The notes beneath the pieces are model-generated. The model was not told the origin of the DNA, did no database searches, and saw nothing but the letters and a program-made list of their open reading frames with translations. Both the position numbers and the translations under genes were made by a program. Positions 1 to 64,000 of a stretch of DNA of 64,000 bases are shown here, one piece after another (within the stretch, counting starts at the first letter, position 1; every line of letters starts with the position of its first letter). This stretch comes from Medicago truncatula (taxonomy: Eukaryota > Streptophyta > Magnoliopsida > Fabales > Fabaceae): contig NC_053043.1 in NCBI RefSeq assembly GCF_003473485.1, positions 15,157,001 to 15,221,000 on the forward strand. Reading direction: 5' to 3'.

Positions 1-1816
1 GATGAGATAAGGTCCGGACATAAGTTTTTAAGGTGGAGTTGGTTTTATTGGGTTTGAGTTAGACCAAACCCGAACTTTTAAGAATCTGGTGTGAGTGGTA
101 AGCAGCGAGTCTCTTAAGTATGTGGTTATGAGTTTGATTTCTAGTTCATACATATACAATTTCACTTTTTGATAGAGTAAACCTTTAAATGTGTACTCTA
201 GATCTTAGAAGGGATTAGTCTTTGTAGTCGTGTAGGTATCGAGTCCCCCAATGTTGTCATGGTTTTGATTTCTAATTCATACATATAAAAGTTCACTTTT
301 TGATGAAGTAAACCTTTAAGGAACATGTTGAATTAAAATAAATTTTGTATTGAAAAGAATTTTTTTTTAAGCTTTCAAGATATTGAATAAACAACTTTTA
401 AGATGATATTTTTAAATTTGGTTTCTTAAAATGTGTCCTAAAGACATAAGTTAGTATTTTCCAACCTTTAAATGTACTTCAGATTTTGAAAGGCATTAAT
501 TAGTCTTTATCTTTTCGCGAGAATACTCTTAGAATAAGTAATTAAGTACACTCATCGTGAAATTAGTGATGTTACATGTGGAATGCCATGAAACATGACA
601 TGGATTAGGTGTAGGGAAGGGGTGGGAGACAGGAGAAGGAGATGGAGGTATTTTTTTTTTATAACCATGTTATTGGTGCAAAGTACCAATTGACTTTTTG
701 AACAACTAATCTTTGTTGGGTGACAACCTTTAGAAGATTTCTCCTCCCAACCATGTTTTTTCTATCCACAAAGATAGAGGTAACTTGGAATCCCTAATCA
801 ACATCACATTGGATGTCATTGCACACATGGCATCATCGATCCCTAAGTCAATGGTGACGTGTATTTATGTCTGTATCATTGACACTTTTGATCAAAGACA
901 TGCTTGGTCTCTAATATTGACACGACACTGACACTTATAATTACATTCAATTAATTTTTTTTCTCAAATTATTAATTTATCACCGTTGTCAACTTATCAA
1001 TGTCGTGTTTGGGTGGACACTTCATAGATTTTTGTTTGTCATGTGAGCTTCAAACAAAAGATTGATAAAAGAGACTAACCATGAAAAAAATATCATGGTG
1101 ACCAAAGATATATTTACAGCCTTCTAGTTAATTCCAAGGGGAAAAAGCTATATTAGTGAGAAAAGACAGATGTTACAGCTAGGTAGAGGACAAGGTATAT
1201 CCTTTCAAAGTAGTGGAGCTGTCTAGTGACCTGTTTTTTACACTTTTCTTAAAAGGAAAATGTAATCTTTTGAACAACATCCAAAAGAAGATGTAAAACA
1301 AATGTAATTGACATTTTAAGTGATTTGAGCTAGTTGCATAAACTGCACGCAATGAAAGAACTTTCACCTCCTTGTCATTTTCAATATTAGTGACTCATCA
1401 TCAGCCCCACAAATTAAGCAAGTGATTGATTTTTTTTATGAAATAACCAACCTATTTTTAACTTTTTCTGAGCTTATTTATTTTCTTTAAGCTTTTGAGA
1501 TAAAATAAAGAAAATCAACTTACATAAAAGTGCTTATTGCCATAAACTCTTATGTGATAAGTTATTATTGAATAAATATTTCTTAACTAGTTTACCACAT
1601 GTACATTCAATTCAAACAAACTTCACCTCAAAAGTATCCTTCTGACTGTTGTTTGAGTTAAAGATGAAGTAACTCCATGAGGAAACAAAAAAAAAAAAAT
1701 TAAAGTAGTTGAAACAGTGATAGATTTTTATTTGCATTTTTTCCATGATCATGATTGCTTTTGTTTTCACATGTTTTGTTTAGTGAATGAGTAGTGTCTC
1801 TATCTTCATGTTACAG
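1..1816 (+). other. Part of intron 2 of the left-truncated MOSC gene
   Basis: No coding sequence is visible. The stretch resembles intron 2 of the downstream copy: about 541-660 matches about 4890-5010, and about 1400-1600 matches 5580-5595 joined to 6182-6330. It ends in the 3' splice site before 1817. This places exons 1 and 2 of this copy to the left of the window rather than deleted. Contains AT-rich tracts and a poly-T run near 650. Confidence 0.75.
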
Positions 1817-3141
1817 TGCTGAAAGCACCAGGGATGGAACCTCTCAAAGTTTGTTTGAACAAACAGTATGAAGTAGCAGATGATATTACAGTGTGGGAAT
1901 GGACTGGCTCTGCTTGGGACGAAGGAGCCGAAGCATCACAGTGGTTCTCGGATTATTTAGGAAATCCTACTAAACTGGTCCGCTTCAATACTGGTAACAT
2001 CTTTGAAACCTTAAGGGATAATATAACAGCAATAACAATGTTAAGAAGGATTTGTTACTTAGACATGTTAATGTACAAAAAATTCAATTTAACATATGCA
2101 TGTAATGCACAATGGTTCCATGAATTGTAGACACGTTGTGCATGACATAAATAACCACGATAACTCTCAAATAATGTTTCCAAATGCAGCTTCAGAAGTT
2201 AGAAAAGTAGACCCTGATTATGTCGAGGGACAGTACCAAACCTTTTTCAGCGATGGTTATCCGTTCTTAATCGCATCTCAGGTCAGTCCAGTTGCAGTTG
2301 CGAAACAAAGTCGAAACTACTTATATAAGTCCTTACTTTTTATTTGCCATTTATTACTTTCAGGAATCATTGGATGCACTAAACGAGCTTCTAGAGGAAC
2401 CGATACTTATGAATCGTTTCAGACCCAAGTATTAATTTTTTCAAGCCTGTGTCTAGTGTTTCATAGTATTTGTTACTAGTTTAGATCACGCAATTGAGAT
2501 TTTGGTGCCACGTGGTGCAGTATCCTTGTTGAAGGTTGTGAACCGTACTCTGAAGATCTATGGAGAGATTTCAAGATAAGCAGCTTCTCATTTCAGGGTG
2601 CCAAGCTGTGTTACCGTTGTAAGGTGAAAAATTCTACTTTATAATCTCCTAGATATCCATATTCAAAAAGCGAGCTGAACCAACCAGTTCAACCTATTGA
2701 ACCAGGAACCGTTCAATTGACTGGTTTGTTTGATCTCAGTTAAATTTATCTGAGAATACATGCCAATAGCATTTATCTAATGTGCATTATTGATGATGCT
2801 TATTATGGTAAGATTCCAACAATCAATCAAGAGACAGCAAAAGTTGGACCTGAACCAAATGAAACTCTCATGAAATATAGGTCTGGCCAAATCATAAGAC
2901 CAAATGATAAAAACAAAAAGAGGGTGAGACATTCATTCATCAAACTTTCAATTAAAATGTCCCTTTTGTATATTAATGTCAAGTGACATATGAAATGCTT
3001 GTGATGCAGGTCTACTTTGGTCATGATATAGTGTGGAACTGGATGGAATCTTCTGCTAAGGAGGATGGAAAAGTCCTTAAATTGGGAGATCCTGTTTATG
3101 TTATAAAAAAATTCTCTTCTCCAGCAGAAGCAGCTGCTTAA
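1817..3141 (+). CDS. MOSC-domain protein (mARC / Moco sulfurase C-terminal type), copy 1, 5' end outside window
   Basis: A molybdenum-cofactor-binding MOSC protein of the mitochondrial amidoxime reducing component (mARC) type, expected to reduce N-hydroxylated substrates using electrons from cytochrome b5 and its reductase. Six exons are readable: 1817-1993, 2190-2281, 2364-2428, 2521-2623, 2813-2923 and 3010-3141. Introns are GT-AG and phases join without a stop. The first visible exon is the end of the N-terminal beta-barrel (KAPGMEPLKVCL). The MOSC core follows, with FRPN, LVEGC, the LCxRCK motif whose second Cys is the expected Mo ligand, and the terminal LGDPVYVIKK. 226 codons are visible. 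It lacks only exons 1-2 relative to copy 2, and those should lie upstream. It differs by scattered substitutions (GCEP for GCGP, INQETA for VDQETA) and one missing codon in exon 7. No disabling mutation is seen. The reductase activity is inferred from the family. Confidence 0.87.
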
Positions 3142-4014
3142 AAGGCTATAATGACTTAAACTTTTATCAAAAATTAGTACCAGTGGCTATATTGAAATTA
3201 AGTGATTATTACATGGTTGCTGAACTTTGCTTTGAGCTGTTGCAACTTGTAGATTGTAATGCATCTATTATGCCTTGTATCCAAATAATCACATGAAAAT
3301 AAGGATTGTGCAAAAACTAAAAAATACCTTTCATTTGTTTTATATTTTCTTTTTGTTCATCGTTTTTATACTTTTTGTCCAATTATTTTACACATGCATT
3401 TAAAGATGTGTTGTCACATTTAATGAATATGATTATATTAATTAATTGATGTGACAACATATGTATTTGTAAAATAATCGTACATTGAAAGAGCATATTA
3501 ATTAAACTATTTCAAAAATAAGAGGAGAGATTTCATAAATATATATTCTTATCATAGCATTTGGAACATGTTCAACAAAAATTGAGAACAAATTTGTTGG
3601 TCAAATTACCTTTACATGTTAATCAATTTTTTTCTTAAGTTATTTAATTACAACATAATAAATTTCAGCATTTGGATGGAGTGTAGGAATTTGAAATTTT
3701 ATAGAGAACTCTAATTAAGTAATCTTCTCTGCATAAATAAATTCAATAACAAACATTAAATAGTTGGTACTTGAGTTTGGAAGGGTTAATCAGCAAGTTT
3801 TTGCGCCAAACAGATCATGTCAATATCTTATCATGCGTATGAATCGGATCCTTAGAGAGTTTGTAGAGGTGAAATATATCTAATCATTAATGTTATTGTG
3901 ATGTGTGACGTGGCTCCTAGTGAGTCAGCTATTTATTCCATTAGCATTGCAGGGATTATCCTTTTTTATGTAACAACAAAGAGAAAGAGATAGCAAGAAA
4001 GAAGAATAATATTA
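3142..4014. other. Intergenic spacer between the two MOSC copies
   Basis: No gene is seen. The first ~160 bases (3' flank of copy 1) resemble 8518-8660 after copy 2. The segment near 3660-3720 resembles 9335-9380. The duplicated unit therefore includes several hundred bases of 3' flank, and its junction lies near 3760. The rest should hold the copy 2 promoter and 5'UTR; a weak AT-rich box lies near 3929. Confidence 0.6.
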
Positions 4015-7000
4015 ATGGGTGCTGCATCATCAAGTTCAACAACATCTGAGACAGAGTCATCAACAACACCTGATGCTAAGGTTACAGGCCTTTTCATATA
4101 TCCTGTTAAGTCATGCCGTGGAATTCCTCTTTCTAATGCTCCACTCACACCTTCTGGTACCACATATATTCCTTCTTGTATTATTTATTTTTTGAAAACT
4201 TGGACCGACTAATCCGAGGGGTCCAATCCAAATGTTTACTTGATAGGATTTCGATGGGATCGACAGTGGATGGTTGTCAATTCAAAAGGGAGGGCATGCA
4301 CTATAAGAGTTGAACCAAGGTTTGCTTTGATTGATGTTGAACTACCACCTGAGGCATTTCTTCAACACTGGGAACCAACCACTGATTCCTTTATGGGTAT
4401 ATTTCATTTTTCATAAGCTCCTTCAAAACATATCATACCTTTTTATTTATTGATTTTATTTGTTTTCATATGGTAAAATACTACGGTGACATTTTATATG
4501 CTGAGGTCCGGGTTTAAACTCATAGTTTTTCACTTCTCAACATTTAGTGTGAGTTTCACTGTTAGGTCTTTATAATCAAAAAACAAAAATGATGTGATGT
4601 GTTTCGGAAAATATTCAAGTCTCGGATAGAATAAAGATAAGGTCTGAAATATGTTTATAAAGAGTGACAACCTTCCCCTTATAAGTCGGTTTTGTAAGAA
4701 TGAATTAGTCCCAATATAAAATCTTAATAGTGTGAGCTGTGACTAGTTTTGTTCCTTAAGCAAGTGGTTGTAGGTTTGATTTCTAACTCATGCATATAAA
4801 TTCACTCTTTGATAGATTAAATCTTTAAATGTATCCAGATTTGAAAGGGTTTAGTCTTCATAGTTGCGTGCAGAGAGTACTCTTGGTAGTATTGAACATC
4901 GTGAAATTAATGATGCCACTTGTGCAATGCCATGGAACATGTCATGTATTAGGGGTAGGGGCGACAAGGGAGACTGTAGGAGGAGATGAAGGTGTTTTTT
5001 TTCGTAACCAATTTATTGATGCGAAATATCCATAGGCTAGCTAGTCACTTTTAGTTAGGTCTACCTGCCCAACCACGTTTTTTCCATCTATATTTGCGCA
5101 GTCTAGTCTTTTTCTAAAGGGAAAAAACTGCAGTATATGGTGTGCTGGTATAATCACATTTGATTATAAGGTATATCCTTTCAGGGTAGGGCGGGCTATA
5201 TGGTGAGCTGGTATCTATGCTTATCATAAATGGAATGTAAACTCTTTTTTGATATCTAAGAGATTTGAGCTACTATCAAATACATCAAATGCTTGCATAA
5301 ACCGCACAGCATGATAGAAAACAACTTCCACCTCTGTATTTATCAAAACCTTCATAAATAAAAAATCATCAAAGTCAAATTTGATATAAAGCAAAATAAG
5401 TGACTCGTCAACTTCTCGTGAACAACACGAAAAACGTTGCTTGTTATATAAGAATGTAGAAGCCTTACAAGGCAGGACTAAGTGATTTATTGTTTCTGAA
5501 CTAGAAGTGTACAATACATTACAAATTAAGAAGCAAAACAAAAGTGGTAAGATATATGGATCTTATGGCATAAACATGTAAGCAAGTGTTTGATTTTTTT
5601 TTTTAATCAGCAAATATTATTAAGCAAGTATGCACAAAACCCGAAAAGGAGGAAAAAGAGTACAAGCAAGAGGGCCTTATAACAGCTGACGCCTCCACAC
5701 CAAAAGAACACTCGATAAAAAAACCCCTAAATACCGGAAACGAAACAGAACCGGTACTAACACTTACAAACCTTTTGCCACAGCACTAAACAAACGGCAA
5801 AACAGGCATTACGTACAGTCCTAAAAAACATACTAACACAGCCCGCTAAGGACAAACAGCAGCAAGCACAAAAAGAACAGGACCACTATCGCTGCTCCCT
5901 ACCTCCAAAGCACAAAAAGCTGCAACAGGACACCCACCAGCGGAGCACCAAGCAGACAGACCACAGCCAGCAAACCAAGAGCACACAGGCAGGCCGAAAA
6001 CCACAAAACCAGCAAAACTGTGATGCTTAAAAACAGAAAAACTGTCAGCAGATCCAAAAAAACTGACAGCCCACCAAAACTCATCTCAAGAGGCACTCCC
6101 GTGGACACCAACTCCACTCATAGAACATACAAGTCGGATTATTAAGTCTTCCTCCACAAGCTCCTTCACAAGTGTTTGATTGAGTTTATGAAATAGCTTA
6201 CAGCCAATCTATAACTTCTTCTGAGCTTATTTTTATAAGCTATTAAGATAAAATTATGCAAAACAACTTATGTGGAAGGGCTTATTGCTTTAAACTCTTA
6301 TGTGATAAGTTGTTTTTGAATAAATATTTAATTAAGCCATTTGCAAATGCATATTCAGTTCAAACAAGCTTGACCTCCAAAGTATCATCCCTTACTGTTT
6401 TCTGAATTAAGGATGAGACTGAGTTCGAATCCCTATCGGAAATGTATTGCTAAGTCTGCCCCCTCCCCCTAAATAAAAAAATAATAGTCCCCCTCCCCTA
6501 TTTATTTAACAAAAAACATGTGAACCCTTTGACTTGATTTACATGCTTATACTTGTGTTTTCTAGGTTATTTGCCAAGTATCCTCGTTAACACTTATGAA
6601 AAAACTTTGAGGGGAATTTGTGAAATTTTGTGTAGTATATTCAATTCCTCTCTTCTTGTTTATGGAAGCCATTGATAAATGTCTGTTATATAATGGACAT
6701 CAATGTTGTCTTTTTCCGTCCTATTTGATATCTGAAGTAGTTAGGACATGATTTTTTATATAAGTTTCTGCCTTTTATTCCGCATTCTGTGTTCATATTT
6801 CATTTTTAATTTCACAGAATCCTTCCTTCTGTTCTTAATTTTTATAAAATAGAAAAATTGCAGTAGTTAAAAGTTTAAACGCCAATAGACTTTTGAATGG
6901 CACATTCTTCATGATCATGATTGCTTTTTCTTCTTCCTTTCTTTAGTTAATGAATGGAGTTTTTTTATCTTCATGTTACAGTGTTGAAAGCACCTGGGAT

Positions 7001-8517
7001 GGAACCTCTGAAAGTTTGTTTGAACAAACAGTATGAAGTAGAAGATGATGTTACGGTGTGGGAATGGACTGGCTCTGCCTGGGACGAGGGAGCTGAAGCA
7101 TCACAGTGGTTCTCAGATTATTTAGGATATCCTGCTAAACTGGTCCGCTTCAATACTGGTAACGTCTTTGAAACCTTAAAGAATACAAAAATGATGATAA
7201 CAATGTTTAGAAGGATTTGTTACTTTTAGACACATAAATGATTGGTAAAGGACTATAACGGCTTCAAGAAAACATGAGTATTACTAGGACTAACTTGTTG
7301 CTTTTATAATAAATGTGTTTAATATGATGTGAACAAAATCAATTTAACATATGCATGTAATGCACAATGGTTCCATGAACTGCGGTTGCATTGTGCATGA
7401 TATAAATGACCACGATGACTCTCAAGTAATGTTCCAAATGCAGCTTCAGAAGTTAGAAAAGTAGACCCTGATTATGTCAAGGGACAGCACCAGACCTTTT
7501 TCAGCGATGGTTATCCGTTCTTACTCGTATCTCAGGTCAGTCAAGTAGCAGTTGGGAAATGAAGTCGAAAGTTTACTGATTGAAATCTTTACTTTTTGTT
7601 ATTTATTGCTTTCAGGATTCATTGGATTCACTAAACGAGCTTCTAGAGGAACCGATACCTATGAATCGTTTCAGACCCAAGTATTAATTTCTCCATGCCT
7701 TTTTGTCTAGTAGTAATGTAATTATATTCTTGCATAGTATAGTATTGGTTACTACTTCAGATCACGTAATTGATATTTTGGTGCCACGGGGTGCAGTATC
7801 CTTGTTGAAGGTTGTGGACCATATTCTGAAGACCTATGGAGAGATATCAAGATAAGCAGGTTTTCATTTCAAGGAGCCAAACTGTGTGGCCGTTGTAAGG
7901 TAATGAGTTCTTCTTTATAGTTTCTTACATAACATATAGCGCTCGTTCAAAGCTAGTTGTACTGGAAAAAAATTAGATCGTAGTATTTATATACAAGTTT
8001 AATCTGTAAACCGTAAGTTTGATTAATAGAAAGGAACTGCAGCTGCTTTATAGTCGGAGATATAGACATATCTGGCCAAACTTCGTTACCAACTATTGTG
8101 TGTTCATTGTTGCGTTTTTCATATATTTATTCTTTTGAACCGCAGTTGCTGTTCTAATATGAATGATGCTTATTATGGTTAGGTACCAACAGTCGATCAA
8201 GAGACAGCAATGTATGGAGATGAACCAACTAAAACTCTCATGAAAATTAGGTCTGGCGAAGTCTTACGACCAAATAGTGACAAAAACAAAAAGATGGTGA
8301 GATTAGTATTCAGTCATCAAATTCTGAATGAATTTCCCTTTGGTTTCATCGATGTCAAGCGATACATGAAATACTTGTGTTGCAGGTCTACTTTGGTCAG
8401 AATGTAGTGTGGAACTGGAATGAATCTTCTGCTAAAGGGGATGAAAAAGTTCTTAAATTGGGAGATCCTGTTTATGTTATCAAAAAAGTCTCTTCTCCAG
8501 CAGAAGCAGCTGCTTAA
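4015..8517 (+). CDS. MOSC-domain protein (mARC / Moco sulfurase C-terminal type), copy 2, complete
   Basis: Complete tandem paralogue, 324 residues in eight exons: 4015-4156, 4247-4396, 6982-7158, 7444-7535, 7616-7680, 7797-7899, 8183-8296 and 8386-8517. All introns are GT-AG and the phases (1,1,1,0,2,0,0) agree. The start is the first ATG and opens with a Ser/Thr-rich segment (MGAASSSSTTSETESS). Then comes the MOSC_N signature beginning VTGLFIYPVKSCRG, with RWDRQWMVV and the barrel end in exon 3. The MOSC domain carries FRPN, LVEGCGPYSEDLW, LCGRCK and LGDPVYVIKK. Arabidopsis relatives (At1g30910, At5g44720) have similar length and order. Expected role: Mo-dependent reduction of N-hydroxylated compounds. 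Intron 2 is 2.6 kb because a retroelement sits at 5596-6168. No subcellular signal is certain by eye. Confidence 0.92.
5596..6168 (-). mobile_element. Truncated LINE-type retroinsertion in intron 2
   Basis: A 573-bp insertion flanked by a 13-bp direct repeat (CAAGTGTTTGATT at 5583-5595 and 6169-6181). The corresponding intron of copy 1 lacks it. It begins on + with a poly-T run, meaning a 3' poly(A) tail on the minus strand. Next to the tail is a motif (AATCAGCAAATATTATTAA) nearly shared by the insertion at 29742. These features indicate target-primed retrotransposition of a 5'-truncated LINE. A 72-codon frame at 5899-6117 is probably fortuitous. Confidence 0.75.
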
Positions 8518-8884
8518 AAGGCTACAATGACACAAACTTTATCAAACATGAGTATAGTGGTTATGCTGAAATTAAGTGATAATGCATCATTCATGATGGT
8601 TGCTGAACTTTGCTTTGAGGAGTTGTAATGTAATGCATCTCTATTATGTCTTGTATATCCAAATAATCATGGAGATCAAATTTCTTGGACAAATTAAGAT
8701 AAAACGTGGCTAGAGGGATTCGATAAGGCGACTGTAAACGTAAGCTCCGTGTGTGTGGTTCCATTCAGTTCTTTGCATTCTAAAAAATGTTTTTTTTTTT
8801 TTCTTTCTTTCACTAAGAGCTTAATTTATATTGTGTTTTGTTTGCCTTCTCCTCAAAAATGTTGAGAAGACTTGTAAAAAAAAG

Positions 8885-9261
8885 GGGTAAATATCTCTTT
8901 TCGTCCCCGTAATATTAGCGAATTTCGGTTTTAATCCCTGTAAATAAAAAGATTTAGATTTTGTCCCTGTAATTTTAGATTATTCCACTTTTGGTCCCTC
9001 CTTTCATCACGTCAGCTAAATCTGCATCAATTAAGTCCTTGTAATTTCAGATTCCTCCCACTTTTGGTCCCTGTAATTTCAGATTCCTCCACTTTTGATC
9101 CCTCATTTTACGTGCCATGTATGCAGATTTTGCTGACGTGGTGGAATGAGGGATCAAAAGTGGAAGAATCTGAAATTACAGGGACAAAATCTAAATTTTT
9201 TTTTACAGGGACTAAAATCGAAATTCGCTAATATTACGGGGACGAAAAGAGGTATTTACCC
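8885..9261. mobile_element. MULE-type MITE with long terminal inverted repeats
   Basis: The left end (GGGTAAATATCTCTTTTCG) is mirrored by the right end (CGAAAAGAGGTATTTACCC). Inverted similarity extends over 40 bp at the tips and, with gaps, through most of the element. Internal repeats of the 'ggtccctgtaattt' kind are typical of legume Mutator-derived MITEs. The flanks are poly-A, so the target duplication is only suggestive. Noncoding; a 63-codon frame inside it is not a gene. Confidence 0.8.
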
Positions 9262-9271
9262 AAAAAAAAAA

Positions 9272-11406
9272 TGTAGAAAAGGTAAAAAAAGTTTTTTTTT
9301 TTTTTTTTTTTACCAAGAGCTTAATTTGTATTTGTAGCATCATTTGGATGGAGTGTAGGAAAATTGAAATTTTAGTTTTGTAAACTTCTTTTCAATCAGT
9401 TTTAACCAAACTGATACTAAGCTATTGCACATATTGTTGTTGTGTTGATAATTGGTAATCTCAGGTAGTTATTAGCAATAAACTTAACACACTTTTTAGC
9501 ACACTCACACCTATTAGTTGAAATTTGAATTGATCACACTAAGTCATGTCAGTCTCACATAATTGTGTCGAGATTATATAATTACAACTAAGAAAGTGTG
9601 TTGGAAAGAATGTGTCGATAAAAAATTTCAATTATCCATATGAACAAATCCTTTACAAATTCACACCTTCAACCAAATGCTTTCCCTTTTTCTTTTTTAC
9701 CAAACCAATGCGTTACTTGACACTGTCATCTCGCCTAAAGAAGCCATTGGTTCAACTCTTCAAAGCTAGTCCCCTTTTTGTAATTCTCCACAAACCATTG
9801 ATAATCCAACTGATTCCAGCCAGTATATTATAGAAGATGTAAATGTCAAAGAAAATAAAATTACATTACTATGTTTTGTTCAAGAAAATAACAAGGCAAG
9901 TACGAACCATGAAAAGAGTCAATCAAGATGTTAAAATAACAAAAGGCAATGTTTTTATAGAGTATTCAACACACTATGCAAAAAAAGTACAGTAAACGTT
10001 CTATGGAAATTATTCCAAGATATAAGCTATGAAGCATCTATATAGACACGATGCTGATGATAATTTAAGTGATTGAATGCAACCATGTGCAACGGTGTGG
10101 TGTTGATGTTGGACAGCGACACATGTCAGATACCAAACACACTTTCGATGTGAAGTGCAGGTGCTACATACGATATAAGCACAGAAACAGAGGTTAATAA
10201 TTCTACTGCTATAGGTTGAAGTGAGAGACGTTAGGGAAAATGAGCATCAGCTATGGAGCATGGTTCGTCACCAGTACCACACTTTACAAGAGACTAACTG
10301 AATATTAGTTCATTTTATCGATTTATTCCAATAAACCCATCCATCCAATATTCCATCCCCTCCCACAAGATACCAACCATGGTTCAACACTAAAAACTTA
10401 ACAGCATTAGGTGGATAATAGAAGAATAAGAAACTAACAATCATATTCTCATCCCTACCATGATTTTATGGCGAGTACATTGTTATAGTATGCATTGCAA
10501 ACAACAAAAGGCTAATTTACTAACAGATAATAAAATTTTTAGAAATCGAGTATCGAATAAAGATTGTGTTTTTCACTATACCAATGGAATGGAGGAAGTT
10601 TATGAAATTTCATTTGTACATGAAATAATTGAATAGACAACAATTGCTGACCCTTGACTATCTGTTTTATCAATCAGTCCCCCAAATTTCCACCCAATTT
10701 GTATACTCGGCTGTAATAATAAGAGTCAACTATGGAATTTGCATCTTTTTCTGAATCTGAGGGACAGATATAATCAGAAGATGAGTTTTGTATTCTTTTC
10801 CTTTTCACTTATGTTCGTTCGCATCTGGTAGCAATCCTATAAACCAGTTCATCATTATTGACTTTCATTTGCCTAACAAGATGCAATCTGCATAATACTT
10901 GCAAATTGTATGAAATCATTTACTGGCCAACTGTTGATAGTGTACACATACAACCACTTACCAGCTCACAGAGTGTACATATACAACCAATTACTTTGAC
11001 TGAGCCCTGTTGAAATCCACTCACTCTTATAGATCAAAGTTGATTGAATGTTGAACACTTGATCCTTTTAATACTCAGTTCTCACCATTGTAAGTTGCAA
11101 AGTGTACATATTTTAGACAGAAAAGCAAATTATTCTAGTGACTTTGCAATGACGGAAAGTGGTTTAAACTGTTTCATCGGTTAAGTGGTAGTATTCTCAT
11201 CTTTCACCTGTTTGGCATCAATCCTGCGCATATGCTGATATCTCCAAGCAGGCAAAAGAAGGAAAGTTCTGTATCAAACACATTTAATTGCATATAAACT
11301 TCGAAAGTTTGTGATCTTGTGTTTGAGGATCTGGATCAATAAATTCCTGTATCGGCATTTTCTTAGCTTCAAGAAATTCTTATTCAACAACACATCTTAC
11401 ACGATA
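9272..11406. other. Intergenic between MOSC copy 2 and the PPR gene
   Basis: No gene can be supported. The first ~120 bases resemble the flank of MOSC copy 1 (3631-3760). Sequence near 10040-10150 is related to a dispersed repeat also seen near 19580-19650. The part nearest 11406 should be the 3'UTR of the minus-strand PPR gene. A minus-strand open stretch at about 10680-10812 lacks a start, splice context and recognisable similarity. Confidence 0.5.
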
Positions 11407-13458
11407 TCAGCAACACATCCTGCTCTGACATTCGCTGATGGTTTTTCGAACTTTCATAGGTTTGCAGAGCTGTTGAACAGCTAAGGCCCAAGTAGAAGGT
11501 TTAGGCAGCAAAAATTTCTGAAGCATCACTTCTATAATATTGGAAGCACCAACTGTTCTCTGTCGCTTAATTAATCGGACTACAAGCTCGTCTAGAAACT
11601 CCCTCCCATCTTGAGGCGGGTCCATATTGTCTCGTAAAGTTTTTAGGAAAATATCGCAAGTAATAAAATCAGGATCACAACCTTGATCTAACATAGTATT
11701 TAGAATATCAATAGCGCGGGAGACACTATTCTTTGTGCAAAAAGCATTGAGGAGTATGTTGTATGTAACCACATCTGGTTGTAACTTCGGATTGTGACAA
11801 AGCATCTGATTGAAAAGTTTCATACCTTGTTCTACTAACTGAGCATTACAAAAGCCATGAATCATTGAACTATAAGCCACAACATCTAATTTGATTCCTC
11901 TACTCAACATTTGTTTCCACACGATTAAGGCCTCCTTAAGCTTCCCGTTTTTACACAATCCATTAATAAGTATACTGTAACAAACCTCGTGATGATTACA
12001 ATCATTGTCTGTCATCTCTTTCCAAACAAGAATAGCTTTATGAATATCACCTGCTTCAAAGTAACCCCACATCAAGGAACTGTAAGTGAAAGAATTGGGA
12101 GTGTGTCCTTTATTCTTCATCTCTATTAAGTATTCTTTCGCTTCATCTGGTTTCCCTTCTCGACAAAGACCATCTATAAGAGCACTATACACTATAGTAT
12201 TTGGTTTACATCCTTTTTCAACCATTTCCTTCCACAACTGCATTCCATGCTCGCCTTTCCCCTCCTTGAACAATCCACTAATAAGAGACGAGTAACTAAA
12301 CTCATTCCCACGATAACCCTTCTCTTCCAACGAAACCAAAACACGCACCCCATCCAAAGCCCTACCATGCTTAACAAACCCATCAACAAGTGTTCCAAAA
12401 GTAATATCATTAGGCACACATTTATTCGCCACCATCCGATTCAAAAGACTCATCGCCTTATCCAACTTACCCTTAAGACACAAACCATGAACAAGCGAAT
12501 TATACGTCACTTCATTCGGAACACAACCCTTAAGAAACATATTATCAACCAGCTTCGACGCACGCGACAAATCACCTTTCTTACACAATGCACTAATCAA
12601 AACATTAAACGCAACCGGATTCGGAAACGTGCCTTCAACCTGCATCTCATCCAACAACGAAACCGCCTCATCAATCCTCCCCTCATTGCACAAACCATGC
12701 ATCAACGTCGAATAAGTATAACCATCAGCAACACAATTCCTATCACTCATCCCTCTAAAAACCTCAACAGCTTGATCAACATTTCCAACTCTACACAAAG
12801 CCTTAATCACCAAATTAAAACTAAGCCCATTTGGTTGAATATTACTAAAACTATTGGAATCAATAACATGGTTATAAAACTCTAAAGCAAGATCAAAACA
12901 ACCCTCTTGAATAACAACATTAAGAACAGTGTTAAAAGATTTAACAGTTTGCTTACAGTGAAACTCAGCTCCCATTCTATGAAACAAGTCCAAAGCTTTT
13001 TGAGGTAAATGTGCTTTTCCATAAGCTTTGAACATGATAATGAAGCTTTTTTCGATAAAGACTCGATTTTCACACTTCATTTGATGAAGGAGTTGTTCCA
13101 AGGAGGTGAAATCTAAGGAATTGGAGAAATTTTCGATGAGGGAGTAGAAGGATAAATCGCCCAATTTGTAAGAACCCCATTTGTGAGAAGAGGTGTTGGA
13201 GGGTGATTTGAAGATTTGAGGTGGAAGGGAGTGATGGGTATGGGGGAGATTGGAGGAAGAGTAAGAGAGAAAGGTTAGGGTTAGGGTTTGGGGTTTTAGG
13301 TGAAGAGAGTGTTTGAGAAGGGTTTTGGGAAATGTTGAACATTTTGGCATGGCATGAATTCGACACAAATTGGGTTTGTTTTGGTTGAAGAAGTGGTTTG
13401 TGTTTGTGGTTACCACCACCCAAGTTTTAAGAATGTTGCTGTCTTGTGGGAAGAACAA
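11407..13458 (-). CDS. EMB1025: P-class pentatricopeptide repeat protein, EMB1025 orthologue
   Basis: An intronless 683-residue P-type PPR protein, expected to bind organellar RNA in a sequence-specific way and aid its processing or stability. Thirteen near-canonical 35-residue repeats plus a partial one run from about residue 115 to 600, with classic pieces such as VTYNSLVHGLCLKGKLDKA and VVYSALIDGLCREGKPDEA-like units. The C-terminal tail has no E or DYW domain. The N-terminus is Ser/Thr/Pro/His-rich with few acidic residues, consistent with an organelle presequence. The first ATG is 13458; the second in-frame ATG at 13350 (MPKCSTF) is an equally plausible start. Recalled Arabidopsis EMB1025 (At4g20090) aligns throughout (KAYGKAHLPQKALDLFHRM, GCVPNEVTYNSL, ELVVRLIKRQRTVGAS). 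Loss in Arabidopsis arrests embryos. Minus-strand neighbours AAH and the QRT3-like gene support orthology. Confidence 0.93.
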   Translation of the reverse strand: MFFPQDSNILKTWVVVTTNTNHFFNQNKPNLCRIHAMPKCSTFPKTLLKHSLHLKPQTLTLTFLSYSSSNLPHTHHSLPPQIFKSPSNTSSHKWGSYKLGDLSFYSLIENFSNSLDFTSLEQLLHQMKCENRVFIEKSFIIMFKAYGKAHLPQKALDLFHRMGAEFHCKQTVKSFNTVLNVVIQEGCFDLALEFYNHVIDSNSFSNIQPNGLSFNLVIKALCRVGNVDQAVEVFRGMSDRNCVADGYTYSTLMHGLCNEGRIDEAVSLLDEMQVEGTFPNPVAFNVLISALCKKGDLSRASKLVDNMFLKGCVPNEVTYNSLVHGLCLKGKLDKAMSLLNRMVANKCVPNDITFGTLVDGFVKHGRALDGVRVLVSLEEKGYRGNEFSYSSLISGLFKEGKGEHGMQLWKEMVEKGCKPNTIVYSALIDGLCREGKPDEAKEYLIEMKNKGHTPNSFTYSSLMWGYFEAGDIHKAILVWKEMTDNDCNHHEVCYSILINGLCKNGKLKEALIVWKQMLSRGIKLDVVAYSSMIHGFCNAQLVEQGMKLFNQMLCHNPKLQPDVVTYNILLNAFCTKNSVSRAIDILNTMLDQGCDPDFITCDIFLKTLRDNMDPPQDGREFLDELVVRLIKRQRTVGASNIIEVMLQKFLLPKPSTWALAVQQLCKPMKVRKTISECQSRMCC

Positions 13459-14630
13459 CGTTGCTGCTGCTTTCTTCTCTCATGTCTCAAGTTAGCCTTT
13501 TTCATGTCATAGGTCAAATTTCTATAACATGAAGTTCAAATATTTACAATAAATTTCTCATCAAGATTCTCTTTTAAACATTCGTTTTTTATTGAATGAA
13601 ATTCATTACTCAATAAAAAAGTAAAGTATTTGATCACGATGAAATGTTAATAGTTAGAGTTTTACTTTTCCCACACTATGTCTTTCCTCGCGCGTTCTAT
13701 TTTTACTAGAACTTTTGCAATTTTATGTTTTACAATTCGTAAAATAAAATGCGAATAAAATAAAAAACAGAAATAAAAAGACACAAATATAAAAACAACT
13801 CATTTTATTAATATATGAACAAAACATTACAATAATTTTCAAGCTTTTTAAGCTTATTACATAAGATTCTAAATCTATTTCCAATCTTATCTTATTACAT
13901 AAGTTATACCAGTGGCTCCAGCAACTGATGGAGAGGAAAGAGGGGGGAAGAATAAACCAATGTTGTCTGATGGGACATACCAGTAGTTTTGGTGTTGGTG
14001 GGGAGATAGAGGGGGCACAAGGCCTCTACGAAACAAGAGACCATCATGGTCAATATGACACCCAGACAGACCAACCTCACACCTAGACTGACCCTTTTCC
14101 TATTGACCGATCATATGACCCCTGATGGATTTTCAAAGAGGCCTCTTTCTATGAAAGGCCAACGATGGAAACACATCGTTGCATAAGGAAGAAGAGAAGA
14201 GGAGAAAGAAGAGGGTGTGAGATTGCATAAGGAAGAAGAGAAGAGGAGAAAGAAGAGGGTGTGAGAAATTGTGAGGAAATGAAACATATTTATAAGGGAG
14301 GGAGGGAGGGACCAAAAGCGGTGGGAAAGGCATCGATGAAGTCAAAAAGACCACCGTCCGAAAACGTTTGAGAAACATTTTCTTTGTGGTGTAGACCACC
14401 GGCCAAAATCTTCTGGTGTAATTCGGAATTCAAAATCTAGATAACACATGGATTCCGGATTTCATACTCCGGAAACATACGATACTGGGGTGAACAAAGG
14501 GAAACTTGGGACTTTGTGTATGGTGAGGGTTGGTTCAGATTTTAGAATTCGGATTTATTCAGCATTGGATTCTTTTGTGTATCCCACATTGCACCGACAA
14601 TTTTTGTGGTCCACAACGCCCAGATACCTC
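13459..14630. other. PPR 5' flank and start of a repeat-derived block
   Basis: The first few hundred bases should hold the minus-strand PPR promoter and 5'UTR; no clear TATA box is seen. From about 13900 the composition changes (more GC, many 'ccgga' motifs) and the sequence resembles pieces near 16350-16510. This suggests a mobile or duplicated block reaching about 16560. No intact gene is visible. Confidence 0.5.
14179..14266. repeat. Two exact copies of a 44-bp purine-rich unit
   Basis: Positions 14179-14222 and 14223-14266 are identical head-to-tail copies of a GA-rich unit (starting TTGCATAAGGAAGAAGAG). The copies are perfect, so the duplication is recent. Confidence 0.9.
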
Positions 14631-14638
14631 TATAAATA
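14631..14638 (+). promoter_or_regulatory. TATA box of promoter copy A
   Basis: TATAAATA lies 54 bases before the ATG of the decayed ORF at 14685. About 70 bases upstream (14560-14640) are repeated before the second TATA box at 15437. The shared landmarks are GGATTCTTTTGT, TTGCACC, TGTGGTCCACAAC and CCTCTATAAATA. Confidence 0.6.
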
Positions 14639-14684
14639 GGGGTCCCTGTTTTCATTACAAGTAAACTACATTAGACAAAAAATC

Positions 14685-15116
14685 ATGGAATTCCCAGGCT
14701 TTGATCCGAACACCAAGCTAGCGGTAGTCTACTACAACGGTGGAACACCACCCCATCTGTTTAGGATTCGAGACGATGTCACCCTCTCCGGGCTGAAGGA
14801 TGAGTTAGATCAAATCAACTGTCAACTCAACCACAGAGACACGAGGAGGGTGGTCAGAGTTTAATATTGATGTTCATTGTCCGACTTAACCGGATCTCTT
14901 CGCTTCAGCCGAATGAAACTCGCGAACGACGACGTGAGAACCATGTTCTCTGTCTTTGGTCAGCACAGTACAAGATGACCGATCGAGTTGGACGCTTCGT
15001 TGGTTAGATCTGCTGAACAAATTCTGAAAAGTTTGCACCAGACCAGGAACTACGAAGAGATCCGGACTCTGCTTGAGGGACCAGAGAAGGAAGAAGTTAG
15101 TTTAGATGATATGTGA
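14685..15116 (+). pseudogene. Decayed small ORF of unrecognised (probably transposon-associated) family
   Basis: The ATG at 14685 opens a reading frame of 59 codons (MEFPGFDPNTKLAVVYYNGG...) that ends at 14864. Coding sense then resumes in another frame (SRMKLANDDVRTMFSVFGQ), meets one in-frame TGA, and continues (PIELDASLVRSAEQI, NYEEIRTLLEGP) to a TGA at 15114-15116. Allowing one frameshift and one nonsense change, the original would be about 145 residues. The opening beta-beta-alpha-like run (VVYYNGG, FRIRDDVTLSGLKDEL) is reminiscent of a PB1-like domain. I recall similar segments in legume transposon-associated proteins but cannot name the family. A TATA box sits upstream at 14631. Confidence 0.5.
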
Positions 15117-15436
15117 TAATGTGTTATGTTTTAATTAATCGCGTGTTTTATGTTGTTTTAATTGCGTGTTAGTTATGTGTTGTTGAATTAAGTTGTTGCA
15201 TTATGTTTTAAAAAATATATATTATTTAAACTTTCATTATGTTTTAATTTACGTTAAATATGTTCATTTAATCGATAAAATAACCGAAGATATGCTTTTC
15301 GGATTATGAAATCCGAATATACCTAGGGCGTACGTGTGATCCGAAAAACGAAATTCGGAATACCTCAACATAGGATTCTTTTGTATGGACCACATTGCAC
15401 CAAGAGTTTATGTGGTCCACAACACCCAAGGACCTC

Positions 15437-15444
15437 TATAAATA
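15437..15444 (+). promoter_or_regulatory. TATA box of promoter copy B, upstream of hairpins
   Basis: TATAAATA is preceded by a segment homologous to 14560-14640. The diverged downstream sequence contains no ORF but three stem-loops beginning 90, 223 and 354 bases further on. Confidence 0.5.
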
Positions 15445-15526
15445 CATCATCTCCGGTTTTCAGCTTCAATACCATCAAAACACGCAAACACACCAAAGAA
15501 AACCATGCAAATTTTTGTCATTAAGT

Positions 15527-15597
15527 TGAGGATCTTCCTCACGTTGTCGCAAATAGATGAATTTTCTCTCTATTTGATGGCGTGATGAAGATCTTCT
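15527..15597 (+). ncRNA. Candidate small-RNA hairpin 1
   Basis: Arms at about 15527-15557 and 15571-15597 pair over about 26 positions with G-U wobbles, one mismatch and a two-base bulge; the loop is AT-rich. The 3' arm contains GATGAAGATCTTC, also present in hairpin 2. Fold, size and position downstream of a TATA box resemble a MIR precursor. I recognise no known miRNA, and no expression evidence is available. Confidence 0.4.
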
Positions 15598-15659
15598 ACA
15601 TGCTGTCAAAATTACAAACAAACACACTAAAGAGACCATGCAAATTTTTGTCATTGTGT

Positions 15660-15725
15660 TGAGGATCTTTCTCATGCTGTTTTAAATATATAGATCTATA
15701 TATAACAGCATGATGAAGATCTTCA
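15660..15725 (+). ncRNA. Candidate small-RNA hairpin 2
   Basis: The 22-base arms 15660-15681 and 15704-15725 pair at 21 of 22 positions counting two G-U pairs. The loop itself contains the palindrome TATATAGATCTATATA. It is a diverged duplicate of hairpin 1 at about 133-bp spacing, and the flank ATGCAAATTTTTGTCATT precedes both. Confidence 0.45.
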
Positions 15726-15790
15726 GCATGCTTTCAAAAATATATAGATACTCTTTGATGCCTCCTTGATACATAGATAAGTCAAAAATA

Positions 15791-15883
15791 TCAAGAGGTT
15801 GTTATGAGTTAGATCTTGCTGCCTGCCAGATGAATATGTCATTTGGTAAGGCAGCAGGATCTAACTCAAAGAAATCCTCTTGA
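15791..15883 (+). ncRNA. Candidate small-RNA hairpin 3
   Basis: The inner stem is 15806-15833 with 15839-15867. It is paired almost throughout (two G-U pairs, one small bulge) around a five-base loop. After an internal loop an 8-bp outer stem (15791-15798 with 15876-15883) closes the structure, giving 93 nt in all. It is unrelated in sequence to hairpins 1 and 2. A short inverted repeat from a lost MITE is the alternative. Confidence 0.5.
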
Positions 15884-17552
15884 AAACAACTTCTCAAAAG
15901 ATTCATCATTTTTGTTATTATTGCTTTTTTCACTGTTTATTTGTCTTATGTTGCTTCTATTTATGTTATGTACCTTTGTTCTATTTTTTTCCAAGGCATT
16001 CGCAACGAAAACGATCCAAAAAAAAAGGGTATGATGCAGTTCAGACTTTACAATCCGGAATAGCTTCAAGCATTCTAGATTATAAAATCCGAAAATTCTC
16101 AGAAACATTTTGGTCGGTGACGTTTCACCAAAGGTTAGACGGTTAGTGGAATTTTAATACGTTTTTTGGACGATTTTGAACGAAAAACACGTTTTCCTTG
16201 ACATCCAAATTATCTATGACTTGTTTTAGGCTATAAAAAGGTTTGGATCTTCAACATTTTCCTTCATTCTTCTTCACCCTCCTTTCTTACATTTTCTTCA
16301 ATTTTTTTTTAGTTTTTTAGGTAGCTTTTAGGAGTGTTTGTGGTGCATTGTCATTTTTGACCGCTCATACGACCCCTCCAATTGCATTGCAGCTTATGCG
16401 GGGGTCGTATAACGGTCAACAGAGACCCTTGACATCAAAGAAAGACACAAAATATTCATATCGTATTTTTCCGGATTATATGTTCCGGAAACACTAACAA
16501 TCTGGTCTGGAATACATAATCCTGACCAGGGCTATTTTTGGAATTTTGCAGGGTGCGCGAGAAGGTTACCGGATGGGAATAGTAATAGTATAATAGTTAT
16601 TGACCTCTAATATACATAGATAAAATATTTAATCTAACAATTTCAAAAAATTTGTGAGATTTATTAAAAAAAATAATATTGAGTTGAAGTATGACTTATG
16701 ACTTTTTATATTATTTTTAGCTTAGTTAATGATTCTTTGAAACTATAGTTTTTTAAAATTTTGTTATAATCTCTCCAAAAAAAATTGTTATGAATGTAAT
16801 AAAAATTATATTTTAAGTTAAAAACCATAATACTAAGAAAATGCATTGAGTTTTATTTTTAGTTTGATTTGGTTCAAGTTTTATGATTTTAATTTACTTT
16901 GTTTGAAAATTGAAGAAAACTAAAATCGACCAATTTTTTTTTTTTTTTTTACAATGATAATGTCACGAAGTTTTATCATCGTTTAACAATGACTAATCTA
17001 TATTCAGGATGATATGAGACACATAAGGCAAGTTTTCTCTTTCAATCGGATTTTTTCCCTATGCATAAGGCATGAATCAAACTCCTGCTCTCTATTATTG
17101 TTGATTGTTCATCCTATTGTTGTGCATTGTTCATATTTTAATGGAATTTAACTAATTTTTTAATTGATAATTTAAATAATATTATAAAATAGTTTAAATG
17201 AATGGTCAAAATGGAAGAAAAAGTCCAACCTAAAAGGGTGTGTCCCTTTTATATATTGTTATAGATCTTCCTTGTTGATCTTCTAAGTTGACTCTCTTTA
17301 GATCAACAACTTAATTAAGTGTTTACAACATAAACACTTATCATAAATGCTGAAAAAATATTATGGATAAAAGCTATTTTTATATGTTTGTCCTAACAGT
17401 TTCACAAGTAGATAAGTTCAAATATTTCAATTCAATCCTTTATATTGAGTAACATGACCAATATTTATTGATACAAGGACCAATAACATGTAGAATTTCA
17501 TATAACTTGTGAAAGTGAAATTGGGTTGTGGAAGATAAAAATTACAATTATC
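15884..17552. other. Right part of repeat block and CAT gene 3' flank
   Basis: No gene is supported. A third TATA-like box (CTATAAAAAG at 16231-16240) precedes a pyrimidine-rich run. Near 16365-16510 are motifs like those at 14090-14470 ('ccggattatatgttccggaaac'). From about 16560 to 17552 the sequence is plain AT-rich, and its right end should contain the 3'UTR of the minus-strand transporter. Confidence 0.45.
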
Positions 17553-19328
17553 TTAAGGCCCTTCAATCCTAGCAGTCTCTTTGTGATTCACATTGATTGT
17601 TTGCACCTTCTCTTGTTGATGAGCCATATCATAAGTTGAATGTAGACCAAAGAAAACATAGTAAACCAACATTATCAAAGTGCATATTCCAAATCTTATA
17701 AAAGCTTCATATTCCAAAGATCCCATAAGAAAAATATTTGTTGCAATTGACAAAGATGGTAACCATGGAACAAGTGGAACTCCCCAAAACCTTGGCTTCC
17801 TTTGCTGAGTCAAAAAATATGACATCCCAAGAGTTGAAAAAAACCAAACAGGAACAGTAACAGTGTATCCAATCCAACCATTAGGCTTCAATCCCCAATA
17901 AGCTGAAATTCCCATTGAAGAAGCAACAATGAGAATCAAAAACACAACAAGCTTCAACTGATTCTCTTTTGTTGTAACTCCTCTAACATAGTACCTTCTT
18001 ACCAAAAGTGCAATGGATATCATCACGAAAACAAAGAGTGTGCTTACTGATATCAAACTTGATAACACATCCAAGCTAGTGAAAAAGGCTATGCAAGCAC
18101 TTGAAATTGTAATCAGAAGTGTAGCATTTATAGGCGTTCCAGTTTTCGGATGTACAAGAGCGAACCAAGGAGGAATCATGTGCGAACGTGCGATGTGAGC
18201 AATATAACGCGCTTGTCCTAATCTTCCTACTAAAAGCACTGTTGTCATACCTTTCAATGCACCAAAAGCTACTACATATTTTGCCCAATTCATTCCAACT
18301 TTCTGAAATGCAACTGAGAAAGCTGCACCTGTATCTATATCTGTGTATTTCTGCATCATGCTTAGTGAAAGTGCCATCAAGCAATAGATAACTGTGATCA
18401 CAGACATTGAACCAATCAAGCCTATTGGTATGTCCTTTGGCGGATTTTTAGTTTCTTCAGCCATGGTTGCAAGACTGTCAAACCCTCCATATGCAAAATA
18501 TAGAATTGCAGATGCTTGAAATACACCTTTAACTCCATAAGGTAAAAAAGGTGTCAAGTTTGATGTATTTGCATGAGAAAATCCTGCAACGATTACGAAT
18601 ATGATTACACCTATGTTGACTGCCGATGCAATCCAATTGAGAAGCGAAGTTTTTCTTGTGCTGATCATTGCAATCATTGCGGAAATTACCAGAACACCAA
18701 CTGCTATAGGGTCTAGTAAATTGTATCCATCTTTGAGATGATGTGCTTTGATTCGAAGCGAATCTTTTGGACGATTTAAAAGGCTTGTGAAATAAGAAGT
18801 CCATGATCTTGATACCGCTGCACTTCCAAGTACGCATTCGAGAAGTATGTTACCGGCTGCTATGAAAGCAACAAAGTCACCTAATTCAATTCTTAGATAA
18901 GCAAATGAACCACCTGCAGCTGGAACTTCAACGGCGAATTCTGTGTAACAAAAAACAGAAAGCATTGCTGATATTCCTGAAGCTACATAGGATAAGACTA
19001 TTGCTGCTCCTGCATGGTTATGAGCTTCTTGACCAGTTAGCACAAAGATTCCTGCACCAATTACTGCACCAAAGCCAAACCAAATCAAGTCCCACCAATT
19101 GAGACATTTTTTCATTTCATTCTCACTTTGTTTCTTAAGCTCATGTGTCTCAGTGGCATCATCTGATCTGGTCTGAACACGATCCTTGAACCTTAACCAT
19201 GTTTGTGAAAGAGCAGAAACATAGTTGTTCCAGCTTTGAAAGGATTCCTCTGGCAAGAAATCTTGTTTGCTCCATCTCCAATAGCTTTTTTGTGGTTCAC
19301 AGTCATCCATGCCTTTTGTGGATGCCAT
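17553..19328 (-). CDS. Cationic amino acid transporter (CAT family, CAT1/5/8 clade)
   Basis: A single-exon 591-residue APC-superfamily permease, expected to move arginine, lysine and other amino acids across the plasma membrane by proton symport. The hydrophilic N-terminus has the plant CAT signature WSKQDFLPEESFQSW. Segment 1 carries the APC substrate-loop motif WFGFGAVIGAGIFVLTG. Further family motifs are FCYTEFAVEVPAAGGSFAYL, FAYGGFDSLATMAEETKNP, FGALKGMTTVLLVG and GVPLVPWLPSLSIA. About 14 hydrophobic segments can be followed, as in the family. The C-terminus is short and hydrophilic. Length and sequence fit Arabidopsis CAT1 (594 residues) and its relatives CAT5/CAT8; I cannot choose among them by eye. 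Substrate range and membrane are inferred. Several antisense open frames inside it are shadows. Confidence 0.93.
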   Translation of the reverse strand: MASTKGMDDCEPQKSYWRWSKQDFLPEESFQSWNNYVSALSQTWLRFKDRVQTRSDDATETHELKKQSENEMKKCLNWWDLIWFGFGAVIGAGIFVLTGQEAHNHAGAAIVLSYVASGISAMLSVFCYTEFAVEVPAAGGSFAYLRIELGDFVAFIAAGNILLECVLGSAAVSRSWTSYFTSLLNRPKDSLRIKAHHLKDGYNLLDPIAVGVLVISAMIAMISTRKTSLLNWIASAVNIGVIIFVIVAGFSHANTSNLTPFLPYGVKGVFQASAILYFAYGGFDSLATMAEETKNPPKDIPIGLIGSMSVITVIYCLMALSLSMMQKYTDIDTGAAFSVAFQKVGMNWAKYVVAFGALKGMTTVLLVGRLGQARYIAHIARSHMIPPWFALVHPKTGTPINATLLITISSACIAFFTSLDVLSSLISVSTLFVFVMISIALLVRRYYVRGVTTKENQLKLVVFLILIVASSMGISAYWGLKPNGWIGYTVTVPVWFFSTLGMSYFLTQQRKPRFWGVPLVPWLPSLSIATNIFLMGSLEYEAFIRFGICTLIMLVYYVFFGLHSTYDMAHQQEKVQTINVNHKETARIEGP

Positions 19329-20224
19329 TCAAAGAAATTGTTTTTTCACTGAAACTATTAGTAGATTGGAACGAAATGAATGTATCACCGAAGAAAATAA
19401 GCAGATAACTTTGAAATAAAAAAAATACTAGATTTCAAACAACTATCATAAATTATTTTGTCAGCTAGTCTTGAATTTAACACCTCTTTGGCTGTATTCT
19501 AGTGTGCATCAAGTATATGGAGATGTAAATGTTTACATAATATATATAAGAATGTTTACTAAGCCAATGTAATGAAGCACAGACACTTCTCGAATTAGGC
19601 GCGTCTTGGTATCGGACACGTGCCGGTGTCCACTGACACATATGATTACATTAAATAGAGAGGTCAACCCATTAAATAAATCATTCATCTAGATATACCG
19701 ATACGCAGGATAATTCAGAACCACAGAAGTCACACTCAGATGATAAGATTTTGAGTTCAAGGTAGTGTGTAAGAATGTGAAGTACTTAGTGTGAAGGTAT
19801 CTGCATCACTGCATTCTAAAGCTATGTATGGTACATATGATGAGTATTCAAAGCACGCACGTTTCTCTTTGGAAAAATAATTGAAGTTGTTACATTATTC
19901 AAACTTATTGACATGAATATTCCACGGTTTTGTAATAATTTCGATCCTAATAAGTACAAATATTGTTGACTTCAAAGTAAAGGCAATGCGTTCATATTGA
20001 CAGTGCAGTAGTGCACATCATTGTAGAGTAGACCAATCAGATTCACGTCACCGGATCATGGAGATTGTAGATGCTGTCAGTGTAAGTGTTGTCCTTATGT
20101 GCCCTTCAGATTTGAATATTTCATGGAATCTTATTGGTGATTTATAGGTGGTAAAAATTCTCTTACGGGCTACGGTGAACTAATAATTGAATATCACATA
20201 AAACTTCGGTAATGATAGACATCA

Positions 20225-20385
20225 TTGTCTATAAGTAGAAGTTTAAAGTCCTTCATGACCTTAAGATTGAGACGATGACCTGATCAATGTTGATTTAGCA
20301 AAACAAGAGAAAACAAATATAATTTGATCTTATTTTTTTATCAAACCATCATCGATCATATCACTGTCTCAATCAAAGACGAGTA
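20225..20385. repeat. Imperfect inverted repeat, MITE-like, copy 1
   Basis: TTGAGACGATGACCTGATC near 20266 is mirrored by GATCATATCACTGTCTCAA near 20355 around an AT-rich centre. The left flank ('aagtagaagttt...agtcctt') also appears in the segment near 21425, so the two are members of one small family. Confidence 0.5.
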
Positions 20386-21424
20386 GTACTATAAGCTTTG
20401 GCTTACAAAGAGCGACATAATCGTTGTTAAAGTTTCAAATATTTTTTTTTAAATATCTGTTCACTATAGGCCATATGAGACACTTCCTCGCGCATATACA
20501 CCTTATTCATCATTTAGTATTTAGTCCTTTTTTTTTGTGCACTTGTAATTTACATGTAGACTTGCTCAAGTCAACACACCATGAATTCCTGTCTGGTTTG
20601 TCTTTGAATACCTGAGAATTAGTATTTGTATAATTGTATGTGTGTGGTTGGAATCAATTTTAGCCGAACTTAATTATGCTTATCATATGAAAACTCATAT
20701 CATAAACACTTTAATTCAACAAGCTATTCAAATTGAATATGCACATTTAAAAGTTGATTCCATTCTCAGTATTTGTTGTGTAAAAATGAAATTTGGATAT
20801 TTAAATTGAAAAGGAACATCAACTTCTCCACACTTTTATATGAAGAACACCAATCTCAGTAAAAATGTCATATAACTTATTAACAAGAAATTGCACACCT
20901 TGTGTTAATGAAAAACCTCCAATATATTCCATTTTTGCTAGTTAAAAAAAACTTATTAACAAGAAATTATATATTTATAACCCAAACGACAACTAATATT
21001 AACCGAAGTTTCAACTATATATGCTTGTAAATGCAACCATATATGTCGATCTTCGTTGACTTTTGTAAACCTTTCCAAATATTTAAGTTGTGTTGAAAAT
21101 AGTTTTCTTTAGACTTTGAAAGAGTTGACGACACAACCTTCAATACATTATTACTATATTTGATTCCTTAACTAGTGTTCTTAAGATACTTGCTAGCATT
21201 TTCCTTACTTATATCATGAAATTAAACTACTTTTAAATAAGTTATTTCAAACCACTATTCAAATTGCTTGGGCTATAAGAATGGAAGAATATTTGGTGGG
21301 GAATTATCACATTCAATAGATTTTGGACAATTGCTAAAGTGAAAAGTGTCTAGTGTGGTCTACGGTAAGTCGATGCTTGAAAATCACTCAAAACTTTGAC
21401 AACAACTGCCGTCGCCATCTTAAA

Positions 21425-21620
21425 ATAGAAGTTTAGGATTCTCCAAGTCCTTACAACAGAAACAGTAACCTGGTCGGTACCGATTTGACAAAAGAAGGAA
21501 AACAATCATATGTTGATTTTGATCCAATAATATTCAATTTTCTTATTGAATTGGTACCGACTAAATCACCATCTTGGTCTTAAGGATGAATAATAATACC
21601 ATGAACTTCTACTTATGAGA
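21425..21620. repeat. Imperfect inverted repeat, MITE-like, copy 2
   Basis: GGTCGGTACCGATT near 21473 pairs with AATTGGTACCGAC near 21548. The order of flanking words ('agaagttt', 'agtcctt', 'gatttgacaaaa', 'ttgatttt') follows the copy at 20225-20385. Confidence 0.5.
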
Positions 21621-22170
21621 TATGTGTCAGTTTTTCGAGTTTCAAATCATTTCCAAGAATTGGTCCACCATATACACACTTTATCACCATAGGCATCCTA
21701 GTAATAGTATTGAATCATGAGTTTGGTCATAATTTCCATTTGATCAATTGTAGCAGGGTAACCAGCTTTTCCTAGTTCCGATCGAATGACCTTTTCTTCG
21801 GTTTAAAATCATACTTAGACGATTTTTTTTTGTTTTCTGGGGGAGTAAAACATAAAACAACTCAAGTAAAAACAAAACCTAATAAAAAAAAACTTTTAAC
21901 AGGAACAGAAAGTAAAATACATAGGAAACTAAGTAAACAAGGAAGAGAAAGTATCATTTGAGTACGACTGCATTACAAAGTTATGGTAGAGCTACATCAG
22001 AAGATCACAATCCTGTCAACAGGTATCCTCAAGCATGGCTCTGCACATTATATTCAGACACATGCAGTTACGAATCTATGATAGCCGCTGGAATGGTACA
22101 AAAGACTGGCATTCCATCAGACAAGGAAAATGATACATAAATATACTACTTCAGCAAAGATATAAAACCT

Positions 22171-25137
22171 CTAGGAAGTTGACTTCTCTGAAGAGAGCCA
22201 TTCTTGTGTTGTCGTTAAGTCGGGAAGAACAACTGCGCCGGACTTCCTCCATTCCACAGCTTCTGGTGTCTTAAATCTATCCAACAATAGTGCATGCATC
22301 CCTATGCTCTTAGCTGGCTCATAGTCTTTGCGCATGCTATCGCCAATATGCAAAGCTTCTTCAGGTGCAATATTACCAGCCCTCTCAAGTGCAATCTCAT
22401 AAATTTTTGGGTCTGGCTTCTCAACACCTTCAAGGCCGGAAAACACGCCAAAGTCCCACTCAGATCCCTGCATCATTAAACATTATAACGATCATACATT
22501 CACGTCTCACGGATATGAGTGTATAAGACTTGGCCCCTGTTTGGATAAACAATTTAAATAACCACTTATAGCATAAGCAATTATCATATACACCCTTCGG
22601 TCACTATTATAAGCAAAAATTAACATTTTAGATTCATTCATTAAATGATGTATGTGGTCTATAATAAAGACTATATACATCATTAATTGAATGAATCTAA
22701 AATGTAGATTTTTGCTTATAATAGTGACCGGAGGGTGTAAGTGCTTATGTATAAGCTTTTTCTATAACAAAAGCTAAAATGAAGTCAGAGTAATTTTACA
22801 TAAGCTATAAATTGTTTGGGAAATACTAACGAGTGCCCTTAGGGCACTCTTTAACAACCTTAAATAGTAAGCTTTTGAAAGTTTTTATAAAAATTGATGA
22901 ATTTAATGCATTGGAAATTGAACTAATTGATGAATTGAACTAATTAGATTCATTCATTAAATGATGTATGTGGTCTATAATAAAGACTATATACATCATT
23001 AATTGAATGAATCTAAAATGTAGATTTTTGCTTATAATAGTGACCGGAGGGTGTAAGTGCTTATGTATAAGCTTTTTCTATAACAAAAGCTAAAATGAAG
23101 TCAGAGTAATTTTACATAAGCTATAAATTGTTTGGGAAATACTAACGAGTGCCCTGAGGGCACTCTTTAACAACCTTAAATAGTAAGCTTTTGAAAGTTT
23201 TTATAAAAATTGATGAATTTAATGCATTGGAAATTGAACTAATTGATGAATTGAACTAATTAGATTCATTCATTAAATGATGTATGTGGTCTATAATAAA
23301 GACTATATACATCATTAATTGAATGAATCTAAAATGTAGATTTTTGCTTATAATAGTGACCGGAGGGTGTAAGTGCTTATGTATAAGCTTTTTCTATAAC
23401 AAAAGCTAAAATGAAGTCAGAGTAATTTTACATAAGCTATAAATTGTTTGGGAAATACTAACGAGTGCCCTTAGGGCACTCTTTAACAACCTTAAATAGT
23501 AAGCTTTTGAAAGTTTTTATAAAAATTGATGAATTTAATGCATTGGAAATTGAACTAATTGATGAATTGAACTAATTAGATTCATTCATTAAATGATGTA
23601 TGTGGTCTATAATAAAGACTATATACATCATTAATTGAATGAATCTAAAATGTAGATTTTTGCTTATAATAGTGACCGGAGGGTGTAAGTGCTTATGTAT
23701 AAGCTTTTTCTATAACAAAAGCTAAAATGAAGTCAGAGTAATTTTACATAAGCTATAAATTGTTTGGGAAATACTAACGAGTGCCCTTAGGGCACTCTTT
23801 AACAACCTTAAATAGTAAGCTTTTGAAAGTTTTTATAAAAATTGATGAATTTAATGCATTGGAAATTGAACTAATTGATTTTTTTAAATAAACATTTTCT
23901 TAATTAGGAATCCTTAAAGAGTGCCCTAAGGGCACTCGTTAGCAAGGCCCAAATTGTTTTCGTAAGCTATCATGGAGAGCTTATCAAAATAAGCTTAAAA
24001 CAGCTAATGAACATGTCATAAGTTGTTTCCATAAGCTCTCCCAAACAGATTCACAACTGTTTATGCTAGTAGATAAGTTCAAATAAGTCAATCCAAACAG
24101 ATCCTTAATTGTTGCGACCACATCAAATATGTACAGATGAACAATGGTGCTTGTGTTGTAAAACCTATGTGTACATTCTGTATTAACATTTCTAACGAGG
24201 TTGTGCACGAAAAGTTTCCTTGCATACACAATTTTGCACCGGCACTAGCAGATGTTTTTGTGTATGATTTTTTTCCACTTTGTAGTTAGCTATTTAAGTG
24301 GACTACATAATAATGCTAAATATTAATTTATCTTAACACATTTATAATTCTGACAGAAAACTTTAAGAAAATTGTAGGAAGTTTACCTGATTTAAACCTA
24401 AAGCTGGAAGAATCACATCTCGATATCGATACTCAGCATTGCTAACAATGCCAACTTTGAGACCCTTTCCGCGAAGCCATCTAAGAAATGGTTTGGAATC
24501 TGGAAAGACAGTATATGGCGCAGATGAACCAAAGGATGAATAGATGCGCCTGAAAATCTTTTCAAATGTCTCCTCGTCGTATTCATATCCAGCCTGCCCG
24601 GGAAACAAAATTTATCATTCATAAAATCTAGGAAATTTTCACATGAGAATGCAGGCATCATAAATCTGCAATTCATTGCTTGATTTAGCTAGCTTACAAT
24701 AAATCCGAACATAACAATAAGGGTTAAACACTTGTTGTTTTAGAGAATTTGTTGTGGTAGAAGACAAATTTATAACCGAACAAAATATGCTACCTTACCT
24801 TGTGTGCTAAAGCAAATATAACAACATACGCATCTTGATATGTAAACACCGACTGTAATGACTTTGACAACTATCTTACCCTGACAAAAGAATCTCGCAC
24901 GCAGGTTTTCCACCACACAATGTTCGGCATTTTGGCTGCAAACCCGAAACACGGATACTTCTTTGCCATGTCCTTATATGCATACTTAAAGCCCTCATGC
25001 ATACGTTTGTAGTCTGGGCATGGACGGCCGGAAGCTTTGGCTGCCATGCAATAGTAGTCACCAAGCTCCCCTTTGTAAGCCATTAGGGTGCCGGTAACAT
25101 CTATAGTGACACAGCGTAGTTTAGGCAAAATTGACAT
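22171..25137 (-). CDS. HAD-superfamily hydrolase (HDHD3-like)
   Basis: Three coding exons on minus: 24880-25137, 24387-24593 and 22171-22467, joined by GT-AG introns in phase 0, giving 253 residues. HAD motif I is CVTIDVTGTLMAY with the nucleophile Asp. Motif II is VGIVSNAE. The motif III Lys is in EKPDPKIYE, and motif IV is ALHIGDSMRKDY. The cap lies between I and II. This is the HDHD3-like plant family (Arabidopsis At2g41250 type), whose substrate is unknown. The usual second Asp of motif I (DxD) is Thr here. The first ATG is used; the frame upstream is not protein-like. Intron 2 (about 1.9 kb) is swollen by nested MITEs and a tandem array. A 5'UTR intron is inferred at 25238-26739. General phosphatase-like chemistry is inferred; the substrate is not. 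Confidence 0.9.
22591..22737. mobile_element. Stowaway-type MITE
   Basis: A 147-bp palindromic element beginning CACCCTTCGGTCACTATTAT and ending with its inverse (ATAATAGTGACCGGAGGGTG). It is flanked by TA on both sides (22589-22590 and 22738-22739), the target duplication of Tc1/mariner-derived Stowaway MITEs. It lies in intron 2 of the HAD gene, inside a larger AT-rich element with 'ctgtttggat' ends (about 22534-24112). Confidence 0.85.
22628..23880. repeat. Four-copy 316-bp tandem array in HAD intron 2
   Basis: Units start at about 22631, 22947, 23263 and 23579, exactly 316 bp apart; the last is 302 bp long before it diverges. The copies look almost identical; the one difference I noted is CCCTGAGGG instead of CCCTTAGGG in the second (near 23157). 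Each unit joins the right part of the Stowaway MITE to the left end of another MITE (motif CGAGTGCCCTTAGGGCACTC). A single matching right end of that second MITE remains at about 23919-23945. The array thus amplified a MITE-to-MITE interval. Confidence 0.93.
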
Positions 25138-26740
25138 GGTTGCAAAAATTAGAGAGGCCCTCAGTTGGCTATGTTGTTCAGAAGAGTTTTCCAGTACAGG
25201 GCAAAGTACTGAACTCCTTCAAAATCGATAGTAAAGCCTGCATGTGTGATTCCAAAATTAGTTTTTTAAGTCGAAAAGGAATTTCAAACATGAACTAGCG
25301 CACATGATGATATGGATTATTAAATTGTTTGGCTCTATGCAAAATGGAAGGGCAAGGAGATAGTAGCTTTCAATAAGTAGTTAAAATTATCTCATAGTAC
25401 AACACGTGATCTACTAGATAAAAACTAGTTTGATATTAAATATGCGCTTTGTAACACACTTTTTCCATCGTACACCATATTATTGGATGAAATTCACGTG
25501 AATCATACCACTCTGAGAATGGGTTCCACCAACTAAGGAATAAGATCAACAAGATTTAGTGGGACCCATGTGAATTTCACCCAAAAATAAAGCATTTTGG
25601 ACAATGTGGTAGACAGTGTCATGCTAGCACAACTCTAAACATGATAAGCCATGGATAGATACAAGCAGAAAACAAAAAATGGATTTTATAAGCGAAGTGA
25701 TTATAAAACGCACATATCGGAACACATGCACTTGCTGTGAGACGAAAAATCAATTCAAGTTACACAAATATGGAAGTTTCGATGTTACAACATGAACGCT
25801 GGTATCTCTATTACAAAGGCATCCATATAGAGAAAATATAAGGAAACCACTATATACGAAAGTTTTACTTGGATTTACAAAACCACGTCGTCTACTATGA
25901 GTCTGATGTTACAATCATTCCACGTTAAATAAACTACGGCTGAGCCAAACCACTTGAACAATAATATCACATACATTCTAAACCATTTCCTCCATAACAG
26001 ACCATTTAAATGCCTAAGATCCAATAGCTTAAAATGAAAATATAACAATGCATATACAGTATTGACATAGAAATTACCAATTACGAACAATGAGTGTAAA
26101 AAGTAAAATCATACAGATATGATTCCAAAATCCTGCATATTCTCCAATCTCTATCATCAAAACAAAACATAATCCAAAATTACCAATTACTAACAATAAG
26201 TGTAGTAATTTTGTTTTACCAAATAAATGTGGTAATTAAAAGCATATATAAATGATTCCAAAATGTAGCATATTCTTCAATCTCTATCATCACAACAACC
26301 CTCAATCTGAAATCAATCCATCCACCCTCCTGATCACTGGTTAGCCTATTAGACAATGAACACACATGCAAAAAAACCAACATTTTTGTTTCTAGTTCCA
26401 ACCATAGCTTGAAGCATAATACTAAAACCTTAATGGGAATTAAATAAAATTGAAATTATGAAAATGGGCGATAAAAACAAGGGATTTAAAATAAAATAAA
26501 ACATTGCAAAGAAAAAACATACAGACAAAAATACTCATCACATACATGCATGACACAACATTTACAAAAGAACAAATTTGTAGGAAAAAAAAAAACATAC
26601 ATATGCAATACTAGAGTGTGTTTAGGTCAAGACCCAGAAAATATTTCACCAAAAAGATTCTAATTTTATCATTCTTTTGTAGAAATGAGACAAATCAATA
26701 TTCAAAAGATGAGAGATGAAAAAAGAATCTAATTCTTACC
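25138..26740 (-). other. Inferred 5'UTR with a 1.5-kb leader intron for the HAD gene
   Basis: On minus, a good donor (CTTCTG/GTAAGAATT at 26740/26739) and acceptor (CATGCAG/GCTTTAC at 25238/25237) would splice a leader exon above 26740 to a 100-base exon just before the ATG at 25137. No coding sequence is visible in between. Supporting this, a pyrimidine-rich CT leader lies at 26800-26905. Transcript evidence would decide. Confidence 0.45.
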
Positions 26741-26874
26741 AGAAGCTAAGAAAGCTGAAAAGGGTTGATACTTTGTGTAGAAATCAGAAACGGTCCATTG
26801 AAATCAGAAATGATTCGTTAGTCCATTTTATAGATGAAGAAGAAGAAAAGGGCAGTGTTGTTGCGTGTGTGTGA

Positions 26875-26877
<3 letters not shown>

Positions 26878-26905
<28 letters not shown>
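26878..26905. repeat. (GA)n microsatellite in the presumed HAD 5'UTR
   Basis: About 14 GA dinucleotides, read as (CT)n on the minus strand. CT-rich leaders of this kind are common in plant 5'UTRs and can bind BPC/GAGA factors. Confidence 0.85.
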
Positions 26906-26906
<1 letters not shown>

Positions 26907-26908
<2 letters not shown>

Positions 26909-28276
26909 TTTGGGTAATGTTTTCTTGTTTTCGAAGACAGGGATGGGATGTGTTAATTACAGTCAATTAACAGCCCCTAGTTTTGATTATATTATTTCAT
27001 ATACTTAATTCATAATTTATCTTCTTTTTTCTCAATAATAATAGCAACCTTTCAAAAAAATTCCAAAAAGTATGTTAATTTTTTCTTCCTAAAGTATTTT
27101 ATAATGTTTAAATTTTTTATCAATAAATAAAGGGTCATGCAAACTAGTATAAACATTGTACTTTTCACTATTTTCTAATGCAAAAATTTTATATTAGTCT
27201 TATTAACTAATGTTTAGTTAACATTTTCCTATAAGTAATATGAAGGATTTTGTCCAAAAAAACAAAGGATATTTCTAAAGTGTGGTCGAGCGGCTAATAT
27301 CATGAATTGGGTCATTAAGTTATACTTACTTGATCACAAGCATAAATGATATAGATTTAGACATATACATAAATCAAAAAATTATAAAAGAGATAAAAGT
27401 TAAATAATATAAATTTTTAAAATAATTATATCATATATGTTTTATAGCTTTAGCCATTTAACCATATTTTCATATATTTCAACAGTGGCTATGGAAATAT
27501 TGTTGTAGGAAAATATCTATGTACAACCATACATCTTATTAGATTTGTCCCTCAAGTATTAGATTTAGATCCTCTATATCTATATGAGAAATGATATTTG
27601 TACAACTAATATTTGATAATTTTGGTGACAACCACTTTTCTCCTCTTATGATTGGAGAAAAACAATGGAGAGAGAAAGGAGGAGAAAGATAGAATAAAAA
27701 AACACATGTGAGTATGAGAGATATGATTGTTTCAAAAGTTGTCAAAAAATGGTTGTACAAATATCATTTCTCATCTATATAGTATGGTGTTGTATCCTTA
27801 GGGGACCACTAAATTTAGAGAGGGAAACAACTTTATAAATTTCCTTTTATAAATTTAAAAGTCTTTACAATGTAATATCATACTTGAGCTTGACGATTAG
27901 AATAGTTTAAAGTAAACACACAACGATATCTTTAATCAAATTGCTTGAAAGGAAATCTATAAAAACTCATTTCTAGAGGGAACTCAAGAGTGATTGAGCA
28001 TCAATATTCTCATTTTTCTATTTATTTTTTCTTTTGCTTTTTTTTTTTTTAAAGAATTGCTTCGTTTTTCTTTTTTGCCTTCTTTTGGTCTTTTTGAGAG
28101 TTTTTGGTTTGTCGCCCCCCCCCCCCCCCCCCCCCCCATACATATTTTTCTCTTTTTTAGTAAGATATTTATGAGTGGAGTAATAGAATATAGGATTTTC
28201 TTGCGGACTGAGTTAATAAGTAATTCATTTAGTTATTTCACATATATTAAGAAATTTTTATAAGGACATCTGTGAT
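26907..28276. other. Intergenic, AT-rich, with a 23-base poly-C tract
   Basis: No gene. The words 'agaaatgatatttgtac' near 27585 and 'gtacaaatatcatttct' near 27750 form the ends of a MITE-like inverted repeat of about 190 bp; a related sequence lies near 45150-45320. An unbroken run of 23 C occupies 28115-28137. Confidence 0.5.
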
Positions 28277-28631
28277 TCTTAAAAATCGTGGTTGGGTCTA
28301 ACACAACCCCACAAAATCGGCTTATGAGGTGGGGATTGCCCCCACTTATAAACATATTGTCAGACCATGTTCTATCCGATGTGGGACTCTTAACACATCC
28401 CCTCACAACCAGCACTATTGGACTTGGTTCGTGGACATAAATGGTGGATGACCCGATAACGAAAACCTGATAGCAGGTGGTCCAATGGATCTTGGAGAGA
28501 CTCTGATACCATCTTAGAAATCGTGGTTGGGTCTAACACAACCCCACAAAACCGAATTGTGAAGTGAAGATTGCCCTCACTTATAAACACACTGTCATAC
28601 CATGTCTTAATCTGATGTGAGACTCTTAACA
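28277..28631 (-). mobile_element. TRIM (terminal-repeat retrotransposon in miniature)
   Basis: Two ~120-bp direct repeats (28277-28395 and 28512-28631) flank a 116-bp interior. Read on minus, each repeat starts TGTTAAGAGTC(C/T)CACATC. The 5' repeat is followed directly by TGGTATCAGAG (28501-28511), the primer-binding site for initiator tRNA-Met. A purine tract (GTGAGGGGATG, 28396-28406) precedes the 3' repeat. The flanks GTGAT (28272-28276) and ATGAT (28632-28636) match at 4 of 5 bases as a target duplication. The interior encodes nothing, so it would need another element's proteins. Confidence 0.9.
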
Positions 28632-29619
28632 ATGATAAACACATACGTTAAGAAACTCGGTTTGAAATATCCATCTTAAAAGTCATGCATTCAAGTTTTT
28701 TTTTTTTTTAATTTAACATTTTTTTTTTCAATATAAAATTTCTATTGTTAAATTGCTTAACACGTATATGTAGGACATAAGTTTAACATTTTCTTTTTTG
28801 ATATCGTTTTCTTACTATCTTTCTTTCTCCTGATTCTTTTAATTTTTATGTTCCTTTTTTTTTTTGTTACAAAGCTAAAGTTATGTTCACATATTATTAA
28901 GGAACGATAATTTTATAAAATATAATTCAAATTTTATCTTTTCTGTAGCTGCATTTGTTAATTACTCTGAAATTGTTAAAGTGGTTAACAATTTAAAACG
29001 AATTTCCTCTAGAAAAAAACAAATTTAGTATTTTATAAATTTGAGAGATTAAATTGACCGACTCTAACAACTTAAAAATTAAAAAGATTGGATTTTCTCC
29101 TGAAAATGGTAGAAGGTATAAATAGGAAAAGTGCAAACAATGATGCGCAAAAACAAAAACCTTGGTCGCGTTCTAAGGTGGTATTTAGCTGCGAAACAGC
29201 GTCAGGTATTGTTTGGAGTACTAAGGTTAATATCGAATACCGTTTGCTAAGGGCCAAAAACCTTGGCCTAGGAATCACATTCCCTAACTTTTGGAAGCTT
29301 AAATTTTACTTATTTATTTATGGACGTGTTCCACGTGATACGTCATAAGCTTCCCTTTTCGTTGCTCTTTAGGATGGGTTATGAGATTTTGAATGTCTTA
29401 GGGCATGTTTGGTTATGAGACTACAAAAGTTGATTTTAAATTAATTGGTTTTATAAAACGAAAAAGGTGAGGTGAATATAAAATGGCTTATGTTTAAATG
29501 CAACAATAAGTTTCACTTTAAAAATCACATTTAGAATCAAAAGTTATAGATTATAGTTTCAAGTTAGAATCAACTTTAGAGGCGAAACCAATTTTATAAA
29601 AATAGACAAATATGTTAAA

Positions 29620-32005
29620 GGAGGAGAAAAATTTATCTTTGAATGGTCAGTTGATCATTCTCCTTAACTTTGTACTGTCCTCTCTTCCTACCTATGTTTT
29701 TTTTCTTTATTCAAAACCCTTTAGGTATCATTTCCTCTATTATTATTTTTTTTTTGAATCAGCAAATTTTATTAAAGATCAGATCCCTGCTTAAGATAAA
29801 CAGAGACCGGTAAAATAGAGAATACATCTTAAAGGCACCGCATATAGGAGGAACACTCAAAAATAAACCCCATAAAGAACCCTTACACACAAAACACCTA
29901 GTCAAATCCTACCTGACAATACCCACCAAAATAAACATCACCACCTAAAAACAAACTCGTTCACGAAACCACCCCTAAAAAACAAAATCCATAACCACCC
30001 ATCGCCACTACTTAACCCAAAATAACCCTCCTCTAAATGAAACACTCCAGCCGCATCCCATAAGACGAGTCACTATTCTAAAGATCAATAAGTTTCCACC
30101 ACCTCACAACCTCCGGACCACCGAAAGAACACCATAAAAGCCCAAAACCAAACATGAGCCAAAGAACCGACTCCCGATCTCGAATCAAAAATGATCGGCC
30201 CACCAGACTTCAGGACCCAACGAGACGGGAACCCCTTACCCCCGGTCCACCAGAGAAAGACAACCAAACAAGAATGCAGCTAGACGCCAACTCCCGATCT
30301 CGAAGCAAAAGTAACTGACCCACCAGAATCTAGCACACAAAAAGTAAGATTGCGGTGGTGCAAACGTCAATAAAAAAGGAACAAATGCTCAGTTCAAAGG
30401 ACACGCACCCTCAAAACCACCCTAAACACTTGAGCCATCCAAAACTCAAACAAGAGGTAGCGACAACGAATAAGGACCTGAATAACAGGGATGGTCTCTA
30501 AAAGAAATCTCCCACAACAACCGCCAGAAAAGCACCTACCTCCTCACCTGAGCAACACCAACCACCCCTTTTACTGAATCCCCCACCACACATCACCACC
30601 CCCACCACACATCACCACCACCACCCCTAGAACACCACGGTTCAGTAGACAATAGAAAATTTCGTCTATTGATTATATTTTATGTTGTTTTTTTTGGGTG
30701 GGTGTGAAGATAATAGAAAATTTTCCTGGGTTAATTTTGACTCCATTTGCATGAAAAAGGAGGAGGGAGGTTTTATTGGTGAGGCGGTTGAGGGAGTTTA
30801 ATGTTGTTATGTTAGGTAAATGGTGTTGGCGGATGGTCGTGATCGCGGTGGGTTGTGGTATCGCGTACTAGTCGCGAGGTATGGTGTGGAGGGTGGCCAT
30901 GTGAAGGAAAAGGTCGCGGAGGGTCGGGTTGGTGGAAAGATGTGGTGAGGATTCATGATGGAGTTGGTTTTGAGGGGGGGGGGGGAGGGGGAGTTGGTTT
31001 GAGGAGATTGTGACTCGTTGGGAGGGTAATGGGACATATGCTTTCTTTTGGACGGATAGGTGGTTGGGGGAGATTCCGTTGTGTAATAAGTTTAGACGTT
31101 TGTTTGATTTCGCGGAGGATAAGTGGGTGTCGGTGGCAGCCATTTGTGATTTAGGTTGGGGTGAGGGTGGTGAGGCTTGAAAGTAGCGGCGTCGTTTGTT
31201 AGCTTGGGAGGAGAAATTGGATGGGGAGTACTCGAATTTTCTAACTAATGTGCATTTGCAGGTTTACACTTGCGATATGTGGTAGTGGTAGTGGCAGTTA
31301 GACGAGGGTGGTGCTTACTCTGTCCACGGTGCTTACCACTTTCTCACTAGCTTGCAATCGCAGCGTGCATTCATAGATTCAGACTTGATTTGGCATAAGG
31401 ATGTTCCTTTGAAGGTTTCTATTTTTGCTTGATGACTTCTTCATAACAGGTTTCTTACCAAAGATAATTTGGTTAGACGTGGTGTTATTATTAATGACGG
31501 TCAACTTTGTGTGAGTGAGTGTTGTGAGGTTGAATCGGCAAATCATTGTTCCTAAATTGTAATGTTTTAGCCTCTCTTTGGTATCTGGTTCGTGATTGGT
31601 TGGGTTTCTCATTGGTTGACCCCGTCTATTTCCGATCATTTTGTTCAGTATGCTCAATTGATAGATGACTCTAAAGTGTGACGTTCTTTCATGCACTTAA
31701 TTTAGTTTACTTATGTTTGAATCATTTGGAATGAAAGAAATGACAGGATATTTAATCATAAGGAAAAATATATGTTTTAAGCATATTTCTTTTTAGTGGT
31801 TGAAGAAAAAGGTTACTAACTTAAATGTAGGTTATTATGGTTGTTGGGAGCACTCTTTTGATTGTTTGAGTGCTGGTTAATTTTGTCTTGATTGTGACCT
31901 TTTGTAATAAACTTTAAAGCTTCTTTTTAGTACATCTTGTGTCGAGGAGAATGTTAGTTGGTGTTTAATCTAATTCCATTTTATCTTATTAAAAAAATAA
32001 AAAAA
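29620..32005 (+). mobile_element. 5'-truncated, degenerate LINE (RT end plus zf-RVT)
   Basis: Flanked by a perfect 12-bp duplication AAATATGTTAAA (29608-29619 and 32006-32017) and ending in an A-rich tail. It carries decayed pieces of a plant L1-type ORF2. 29620-29741 encodes the distal RT stretch (KEEKNLSLNGQLIILLNFVLS). After a nested insertion, the + strand resumes near 30671 and reads RRLREFNVVMLGKWCWRM, then FFWTDRWLGEIPLCNKF. The zf-RVT-like DLIWHKDVPLKVSIFAW follows, with stops and frameshifts. The host sequence at 29400-29607 and 32018-32075 looks like the two halves of a MITE with 'tgtttggtt' ends, so three layers are nested here. Confidence 0.87.
29742..30658 (-). mobile_element. 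Second retroinsertion nested inside the LINE
   Basis: A 917-bp insert in the opposite orientation: its poly-T start on + is a poly(A) tail on minus. Flanked by ATTTCCTCTATT (29730-29741) and ATTTCGTCTATT (30659-30670), 11 of 12 matching. Next to the tail is AATCAGCAAATTTTATTAAA, shared with the insert at 5596. The interior has two related ~60-bp segments (near 30165 and 30287) and no clear coding. Removing it restores the host LINE's SSI/DYIL junction. Confidence 0.8.
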
Positions 32006-32017
32006 AAATATGTTAAA

Positions 32018-32897
32018 ATTGATTTGACACCTCCAAAATCAATTTTGTCAACTTCAAACATAGAACCAAACACAAGTTAGAAAAAGAAGAACCGATGCCC
32101 TTGTAACAACTAAAAAAAAAAAATTGTTTTATTTAATAAACCACCAAATTAATCTCTTATTTTGTAAAACACTCTCAAATAATATTGACTTTATGAATAT
32201 TTCAAAAAGGTCTTTGACTCTATTAAACTTTTAAAATAATCCTTGTATTTAATCATTTACTATCATTTTAGTCCCCATTTTTTAACAACTTACTGTCCAT
32301 TTGGTCCATAAGTTTTTCCACTTGCTATCAATTTAGTCCATGTCATATTCTTTGAAGGATTAATATAATATAACTAAAATTTAAAAGAGTCATTTTTTTT
32401 TAAATATTCATAAAGTCATAATATATTTGAGAGCGATCTACAAAGTTAGGGAATAACTTGATGGTATACCCATTGTTTTTTTACTAGCTCTTTGTATTTT
32501 TTGTTGCAAGGCCTAATCTTTTTTCATCATAAAAAATCTTTAAAAGAATATCAAGTTTTTTATAGCAAAATATGATAATTAGGAGAATCGAGAATGGAGG
32601 AAAACCCTACATTTGTTTTCTCTGCGCATGGTGATGCTGCCCATCACACCACCAAGAAACCACATACCCTCACAACCCTACCTTGTCTTCGCCCTCGATA
32701 TCTTTCCTTGAGGCCTCGAAATCTCATCGCGCCCGCGAAAAACATGTCATAGCAACAAATATGGCTCACTTAAAACATGAGAATGACAAGAGACTCCTCC
32801 CAAAATCTTCCTTTGTAACAATGTTTTCCAAGGCATATGCACTCTTTTGAAAAGATCCATTAGTGAAGCTCCTAAGTAAAAAACTTAGGATACAATA
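32018..32897. other. Intergenic, MITE debris
   Basis: No gene. Holds the right end of the MITE split by the LINE (to about 32075) and an imperfect inverted repeat with 'tttagtccatt' words at about 32150-32465. The remainder is unremarkable. Confidence 0.45.
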
Positions 32898-33208
32898 TGA
32901 TGCAGGAGGGTTTTATTAATAATTTAGTAGTATTTATTATTTAACCAAATCTTAGTAATTTTCTAGAACTTCCTATTATTATTTCGTTTTATTTTATTTC
33001 GGCCCACGGGTTTGTTATTTCTTTCACTATATAAGCAGAACTTATGTAGCCTAAGAGGCACACTTTTATTTCATCTATAATATTTCAGAGACTTTTCTCT
33101 ATTTTCTGGTTGATTCTGGAACCCTATTTTCACAAGTTTGTCGCTTGCGAACTTGTTCTTTTCTATCTAGGTTTAGCGCTTGCTAGCCTACGCTTCCGTA
33201 CTACGTCA
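32898..33208 (+). mobile_element. Solo LTR (copia-like size)
   Basis: 311 bp beginning TGATGCAGGAGGG and ending CTACGTCA (TG...CA). It is flanked by a perfect 5-bp duplication CAATA (32893-32897 and 33209-33213). A TATA box (CTATATAAGC, about 33025-33035) and a pyrimidine-rich leader follow in the order of U3-R-U5. No internal region or partner LTR is present, so it is the product of unequal LTR recombination. Confidence 0.82.
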
Positions 33209-33372
33209 CAATATCATGAAGGACAAATTGAATAAGGTGTGGAAGCTCCAAAACGGTTTAAAGATCATCGATCATGACAAAATCATATATTAAATTAATG
33301 TGATTGATTTTGTTTAAATTGAATATTTTCTTTTGTAATTGATAGTAAAGTCAATTGAAGTTCTATTTTTTT

Positions 33373-33811
33373 GGCTTAATTACTCTTTTGGTCCCTTAAC
33401 TTATTTTTTGGTTTCGTTTTGGTCTCTTAACTATTAAAAGTTTTGTTTTGGTCCCTTAACTTACTTTTTGGTTTCGTTTTGGTCCCTTAACTATTAAAAG
33501 TTTCGTTTTGGTCCCTTAACTTATTTTTTGGTTTCGTTTTGGTCCCTTAACTCTTCCTCCGTCAACCACTTTGGTCCTTTATGTTAGGATGAATGTATTA
33601 GAGTTAAGGACCAAAACGAAATCAAAAAATAAGTTAAGTGACCAAAACGAAACCAAAAAATAAGTTAAGGGACCAAAACGAAACTTTTAATAGTTAAGGG
33701 ACCAAAACAAAACCAAAAAATAAGTTAAGGGACCAAAACAAAACTTTTAATAGTTAAGGGACCAAAACGAAACCAAAAAATAAGTTAAGGGATCAAAAGA
33801 GTAATTAAGCC
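33373..33811. mobile_element. MULE-type MITE, 439 bp
   Basis: Long terminal inverted repeats start GGCTTAATTACTCTTTTGG and end with the inverse. The 9-bp flanks TATTTTTTT (33364-33372 and 33812-33820) match, the duplication size of Mutator elements. Each arm is built from repeats of 'ggtcccttaact...tttcgttt', so nearly the whole element can fold back. Confidence 0.88.
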
Positions 33812-33820
33812 TATTTTTTT

Positions 33821-34498
33821 TTTTTTCTTGTATCTTCTTTGATCTTAATCAGAAATCAGAAATAGTCATACATTGACTTATTTTCTTTTACACTTACTTA
33901 TGGAGGAAGAAAGTGAATTACCTACAAATTTGGAGTCAAAACAATAAGAAAAATAAAGGTTACAGTCTAAAATGAAAATAACAAGAAATCCACACAATTC
34001 AACTAAATTATATATTCAAATGCCCCTTACAATGTTCACATATACTTCAATATCCCTTCAAAAAAAAAAAAACTTCATGTTGTAAAAGATAAAGCAACAA
34101 ACTATGTAAGATTCTCACATAGTTTGACACTGTGAATGCATCAATTTCCTATTACAGCTTGGCAGCATAATAAGCTACTACTAATTCCTTTTGACAAATG
34201 TAAGCATGAATAAATTGGCCTTGATATCCCTTCTTCAATTTATCTAGTACATTTGAAACTTTTTGATCATTTATGTATGATCATGGAAGACTTGATTGTC
34301 ACAACATACTTTGCAACAACTTTAATTGTTACAAATTTGTTGGCCTCCTCTTGGTAGGAGGATAATTTGAGAACACAGCTATAAGGAAACACATACAGTT
34401 GAATGAAGTATTGAATTATGAATAAACTAAATAAATAAACTAACCTATAATTACATGCTACAAATACAATATCTACATATTTAGTTTACATTGTTTTA
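33821..34498. other. 3' flank of AAH
   Basis: No gene. It should include the AAH 3'UTR next to 34499; otherwise plain AT-rich sequence. Confidence 0.5.
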
Positions 34499-37400
34499 TT
34501 ATAGATTTTCCAGAAATGATAAGGTTGCTAAACCGGCCGCCCATACATCATCGTCTAGCACATCCTCTTGTGGAGAGTGACTTATGCCTCCGCGACATCG
34601 CACAAACAGCATTCCCACCTGTTCAAATCCTCATTCATTGTCATATTCTACATGTGAAGAAGAAAATACCTAACATAAAAAAATATTGAGACTCAAAACA
34701 AAAAAGATGTGAAACCTTTGTTAAGTGAGACATTGCCATGGCATCATGCCCTGCTCCACTCATTAATGTCGGTACTTCATCTTGAATGTCACCCTCCATC
34801 CTCTTGAGTGCAGAATAAGCTGCAGACTTCAGCTGTGAACTTAGTTCTGGATCACAAATCACGGCACCTGCATCATGCTGAGGTGAACACAGAAAAATCA
34901 TTGGTTGATATACAATACAGAAAACAAACTGAAAAACCTAAACAAGATCAAAGTTCGTATTATGCTTAAGAATATGTTTGGTCGGCTTTGACAAGACCAT
35001 ACCTTGTGTTCAATAACGCAGGAAACTGAGCGCTTGTCACATATCTGATAAATTCGATTGGATAAATCATAGATAACAGCCTCACGTCCAAGATCATCAA
35101 TTGCTCGTATATCCACGGTATATGTAACCTGCAACCAATCATCACATTATCATTACAAGCTTCAAATTGAGAGCGAAAAAAACATATCCACTTGAAGATC
35201 ACCAGATCAACAGCTTTTTGGAAATTCATCGCTTGCCTGGCCTGGAATGACATTACTAGCACTTGGCCATGTTGATATTTCACCAACAGTACAAACAAGT
35301 GAACTTGAAAGTGATTTAATCGATGAACCGCTGCAACGACCATCATAAGAAAGGTACTCTTCAGGATGTTTGCAGAGGCTTTCCATAAGTACAATTTGTT
35401 CAGCAGCAGCCACCATAGGATCTTGGCGCATGGACATTGGAACAGTTCCGGCATGACCTTGTGAGCCTCTAACCGTAACCTACACAAAACAGCTTATCAT
35501 TAATATCGGGTTTCAGTTCCCTTTTTCGGATGCTGATTACTTTCAAATGCTTAAACACGTTGAAATTTTTTTACCTTCAATCTTGTCTGCCCAGCTATGC
35601 CTTTAACAACACCAAGTGGGAAACCAACTTGTTCTAGCACAGGACCCTGCTCAATGTGAAGCTGCAGCGCATAAAAAATGGGTTAGTAAATTCTCGTGAG
35701 CTATGATAGTAAAATTATTGAGCCAAACACCACTATAAACGACTAACGTAAAGGCTTGTTATACCTCGACATAACCCCAAACAGATTTTGGATCATACTT
35801 GAGCTGCAAAAACATTTCCTCCGCAGCTTCTATCGAGTTCTCTTTAAGAACATCTTTTACCGTTACATTCCTGAAAGACGTTTATAAATAAATATCTTGC
35901 TTACATAAAATTTTACAATAGCAATAACCAAAAATTTCCTTGATACCTCTTATCAGGTATCTCCAATGTTGTAGCAGGTAAAATACCAGCTAGAGCACCG
36001 CTACCTAAGAAAGTAGTTTGAAATCTCACACCCTCTTCATCACAAAATGCAATCACCTGCCAAGATTAGATCACATGAATCAGATGACACCAGTAAAAAA
36101 GTGGCATCATTCCAGCATTTCCATGCACCTTCTCTTGAAACTTTTACTCAGTGCACATTAATATTATTATTATTACAAAAGGAATAAACCTTTTAGCACA
36201 AACCTGTATTCATGTGTTTGAGTTGGTAGAATAAATACCGTGAAAAACTAAATTAGACTTTTTCTGCAAAAATCGGCTGCAGAGCCGGTATGGATCGGGG
36301 CAATTTTGTTCTTTCTCCAATTGTATTCAAATTGTGAATTAGAATACCTTTTTTCAATTCGTGAACCGAATTTTACTATCATAAAATATATTGCTTATGA
36401 AAATATATCATTTTTTAAGTAAAAAACAAGTGACATGACAAAATTAGGAGTTAATATACAGATATATACCTCCAAATAATTTAAGATTCAAATCATATAA
36501 ATGAGAAAAGAAAAGTGGTTTTGTTGAAATACAAAGTTGACAAAATAAGTGGCTGGCTACACTAAGTTTATTAAGTGGTGATTCATTGAAATGAATTGGC
36601 ATTCAAGATGGAATTCATGTCCAAATGGATACACATACAAGAGATTCATATTGATTGAGTTCAATTTAAGATAAAATCAAGATATGTTCGCATGTACCGT
36701 ACGATACTAGTAACCATGCATCAGACTATATCATTAAAAACATTGCAAACAATATCAGCCAGTTGCTTGACAGACTAACCTCAACAGGACGCGTTAGATT
36801 TTGCAGCTTTCCATTGACATGCATAACTTTCAATGCAGATATTGCAGAGACTATTCCTAGAGCTCCATCAAATTTACCAGCATCAACAACAGTGTCCTAA
36901 CCAAAATAAGTACCCATCACAGTCAGTGACATGAATAATGAGTCCTCACTAAAATTGACCATTAACTGTTAAGAAATGGTTCAGTTTTATTCGATGTTAA
37001 TTGAGGATATGTTATATATGTCTCACCATGTGAGATCCAACCAATAAAGCTTCTGCATTTGCATTTGCACCCTCAACTCGACCATGTACATTTCCCATTT
37101 GGTCCACCCAACTGAAAATAACATATTCATTAGTTATGCTTTAAGAGAAATTATTTAAAGTTAAAGAAGTTAGAAGGCTAACGTTCTCAAACCAGCATCT
37201 TCCATCCATTTTCGAATGAGATTTATTGCCCTCGTGGTCGCAGGACTCAAAAATGTCCTCTCTAGATAGTCATTAGCATCGCTAACCTGTTCATTCAACA
37301 CCAACATTAACCACTAAGAACAATGTAACAAATAACCAGCAACGTTCACATTTTATGGCACATTTTAGTCTTTTATGCAGAGTGTTGCATATCAACATTG

Positions 37401-38540
37401 ATCAAAATTTTGCAATTTCAGGGATCCTTTCAGATTATCGATAATGTAAGATACTAGACTGATACAGTCTTACAATTTCAAGGACCAATTTGGATATTTA
37501 CTCAATGCAGTTTTAACTACAGTATAAATACTGATGGAAAATCATCAAAGTAAAGATGAGTTCGTGAAGTTAGGTACCTTTCCAAGCTCAACAAGCCTTG
37601 CCACTGCCTCATCTCTTAGAATCTGTGGAAACAAATCACCCCGTTTTTCTAAATCTCCAGTTTCAATTCCTAACCATTTTCAGGTAAGCATTTAGCACAT
37701 TCATCAAAAAGAACTGAAAAAGCTAATTTGTGCTCTCTAGTTTTATTTTTTGTCCCCTACTTCCAAGTTAAATTTCATATATACAAATTTCATAATACAA
37801 ACCACAAAACCTGTATACCAATTTTCATAAACTAGTAACTCATCACTATCTTATTACATTGTTGGCACACATACTCCAAATACAATTTGAACCAAGGTTT
37901 TAAATTGCTTCTGTTGCATTTTCCAGCATATTACCACAATATACAAGTTCGAACTCAAACTATTATGAATTGACCAATTCAACACACACTTATATAAATA
38001 TACAAGAAACATCATCAACTTTATTTAATTTTATCTTTACTCTAACAGTAACAGAATCTCCATTTTCTCAGACATCAAAAGCACACTCAAGTACTCAACA
38101 CAACCAGAAAAAGAGAGTCAAAGCAAGAACAACAAGGGCCCACATGAACATTTCATTAAAAAAAAAAAAACACCATTTTCATTTTTTTTCAAACATCAAA
38201 CAAGCTGAGCTGGCGTTTGTTGATTCTGATATGCCTCTTTTCCAGGATTCTGTTGCATCGGAATCTGAGAGAAACAAAAAAAAAAAAAAGATTTTTCGCT
38301 AACATCATGGAAAAGGAATCTGAATCCTTAAAAGAGTATCTTAACATTCCATCAAAGATTCAAGAATAAAAAAAGTTGAAATAATATTCTGCTCTTTAAT
38401 TAAGTCCTTTATTCTGATGTTATTTTAATTAATAAGAAAAGAAAAAGAAAATTACCAGAAAGGAAAGAAGAACATGAAGAAGGAGTTGATAGGATATACA
38501 AGAAGAGAAACGAGTGAAAGAAAATGAAAGTAGAAATCAT
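34499..38540 (-). CDS. AAH: Allantoate amidohydrolase (allantoate deiminase)
   Basis: M20-family metalloenzyme that hydrolyses allantoate to ureidoglycine, CO2 and NH3 in purine/ureide catabolism, in the ER. Twelve exons on minus: 38456-38540, 37578-37669, 37183-37286, 37027-37111, 36780-36896, 35947-36056, 35765-35870, 35575-35661, 35237-35479, 35003-35128, 34716-34877 and 34499-34618. These total 1437 bp and encode 478 residues. Exon 1 encodes a hydrophobic signal peptide (MISTFIFFHSFLFLYIL) that splices in frame to GIETGDLEKRGDLFPQILRDE. Metal and catalytic motifs are GSHMDTVVDAGKFDG, AFCDEEGVRF, VEVHIEQGP-like ELHIEQGP, SQGHAGTVPM, GAGHDAMAMSHL and GGISHSPQEDV. This differs from ureidoglycolate hydrolase (UAH), whose remembered sequence fits less well. 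The intron after exon 9 starts with GC. In amide-exporting legumes this enzyme serves turnover rather than nodule export (inference). Confidence 0.94.
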
Positions 38541-38720
38541 AGTGAGAGAGAGAGAGAGAGGAAGCAAAGTCGAAACAAAAGAGTTCCGAGTTCTCTCGCT
38601 AACACTCTTTTCAATCTCAAAGGAACCGAACAGAAAAATAAGGTATATATGAAAGAAAAGAACAGCATGTGGTGGAGGTGGCGGCTGTTTCTACAAGACT
38701 CGTGACATGCACGAGTGAGC
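38541..38720 (-). promoter_or_regulatory. AAH 5'UTR and probable core promoter
   Basis: On minus, a CT-rich leader ((CT)n at 38545-38560) runs into the ATG. A TATA-like TATATACC lies at about 38643-38650, roughly 105 bases upstream. A small + strand frame here is a shadow. Confidence 0.45.
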
Positions 38721-39951
38721 AATGCGGGACCCTACAAACTGAGTGGTTCTGTGAGATTGTTTTTCTCTTTGTAACTCTGCATGGAATTGTGACATCATCA
38801 AATTCCAAAGATTCAGGGCCATAAATCAAACAACAAATCTCAAGTTTACCACTACTATTCAAAAATAAACAAAAGGATATTCCAAATAATAATCGATTAA
38901 TATTTATTTATTTCTAAATTAATAAATGCAATAACATCACTCATATCTTGAAAATAGCGAATCAGAAATGATGTATCCCTATCTCACAGATCGCACCTAA
39001 TGATCCATTTGTATAAAAATAAAAAATAAAAATGTTAACATATACCCAGTTTACAGGGTACATATTTAGGAATTTATTATAGAAATATACGTATCAAAGG
39101 TCATGCATTTAACTTATTAAAGGTTAAAATATTATATAATTTTTAATGTAAAATTGTTTTTTTAAGATTGCTTAATATAACTCATAAAAAAATTATTCTA
39201 AAATAAATGATCCGTTTCATTTTTCAATACAATACTAATGTATTTTTTCAATTTTACACTAATTATTAATTTCTCATTACTTCAATTCAATATATCTCAT
39301 TTTACATTTATGACAATGATAAATACTAGTACACCAATATTTGACTAGTATACTAAAAATATTTTTCTCTTTATTTCATTTATGCATTTTTTCATATGTT
39401 TAAAATGATCAAATGATTATGGGTCATATTAACTGGTGCCCCGAGGCACGGGTTAAGCATACAAAAAAAAAATTATTACCATAAAAAAAAGTTTTGTTGA
39501 CTTATTTATGGATTAATTAAACAATTTTCAATGCAATAATTAACATATAATTTCCCTTTTTATTATCCTTAACAGTACCCCGGAGGCATTGGTTAGCATT
39601 TCCCAATGATTATTCATTATTCAACGCGCAGAGTATTTTTTTTCTATCATCAATTACACTTAATTCACTTTTTAAAATTGTCTTCTTTATGTTGTCAAAA
39701 AAAAATTTGTCTTCTTTATTTTTTTTATTTTTGCAGAGAATAATATTTTATCACGCTTTATCAAAAAAAAAATATATGTTATCACGCTTATTAAATTCTA
39801 ATTTGTGGGGACCCATAGTCAATGATCCACCACATGAATGGATCTGTCGTCGTTTTCCCGTAGATACCATAAAATCGAATCTACCAGACAAAACCGTGTT
39901 AATGTTAAATTAATGGACCAATAAGTACACATAGATTTTTTATTTTTTTTT
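38721..39951. other. Intergenic, with a ~170-bp MITE near 39428-39600
   Basis: No gene. The words 'taactggtgccccgaggcac' near 39430 and 'acagtaccccggaggcattggtta' near 39571 are inverted ends of a MITE. The same family appears at 22835/23945 and 50287. The rest is AT-rich. Confidence 0.5.
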
Positions 39952-40885
39952 GTTAAATTGCATTTTTGGTTTCTTAATTAAAATTCGATATTATTTGATC
40001 CATTAACTTATCTTTGTTACACATTTTAATCCTTTCTGTTAGTTTTAAGGTCTAAATGCTCTTTTGGTCCCTTAACTATTTAATTGGTATCGCTTTGATC
40101 CCTTAACTAAAAAAAAGATTGTTTGAAGATTTTAAGTTTTTTTTAGTCTCGTTTTGGTCCTTTCTGTTAGGTTTCCGTTAGTTTTAATAAAAGACGTTAA
40201 GTGTGGACACGTGTCACTTTGTCATTGGCTCTGAGTTTTTTTTTTTTTTTTTTTAAAAAAAATTATTATTTTTTTATAAAAAAAATTATTATTTTTTTGT
40301 AAAAAATTCCCAGAACTAATGACAAGGTGACACGTGTTAACTGTGGGACACATGTCACCTTGTCATTGGCTTTGGGATTTTTTTTTTTAAAATATATATA
40401 TTTTAAAAAAATAATAATATTTTTTTGTATAAAAAAAAAACTCAGAGCCAATGGCAAGGTGACACGTGTCCAGGAGTTAATTTTTTTTTAAAACCCTAAC
40501 AGAAACCTAACAGAAGGGACCAAAATGAGACTAGAAAAAAACTTAAAATCCTCAAACAATCTTTTTTTTAGTTAAGGGACCAAAGCGATACCAATTAAAT
40601 AGTTAAGGGACCAAAAAGCATTTAAGCCTAGTTTTAATTAAAAAATGTTAGATTTTCTTCATCATCTTCTCCTCTTTTTTCTTCATATCATCTCCATCAA
40701 CAACAAGAATCCATAAAAGTTTAAGAAGAAAATGAAGAAAACCTAACGTTTTTGAATTAAAACTAACGGAAAGGACCCAAATGTGCAACAGAGAAAAGTT
40801 AAAGGACCAAAATAAATCAAATTTTAATTAAGGGACCAAATCGGTACTACCTAAATAGTTATGTGACCAAAAATGTAATTTAGCC
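39952..40885. mobile_element. Outer MULE-like MITE, split by an inner MITE
   Basis: The left end (TTAAATTGCATTTTTGGTTTC) and the inverse of the right end (GGCTAAATTACATTTTTGGTC) match over about 100 bp with gaps. Between them lies the inner element at 40049-40628. A longer direct repeat, AGTACACATAGATTTT, occurs outside both ends (39925-39940 and about 40904-40919). Confidence 0.75.
40049..40628. mobile_element. Inner MULE-type MITE, 580 bp
   Basis: Starts GGTCTAAATGCTCTTTTGG and ends with the approximate inverse (CCAAAAAGCATTTAAGCC). The 9-bp flanks TAGTTTTAA (40040-40048 and 40629-40637) match perfectly. The arms fold over most of their length, and the core has repeated 'gacacgtgt' words (G-box-like) and A/T tracts. 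Confidence 0.9.
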
Positions 40886-41261
40886 TTTTTTTTTTTTTTA
40901 AGAAAAGTACACATAGATTTTCTTTTTTCTTTTAAAGGGCTCATTGTATCTTAGAATCCTTTAAATTTAATAGTACGATAAATAGTCATTTTGATCTTAA
41001 AAAAAAAAAAATCATTTTGATCTTTAAACTTATAATGAATAAATGCAATAAACTTTTAATATATCAAAATTTAAAATACTTATTAATTATGCACTATTTT
41101 AATCAAAATAGTATTTTAGTGCGTTACAATGCTTTGTCAATATTGTTTTATCGATCTTTCAATATAATTATTTGTTAATACAATTTTTCAATACATAATT
41201 TCTATTATGAAATTTTTAACATGTATCATAAGGGTATAAATTAACATTTCTCTATTTATCA

Positions 41262-43084
41262 AGCTTGCAACAATCTAAGCTGAGTACGATTGATGAATTT
41301 ATTATTAAATCTCTTTGGGGAAGTGCCTGTTGCGGGTATTCTTATTAAGCTTTTGTTGGGGTATTTGGAGGTTTACTAACTTTTTAGGATTCTTCGGTGG
41401 TGGAGGTTTGGTGTACTATGAGTTACCGACATATTTTTATTATTAAAGGGAAGGTGATTCTTACTGGCCAGGATTTTATTATTGCCAATGTTTATGCGCC
41501 TTGTGATACGATTGCGAAACAAGAGCTTTGGGTGTGTTTGTCTCAATTCATTCTTGACACTAGAGATGCGAATGTATGTGTCTGTGGGGACTTTAACTCT
41601 GTTAGAACGAAGGAGGAGATAAGAGGTCGAAGCGTGGTTTTTAGACAGTTGGATGCAGACAACTTTAATAATTTCATTGACAATAGTTTTCCGATTGATT
41701 TACCGATATGTGGTACATTATTTACTTGGTATCGTGGTGATGGTATTTCGATGAGCAGGATTGATCGATTTTTCGTGTCTGCAAAATGGTGTGATTCTTG
41801 GCCAAATTGTATTTAGGTCGGTCATCAACAGGGCCTTTCTGATCATGTACCGCTGGTTCTTAATGTTGATGAAGCTAATTGGGGTCCCCGACCTTTACGG
41901 TTGATGAAGTGTTGGTTTGATTATGTTGGGTATGTTGAGTTTGTTCGTGGAAAATTGAATTCTTTCAGACTCGATGGTTGAGGCGATTATGTCCTGAAAA
42001 TAAAGCTAAAAATGATTAAAATTTGTCTCAAGGAGTGGCATCAACAACATACCAAGAACATTGAAGGCAAGATTTTGGAGGTAAACAATAGAATTTCCTC
42101 CCTAGACACTAAAGGGGAGGAGTTCGATTTGCTTGAGGCTGAAACAAAGGAGATTCGCGAGTTGTCAATTGAATTGCATTCTTTGTCTCATGTGCATACT
42201 ATTATGAATTGGCAGAAGGCAGGGATGAATTGGGTAAAGGAAGGAGATGCGAATTCTAAATTTTTCCATAATATGATGTCAAACAGGCAACGTCGGAATC
42301 CTTTACATTTACTTCATGTTGATGGTGTCATTGTGGAAGGGGTTCAGAATATTCGGATAGCTGTCTTCAATCATTTTGCAAGTCATTATAGTTCCTCTGA
42401 TGTGGTGCGACCTGGAATCCAAGGATTGAATTTTCGAAAATTGACTTATGCACAGGCGGGTAATTTGGTGCGTCCATTTTCTTTGGAAGAGGTTAAACAT
42501 GCAATTTGGGATTGTGAGAGTTTGAAAAGTCCCGTACCTGATGGCATAAATGTTGGGTTCATCAAGGATTATTGGCATGAACTAAAAGACGATCTCATGA
42601 GGTTTTTAGTGGAATTCCACCGAAATGGGAAATTGACGAAGGGTGTGAATTCGACTTTTATTGCTTTTATTGCCATTCTTATTTTTATTGCCGGCCAAAG
42701 TTTTCGACGTCTTGATGAAGGCCTTGGTGGAAAATGATCTCTTTCAACCGTATGGGGTGGGAGTCCAAATGGGGGTCAGGTTTTCTCATCTTCAGTTTGT
42801 TGATGATACTCTCATTCTTGGTGAAAAGAGTTGGTTGAATGTGCGTACGATTCAGGCTGTGCTGTTACTTTTTAAGGAGGTGTCGGGGCTGAAGGTAAAT
42901 TTTAACAGAAGTATGATGATGGGTGTTAATATTCCTACATCTTGGTTGTCAGAAGCAACTTCAGTTTTGAATTGTAGAACTGACACGATTCCTTTTGTGT
43001 ATTTGGGGTTACCTATTTCCTTTTTCAAGGCACCTATAAGTATAATTTCTTCTATCGAATCTATTTTTTTTTTTTTAAAAAAGT

Positions 43085-43132
<48 letters not shown>

Positions 43133-44170
43133 GTGAGGTCTCTAAAAAAATTGCTTGGATTAAATGGGATTATGTTTGTTTACTTGTGAATAGAGTTGGT
43201 TTGGAGGTTAGGGGAATTTAATTTGTCATTATTAGGGAAGTGGTGTTGGAGGTTGATGGTGGATAAGGAAGGGTTGTAGTTTCGTGTCTTCAAGGCACGA
43301 TATGGGGAGGTAGGTGGTCGTATTGAGAAAGGAGATCGATATGCATCTAGGTGGTGGAAGATGATATGTAATGTGAGGGAAGGGAGCAGGATGATAGTAG
43401 GCAGCTGGTTTGATAAAATATTAGGCGGGTGGTTGGTAATGGGCGTAACACTTTCTTTTAGACTAATAATTGGCTGGGTGGAGTTCCTTTAAAACTTCAG
43501 TTCAGCCGCCTTTTTGAGTTATCAGTACTTAAGGAGTGTACGGTGGAGGAGATGGCGAGAGCAGGGTGGGAGGAAGGCGACAATGGGTGGGTTTGGAGGC
43601 ATCGGTTGATGGCGTGGGAGGAGGATAGTGTGAGAGAGTGTGCTTTTTTATTACATAACATTGTTTTGCAGGAAAACATTCAGGACCATTGGCGAGGATT
43701 GCTTGATCCCATTCATGGCTATTCGGTTAGTGGGACTTATTGTTTCCTAACCAATATAGAGGAACAGGTGGCTGATGGTTTGTTAAATGATGTGTGGCAC
43801 AAATTGGTTCCTACAAAAGTTTCTCTGTTTGCTTGGCGTCTCCTTCAAGATAGAATTCCAACTAGATCTAATTTGGTGCGTCGACATGTTCTCCAACCTA
43901 TCGACAATTTATGTGTTAGTGGATGTGGGGTCTACGAGACGTCGGAGCATCTCTTTATAGGGTGTGGTTTATATAGATGCATCTGGTATCTTCTTTGTCA
44001 TTGGCTTGGTGTCCCTTATGTCTTCCCAGGTTCGATAAAGGAACATTACCTTCAGTTTATTCATTTGGCAGGTCTCCCGCAAACTTCTCATTTTTATCTT
44101 AAGGTTATTTGGCTTGCTTGTATTTGGGCAATTTGAAAGGAGAAACAATTGTGTCTTCAAAAACTATTAG
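41262..44170 (+). mobile_element. Decayed LINE with endonuclease, partial RT and zf-RVT
   Basis: An L1-type ORF2 relic. From 41265 the endonuclease reads SKLSTIDEFIIKSLWGSACC (two stops follow), then IIANVYAPCD, CVCGDFNSVRTKEE, FTWYRGDGISMSRIDRFF and GLSDHVPLVLN. 42012-42660 is the region before RT (NWQKAGMNWVKEGDANSKFF, SPVPDGINVGFIKDYWHE). The RT core up to the catalytic motif is deleted near 42660. 42780-43020 keeps the FVDDT version of FADD and LKVNFNRSMM. 43200-44136 carries the C-terminal region with zf-RVT (LVPTKVSLFAWRLLQDRIPTRSNL, CGVYETSEHLFIGC). Stops, frameshifts and the deletion make it immobile. No poly(A) tail or clear duplication is seen. Confidence 0.9.
43085..43130 (+). repeat. 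(GT)n followed by a 32-base poly-G run
   Basis: GT dinucleotides from about 43085 run into 32 consecutive G (43099-43130) inside the decayed LINE. The site corresponds to the Trp-Gly-Gly stretch seen in other copies. Length in the assembly may be inexact. Confidence 0.85.
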
Positions 44171-46506
44171 TTTTAAATATTTGTATTGGATTAGTTCTTT
44201 TATTTTTTAAAACCTTAAATTGGTTTTATATATCGGTAAGTGAATAAGTTGATTCTTTAATATATATATTTTTAACAAATTAATATTTTTCACATCAAAC
44301 TTTGTTATTAAAAAATGGTTACATCACCATTTAGTTTCAGTTAAAAGTTAAAAAAGTATTTATGACGTCTAATATAATTATTATATATGTTTTCTTTTTA
44401 TTATTTCTGTTGAAATATGTCTTGAATTAGTGTTGGAAAAATGTCCCACATCAAATAATATTTGAATTAGTGTTGGGATTATGTCCCACATCGGTTAAAA
44501 TGAAGAAATATGTAAAGATTTGGTCATATAAATAAAAGTCTTTTTATTTGAAGGAAAATAAAAGTCTTGTGTGTGGGTTTTGCTATAGCTATCATTATCT
44601 CTACTATTCAATATTTATAATCTGAATTATCGATTATATTAATTTAGTATTTGTAATCTGAATTGTCGATTATAGTGAATTCTTTTCTTAGTCAGCAATG
44701 TGCTGAATACCATGTTCAATTTTGTTTTGTTTTTCAATTTATCTTTTACTATTATTATCATTATTCCCACGTCCTATTATAACATTCCCAATTCAGTTAC
44801 TATAATTGTAGTAAGATAGTAAAATATTTATGTTATTCAATCAATGAAACCAAGGGAATACCAACTACTAGTACTTTTAGTGCATGATCACGGGTAACCC
44901 TCCTTTTTATTTGTACCGACAACGCAAACGGAAAGGACAACAAAATTCATTATAGACCTTAATAATGTTGAGAATACTTTAAAAATAATTAAGAATATTT
45001 TAATATTAATACTCCAAGAACTTGTTTTTTTTTTAAACTTGTTTTTTTTATATATATATATTTATGTAAAATTTTTGTTAACGAGTATCCAAGAATACTC
45101 TATAAATATCTTAATTTAAAAATTAATTATTCAAAAAATCAAATTATAAATTTTAGAGAAATGATATTTGTACATCTATTTTATGACAACTTTCTCTCTC
45201 ATACTCACATTATACTCTTATTCTCTCTCTTCCTTTTTCTTTCTCCATTGTTTTTGACTAATGAAAAGAGAGAGAAAAGAAGTTGTCTCAAATGGATGTT
45301 CAAATGTCACTACTCTAAATTTTAAGGTATCGAATACATAAGTTAATTTTTATAAAAAAAATACTTATTATTAAAAGTTTTTAAAGAGTATCTTACAAGA
45401 TGCACCGTCTTAAAAAGGATTTGTTGACATTTTTCATTAATAAAAACATTTGTACACTGCACATTTAACAAAGATCCTACCATCCCCCACCGTTTATTTG
45501 GTATAAAGAATTTAAAACTAAGAAGCACTTGGCTGCCATAGTTTTTTTGGTACCATAGATAACTTTGTGTCTATCTCTCTTTTAACAACTTATTCTCTCT
45601 CATCTAAATAATTTATTTTAATCATTCTCTTTCATCTAAAATGAACCTATGTCACCAATGACATCAAAAAACTATGGCACCCAAGTATTTCCCCAATTAA
45701 ATGAAACTTTTGGTCACAAAAATAAAAAGAAAAGAAAAATCAAAGTGAGGACTGAGGAGAATTCGAATACAACCCAGACAGAGTACCGACCTAATTTATG
45801 AAAAGTGAAAACACTACAAAATTACTAAGGTTTTGGATATGTTGCCTCAACAATCCATGATTCAGGCACTCAAGACAACAAGGTGTAATGAGATACCTAT
45901 ACACGTTTATACATTTTTAAGGGTTCCAAAAAGCATGCGAGACTCTAAAAAAAAGTCTAGACAACTTTAGCATAGATGATTTTAATGCATGTGAGACTTG
46001 TTTAGTTGTACACATTAGACAAAAAAATGGCCTATACTCGATTGGCTTAGAGTCAACATATACCACAAAATCAGGATGAGAAAATTGGCAAGTAGCATCT
46101 CCTAAATGCTTGGATCCAAATTGATCCTAGACATGTGAGATGGTAGAGCTCTTAATGTCTGGTCTATACAATTTTGGATCAATTTGCGGTGAACTATATA
46201 TTTAATTCATTCAATTAATAAGAACGTGAAATTTGGAGAATGCATCAAAAGTCAAAATACTTCAAGCAATCTTGTGGATATGTAGATGAAAGGATAAATC
46301 ACTCTTGCAATCTTATACTTGCAAGTTGCAAATATTTATCAGAGCTTAAACTCTTATAGAATTTTAAGGCCAAATAATTTTAAGGTCTTTATTTTGAATC
46401 CTTAATTCCATTAGTTATTGCAAATTATTTTAAGGTCATGTGCTCATATTAGACAATTCCCATGCAAGAGAGAAAAATAAGAAAACTACGTAAAAGGATA
46501 CCAGCT
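44171..46506. other. Intergenic, AT-rich, with LTR-like and MITE-like fragments
   Basis: No gene. 'gtgttgg...atgtcccacatc' occurs twice (about 44431 and 44467), resembling the start of an LTR, but no end or target duplication could be fixed. An inverted pair near 45150 and 45320 ('agaaatgatatttgtac') marks a MITE like that near 27585. Confidence 0.4.
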
Positions 46507-47400
46507 GAGAGTCTTTACTAGCACAAGGTGTGCCAAAAAAAACCTTTATCTAAAGTATACAGTCAAAATGAAACTAAAAACAAGGAAATAACAATACTTA
46601 GCCGATGCCCATTCAAACAAAATGGCTCGACCACCACATATGAGAGTTTAAACCAAGATTGACATTATAAGCTTTTAACCACCAAAATGAATGTAACTTG
46701 ACTTTATCTAACATCTCGTGAATTGTGGTTTCCTTGGCCTTGAAAACTCTGTTATTCCGCTCCTTCCACATAACTCAAACACAACATAACCAAATAAGCT
46801 GTAAGAATGAACGACGAACTCGCAAACCTCCAGAAGAATGAATAAACTGAACAAGATGATCCTGTAAGGAATCTGGATCAGCTAATAATATACCAATCCA
46901 AGATCTATCCATGCTCCACAAAGGGGCGAAAGCGGGGCAAGAAAGGAACAAGTGATGTGTTGTTTCCACTCCACCGCAGCTAGTCATGTAACACCCTAAA
47001 CCCCAATTTTTAGGGTGGGGGAGAGTTGTAACACCCCAATTTTTAATATTAGTTTATTAGTATTATTATTATTAGATGATATTAATTTTAATATTATTAA
47101 TAGTATTGATTTGTTTTTAATTTAAATGAGGTATTTTTATTGAAGAAGATGTGTGACACTCTTGCATGTTTAATTTTTTTTAATGTATTTTTATTATAAA
47201 ATATTAGCTACAAGTCACACAAAATTGTGAGGCGTGAGAAATGATCTTACACGTCACCAAATTGTCCTTAGTCGATAACCTGTTACGAATAAGCCTCCAA
47301 GTCAAAATAGAGATGTTCAAAGAAACCTGTTTGTGCCAAATGAAGTCTGAAGTAGCTTCCACACCATGAGAGTCATTATTAGTAAGCAAATTATACGCAC
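46507..47400 (-). mobile_element. LINE 3' fragment (zf-RVT), split by a solo LTR
   Basis: On minus, 47389 downwards reads SDFIWHKQVSLNISILTWRL and NRLSTKDNLVTCK. After the insertion it continues as SCGGVETTHHLFLSCPAF and FLQLIWLCCV, the zinc-binding end of plant LINE ORF2, followed by 3'UTR-like sequence to about 46507. Some frame is kept but stops are present, and the 5' part is absent. Confidence 0.82.
46987..47212. mobile_element. Short solo LTR (226 bp) inside the LINE fragment
   Basis: Starts TGTAACACCCTAAACCCC and ends ATTAGCTACA. The 5-bp flanks AGTCA (46982-46986 and 47213-47217) match perfectly. The word 'tgtaacaccc...aattttta' occurs twice in its first 70 bp. Removing the element and one AGTCA rejoins the LINE reading frame (CVT/SCGG). 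TG...CA ends, 5-bp duplication and the TGTAACACCC start fit a plant LTR; whether from a Gypsy element or a TRIM is open. Confidence 0.85.
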
Positions 47401-49011
47401 ATTTTCAAAATAATATATTAAAAAAAATGGTCAAGTTATTCTACGATGAAAATTCTCTCCAGATTCATTAGAACTTGTTGTAAATAAACCAAGTGCACAT
47501 CAATATAAGCAACTTTTAACGAGTTCTTATACGTTTGGATTGATATATTACGTGAATTATAAATTTATAATATCTTGTCTAATGAGGGTTAGAATCCTAT
47601 AAGATGATAACATGATTTCAAAAGATGTTGTAACATTGTTTTTAAATGTAACATGTAGGAGTCTCATTTCGAAAATCTCTTCATATTTTCGGTGATTGCC
47701 CTTGTGCCTCCAACATTTGGAGATGGTTGGTAGGCATTATTGGTGTGCATTTGGATACGAGTAATGTCTTTGATAAAAGTTTAAGAGTTTAGCCATGGAT
47801 TATTAGATACAAATTATAGCATAGCAATACAACAAAAAAAGGAATAAGAGATTGTGTATTTTTAGGAGTTAAGATTCATGAAGGATAGCTGAAGGATGAG
47901 ACGGATGACTACCCTCATTCCGTTTAGCACCAGAATGTTTAGAATAGTTTAACCATCTGATGGGATGACATTTAAATAGCTAAACGGCTGAGGGCAGGGA
48001 TCTCTCATTGGGCTTAGTTAAATGGTCCAACTCATCACGGTCCATTTAGAAAGAATAGCACAATCACACATATTCATCAACTAATTAGTGCTTAACACAA
48101 TAGTAACTTAAATTCGATCTGAAGTTATGTTTTTCTGGATTTTTCACTTAGATTCGATCTGTGATATTGTTGTTATGTTATTGTTTATGATTCCATTGTT
48201 GTCAAATAGTAACTTTTTTTAACTGTTTTATAATTATTAAGAACTAGAATTTGAATGAATTATGAATCCCTCTTTTGTGTCAATGTTACTTATAATCGAA
48301 ATTTGTGTTTTCAACAGGTGCTTTTGTGTGTTCTAAGGTAGATGGTAGAAGATTGAATTGTGAACAAGATGGTGAGTTTTGTTTAATCGTTGGTTATGTA
48401 ATAATCTTGATTGAGTTGAATTTATGCTCATTTGGTACTTTGCATTCTAACCGTTTGATTCCATGCTCATTTGATTTTGTGCTTAAAGTGAACATATGTG
48501 ATGGGAGATGTTCTGAACGAAAGCAGCAGATCACTATGGGACACAAGATGAAGTTGTGACTCACTAAGAAAAGGTGGGAATAAACCATGATGTTTCTCTC
48601 CAAAACTTCTGTGAACTGATCATTTGCTTTTCTTTGTATTTTATTGCTTATTTCTATGCATATAGAACTTTTGTTCACAATAATACTGATCATGCTTAAA
48701 TATGTTCTTTGATTTCAATTGTTTATGAATTGCAATCCAATCACAACAAGAAATTTTGTTTAATGTGCTGTTACAATTACAAATACAGAACTGCCAGCAG
48801 CGGCATATGAAAAAGAATTTGCATTGGAGTGATATCTATGATAGTATCTTTGTATTTTCCATAAAATTGCTTAATGCCCTATGTATGGTTAGATTGTTGA
48901 AGGATTTTGTTTTTTACTTAAACATTGCTTAATGTACACATGTATAGTCTATAGCTTCATCACTTTCCAAGTATATTTCACACACATAGGTATAGCTTAT
49001 TTCTGAACCTC
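47401..49011. other. Intergenic; possible upstream remnants of the BPC pseudogene
   Basis: No intact gene. 47640-47800 has weak LINE-like words. 48300-48600 contains an open frame of 84 codons (48305-48559) without recognisable similarity. It and the GT/AG-like signals around it could be a relic of a spliced leader belonging to the BPC-like sequence downstream, but this is a guess. Confidence 0.35.
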
Positions 49012-49364
49012 ATGCCAGCCATGAATGATCGTGAAACAAAACCATTTTTTCCTGGTCGTGATCCAGCTATGATAGGAAGTGCAAATGGGCCCTTGCCCTT
49101 TCAGCCACGAGTCTGCTACTCCGTTTAACTATGTGAGGGATAACTGGATCGATGACCCCGAGACATAGGTTTATCAATATGCAGCTGACAAATCCAAATT
49201 ATGCTGTTCTTCCAGAAGCATCACAAGCACTCTCCTTGCCGGTTATAACGCAGTCTGATGCATCAAGAAATGAGAATGCTGAAGAATTGAGTGTCAAGAA
49301 GGAAGGTTGCAAGTCGAAGAAAAGGAAGTCTAAGGGTGTTGTTACCACTCCAAAAGTGTTTTAA
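49012..49364 (+). pseudogene. Fragment of a BASIC PENTACYSTEINE (GAGA-binding) transcription factor gene
   Basis: Reading across three frames gives MPAMNDRETKPFFPGRDPAM, then (frame +1) SATPFNYVRDNWIDD, then (next frame) RFINMQLTNPNYAVLPEAS and VKKEGCKSKKRKSKG. This is the middle of BPC1/2/3-type proteins (recalled Arabidopsis BPC1: RNTKPFLPGRD, NYGNVLPETS, TKKRK). Two frameshifts, near 49112 and 49167, with accompanying stops (TAA near 49126, TAG at about 49166) break it. The N-terminus and the C-terminal five-cysteine DNA-binding domain are missing. No intron interrupts the piece. Whether it came by retrotransposition or segmental copying is unclear. Confidence 0.75.
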
Positions 49365-50286
49365 AAAAATTACTCGTATTTTGTGGTTTAAAATTGTATC
49401 TTTCACGTGCCAAAAATTAGGTTGTTACAAAATACAAATGATATGAGCTTTGTATAACTGATTTAATTAATTATATGGATGAAAAATATTTAATATGTTG
49501 ACGAGTATATGATAATGTTAGTATTTATATTTTAATTATATGTTCAACTATATTCATGTGTTTGATTTTTTATTCTCACACATATGATTAATGGAGTATG
49601 GGGCTCACACGAAGTTCTATTCAATGAGTAATGACCTCAAACTTATTGCATGTACTCTTTAAGTCAAGTATGGTATTTAGAATATGATCATGTGACATTG
49701 AATATTACCTCCTTTTTCGAGTGTGTATTGTTTGAACTTTTAAAAATAATCGTAAGAGTTTTATTTTATTTAGATATTTCCCAATTTTCATGTTGTGAAA
49801 AAAAGTGCCACATCTAAGAAACAAAAGACTATAAAATTTAGTAGATGTAAATTATACATCAATAAATCAAGAAGACTCTAAAATTAATATAATGGATAAA
49901 CTATGTATGATTAGTCTCTATGGTAATGTAATAATAGCTTTGATAAGAATAAATATATTTTATGTTGATATGAGCTTAGTTCAGTTGATAAGGATATTAT
50001 ATAATTTATGCAGGGATCGATATTCGAATCTCAAACACCCCACTTCTCCATATTTAATTGTGTGAGCTCTAGCCATTGAACTGTTAGAGCAAAAAAAGAG
50101 AATAAATATATTTTCTAACAAAAAAATCATAAGAAGATCTAATAGTCAATTTACATTGTACCGATATTTTTTTTTTACTCATTTACAATTAGCAAATAAA
50201 GTGCTCTACGCATGCAATGCTCATTAAGACATGTTTATTAAAAGCAGGACTATGTAATTAGAACTATTAAAACCAACATTATTACA

Positions 50287-50508
50287 TGGGAAATGTTAAC
50301 CGGTGCTCCCAGAGGCACTCATTAGATATACTAAAAGAATTTTTTTTTTTTTGTTACTAAAAGAAAAATTATATAATAGTTAATACATTGAAATTGTATA
50401 ATTAATTTATAAAAAGTCAAAAATAATTTCCTTTTATGATAATAATTTTCCTTTTTGGTATGTTTAACCAGTATCCAGGGACACCCGTTAGGATGTCCCT
50501 TGTTACAA
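50287..50508. mobile_element. MITE present only in duplication unit A
   Basis: The ends GGGAAATGTTAACCGGTG and (inverted) GGGACATCCTAACGGGTG match. Inverted similarity continues into 'atatactaaaa'/'acataccaaaa'. Unit B lacks it at the equivalent site (near 55275), so it entered after the duplication. Same family as the elements near 22835 and 39428. Confidence 0.7.
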
Positions 50509-50762
50509 TTCAAACTAACTTCAGATAATATATCTTGGTATAAAATTGTGACTTAAGCTATTCAATTTGGCATCTATCCTTGCTTGTTGAAGAGCAACAT
50601 AATATGAGCTTTATTTTTATTCGGCGATAATATTTGCATAGTATAAATAATATGATTTAGAGACGACTGTAGAGAAAATTAGATGGTCAAAAAAATATAA
50701 ATCGGAGTATGAAAGCAATAATAAAACTAACCAAATTGTGATGTGTAAATAAAATTATATAC

Positions 50763-51057
50763 CTAAGGTTGTTCAAAAAACTGAAATGGTTCTAAGCACA
50801 TGCACATGTTATCACCAGTACAAATCACTGTCAGAGGAAGTGGACAATTTTCGGGATTACACTCTATTTCATCATTGCAATATAAAGCATAAGCTGCAAT
50901 TCAAAACATAATAAATAATTGAGGGATGAAATATTATGCATAAGAAAAATTGAAAGGGTTGAGTGAAAAGGCTTACTAGCGCTTACGTTGCCTACAAAAA
51001 AAAAAATAGAGAAATAAAGATGATCATAATATAAAAAGACTTAAATATTTCGGACAT
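50763..51057 (-). pseudogene. NCR (nodule-specific cysteine-rich) peptide gene copy A, frameshifted
   Basis: Two exons as in copy B: 50977-51057 (signal peptide, MSEIFKSFYIMIIFISLF) and 50763-50893 (mature part). Exon 2 is open and keeps six cysteines with spacing C-X5-C-X4-C-X8-C-X5-C-X-C, plus a longer tail (LEPFQFFEQP). Exon 1 is one base shorter than in copy B. The missing base is in an 11-base T run (minus strand, 50996-51006), which puts TAG in frame before the splice site. So either the gene is dead or the run is miscounted. Splice sites (A/GTAAGC and GCAG/CT) are conserved. NCR peptides act in bacteroids after secretion to symbiosomes; a role here is doubtful. Confidence 0.75.
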
Positions 51058-52439
51058 ATTTTTCTCCTTTTTATGTAATCAACATTTCTTGTTATTCTTA
51101 ATTTATATTGAGATTTGTTAGCACACATAAAGTTTGCATTTAAGTATTTAGTGTTGTTATTAAAGTCTTTTACATACATTAATATATTGTTTGTCCCTTT
51201 AGATCACACAAAGATCTAACATAAATGTTCTTACTAACATTTAATGTATTCAATAACCTTTCAAGATAGACATGTAATAACCTCAAAGCAATATAATAGT
51301 GTCGAATGATAACAAGGTTAATGATAACATGTTATTTTACTATAATTTTGGTAAGATTTATTTAATAAATTAATATTGTTATTTATAGCTTATTTGCATT
51401 TTACTATATTTTCCTTTTTTTTTTAAATAGGCTTAATCGCATTATTCACCCTCTAAGTTTGAAAAAGTAGCGGTTTTGATCGCTTATTAAAAAAAGGCAA
51501 AAGTGACCCCCATGTTTAGGGAAATATGCTCTTTTGATCCATTATCTTAACAAAAAGTTGCGATTATAGCCCCTTTTTTGGGACACGTGGCTTTTTTATT
51601 CTTATTTTCAATAAATGCATAGTTAATTTGTTTTTGTCTCTATTCTTATTTGTCAAAGCTCATCACTATGTAATGAGTGAGTAGTTGTCTCTTATCTTGG
51701 GATAATGGCAAGTAGTCATATGACAAACTTTCCATGATCCTCTTCGTTTCTTTTATTTTATTGTGAAAACTCATAACCCTAATTAAGACGAAGTGTTTGA
51801 GCTTGACTAATCAAGATTGATATCAGCATAAGAAGTTGAAGTTGAAGTAAAGAAAGTTGAAGTTGATTTCTAAGAAGTTGAATGATTATTATAATTTGCA
51901 GTCTTAGACAATTACTTTGTTGAAAGATAAAGATGTTCCTAGAAATATAAGACTAGACAAAGGTCTTGAAACATGAGAATAGCTTAAAGGCTTTTGGGAT
52001 GTAATGAATAATATGGTGCAATCGGTCTTACTCTTACCAACATAGAAACCATAATAATAAGGATATATTTTGGTAAGGCACACCCATTTTTATTGCAAGA
52101 GAACAAAAGATATTTTTAAGAGTTACCACATCCTTAAGTAATGATTTTTTATGACGTAGGAAAGATTATGAACTAGGGATTGTTCATTGTAATGATGAAC
52201 AACATGACTACAAGACGTTTTAATTAATTGCATATTTTCAGAACTAAAACAAATCATCAACCTTGAAGAGCAATAGCATATTCTAACTAAATACTTTGGA
52301 AACACAGATCACCTTAAGATTCACAAGTCCCTACAAATACAATACTCTTTTTATTACGACGATATATTCATACCTTGATATAAATTGCTTGTCTTCTCAA
52401 AGATTCTGACTTAATTAAGTCATTTGAGGAATCAACTTT
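51058..52439. other. NCR copy A upstream region and AT-rich spacer
   Basis: The first ~250 bases correspond to the promoter of NCR copy B (shared 'ttgtttgtccctt' near 51187 and 55976). Near 51430-51600 one end of a 'ggcttaatcgc' MULE-like MITE is recognisable without its partner. No other gene is seen. Confidence 0.45.
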
Positions 52440-53258
52440 TACTACTAGAAAAAGTTGATATGTTGACGAAATTTAGAGAAGGAATCTCTTTATCAATATA
52501 GTGGAGACGGAAATTTGTTATTTGGAGACGGAATTTAGAGACAAAATTCTCTGTCAATGATCATTGTTTGTCTCTAAATCCGTCTCTAATGAGATACTTT
52601 GTTGTTTAGAGATCGAATCTAGAGATAGAAACCTAATTGTTCGACTCAAATTTTGTCTCTGTAAACATCCGTCTCTAAATCCATCTCTAATTAATATTGA
52701 TTGCTTTATTATTATTTTTTTCTTTTTAAAATTCGTAAAAACTTAAAAAACTTGAAACAAAATGTATCTTATAATTTTTTTATTAATTATATTTATGAAT
52801 ATACAAGTTATCTCTACCGACAAATATTAACATGGACCGCTGACACATATGGTCCATGGTGGATATGTAACCCTAGTCATTATTAGATAAGTAACTCTAG
52901 TCATTTTAGAGATGGAACTTCAATTCTCCTTTGTAGAGACGGAATATTAGTAACTAGAGACGGAATGTGTGACCTTTGTGACAGAGTTTAGAGACCGAAT
53001 TTTCATATTAGAGATAGTTGTTTTCGTCTCTAACAACGACATATTTATCTCATCTTCCTTATTAACTGGAGACAGATTTATTCCATCTCTGCTCAAAGAT
53101 GGAAGTTGAAAATTCATATCTAAAGAGTTTATAGATGACAAATACAACGATAAACCTTGTTCCACCTTTGATTCCGTCTCAAGCATGTATAAAGACATTT
53201 TTTTTTTCATTTTAGCGATAGATTTTTCCCGTCTCTATTCCCAATTTTTCTAGTAGTG
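52440..53258. mobile_element. Non-autonomous CACTA (En/Spm-like) element, 819 bp
   Basis: The right end (TTTTTCTAGTAGTG) is the inverse of CACTACTAGAAAAA. The left end is TACTACTAGAAAAA, one base different. The subterminal regions are rich in 'gagacggaattta'-type repeats in both orientations, typical of CACTA elements. No transposase is encoded. No convincing 3-bp target duplication was found. Confidence 0.8.
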
Positions 53259-55555
53259 TGTTGAATGTTTCTTTAGACACCTTTATTTACAAAAGGTTGT
53301 TGCCTATACTGGACTAGTTACAACTGATTTGAGTTTGCATCTGAGTGATAAAAAAGAAAGAAAGAAAGGTTTCTTGTTTACTTTTATATGTGAAGGCTAT
53401 TACAATAATTCATATATGCAATCAAGTGTAATAAATACAACTTTATTTATGTACACATAATATTCTAATTATTCTCCTAAGGGAGGATATACATTTTGCT
53501 CTTAGATTTAGGGATGACAATTGGACTCAGACCCAATGGATACCCGCATAAAATATCCATAATGGGTAGGGTGAAACCCCGCTATCATGGATCTGGGGAC
53601 GGGTCCGGGTAATACCAGCGAATTTAAATGGGTATGGACACGAGTATGGATACTATACTACCCAGCTCCGCAACCCCGCATATACACATTTATTTAATAT
53701 CATAATTAATTTTTTTCAGTGTATAATTAAATAATTTATTTAGCTATTTAAATCTAAACTAAAACCTAAACCAAAAATCTGCTTAATACAATAACAACTT
53801 CATCCTGTCGGTGTACAATTTTGTAGAGATATTTTGAATGTTTTTAATTTGACTAAATTTTACGATTCATATTATTTTATGAGTTAATTTTAAAAGATTT
53901 AGACCATAATTTTATTTCAATTGTGATGTTTTTATCGTCTTTTCAATTGTGACAACTCACAGAAACCTTTTCTGAATTTATGCAGGATGCATAAGGATTT
54001 TCTTATGCACCATAACCGCAGCCAATCCGAGAGGGGGTTACAACTTTGTTAATCAAATCTTATCCTTCACTTTCAGTCCTTTTTTCTCGACTGTAAAAAA
54101 AAACTAGGGAAGAAAGAATCACCTTGAAAAAAAGAATCATGAGAGTGAAAGAAACAATTTTGTATGATTAAAAAAAGAAGAGATACAAGAATATAATTAG
54201 TATTGGTTTAAAAGACAATAATAGTTTTCTCCTTCAAGACAAATAAATTTCATCCTTATATGTTAGAATCTTCAAAGGATCCCCTGCTAGGAACATATGT
54301 TATAGTGGGTGATTAGGTTTCGGAGAATATAATTGTTTTGGAATCAAGTTGGTCCAGATAAAATTCATACTTCTTGTATTTTAATGATAATAGTATGCAT
54401 GTTAGTTTTTTCACTCTGAGTTTGTCACACACCATATTCAGATTATAAAATTTGAAATATTATTTTATAAAAGATTTTATAGGGAGTTAATTCCATTCAG
54501 ATTCTATAATCAGAACTCTATAATCTGAACTACATAGGACACACGAGAAATCTTATATGGTGGGAAAAGAAGTTGCCTAACAATATAAAAAAAGGATTGT
54601 ATGCGTGTTAAAAAACTGGGTGTTACAAACGATTCAAGTTTTGTATAATTGACCTATTTATATGGATGATAAGTATTTAATATATTGATGAAGATTTTTT
54701 TATTACTATATATTGATATTGATGAGGATATGATTCTGTTAGTGATAATATTTTAATTACACATTCGACAATATTTATGTGTTCGAATTTTGATTCTCAC
54801 CATATTAGCACTTTTCATATGATTAATGGATTACAAAGCTCTCATGAAATTTGAGTCATTGAGTAACGCCCATAAACTTCTTTTATGTTCCTTAATTATG
54901 TGTGATATTTAGAATATGACCATGTAACTTCTTTTATGTACCCCTTCATAAGAGTTTTATTTTCTTCAAATTTTTCATTTTATGGAAAAAAGATGTCAAA
55001 TGGAAGAAATAAAAAGACGAGAAAATTTAAAAGAGTGAAGTTTTAGATCAATAAATGAAGAAGAGACAAAAACTAGTTATATATAATAGATTATTAGTTT
55101 GAATGCTATGGTAACTATACCTTTGATAAGAAAATAAAAGATCCATAAGAAGAACTAATAATACTCAATTCACTTTCTCACTAGAAAATATATTTAATTC
55201 TCAAACTTAACAAATAAAAGGCATTATTTGAAACGACACAACTTATAATTAGAACTATTTAAACCAACATTAATAAATTTAAATTAAGTTTAAATAATAT
55301 AACTTAGTCTGAAATTGTGACTTAAATTAAATTATTCAAATGTTTCTTACTCTTTGCTTAAGAGAATTATATTTATGCGGCAAAAAGACTTGCACTGTAT
55401 GATTAATGTGATTCAGAGTCTGTAAAGAAAAATGGATGATCAAATGAATATAAATCAGATTATGAAAGCAATAATTAGAGTAACAAATTAAAATTATGAT
55501 TTATAAATAAAACTATAGAATTAGAAGTAACTTATAATTAATTTTTAGCTTAACT
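53259..55555. other. Spacer and left part of duplication unit B
   Basis: No gene is supported. 53510-53690 contains a GC-richer dispersed repeat ('gggtccgggtaat', 'ggatacccgca'). From about 54620 the sequence follows unit A (49430 on). Confidence 0.45.
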
Positions 55556-56060
55556 CTACTGATAAATGCAGAAGCATAGAAAATCACCACCACAAATCAC
55601 TTGCAGAGGAGGTAAACATAAATGAGGATTACACGGAACATCATCATCACAATAAAAACCATAAGCTGTGATGTAAGAAATATATAGGAGTGTTAATAAT
55701 GAGGATTAAAATATTATGTAGAGGTTAAAAAAAAAAAAAAAATGAAAAGGACGAATGAAAGGGCTTACTAGCGCTAACGTTTTCTACAACAAAAAATAAT
55801 AATGAAATAAAGAAAATCATATCATAGAGAGATTTGAGGATATAAGACATATTTCTTCTCCTTTTCATGTAACAAACATTAACTTTTTTGTCAATTATAA
55901 AAATGCAAGAAAACCTTAATTTAGAAAGTTAGTGTGGTTATTAAATTCTTGTATATACATCAATGCATAGCATAGTGTTTGTCCCTTCACATTAAGATAA
56001 GCAAAATAGTTTTATAATCTTTCAAAATATCCTTTCAAGATAGATAAAGAATGGGTGAGG
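54620..56060 (-). repeat. Segmental duplication unit B (holds the intact NCR copy)
   Basis: Partner of 49430-51340, about 5 kb away in the same orientation. Shared landmarks include 'ggatgataagtatttaatatattga', 'gagtcattgagtaacgccc', the NCR exons and the upstream block ending near 56060. Confidence 0.7.
55556..55850 (-). CDS. NCR (nodule-specific cysteine-rich) peptide gene copy B, intact
   Basis: A short secreted-peptide gene with the NCR layout: exon 1 (55769-55850) encodes a signal peptide, intron of 103 bp (A/GTAAGC ... CACAG/CT), exon 2 (55556-55665) the mature peptide. Total 63 residues. The signal (MSYILKSLYDMIFFISLLF, ending NVSA) closely follows the NCR consensus. The mature part starts near Thr28 and has six cysteines spaced C-X5-C-X4-C-X8-C-X5-C-X-C, with an acidic DDD after the first. 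NCR peptides go through the nodule secretory pathway to symbiosomes, where they drive bacteroid differentiation in IRLC legumes. An in-frame ATG six codons upstream (55868) exists, but copy A has ATA there, so 55850 is preferred. Expression and nodule specificity are inferred. Confidence 0.82.
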
Positions 56061-56069
56061 CTTACGTTA

Positions 56070-58236
56070 CCCTCTCTTGTTTAGAGGGTAATTACTCTCT
56101 CATAATATCAACCAATCAAAATGTAATATACATAGGTAATATTAAATGTCAAATAAATGAGTAGATTTTTTCTAAAAATAAAAGAGTTAATCTTAATCTT
56201 TTTTTTTTTTTTGTTGAAGGAGAGTTAATCTTGATCATAAGGTAATTTTTAATACTTTTAATTTTTATTTAATTATTTTTTGAAACAGAAAATGATTTAA
56301 TCATTTTTTTTTTTATGTTAAGGTGTTCAATCTTAATTAATTTACACTACAAGACTTATAACAAATAAAATTTTACATCAAATTTCTTTCATCAGGATGT
56401 CCTTAAATTCATCATTTACATTCATAAAATTTCTTCTATTCCAGAACCCCGAACGTGAGAACAAAAACATCTCTTTCATTCAAATTTATTCTTTCATATT
56501 GATCAATTCTTGTTTCTTTTTCATTCTTCTTCCCATTTTGATTGTTCAATTTTGTCGTTTCAAACTGCCGCAGTTTCCAATTATAGTGAGAATTGTTGTT
56601 GTTTCTAGAACCGCGTCAGGTATCGTGACTTTTTTTTTTATTTAAGCAGCCAACCTAATAAAATCTGTTAACACGCATAGACCGGTCTCACTATCAGCAA
56701 AAGCCTTTAAGTCCAAACAAAAGAACAGAAGCCTCATCACATAACCATTTCAGCATCAACCAAAAAAATGCTAGCAAACTCCCACAACATCACAGCGGCA
56801 ACATCTGCTAGCAACCCTCAATGTACAACGGATAACTTACTCAATTGTTATAATTAACTACCTCATAACCAAGAAAAATCAAATCAAAAAGAAAAATCAA
56901 GTCACCATACTTGACACGGTACTGAAAATAAAGGCAATTATCACGATATTTGAAATCAAACGAACGACGACGATTCTCACGAAAATTGAAAAATGTGGCA
57001 ATTGGGAACGACAAAATTGAACAATTAAAATGGGAAGAAGAAATTCTATGAATATAACTGATAAATTTAAGGACATTCAGATGAAAGAAATTTGATGTGA
57101 AATTTTAATTGTTCTAAGCCAGTCATGTAGTGTAAATTAATTAAGATTGAACACTTAAATATAATTAAGGCAATAATACATTATGGGTCCTTTATCTTAT
57201 TTATTTGTAACACTTTGGTCCTTTATCTTTATTTTTTCATGTTTAGAGTCTTTATCTCTCTTAAAAGCACATATACATCTTTTTTCGCATTTTTTATTTT
57301 TTATTAAAAAATACATAATTTTATTTTTAAAAATATATTTTATTAAAACTGAAAAAAAAAAATCCAAAAATATGATGAAGATGTTCATCATCTTCATCTT
57401 CTTCCTTTGAATCTTCATTATCTTCTTTAAATAAATAAAAAATTCTGCTAAAATATATCTCCAAATATCGTGAATTAATCTTATATTCACCTCAAATCTT
57501 CTTTTAAACAAAAAAATCAAAACCTTAATTTCACAAATGTTGCAAGGCGGATGGTGGAGGCTTAGTCACTGGCGGAAGGGTTAGGCTTTACGAAAGTTAA
57601 GATTGTTATGAAAACAACAAAATTGATGTGCAAAGTTGCTCTCAATTTTGGGGTTATTTTTATGCCGGACGCGTGACAATTTATATAACTAAATCTTTTT
57701 TTTTGTGATGAAACTAGATCTCTTTCTCTATAGAGTTTTGATTTTTGTGTTTAAAAGAAGATTTGAGGTGAATATAACATTAATTCATGATATTTGAAGA
57801 TATATTTGTGTAGAAATTTTTTTGATTCAATGAAGATGATGAAGATTCAAAGGAAGAAGATGAAGATGATGAACATCTTCATCATATTTCTGGATTTGTT
57901 TCATTTTTAATAAAAATATATTTTAAAAAATAAAATTATGTATTTTTTTTAATAAAAAAAATGAGAAAAATGATGTATATGTGCTTTTATAAGAGATAAA
58001 AGACCTAAACGAAAAAAAATAAAGATAAAGGATCCAAGTGTAACAAATAAATAAGATAAAGGACCTCTAATGTAATCAAGTCTATAATTAAATAAAAATT
58101 AAAAGTATTAAAAGTTACCTTATGATTATAATTGATTCTTTTTTTAGAAAAAAAATTGACTCATTTATGACATTTAATGTTGTCAATATATATTACATTT
58201 TGATTGGTTGATATCATGATAGGGTAATCTAAAAAA
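56070..58236. mobile_element. Large fold-back (inverted-repeat) element with a nested MITE
   Basis: Left arm landmarks (TATCAACCAATCAAAATGTAA near 56107, TACTTTTAATTTTTATTTAA near 56253, GTTCAATCTTAATTAATTTA near 56325, and the 56390-56560 block) recur inverted and in reverse order at 58203, 58090, 57140 and 57080-56990. About 300 bp near 56640-56940 form the unpaired centre. The right arm is split by the MITE at 57169-58082. No transposase. It begins about 200 bp upstream of NCR copy B. Confidence 0.8.
57169..58082. mobile_element. MULE-type MITE nested in the fold-back element, 914 bp
   Basis: Perfect 9-bp duplication TATAATTAA (57160-57168 and 58083-58091). Ends GGCAATAATACATTATGGGTCC and (inverted) GACTTGATTACATTAGAGGTCC, followed by long mirrored arms with 'ggtcctttatcttatttatttgt'. 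Near the centre GAAGATGATGAA-type repeats mirror each other. Open frames here (57183-57520) come from the palindrome and are not genes. Confidence 0.88.
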
Positions 58237-60207
58237 AAACTAAAGGAACCACATAAATGACTATAATAATGTTGAATAATTACGAGATAAGTTGTAGGAA
58301 TAACGAACCAATGAGATGAAAATATATTCATGAAAAAAATTCATCAGAATTCCTTTAACTTAATTCAATGTTTCAAATAGTTCATTTATATGTTTTTTTT
58401 TTTTTTGTGTGTCAAATTAGTTCTTTATTTTTAAAATTTCAACAATATTGTATTAAACTTCATTTTTTAACCATTAAAAAGGTAAATTATATTTACACTT
58501 CACCAAATAACATCTAAATTAAATCATACTTACCGTAAAATTTCTAACTAATCGAAATAACATAATACTTTTAAGTTTTTATATAATATACTATGACATC
58601 ATGCATAATGTTAAAATATTATTTATGGTATATATCATTAGATGTTCATGTACATAACCAATATGTCACAAAAGTTGACTAAGTAATAAAAAGAATGAAA
58701 CTTAGATCAACATTGTAATTTTGTTGGCCACAACACAAATAGTCTTTAATTTTTTAGCCATATTGTTTCTTCTTTGCATCCAGTAACAAAATAATAATAA
58801 TTGATCAGTTCATACAATAAAAAAATGCTACTTTTTCTTCAAATAAATAGGGTTTAGCACTTGGTCAGTTATAAAAAAAAGCCTTCTTAAATTAGACTAG
58901 ATATTAAATGTCTCTTAAATAAGCCAATGTGTTAATGTGTTGATTAATCTATGACATTTTGGTGGGCATCGAAGATTAGATGCAAAAATGTTATTCGATG
59001 GTGTAGTTGGGACAAATTGGCTATGATAAAGGTGTGGGGAGGGATGGTATTTTGGCATATCTATGTTTTTTTTTTAATACAAAGCTAAAATTAAACAACA
59101 GCAAAAAGAAAAGAAACAAATTACATTTTAGAAAAGATAGTTTTGGCCGCGTCAATCCATAGGAGATTCCGAAGACCCTCCGACAGTGATGCATGATGGC
59201 AAAAGTCAATATGCAAAGATGATGAGTACTTGGTTAAGAGTGCTTATCTCATTTGTACAAATATCCCTCATTGATTATAATTGAATGGAGAGTTGAAAGG
59301 GATTAAAATAATTTGTGCATAATTTATCACTAAAATTTAAGATTTTATGTGGTGTTTAGAGATAAATTGTCTTACGAATCGGCAAAGACTTAGAAGTAAA
59401 GAAGTATAGTGCGTGACAAACTAAGTAAAGTGACAAAATAAATCAACGTTAACATACGGCCTGTTTGGATTAGCTTATTTTAAGGCTTATGTAAAACAAC
59501 TTATGAAAATAAATATGCTTTTATGTATTATTTATAATCTTGTTAATGAAGTTTATGAAAAAACAATTTAAGAAGGTACAATTTCCGTTAATGAGAACTT
59601 ATGAATTAAGATAAAAACTTATTTATTTTCATAAGCTCTTTTTCATAAGCTCAAAATAAGCTCAATCCAATAGTTATAGAGTCTTCCAGCTAGCTTCAAG
59701 TTAATCCACATTATGATTATCTTTTTACAACCTGCATGTGTGAAATTTTTTTCTAAAAATCATTATTTATTTTTTATATTCTCAAAAAAATCTGAAAAAA
59801 ATTGCATTAGCTTTATTTGATTTTTAAAATTTTACGGTGGTATTTTATTAAAATCCCACATTCCACTCCTTTATCGAGCTTTATTTTATTTTTGTAGTGG
59901 AATTTTGTGAAAGGGATTCTAATGTATGTTTATATTTAAGTATATTTTGGATTCTATAATCTAAACATAACTAAATTGTGTTTGAATTATAGAATCCGAA
60001 ACTCAAGAACATGGTTTTATAAAAACATATAACACACGAGAAATGGATATGAAGTAAAAACTAATAGTCAACATGTTTGGCAAAAAACAGAGCTATCCTT
60101 GAAAAAAAAAAAAAAAAAACTCTTGTAGAGACTATATTAAACAATTCAACCTCAAATTAATAATTCTTAGTGAGTAGATCAAATCTATAAAGTTTCATAA
60201 AATTTTA
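58237..60207. other. Intergenic, AT-rich, one small MITE at 59462-59673
   Basis: No gene. The words 'ctgtttggattagcttatttt' at 59461 and 'aaaataagctcaatcca' near 59653 are inverted ends of a ~210-bp MITE of the 'cataagctt' type; related fragments occur in MOSC and HAD introns. Confidence 0.5.
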
Positions 60208-60718
60208 AGGGTTAAATAAGTTTTTTGTCCTATAAAATTTTCAAATTTTAAGTTTTAATTCCTATAAAGTTTTTCATCAATTTTTGGTCCTTAAAAAAAC
60301 TTCTACCGCCGCTTAACGTCTCTCTATTTAAATCAAATCATGTGTATACTTCACATTTTGGAATTGATTTTTATAAGGATGTTCATAGTATTACAACAAT
60401 CTTTTCTAAAAAAAATTGAATTGTTTAACAAGATATGAATTAAATATGAATTTTTAAGCGCTAAAAACTTAAAAATTCATATTTAATTCATCACTTATTA
60501 AAAAAAAACTTTTGCTTGAGAGATTTCTATAACGTACTAAACACGACCACAAAAAAATAATAGAAAATTTTGAAAGATACACATGATTTTACTTAAATGT
60601 AGGGACCAAAAGTTGTGATAGAAATTTTATGAGGAATAAAAAATTGATGAAAAATTTTATAGGAACTAAAACTTAAAATTTTAAAAAAATTATAGGGACC
60701 AAAAATATAGTTAATCTA
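60208..60718. repeat. Inverted-repeat MITE with an inner near-perfect palindrome
   Basis: The left arm (TTTTAAGTTTTAATTCCTATAA, CATCAATTTTTGGTCC) is mirrored by the right arm (GATGAAAAATTTTATAGGAACTAAAA). An inner palindrome at 60433-60491 pairs ATGAATTAAATATGAATTTTT with its inverse around AGCGCT. No clean target duplication could be assigned. Confidence 0.65.
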
Positions 60719-62626
60719 AATTTTAAAAATATTTGTCACTTTCTTTTTGCGAATATAAACATATGACACTTTATCTTTCAAAAAAAAAAAAAAATGACAC
60801 TTTATATATAAATAGGTTTCAATGATCAATGTATCATAATTTTTTTAAAGTACAAGTAAAATATTGATTACAAGTACACGTGAAAATAATTCAGTTATTA
60901 TCGACATTATATATAATATGTATAAGTTGGAGTTCAAATTTAAAATTCGTTCACTTTATAAATACGCTTTAGTGATCATAAATTCATTCACTTTAAAAAT
61001 TAAATTATGATCACTAAACTATTTGATAATTTTTTTATAAAATATCTTATGGTTATCGATATTTATTTTCTATAATCATGCATGATCGTTAAGATAAAAA
61101 AAATATTTAATGGTTGTGTTATGTACAACAAGTTTGGAAGTGTAATAATTGTAACAAGAGCTACTTTTAGACTCTGTTTAGATTGATGAAATAGAACGAA
61201 ATGGAATGGAATAAAATGAAACATAATAAAATGAAGTGGAACGAAATGAGATGAAATAAAACTTACATTATATTGTTTGAATATTTTATGATGGAACGAT
61301 TTAGAATATGTAAAAGTTGCATTTCTCTCTTTTTCTTTCTGGTCAACAAAGTTGAATTTCTCTTTGATTTTCACTTAAGCACGGAGATCATTGTTTCGTG
61401 GGTCTCGTAAAATTTTATCTTGGCAAAAATGAACCACACCTCATTTTAAATCATTTCAAGACTTGGATTGTTTACGTCTCTTCATGTACTACTTGTTGCA
61501 CCAAATTAAATTTTAAGGCACCCAAAGCATGATCAAGTTCTCTTCGACAATCCTCTAAATTTAAGGAGAGCAATCTTTTCATGGTTTCTCTTATTCATGT
61601 TAACTCCTTATGATTATATAAACGAGTACATTTTTCGATCATGATGCTATATATGCATAATGCATGACATATATAAAAACTATAACAACATTTAATTATG
61701 TATCCTAAAGTCACTCCTAATCAACCAACCACGGATGCGTTTTGCTGATACGTACAAATAAATATTCATCGTACTACCAATTGAGTAAAGCTCACAAGTA
61801 CTCCCAACAGTTACATATCAATATTCATCGTGCTACCAACCGAACTACATTACCCACCAAACATTAATTTGATATGTTTTGTTACGTCAAATTTGTTTCC
61901 ATTTTTGTTTATAATTATAAATTCAAATCTAGTACAATTGGGAGTGTTATTTAACTTAACGCTTTAAATGGGTGGTGTACCATTGAAAAACCATCGAATA
62001 TAATAATTATTATTTTTGACTAACCATCCAATATAATCTTATCATGCCCATTTAGTCCCTAGCCTATGAAATTCAAATGACTAAAAATTCCCTCTAATTA
62101 AGCAATTAATACATTACGGATTACCCACCAAACATTAATTTTGTCCTGATTTACCATAATGAAGCAACCAATTAATCTCATAACCCTTTGAAATATTTTT
62201 GTATGGTGGATCCACTCTACCCCAATAATCAAACAATACTACATATGTGTGCTTTCTTCCTACTCCAAAATACCTTTTACACAAATGTCAAACTAGTAAA
62301 AGTTCGAAAAGTAAGAAGTTGGTAACTGCTTACTTTTCTATGAAGTCATAGGAAAAAAAAAATGTAACATAGCAAACTTCAATAAAATAAATATCATAGT
62401 CTAAAAAATTAATGAAAGTGTTATATGTATGATCTAATATGAAAATGTCCCTACACATTTTCCTATCAAATCTTAGTTAACATAACTTCTTTCCATGTCT
62501 TGTCTCTCTCCCATTATGTTCTCCCTCTACCCTATTTAAATGGACACACACCTAGTACGCTTTTCCTCAACCGTTTCACACTAACCTTATAGAATTTTAA
62601 ACCTCTCACCAAATATACCAACAAAA
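60719..62626. other. Intergenic and QRT3-like promoter
   Basis: No gene. A pentamer-like run ('gaaatggaatggaataaaatg') is at 61195-61260. The last hundreds of bases should be the promoter of the gene at 62627; a TATA-like TATTTAAA is at 62533-62540, 87 bases before the ATG. Confidence 0.5.
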
Positions 62627-64000
62627 ATGACTAGAAAATGTTTCGTTTGTTTCATGTTTCTTGAGGTTGTTTGTTTCATTGTAATTGGTGTTCATGGTGA
62701 CAAAAATTTACCTGCTAGGAAAATTTCTGATGGAAATTATCATGTAACAATGAGAAAATTGCAATCATTTAAAACCTCTTTAACAAGACATGATTCTTTT
62801 GCTTCAACACCATCATCTTCTTTTGCACCTTCTCCTTCTTCTCAGCCAGCTGAGGTATAATTCAATCATATGCACAACCTTGAGCCTTTGATTTTTGTTT
62901 AGTACATTTTTTTACTAGGACTAACCGTATATGTTATTTTAGTACCTAAGTTTTTTAGTAGAGAACATTAGGAACAATGCCTATAACATTGTACCTAAGT
63001 TTTGTAATTTTTACTGTGTGAAAATATCAAATGTTTGATGATTTTTTTTGTCATGTAGGGTATGAACAATCCAAGAGTATACCATGTGACATCCTATGGT
63101 GCAGACCCAACAGGCAATTCAGATAGCACTGAAGCATTACTTGCAGCCATAGCAGATGCAACCAATGGTCCAAGTGAAGGATATTTGATGGAAGGCATCA
63201 GTAACCTTGGAGGTGCACAGATTAATCTTGAAGGTGGAAATTATATGATCAGAAGGTCACTCAAGTTACCGGTATCCGGCGTTGGAAACCTAATGGTATG
63301 CATGCAAAAATTGTTTCATTTGCTAATTACATAAAAAAAATTATAAATCAGATATCTCTGCGTACAACTGTAGAAACTAATTCTCAAAGATGCACAATTG
63401 TAGAAAAATTCCGTGCTGTCCTTTTTTATTACAATATGAAAAGTATCTACCAATGTTTACATATCCATTGTCATTATTTGACAATTGGCAGTGTTTTAAG
63501 ACTTTATGGCTAGGCCAAATTCAATTTTTGAGACAAGTAGTCTCAATTTAGTATATTTTAGTCATGATGGTGAAGCAGTTGGTCTAACTAGACCAAGAAA
63601 AAATGAGTATTGACTATTTCTATTTCATTAAAGCATTCAAAAAATTCAAAATTTTTGACATGTCAATTTAATTTTTTGTTGTTGTAATATGATGGAAAAA
63701 CAGATACATGGAGGAACCATAAAAGCCTCAAATGATTTTCCAAATGATGGCTACATTATTGATTTATCAACCTCTTCAAATGAAAATGATGGGAAAAATT
63801 CACCTTCATCATCCTACAATTTTGAGTACATAACTCTCAAGGATCTCTTATTGGATTCAAACTTTAGAGGAGGAGGCATTTCAGTCATAAATTCACTCAG
63901 AACAAACATAGACAATTGTTACATTACACATTTCACTACCAATGGAATTTTAGTCCAAAGTGGCCATGAAACATACATAAGAAACTCTTTCCTTGGCCAG
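62627..64000 (+). CDS. QRT3-like polygalacturonase, 3' end outside window
   Basis: The 5' part of a pectin-degrading enzyme gene of the QUARTET3 type (Pectate_lyase_3 / GH28-like right-handed beta-helix). Exons are 62627-62854, 63059-63295 and 63704 to at least 64000, joined by GT-AG introns in phase 0; 254 codons are visible. Residues 1-24 form a signal peptide (hydrophobic LEVVCFIVIGVHG). A Ser/Pro-rich spacer (SSSFAPSPSSQPAE) follows. The catalytic fold opens with YHVTSYGADPTGNSDSTEAL and continues through GGAQINLEGGNYMI, GGTIKASNDFPNDG and IDNCYITHFTTNGI. Known role in the family: degrading pollen mother cell wall pectin so that tetrads separate (Arabidopsis QRT3, At4g20050); the paralogue At4g20040 is the alternative match. 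The active-site Asp pair lies beyond the edge, so activity cannot be judged. Confidence 0.88.

Follow-up and report, generated by a model that had tools for sequence, protein, structure and literature searches.

A putative anionic NCR gene with a broken tandem paralogue and an orphan promoter block among foldback elements of Medicago truncatula

The minus strand of a 64,000-nucleotide stretch of the Medicago truncatula genome (hereafter the window) carries a small two-exon gene, designated gene A. Exon 1 (55850-55769, 82 nt, with its ATG at 55850) encodes a putative signal peptide, MSYILKSLYDMIFFISLLFFVVENVSA, and a hydrophobic core and a V-S-A context are seen directly in the sequence of the N-terminus. 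The intron (55768-55666, minus strand, 103 nt, GTAAGC...ACATCACAG) has GT-AG borders, lies in phase 1 and is placed just 3' of the presumed signal peptide. Exon 2 (55665-55556, minus strand, 110 nt including the stop codon) encodes the mature part with the pattern C-X5-C-X4-C-X7-C-X5-C-X-C. Splicing of the minus strand yields a product of 63 residues, MSYILKSLYDMIFFISLLFFVVENVSATYGFYCDDDVPCNPHLCLPPLQVICGGDFLCFCIYQ, consisting of the signal and the six-Cys part; it thereby reproduced the strand, both exons, the 55769/55665 junction, the frame and the 63-aa product that a first-pass annotation of this DNA had put forward. The Cys residues occupy positions 33, 39, 44, 52, 58, and 60, corresponding to a spacing of X5-X4-X7-X5-X1. 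The first-pass annotation had read X8 between Cys3 and Cys4, which is a miscount, since residues 44 and 52 leave X7. Its remark that the spacing is off the commonest pattern of nodule-specific cysteine-rich (NCR) peptides is weakened because it rests partly on this miscounted gap, but the X5 given for Cys4 and Cys5 was correct and stands. The product contains a DDD run, one His and neither Lys nor Arg. For the mature part we computed a pI of 4.05 and a charge of -4.57 at pH 7, so that the peptide had rightly been called anionic. Gene A has an intact frame, intact splice sites and its full set of six Cys.

A second copy, paralogue B, was located via promoter motifs (see below) on the same strand, with the two start codons 4.8 kb apart. 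Its exon 1 (51057-50977, ATG at 51057) begins like that of gene A, then shifts frame within a T-run and runs into a stop; this frame break may be either a true pseudogene lesion or a homopolymer assembly slip. The following intron (50976-50894, 83 nt, GT-AG) has the same donor context as the intron of gene A (GCGCTA/GTAAGC, with the slash at the exon border), and exon 2 (50893-50763), encoding YALYCNDEIECNPENCPLPLTVICTGDNMCMCLEPFQFFEQP, has six Cys in the spacing of gene A and a longer C-terminal tail. The homology between the two loci extends over 56044-55276 and 51270-50507 with 66.8% identity, spanning the upstream region, the intron position and the 3' flank, and continues in a short segment (55278-55218 and 50287-50226) and a longer one (55132-54604 and 49949-49406). 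This alignment suggests that the pair arose by tandem duplication long ago. Counted up to Cys6, the mature parts share 17 of 32 residues, and every one of the six Cys is among those shared, an outcome with a chance of 0.014 under random placement of the identities. In the signal exon, whose first 16 codons were compared, changes per site are far commoner at silent (pS 0.81) than at replacement positions (pN 0.18), with an estimated seven of either kind. In exon 2, pN/pS is 0.31/0.28 with a dN/dS of 1.14. Being based on 16 and 32 codons, respectively, these figures are too few to exclude relaxed selection. The usual NCR pattern is a conserved signal and Cys frame combined with a fast-changing mature part. 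A review of the family likewise speaks of two similar regions in NCR genes (PMC7230169). The two loci are alike at 70% of positions in the mature exon, 77% in exon 1, 78% in the intron, 76% in the 5' region and 78% in the 3' flank. The coding parts thus show no more conservation than introns and flanks, which fits the fast evolution of NCR genes, but also an absence of constraint.

Five consensus motifs of 41–50 bp have been described for NCR promoters, and reportedly none of them occurs in the 1,000-bp upstream regions of 33,131 annotated Medicago genes that are not NCRs (Nallu et al., 2013; PMC3613412). The scores of these motifs in the window were judged against a 2-Mb null. Upstream of gene A, motif 2 is found at 56013-56053 on the minus strand, -203 to -163 from the ATG, with 32 of 41 positions matching and 14.0 bits. 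This is the fourth best match to the motif in the window and lies under the null maximum of 18.1 bits; its per-site p is 1e-6, and about 0.13 matches of this quality are expected per window by chance. Motif 1 is degenerate at gene A, ranking 369 when scored ungapped and falling outside the best six when an insertion is allowed. At paralogue B both motifs surpass their null maxima (18.1 and 12.0 bits, respectively): motif 2 (51239-51279, minus strand, -222 to -182) with 18.8 bits and motif 1 (51174-51214, minus strand, -157 to -117) with 15.9 bits. No clear match to motifs 4, 5, or 3 was detected close upstream of gene A or at paralogue B.

These three motifs form an orphan block at 58917-58783 on the minus strand, where they stand in the published order 4-5-3 and stop 22 nt short of an ATG at 58761. 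Motif 4 reaches 26.0 bits with 35 of 41 positions (null maximum 18.3) and motif 5 reaches 19.0 bits (null maximum 18.4); motif 3, at 12.9 bits against a null maximum of 16.7, is not significant singly. Motif 4 is situated at -156 to -116 from the ATG and in this respect resembles the AHL-binding stretch in the promoter of M. truncatula NCR169, reported at -157 to -121 (PMC9946822). Unlike at NCR169, however, the search for spliced six-Cys or four-Cys models detected nothing 3' of the block, its single find in the window being gene A, and the frame from the ATG at 58761 comprises 19 codons only. The block is probably what remains of the 5' part of a third NCR gene. Another reading, which we regard as improbable, is that gene A and paralogue B represent an NCR subset equipped with motifs 2-1 and without the AHL-binding motif 4, the 4-5-3 block standing alone 2.9 kb upstream of gene A. 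If this were true, the block might be a shuffled module, and NCR promoters would be built from separable modules moved by foldback transposons.

The space between the orphan block and gene A is occupied by nested inverted-repeat (foldback/TIR) elements at 56091-58228, whose outer arms (56091-56183 and 58136-58228) are imperfect and enclose inner foldbacks at about 56300-57177 and 57177-58074. Inspection of the flanks of the element by eye revealed no clear target-site duplication. The start codon of gene A lies about 240 nt downstream of the inverted-repeat element. The surroundings had been characterized as a gene-poor transposon region, a fair description given that 44.2-64 kb contains one stop-to-stop ORF of at least 120 aa, and this ORF sits inside a foldback element. 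At 41.4-44.1 kb there is a decayed LINE-like element with an endonuclease domain scoring just under the cut-off (24.4 versus 24.5 bits) and a clear zf-RVT domain; two of the eight ORFs scanned in this region gave matches, the remaining six none. Two ordinary plant genes, matched by Pfam, lie elsewhere in the window, one for a PPR protein at 11.4-13.5 kb and one for an amino-acid permease at 17.6-19.3 kb. Further repeats in the window include four tandem copies at 22617-23864 (spaced at 316 bp, with 98% similarity over 300 nt), a direct duplication in pieces at 1482-3164 and 6230-8540 (78–93% identity, about 5 kb apart), and near-perfect foldbacks at 33373-33811 and 40062-40616, whose arms are 97–98% complementary and have a GGACCAAAACGAAAC-type repeat base. 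According to the review cited above, NCR genes often occur in small clusters, many of them with transposons close by (PMC7230169), and the setting of gene A fits this picture.

Since both exons of gene A are tiny, a chance open reading pattern has to be considered. A scan for an ATG followed by a hydrophobic exon, a GT-AG intron and a six-Cys exon recovered exactly one spliced signal plus six-Cys model in the window, namely gene A, and none in the null consisting of 600 first-order Markov windows and the reversed window. In a smaller earlier run the six-Cys model was found in 0 of 15 null windows, and a looser four-Cys model in one of these 15 and not in the real window. Without splicing, the window shows two six-Cys patterns, where random windows average 0.012; judging by their spacing, these two should be exon 2 of gene A and exon 2 of paralogue B. 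With all 600 null windows empty, all six Cys kept in paralogue B and a curated family matching the product, a chance origin retains a next to negligible probability.

This family is Nodulin_late (PF07127), which matches residues 1–53 of the gene A product with 32.2 bits and is its sole Pfam match up to an E-value of 1. The first-pass annotation had proposed a comparison with a family profile, and the score obtained lies above the curated cut-off of 30.4 bits by a small margin of 1.8 bits. The signal exon by itself scored 16.8 bits, under the cut-off, and the mature exon by itself, whether of gene A or of paralogue B, gave no Pfam match. None of nine shuffled controls passed the cut-off. Seven of these had the mature part shuffled, four fully and three with the Cys kept in place (15.1, 18.2, 24.7, 12.7, 28.8, 20.8, and 24.9 bits), the best value of 28.8 bits belonging to a shuffle that kept the Cys in place; of the two controls with a shuffled signal, one had no match and one scored 15.0 bits. 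The margin is modest, and the signal and mature halves are both needed for it.

The architecture of gene A agrees with that of NCR genes in further respects. It has two exons, the first of which codes for a predicted signal peptide, and its product contains six Cys, where NCR peptides have four or six at conserved positions. Its exons and intron (82, 110, and 103 nt, respectively) fall inside the ranges given for pea NCR genes (exon 1 45–138, intron 29–4672, exon 2 63–396 bp; PMC9515463). The same source puts the share of anionic NCRs at 41% in M. truncatula A17 and at 43, 47, and 36% in three pea lines. The Cys spacing, which was compared with NCR13 only, is identical to the X5-X4-X7-X4-X1 reported for this chickpea peptide (PMC11637438) except that the gap from Cys4 to Cys5 is one residue longer.

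No convincing match to a solved structure was obtained for the peptide by sequence or by fold, fold searches with so small a chain being uninformative. The PDB sequence search returned weak, non-significant similarities to Defensin-2 (E 0.22) and Lc-def (E 1.1). A two-exon structure with a signal and a cysteine-rich part, as seen in gene A, is common to many plant defensin-like genes. Gene A might on these grounds encode a defensin-like secreted peptide with another role, for instance in seed, flower, or root defence, instead of a nodule NCR. Plant defensins resemble its product in being small, cysteine-rich and secreted (as predicted for gene A), but they are described as cationic peptides with eight Cys (PMC7230169), whereas the gene A product is anionic and has six. 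As Nodulin_late is moreover the only Pfam family matched up to E 1, and both gene A and paralogue B are preceded by a motif said to occur in NCR promoters only, we consider a defensin-like role very unlikely. The first-pass identification as an NCR gene gains support from the Pfam match, the intron position, the Cys spacing, promoter motif 2 and the tandem paralogue, and we are highly confident that gene A belongs to the NCR family. The NCR paralogue and the promoter motifs also speak for an NCR-bearing (IRLC) legume as the host. With the six-Cys group of the NCR family (PF07127) gene A shares the predicted signal peptide, the intron between signal and mature part, the six Cys, motif 2, the clustered position near transposons and the anionic character; it differs in that motifs 1, 4, 5, and 3 are not clear at this intact copy.

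This difference bears on whether gene A is still active. It could be an NCR gene that died recently or is silent, its frame intact and its promoter incomplete, and yield little or no product. Consistent with this, motif 2 alone is clear at gene A, motif 1 being degenerate and the other three not found; the foldback element begins about 240 nt from the ATG, the sister copy has a broken exon 1, and the coding parts of the two copies are no better conserved than their introns and flanks. On the other hand, the frame, the splice sites and the six Cys are undamaged, and paralogue B too has motifs 2 and 1 only, so that the lack of 4-5-3 may be ancestral. Transposons are, furthermore, described as lying close to many NCR genes (PMC7230169). 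We regard a silent gene as rather unlikely, though it is the alternative that carries most weight, and think it likely that gene A is an intact, ordinary anionic six-Cys NCR gene that is expressed and has a working product. The best reading of the locus as a whole is a small decaying NCR cluster, in which the intact gene A, paralogue B with its disrupted signal exon and what is left of a third gene's promoter lie among foldback transposons.

As an active NCR gene, gene A would be transcribed in infected nodule cells, and the signal peptide would direct its product to the ER for subsequent delivery to the symbiosome. Cleavage after VSA would release an anionic peptide of 36 residues with a pI of about 4 and a charge of about -4.6 at pH 7. 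The mature peptide could form as many as three disulfides, the likeliest arrangement being Cys1-4, 2-5, and 3-6. This pairing would correspond to one folding form of NCR13, the strongly antifungal one, for which C1-C4, C2-C5, and C3-C6 have been reported (PMC11637438). An AlphaFold model of the mature part, based on a two-row alignment (pLDDT 86, pTM 0.50), predicts a C-terminal beta-hairpin, and the NMR structure of NCR13 is described as having one antiparallel sheet in that part (PMC11637438). NCR13 is, however, highly cationic (+8) and antifungal (PMC11637438), whereas the gene A peptide is devoid of Lys and Arg. Anionic NCRs are reported not to be highly toxic to rhizobia and have been hypothesized to bind and attenuate cationic NCRs (PMC9515463). 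The gene A peptide would probably not kill bacteria directly, but contribute to the fine adjustment of bacteroid differentiation, perhaps by counterbalancing cationic NCRs.

The present analysis corrects the Cys spacing given in the first-pass reading of the locus and extends that reading by the broken tandem copy, the evidence from promoter motifs and the orphan promoter. Gene A is very probably an ordinary member of a known family with hundreds of members, whose peptides serve legumes in controlling the nitrogen-fixing bacteria of their root nodules. The NCR family of M. truncatula has been put at about 700 symbiosis peptides (PMC10673856), to which gene A, if expressed, would add one more anionic member. 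Of 1170 Medicago predictions made with SPADA, 125 were reported as unannotated and 77 of those were judged real (PMC3924332); gene A may illustrate how such small genes escape annotation. With one intact gene, one broken gene and one orphan promoter, the cluster is an example of how NCR genes arise and are lost in the vicinity of transposons.
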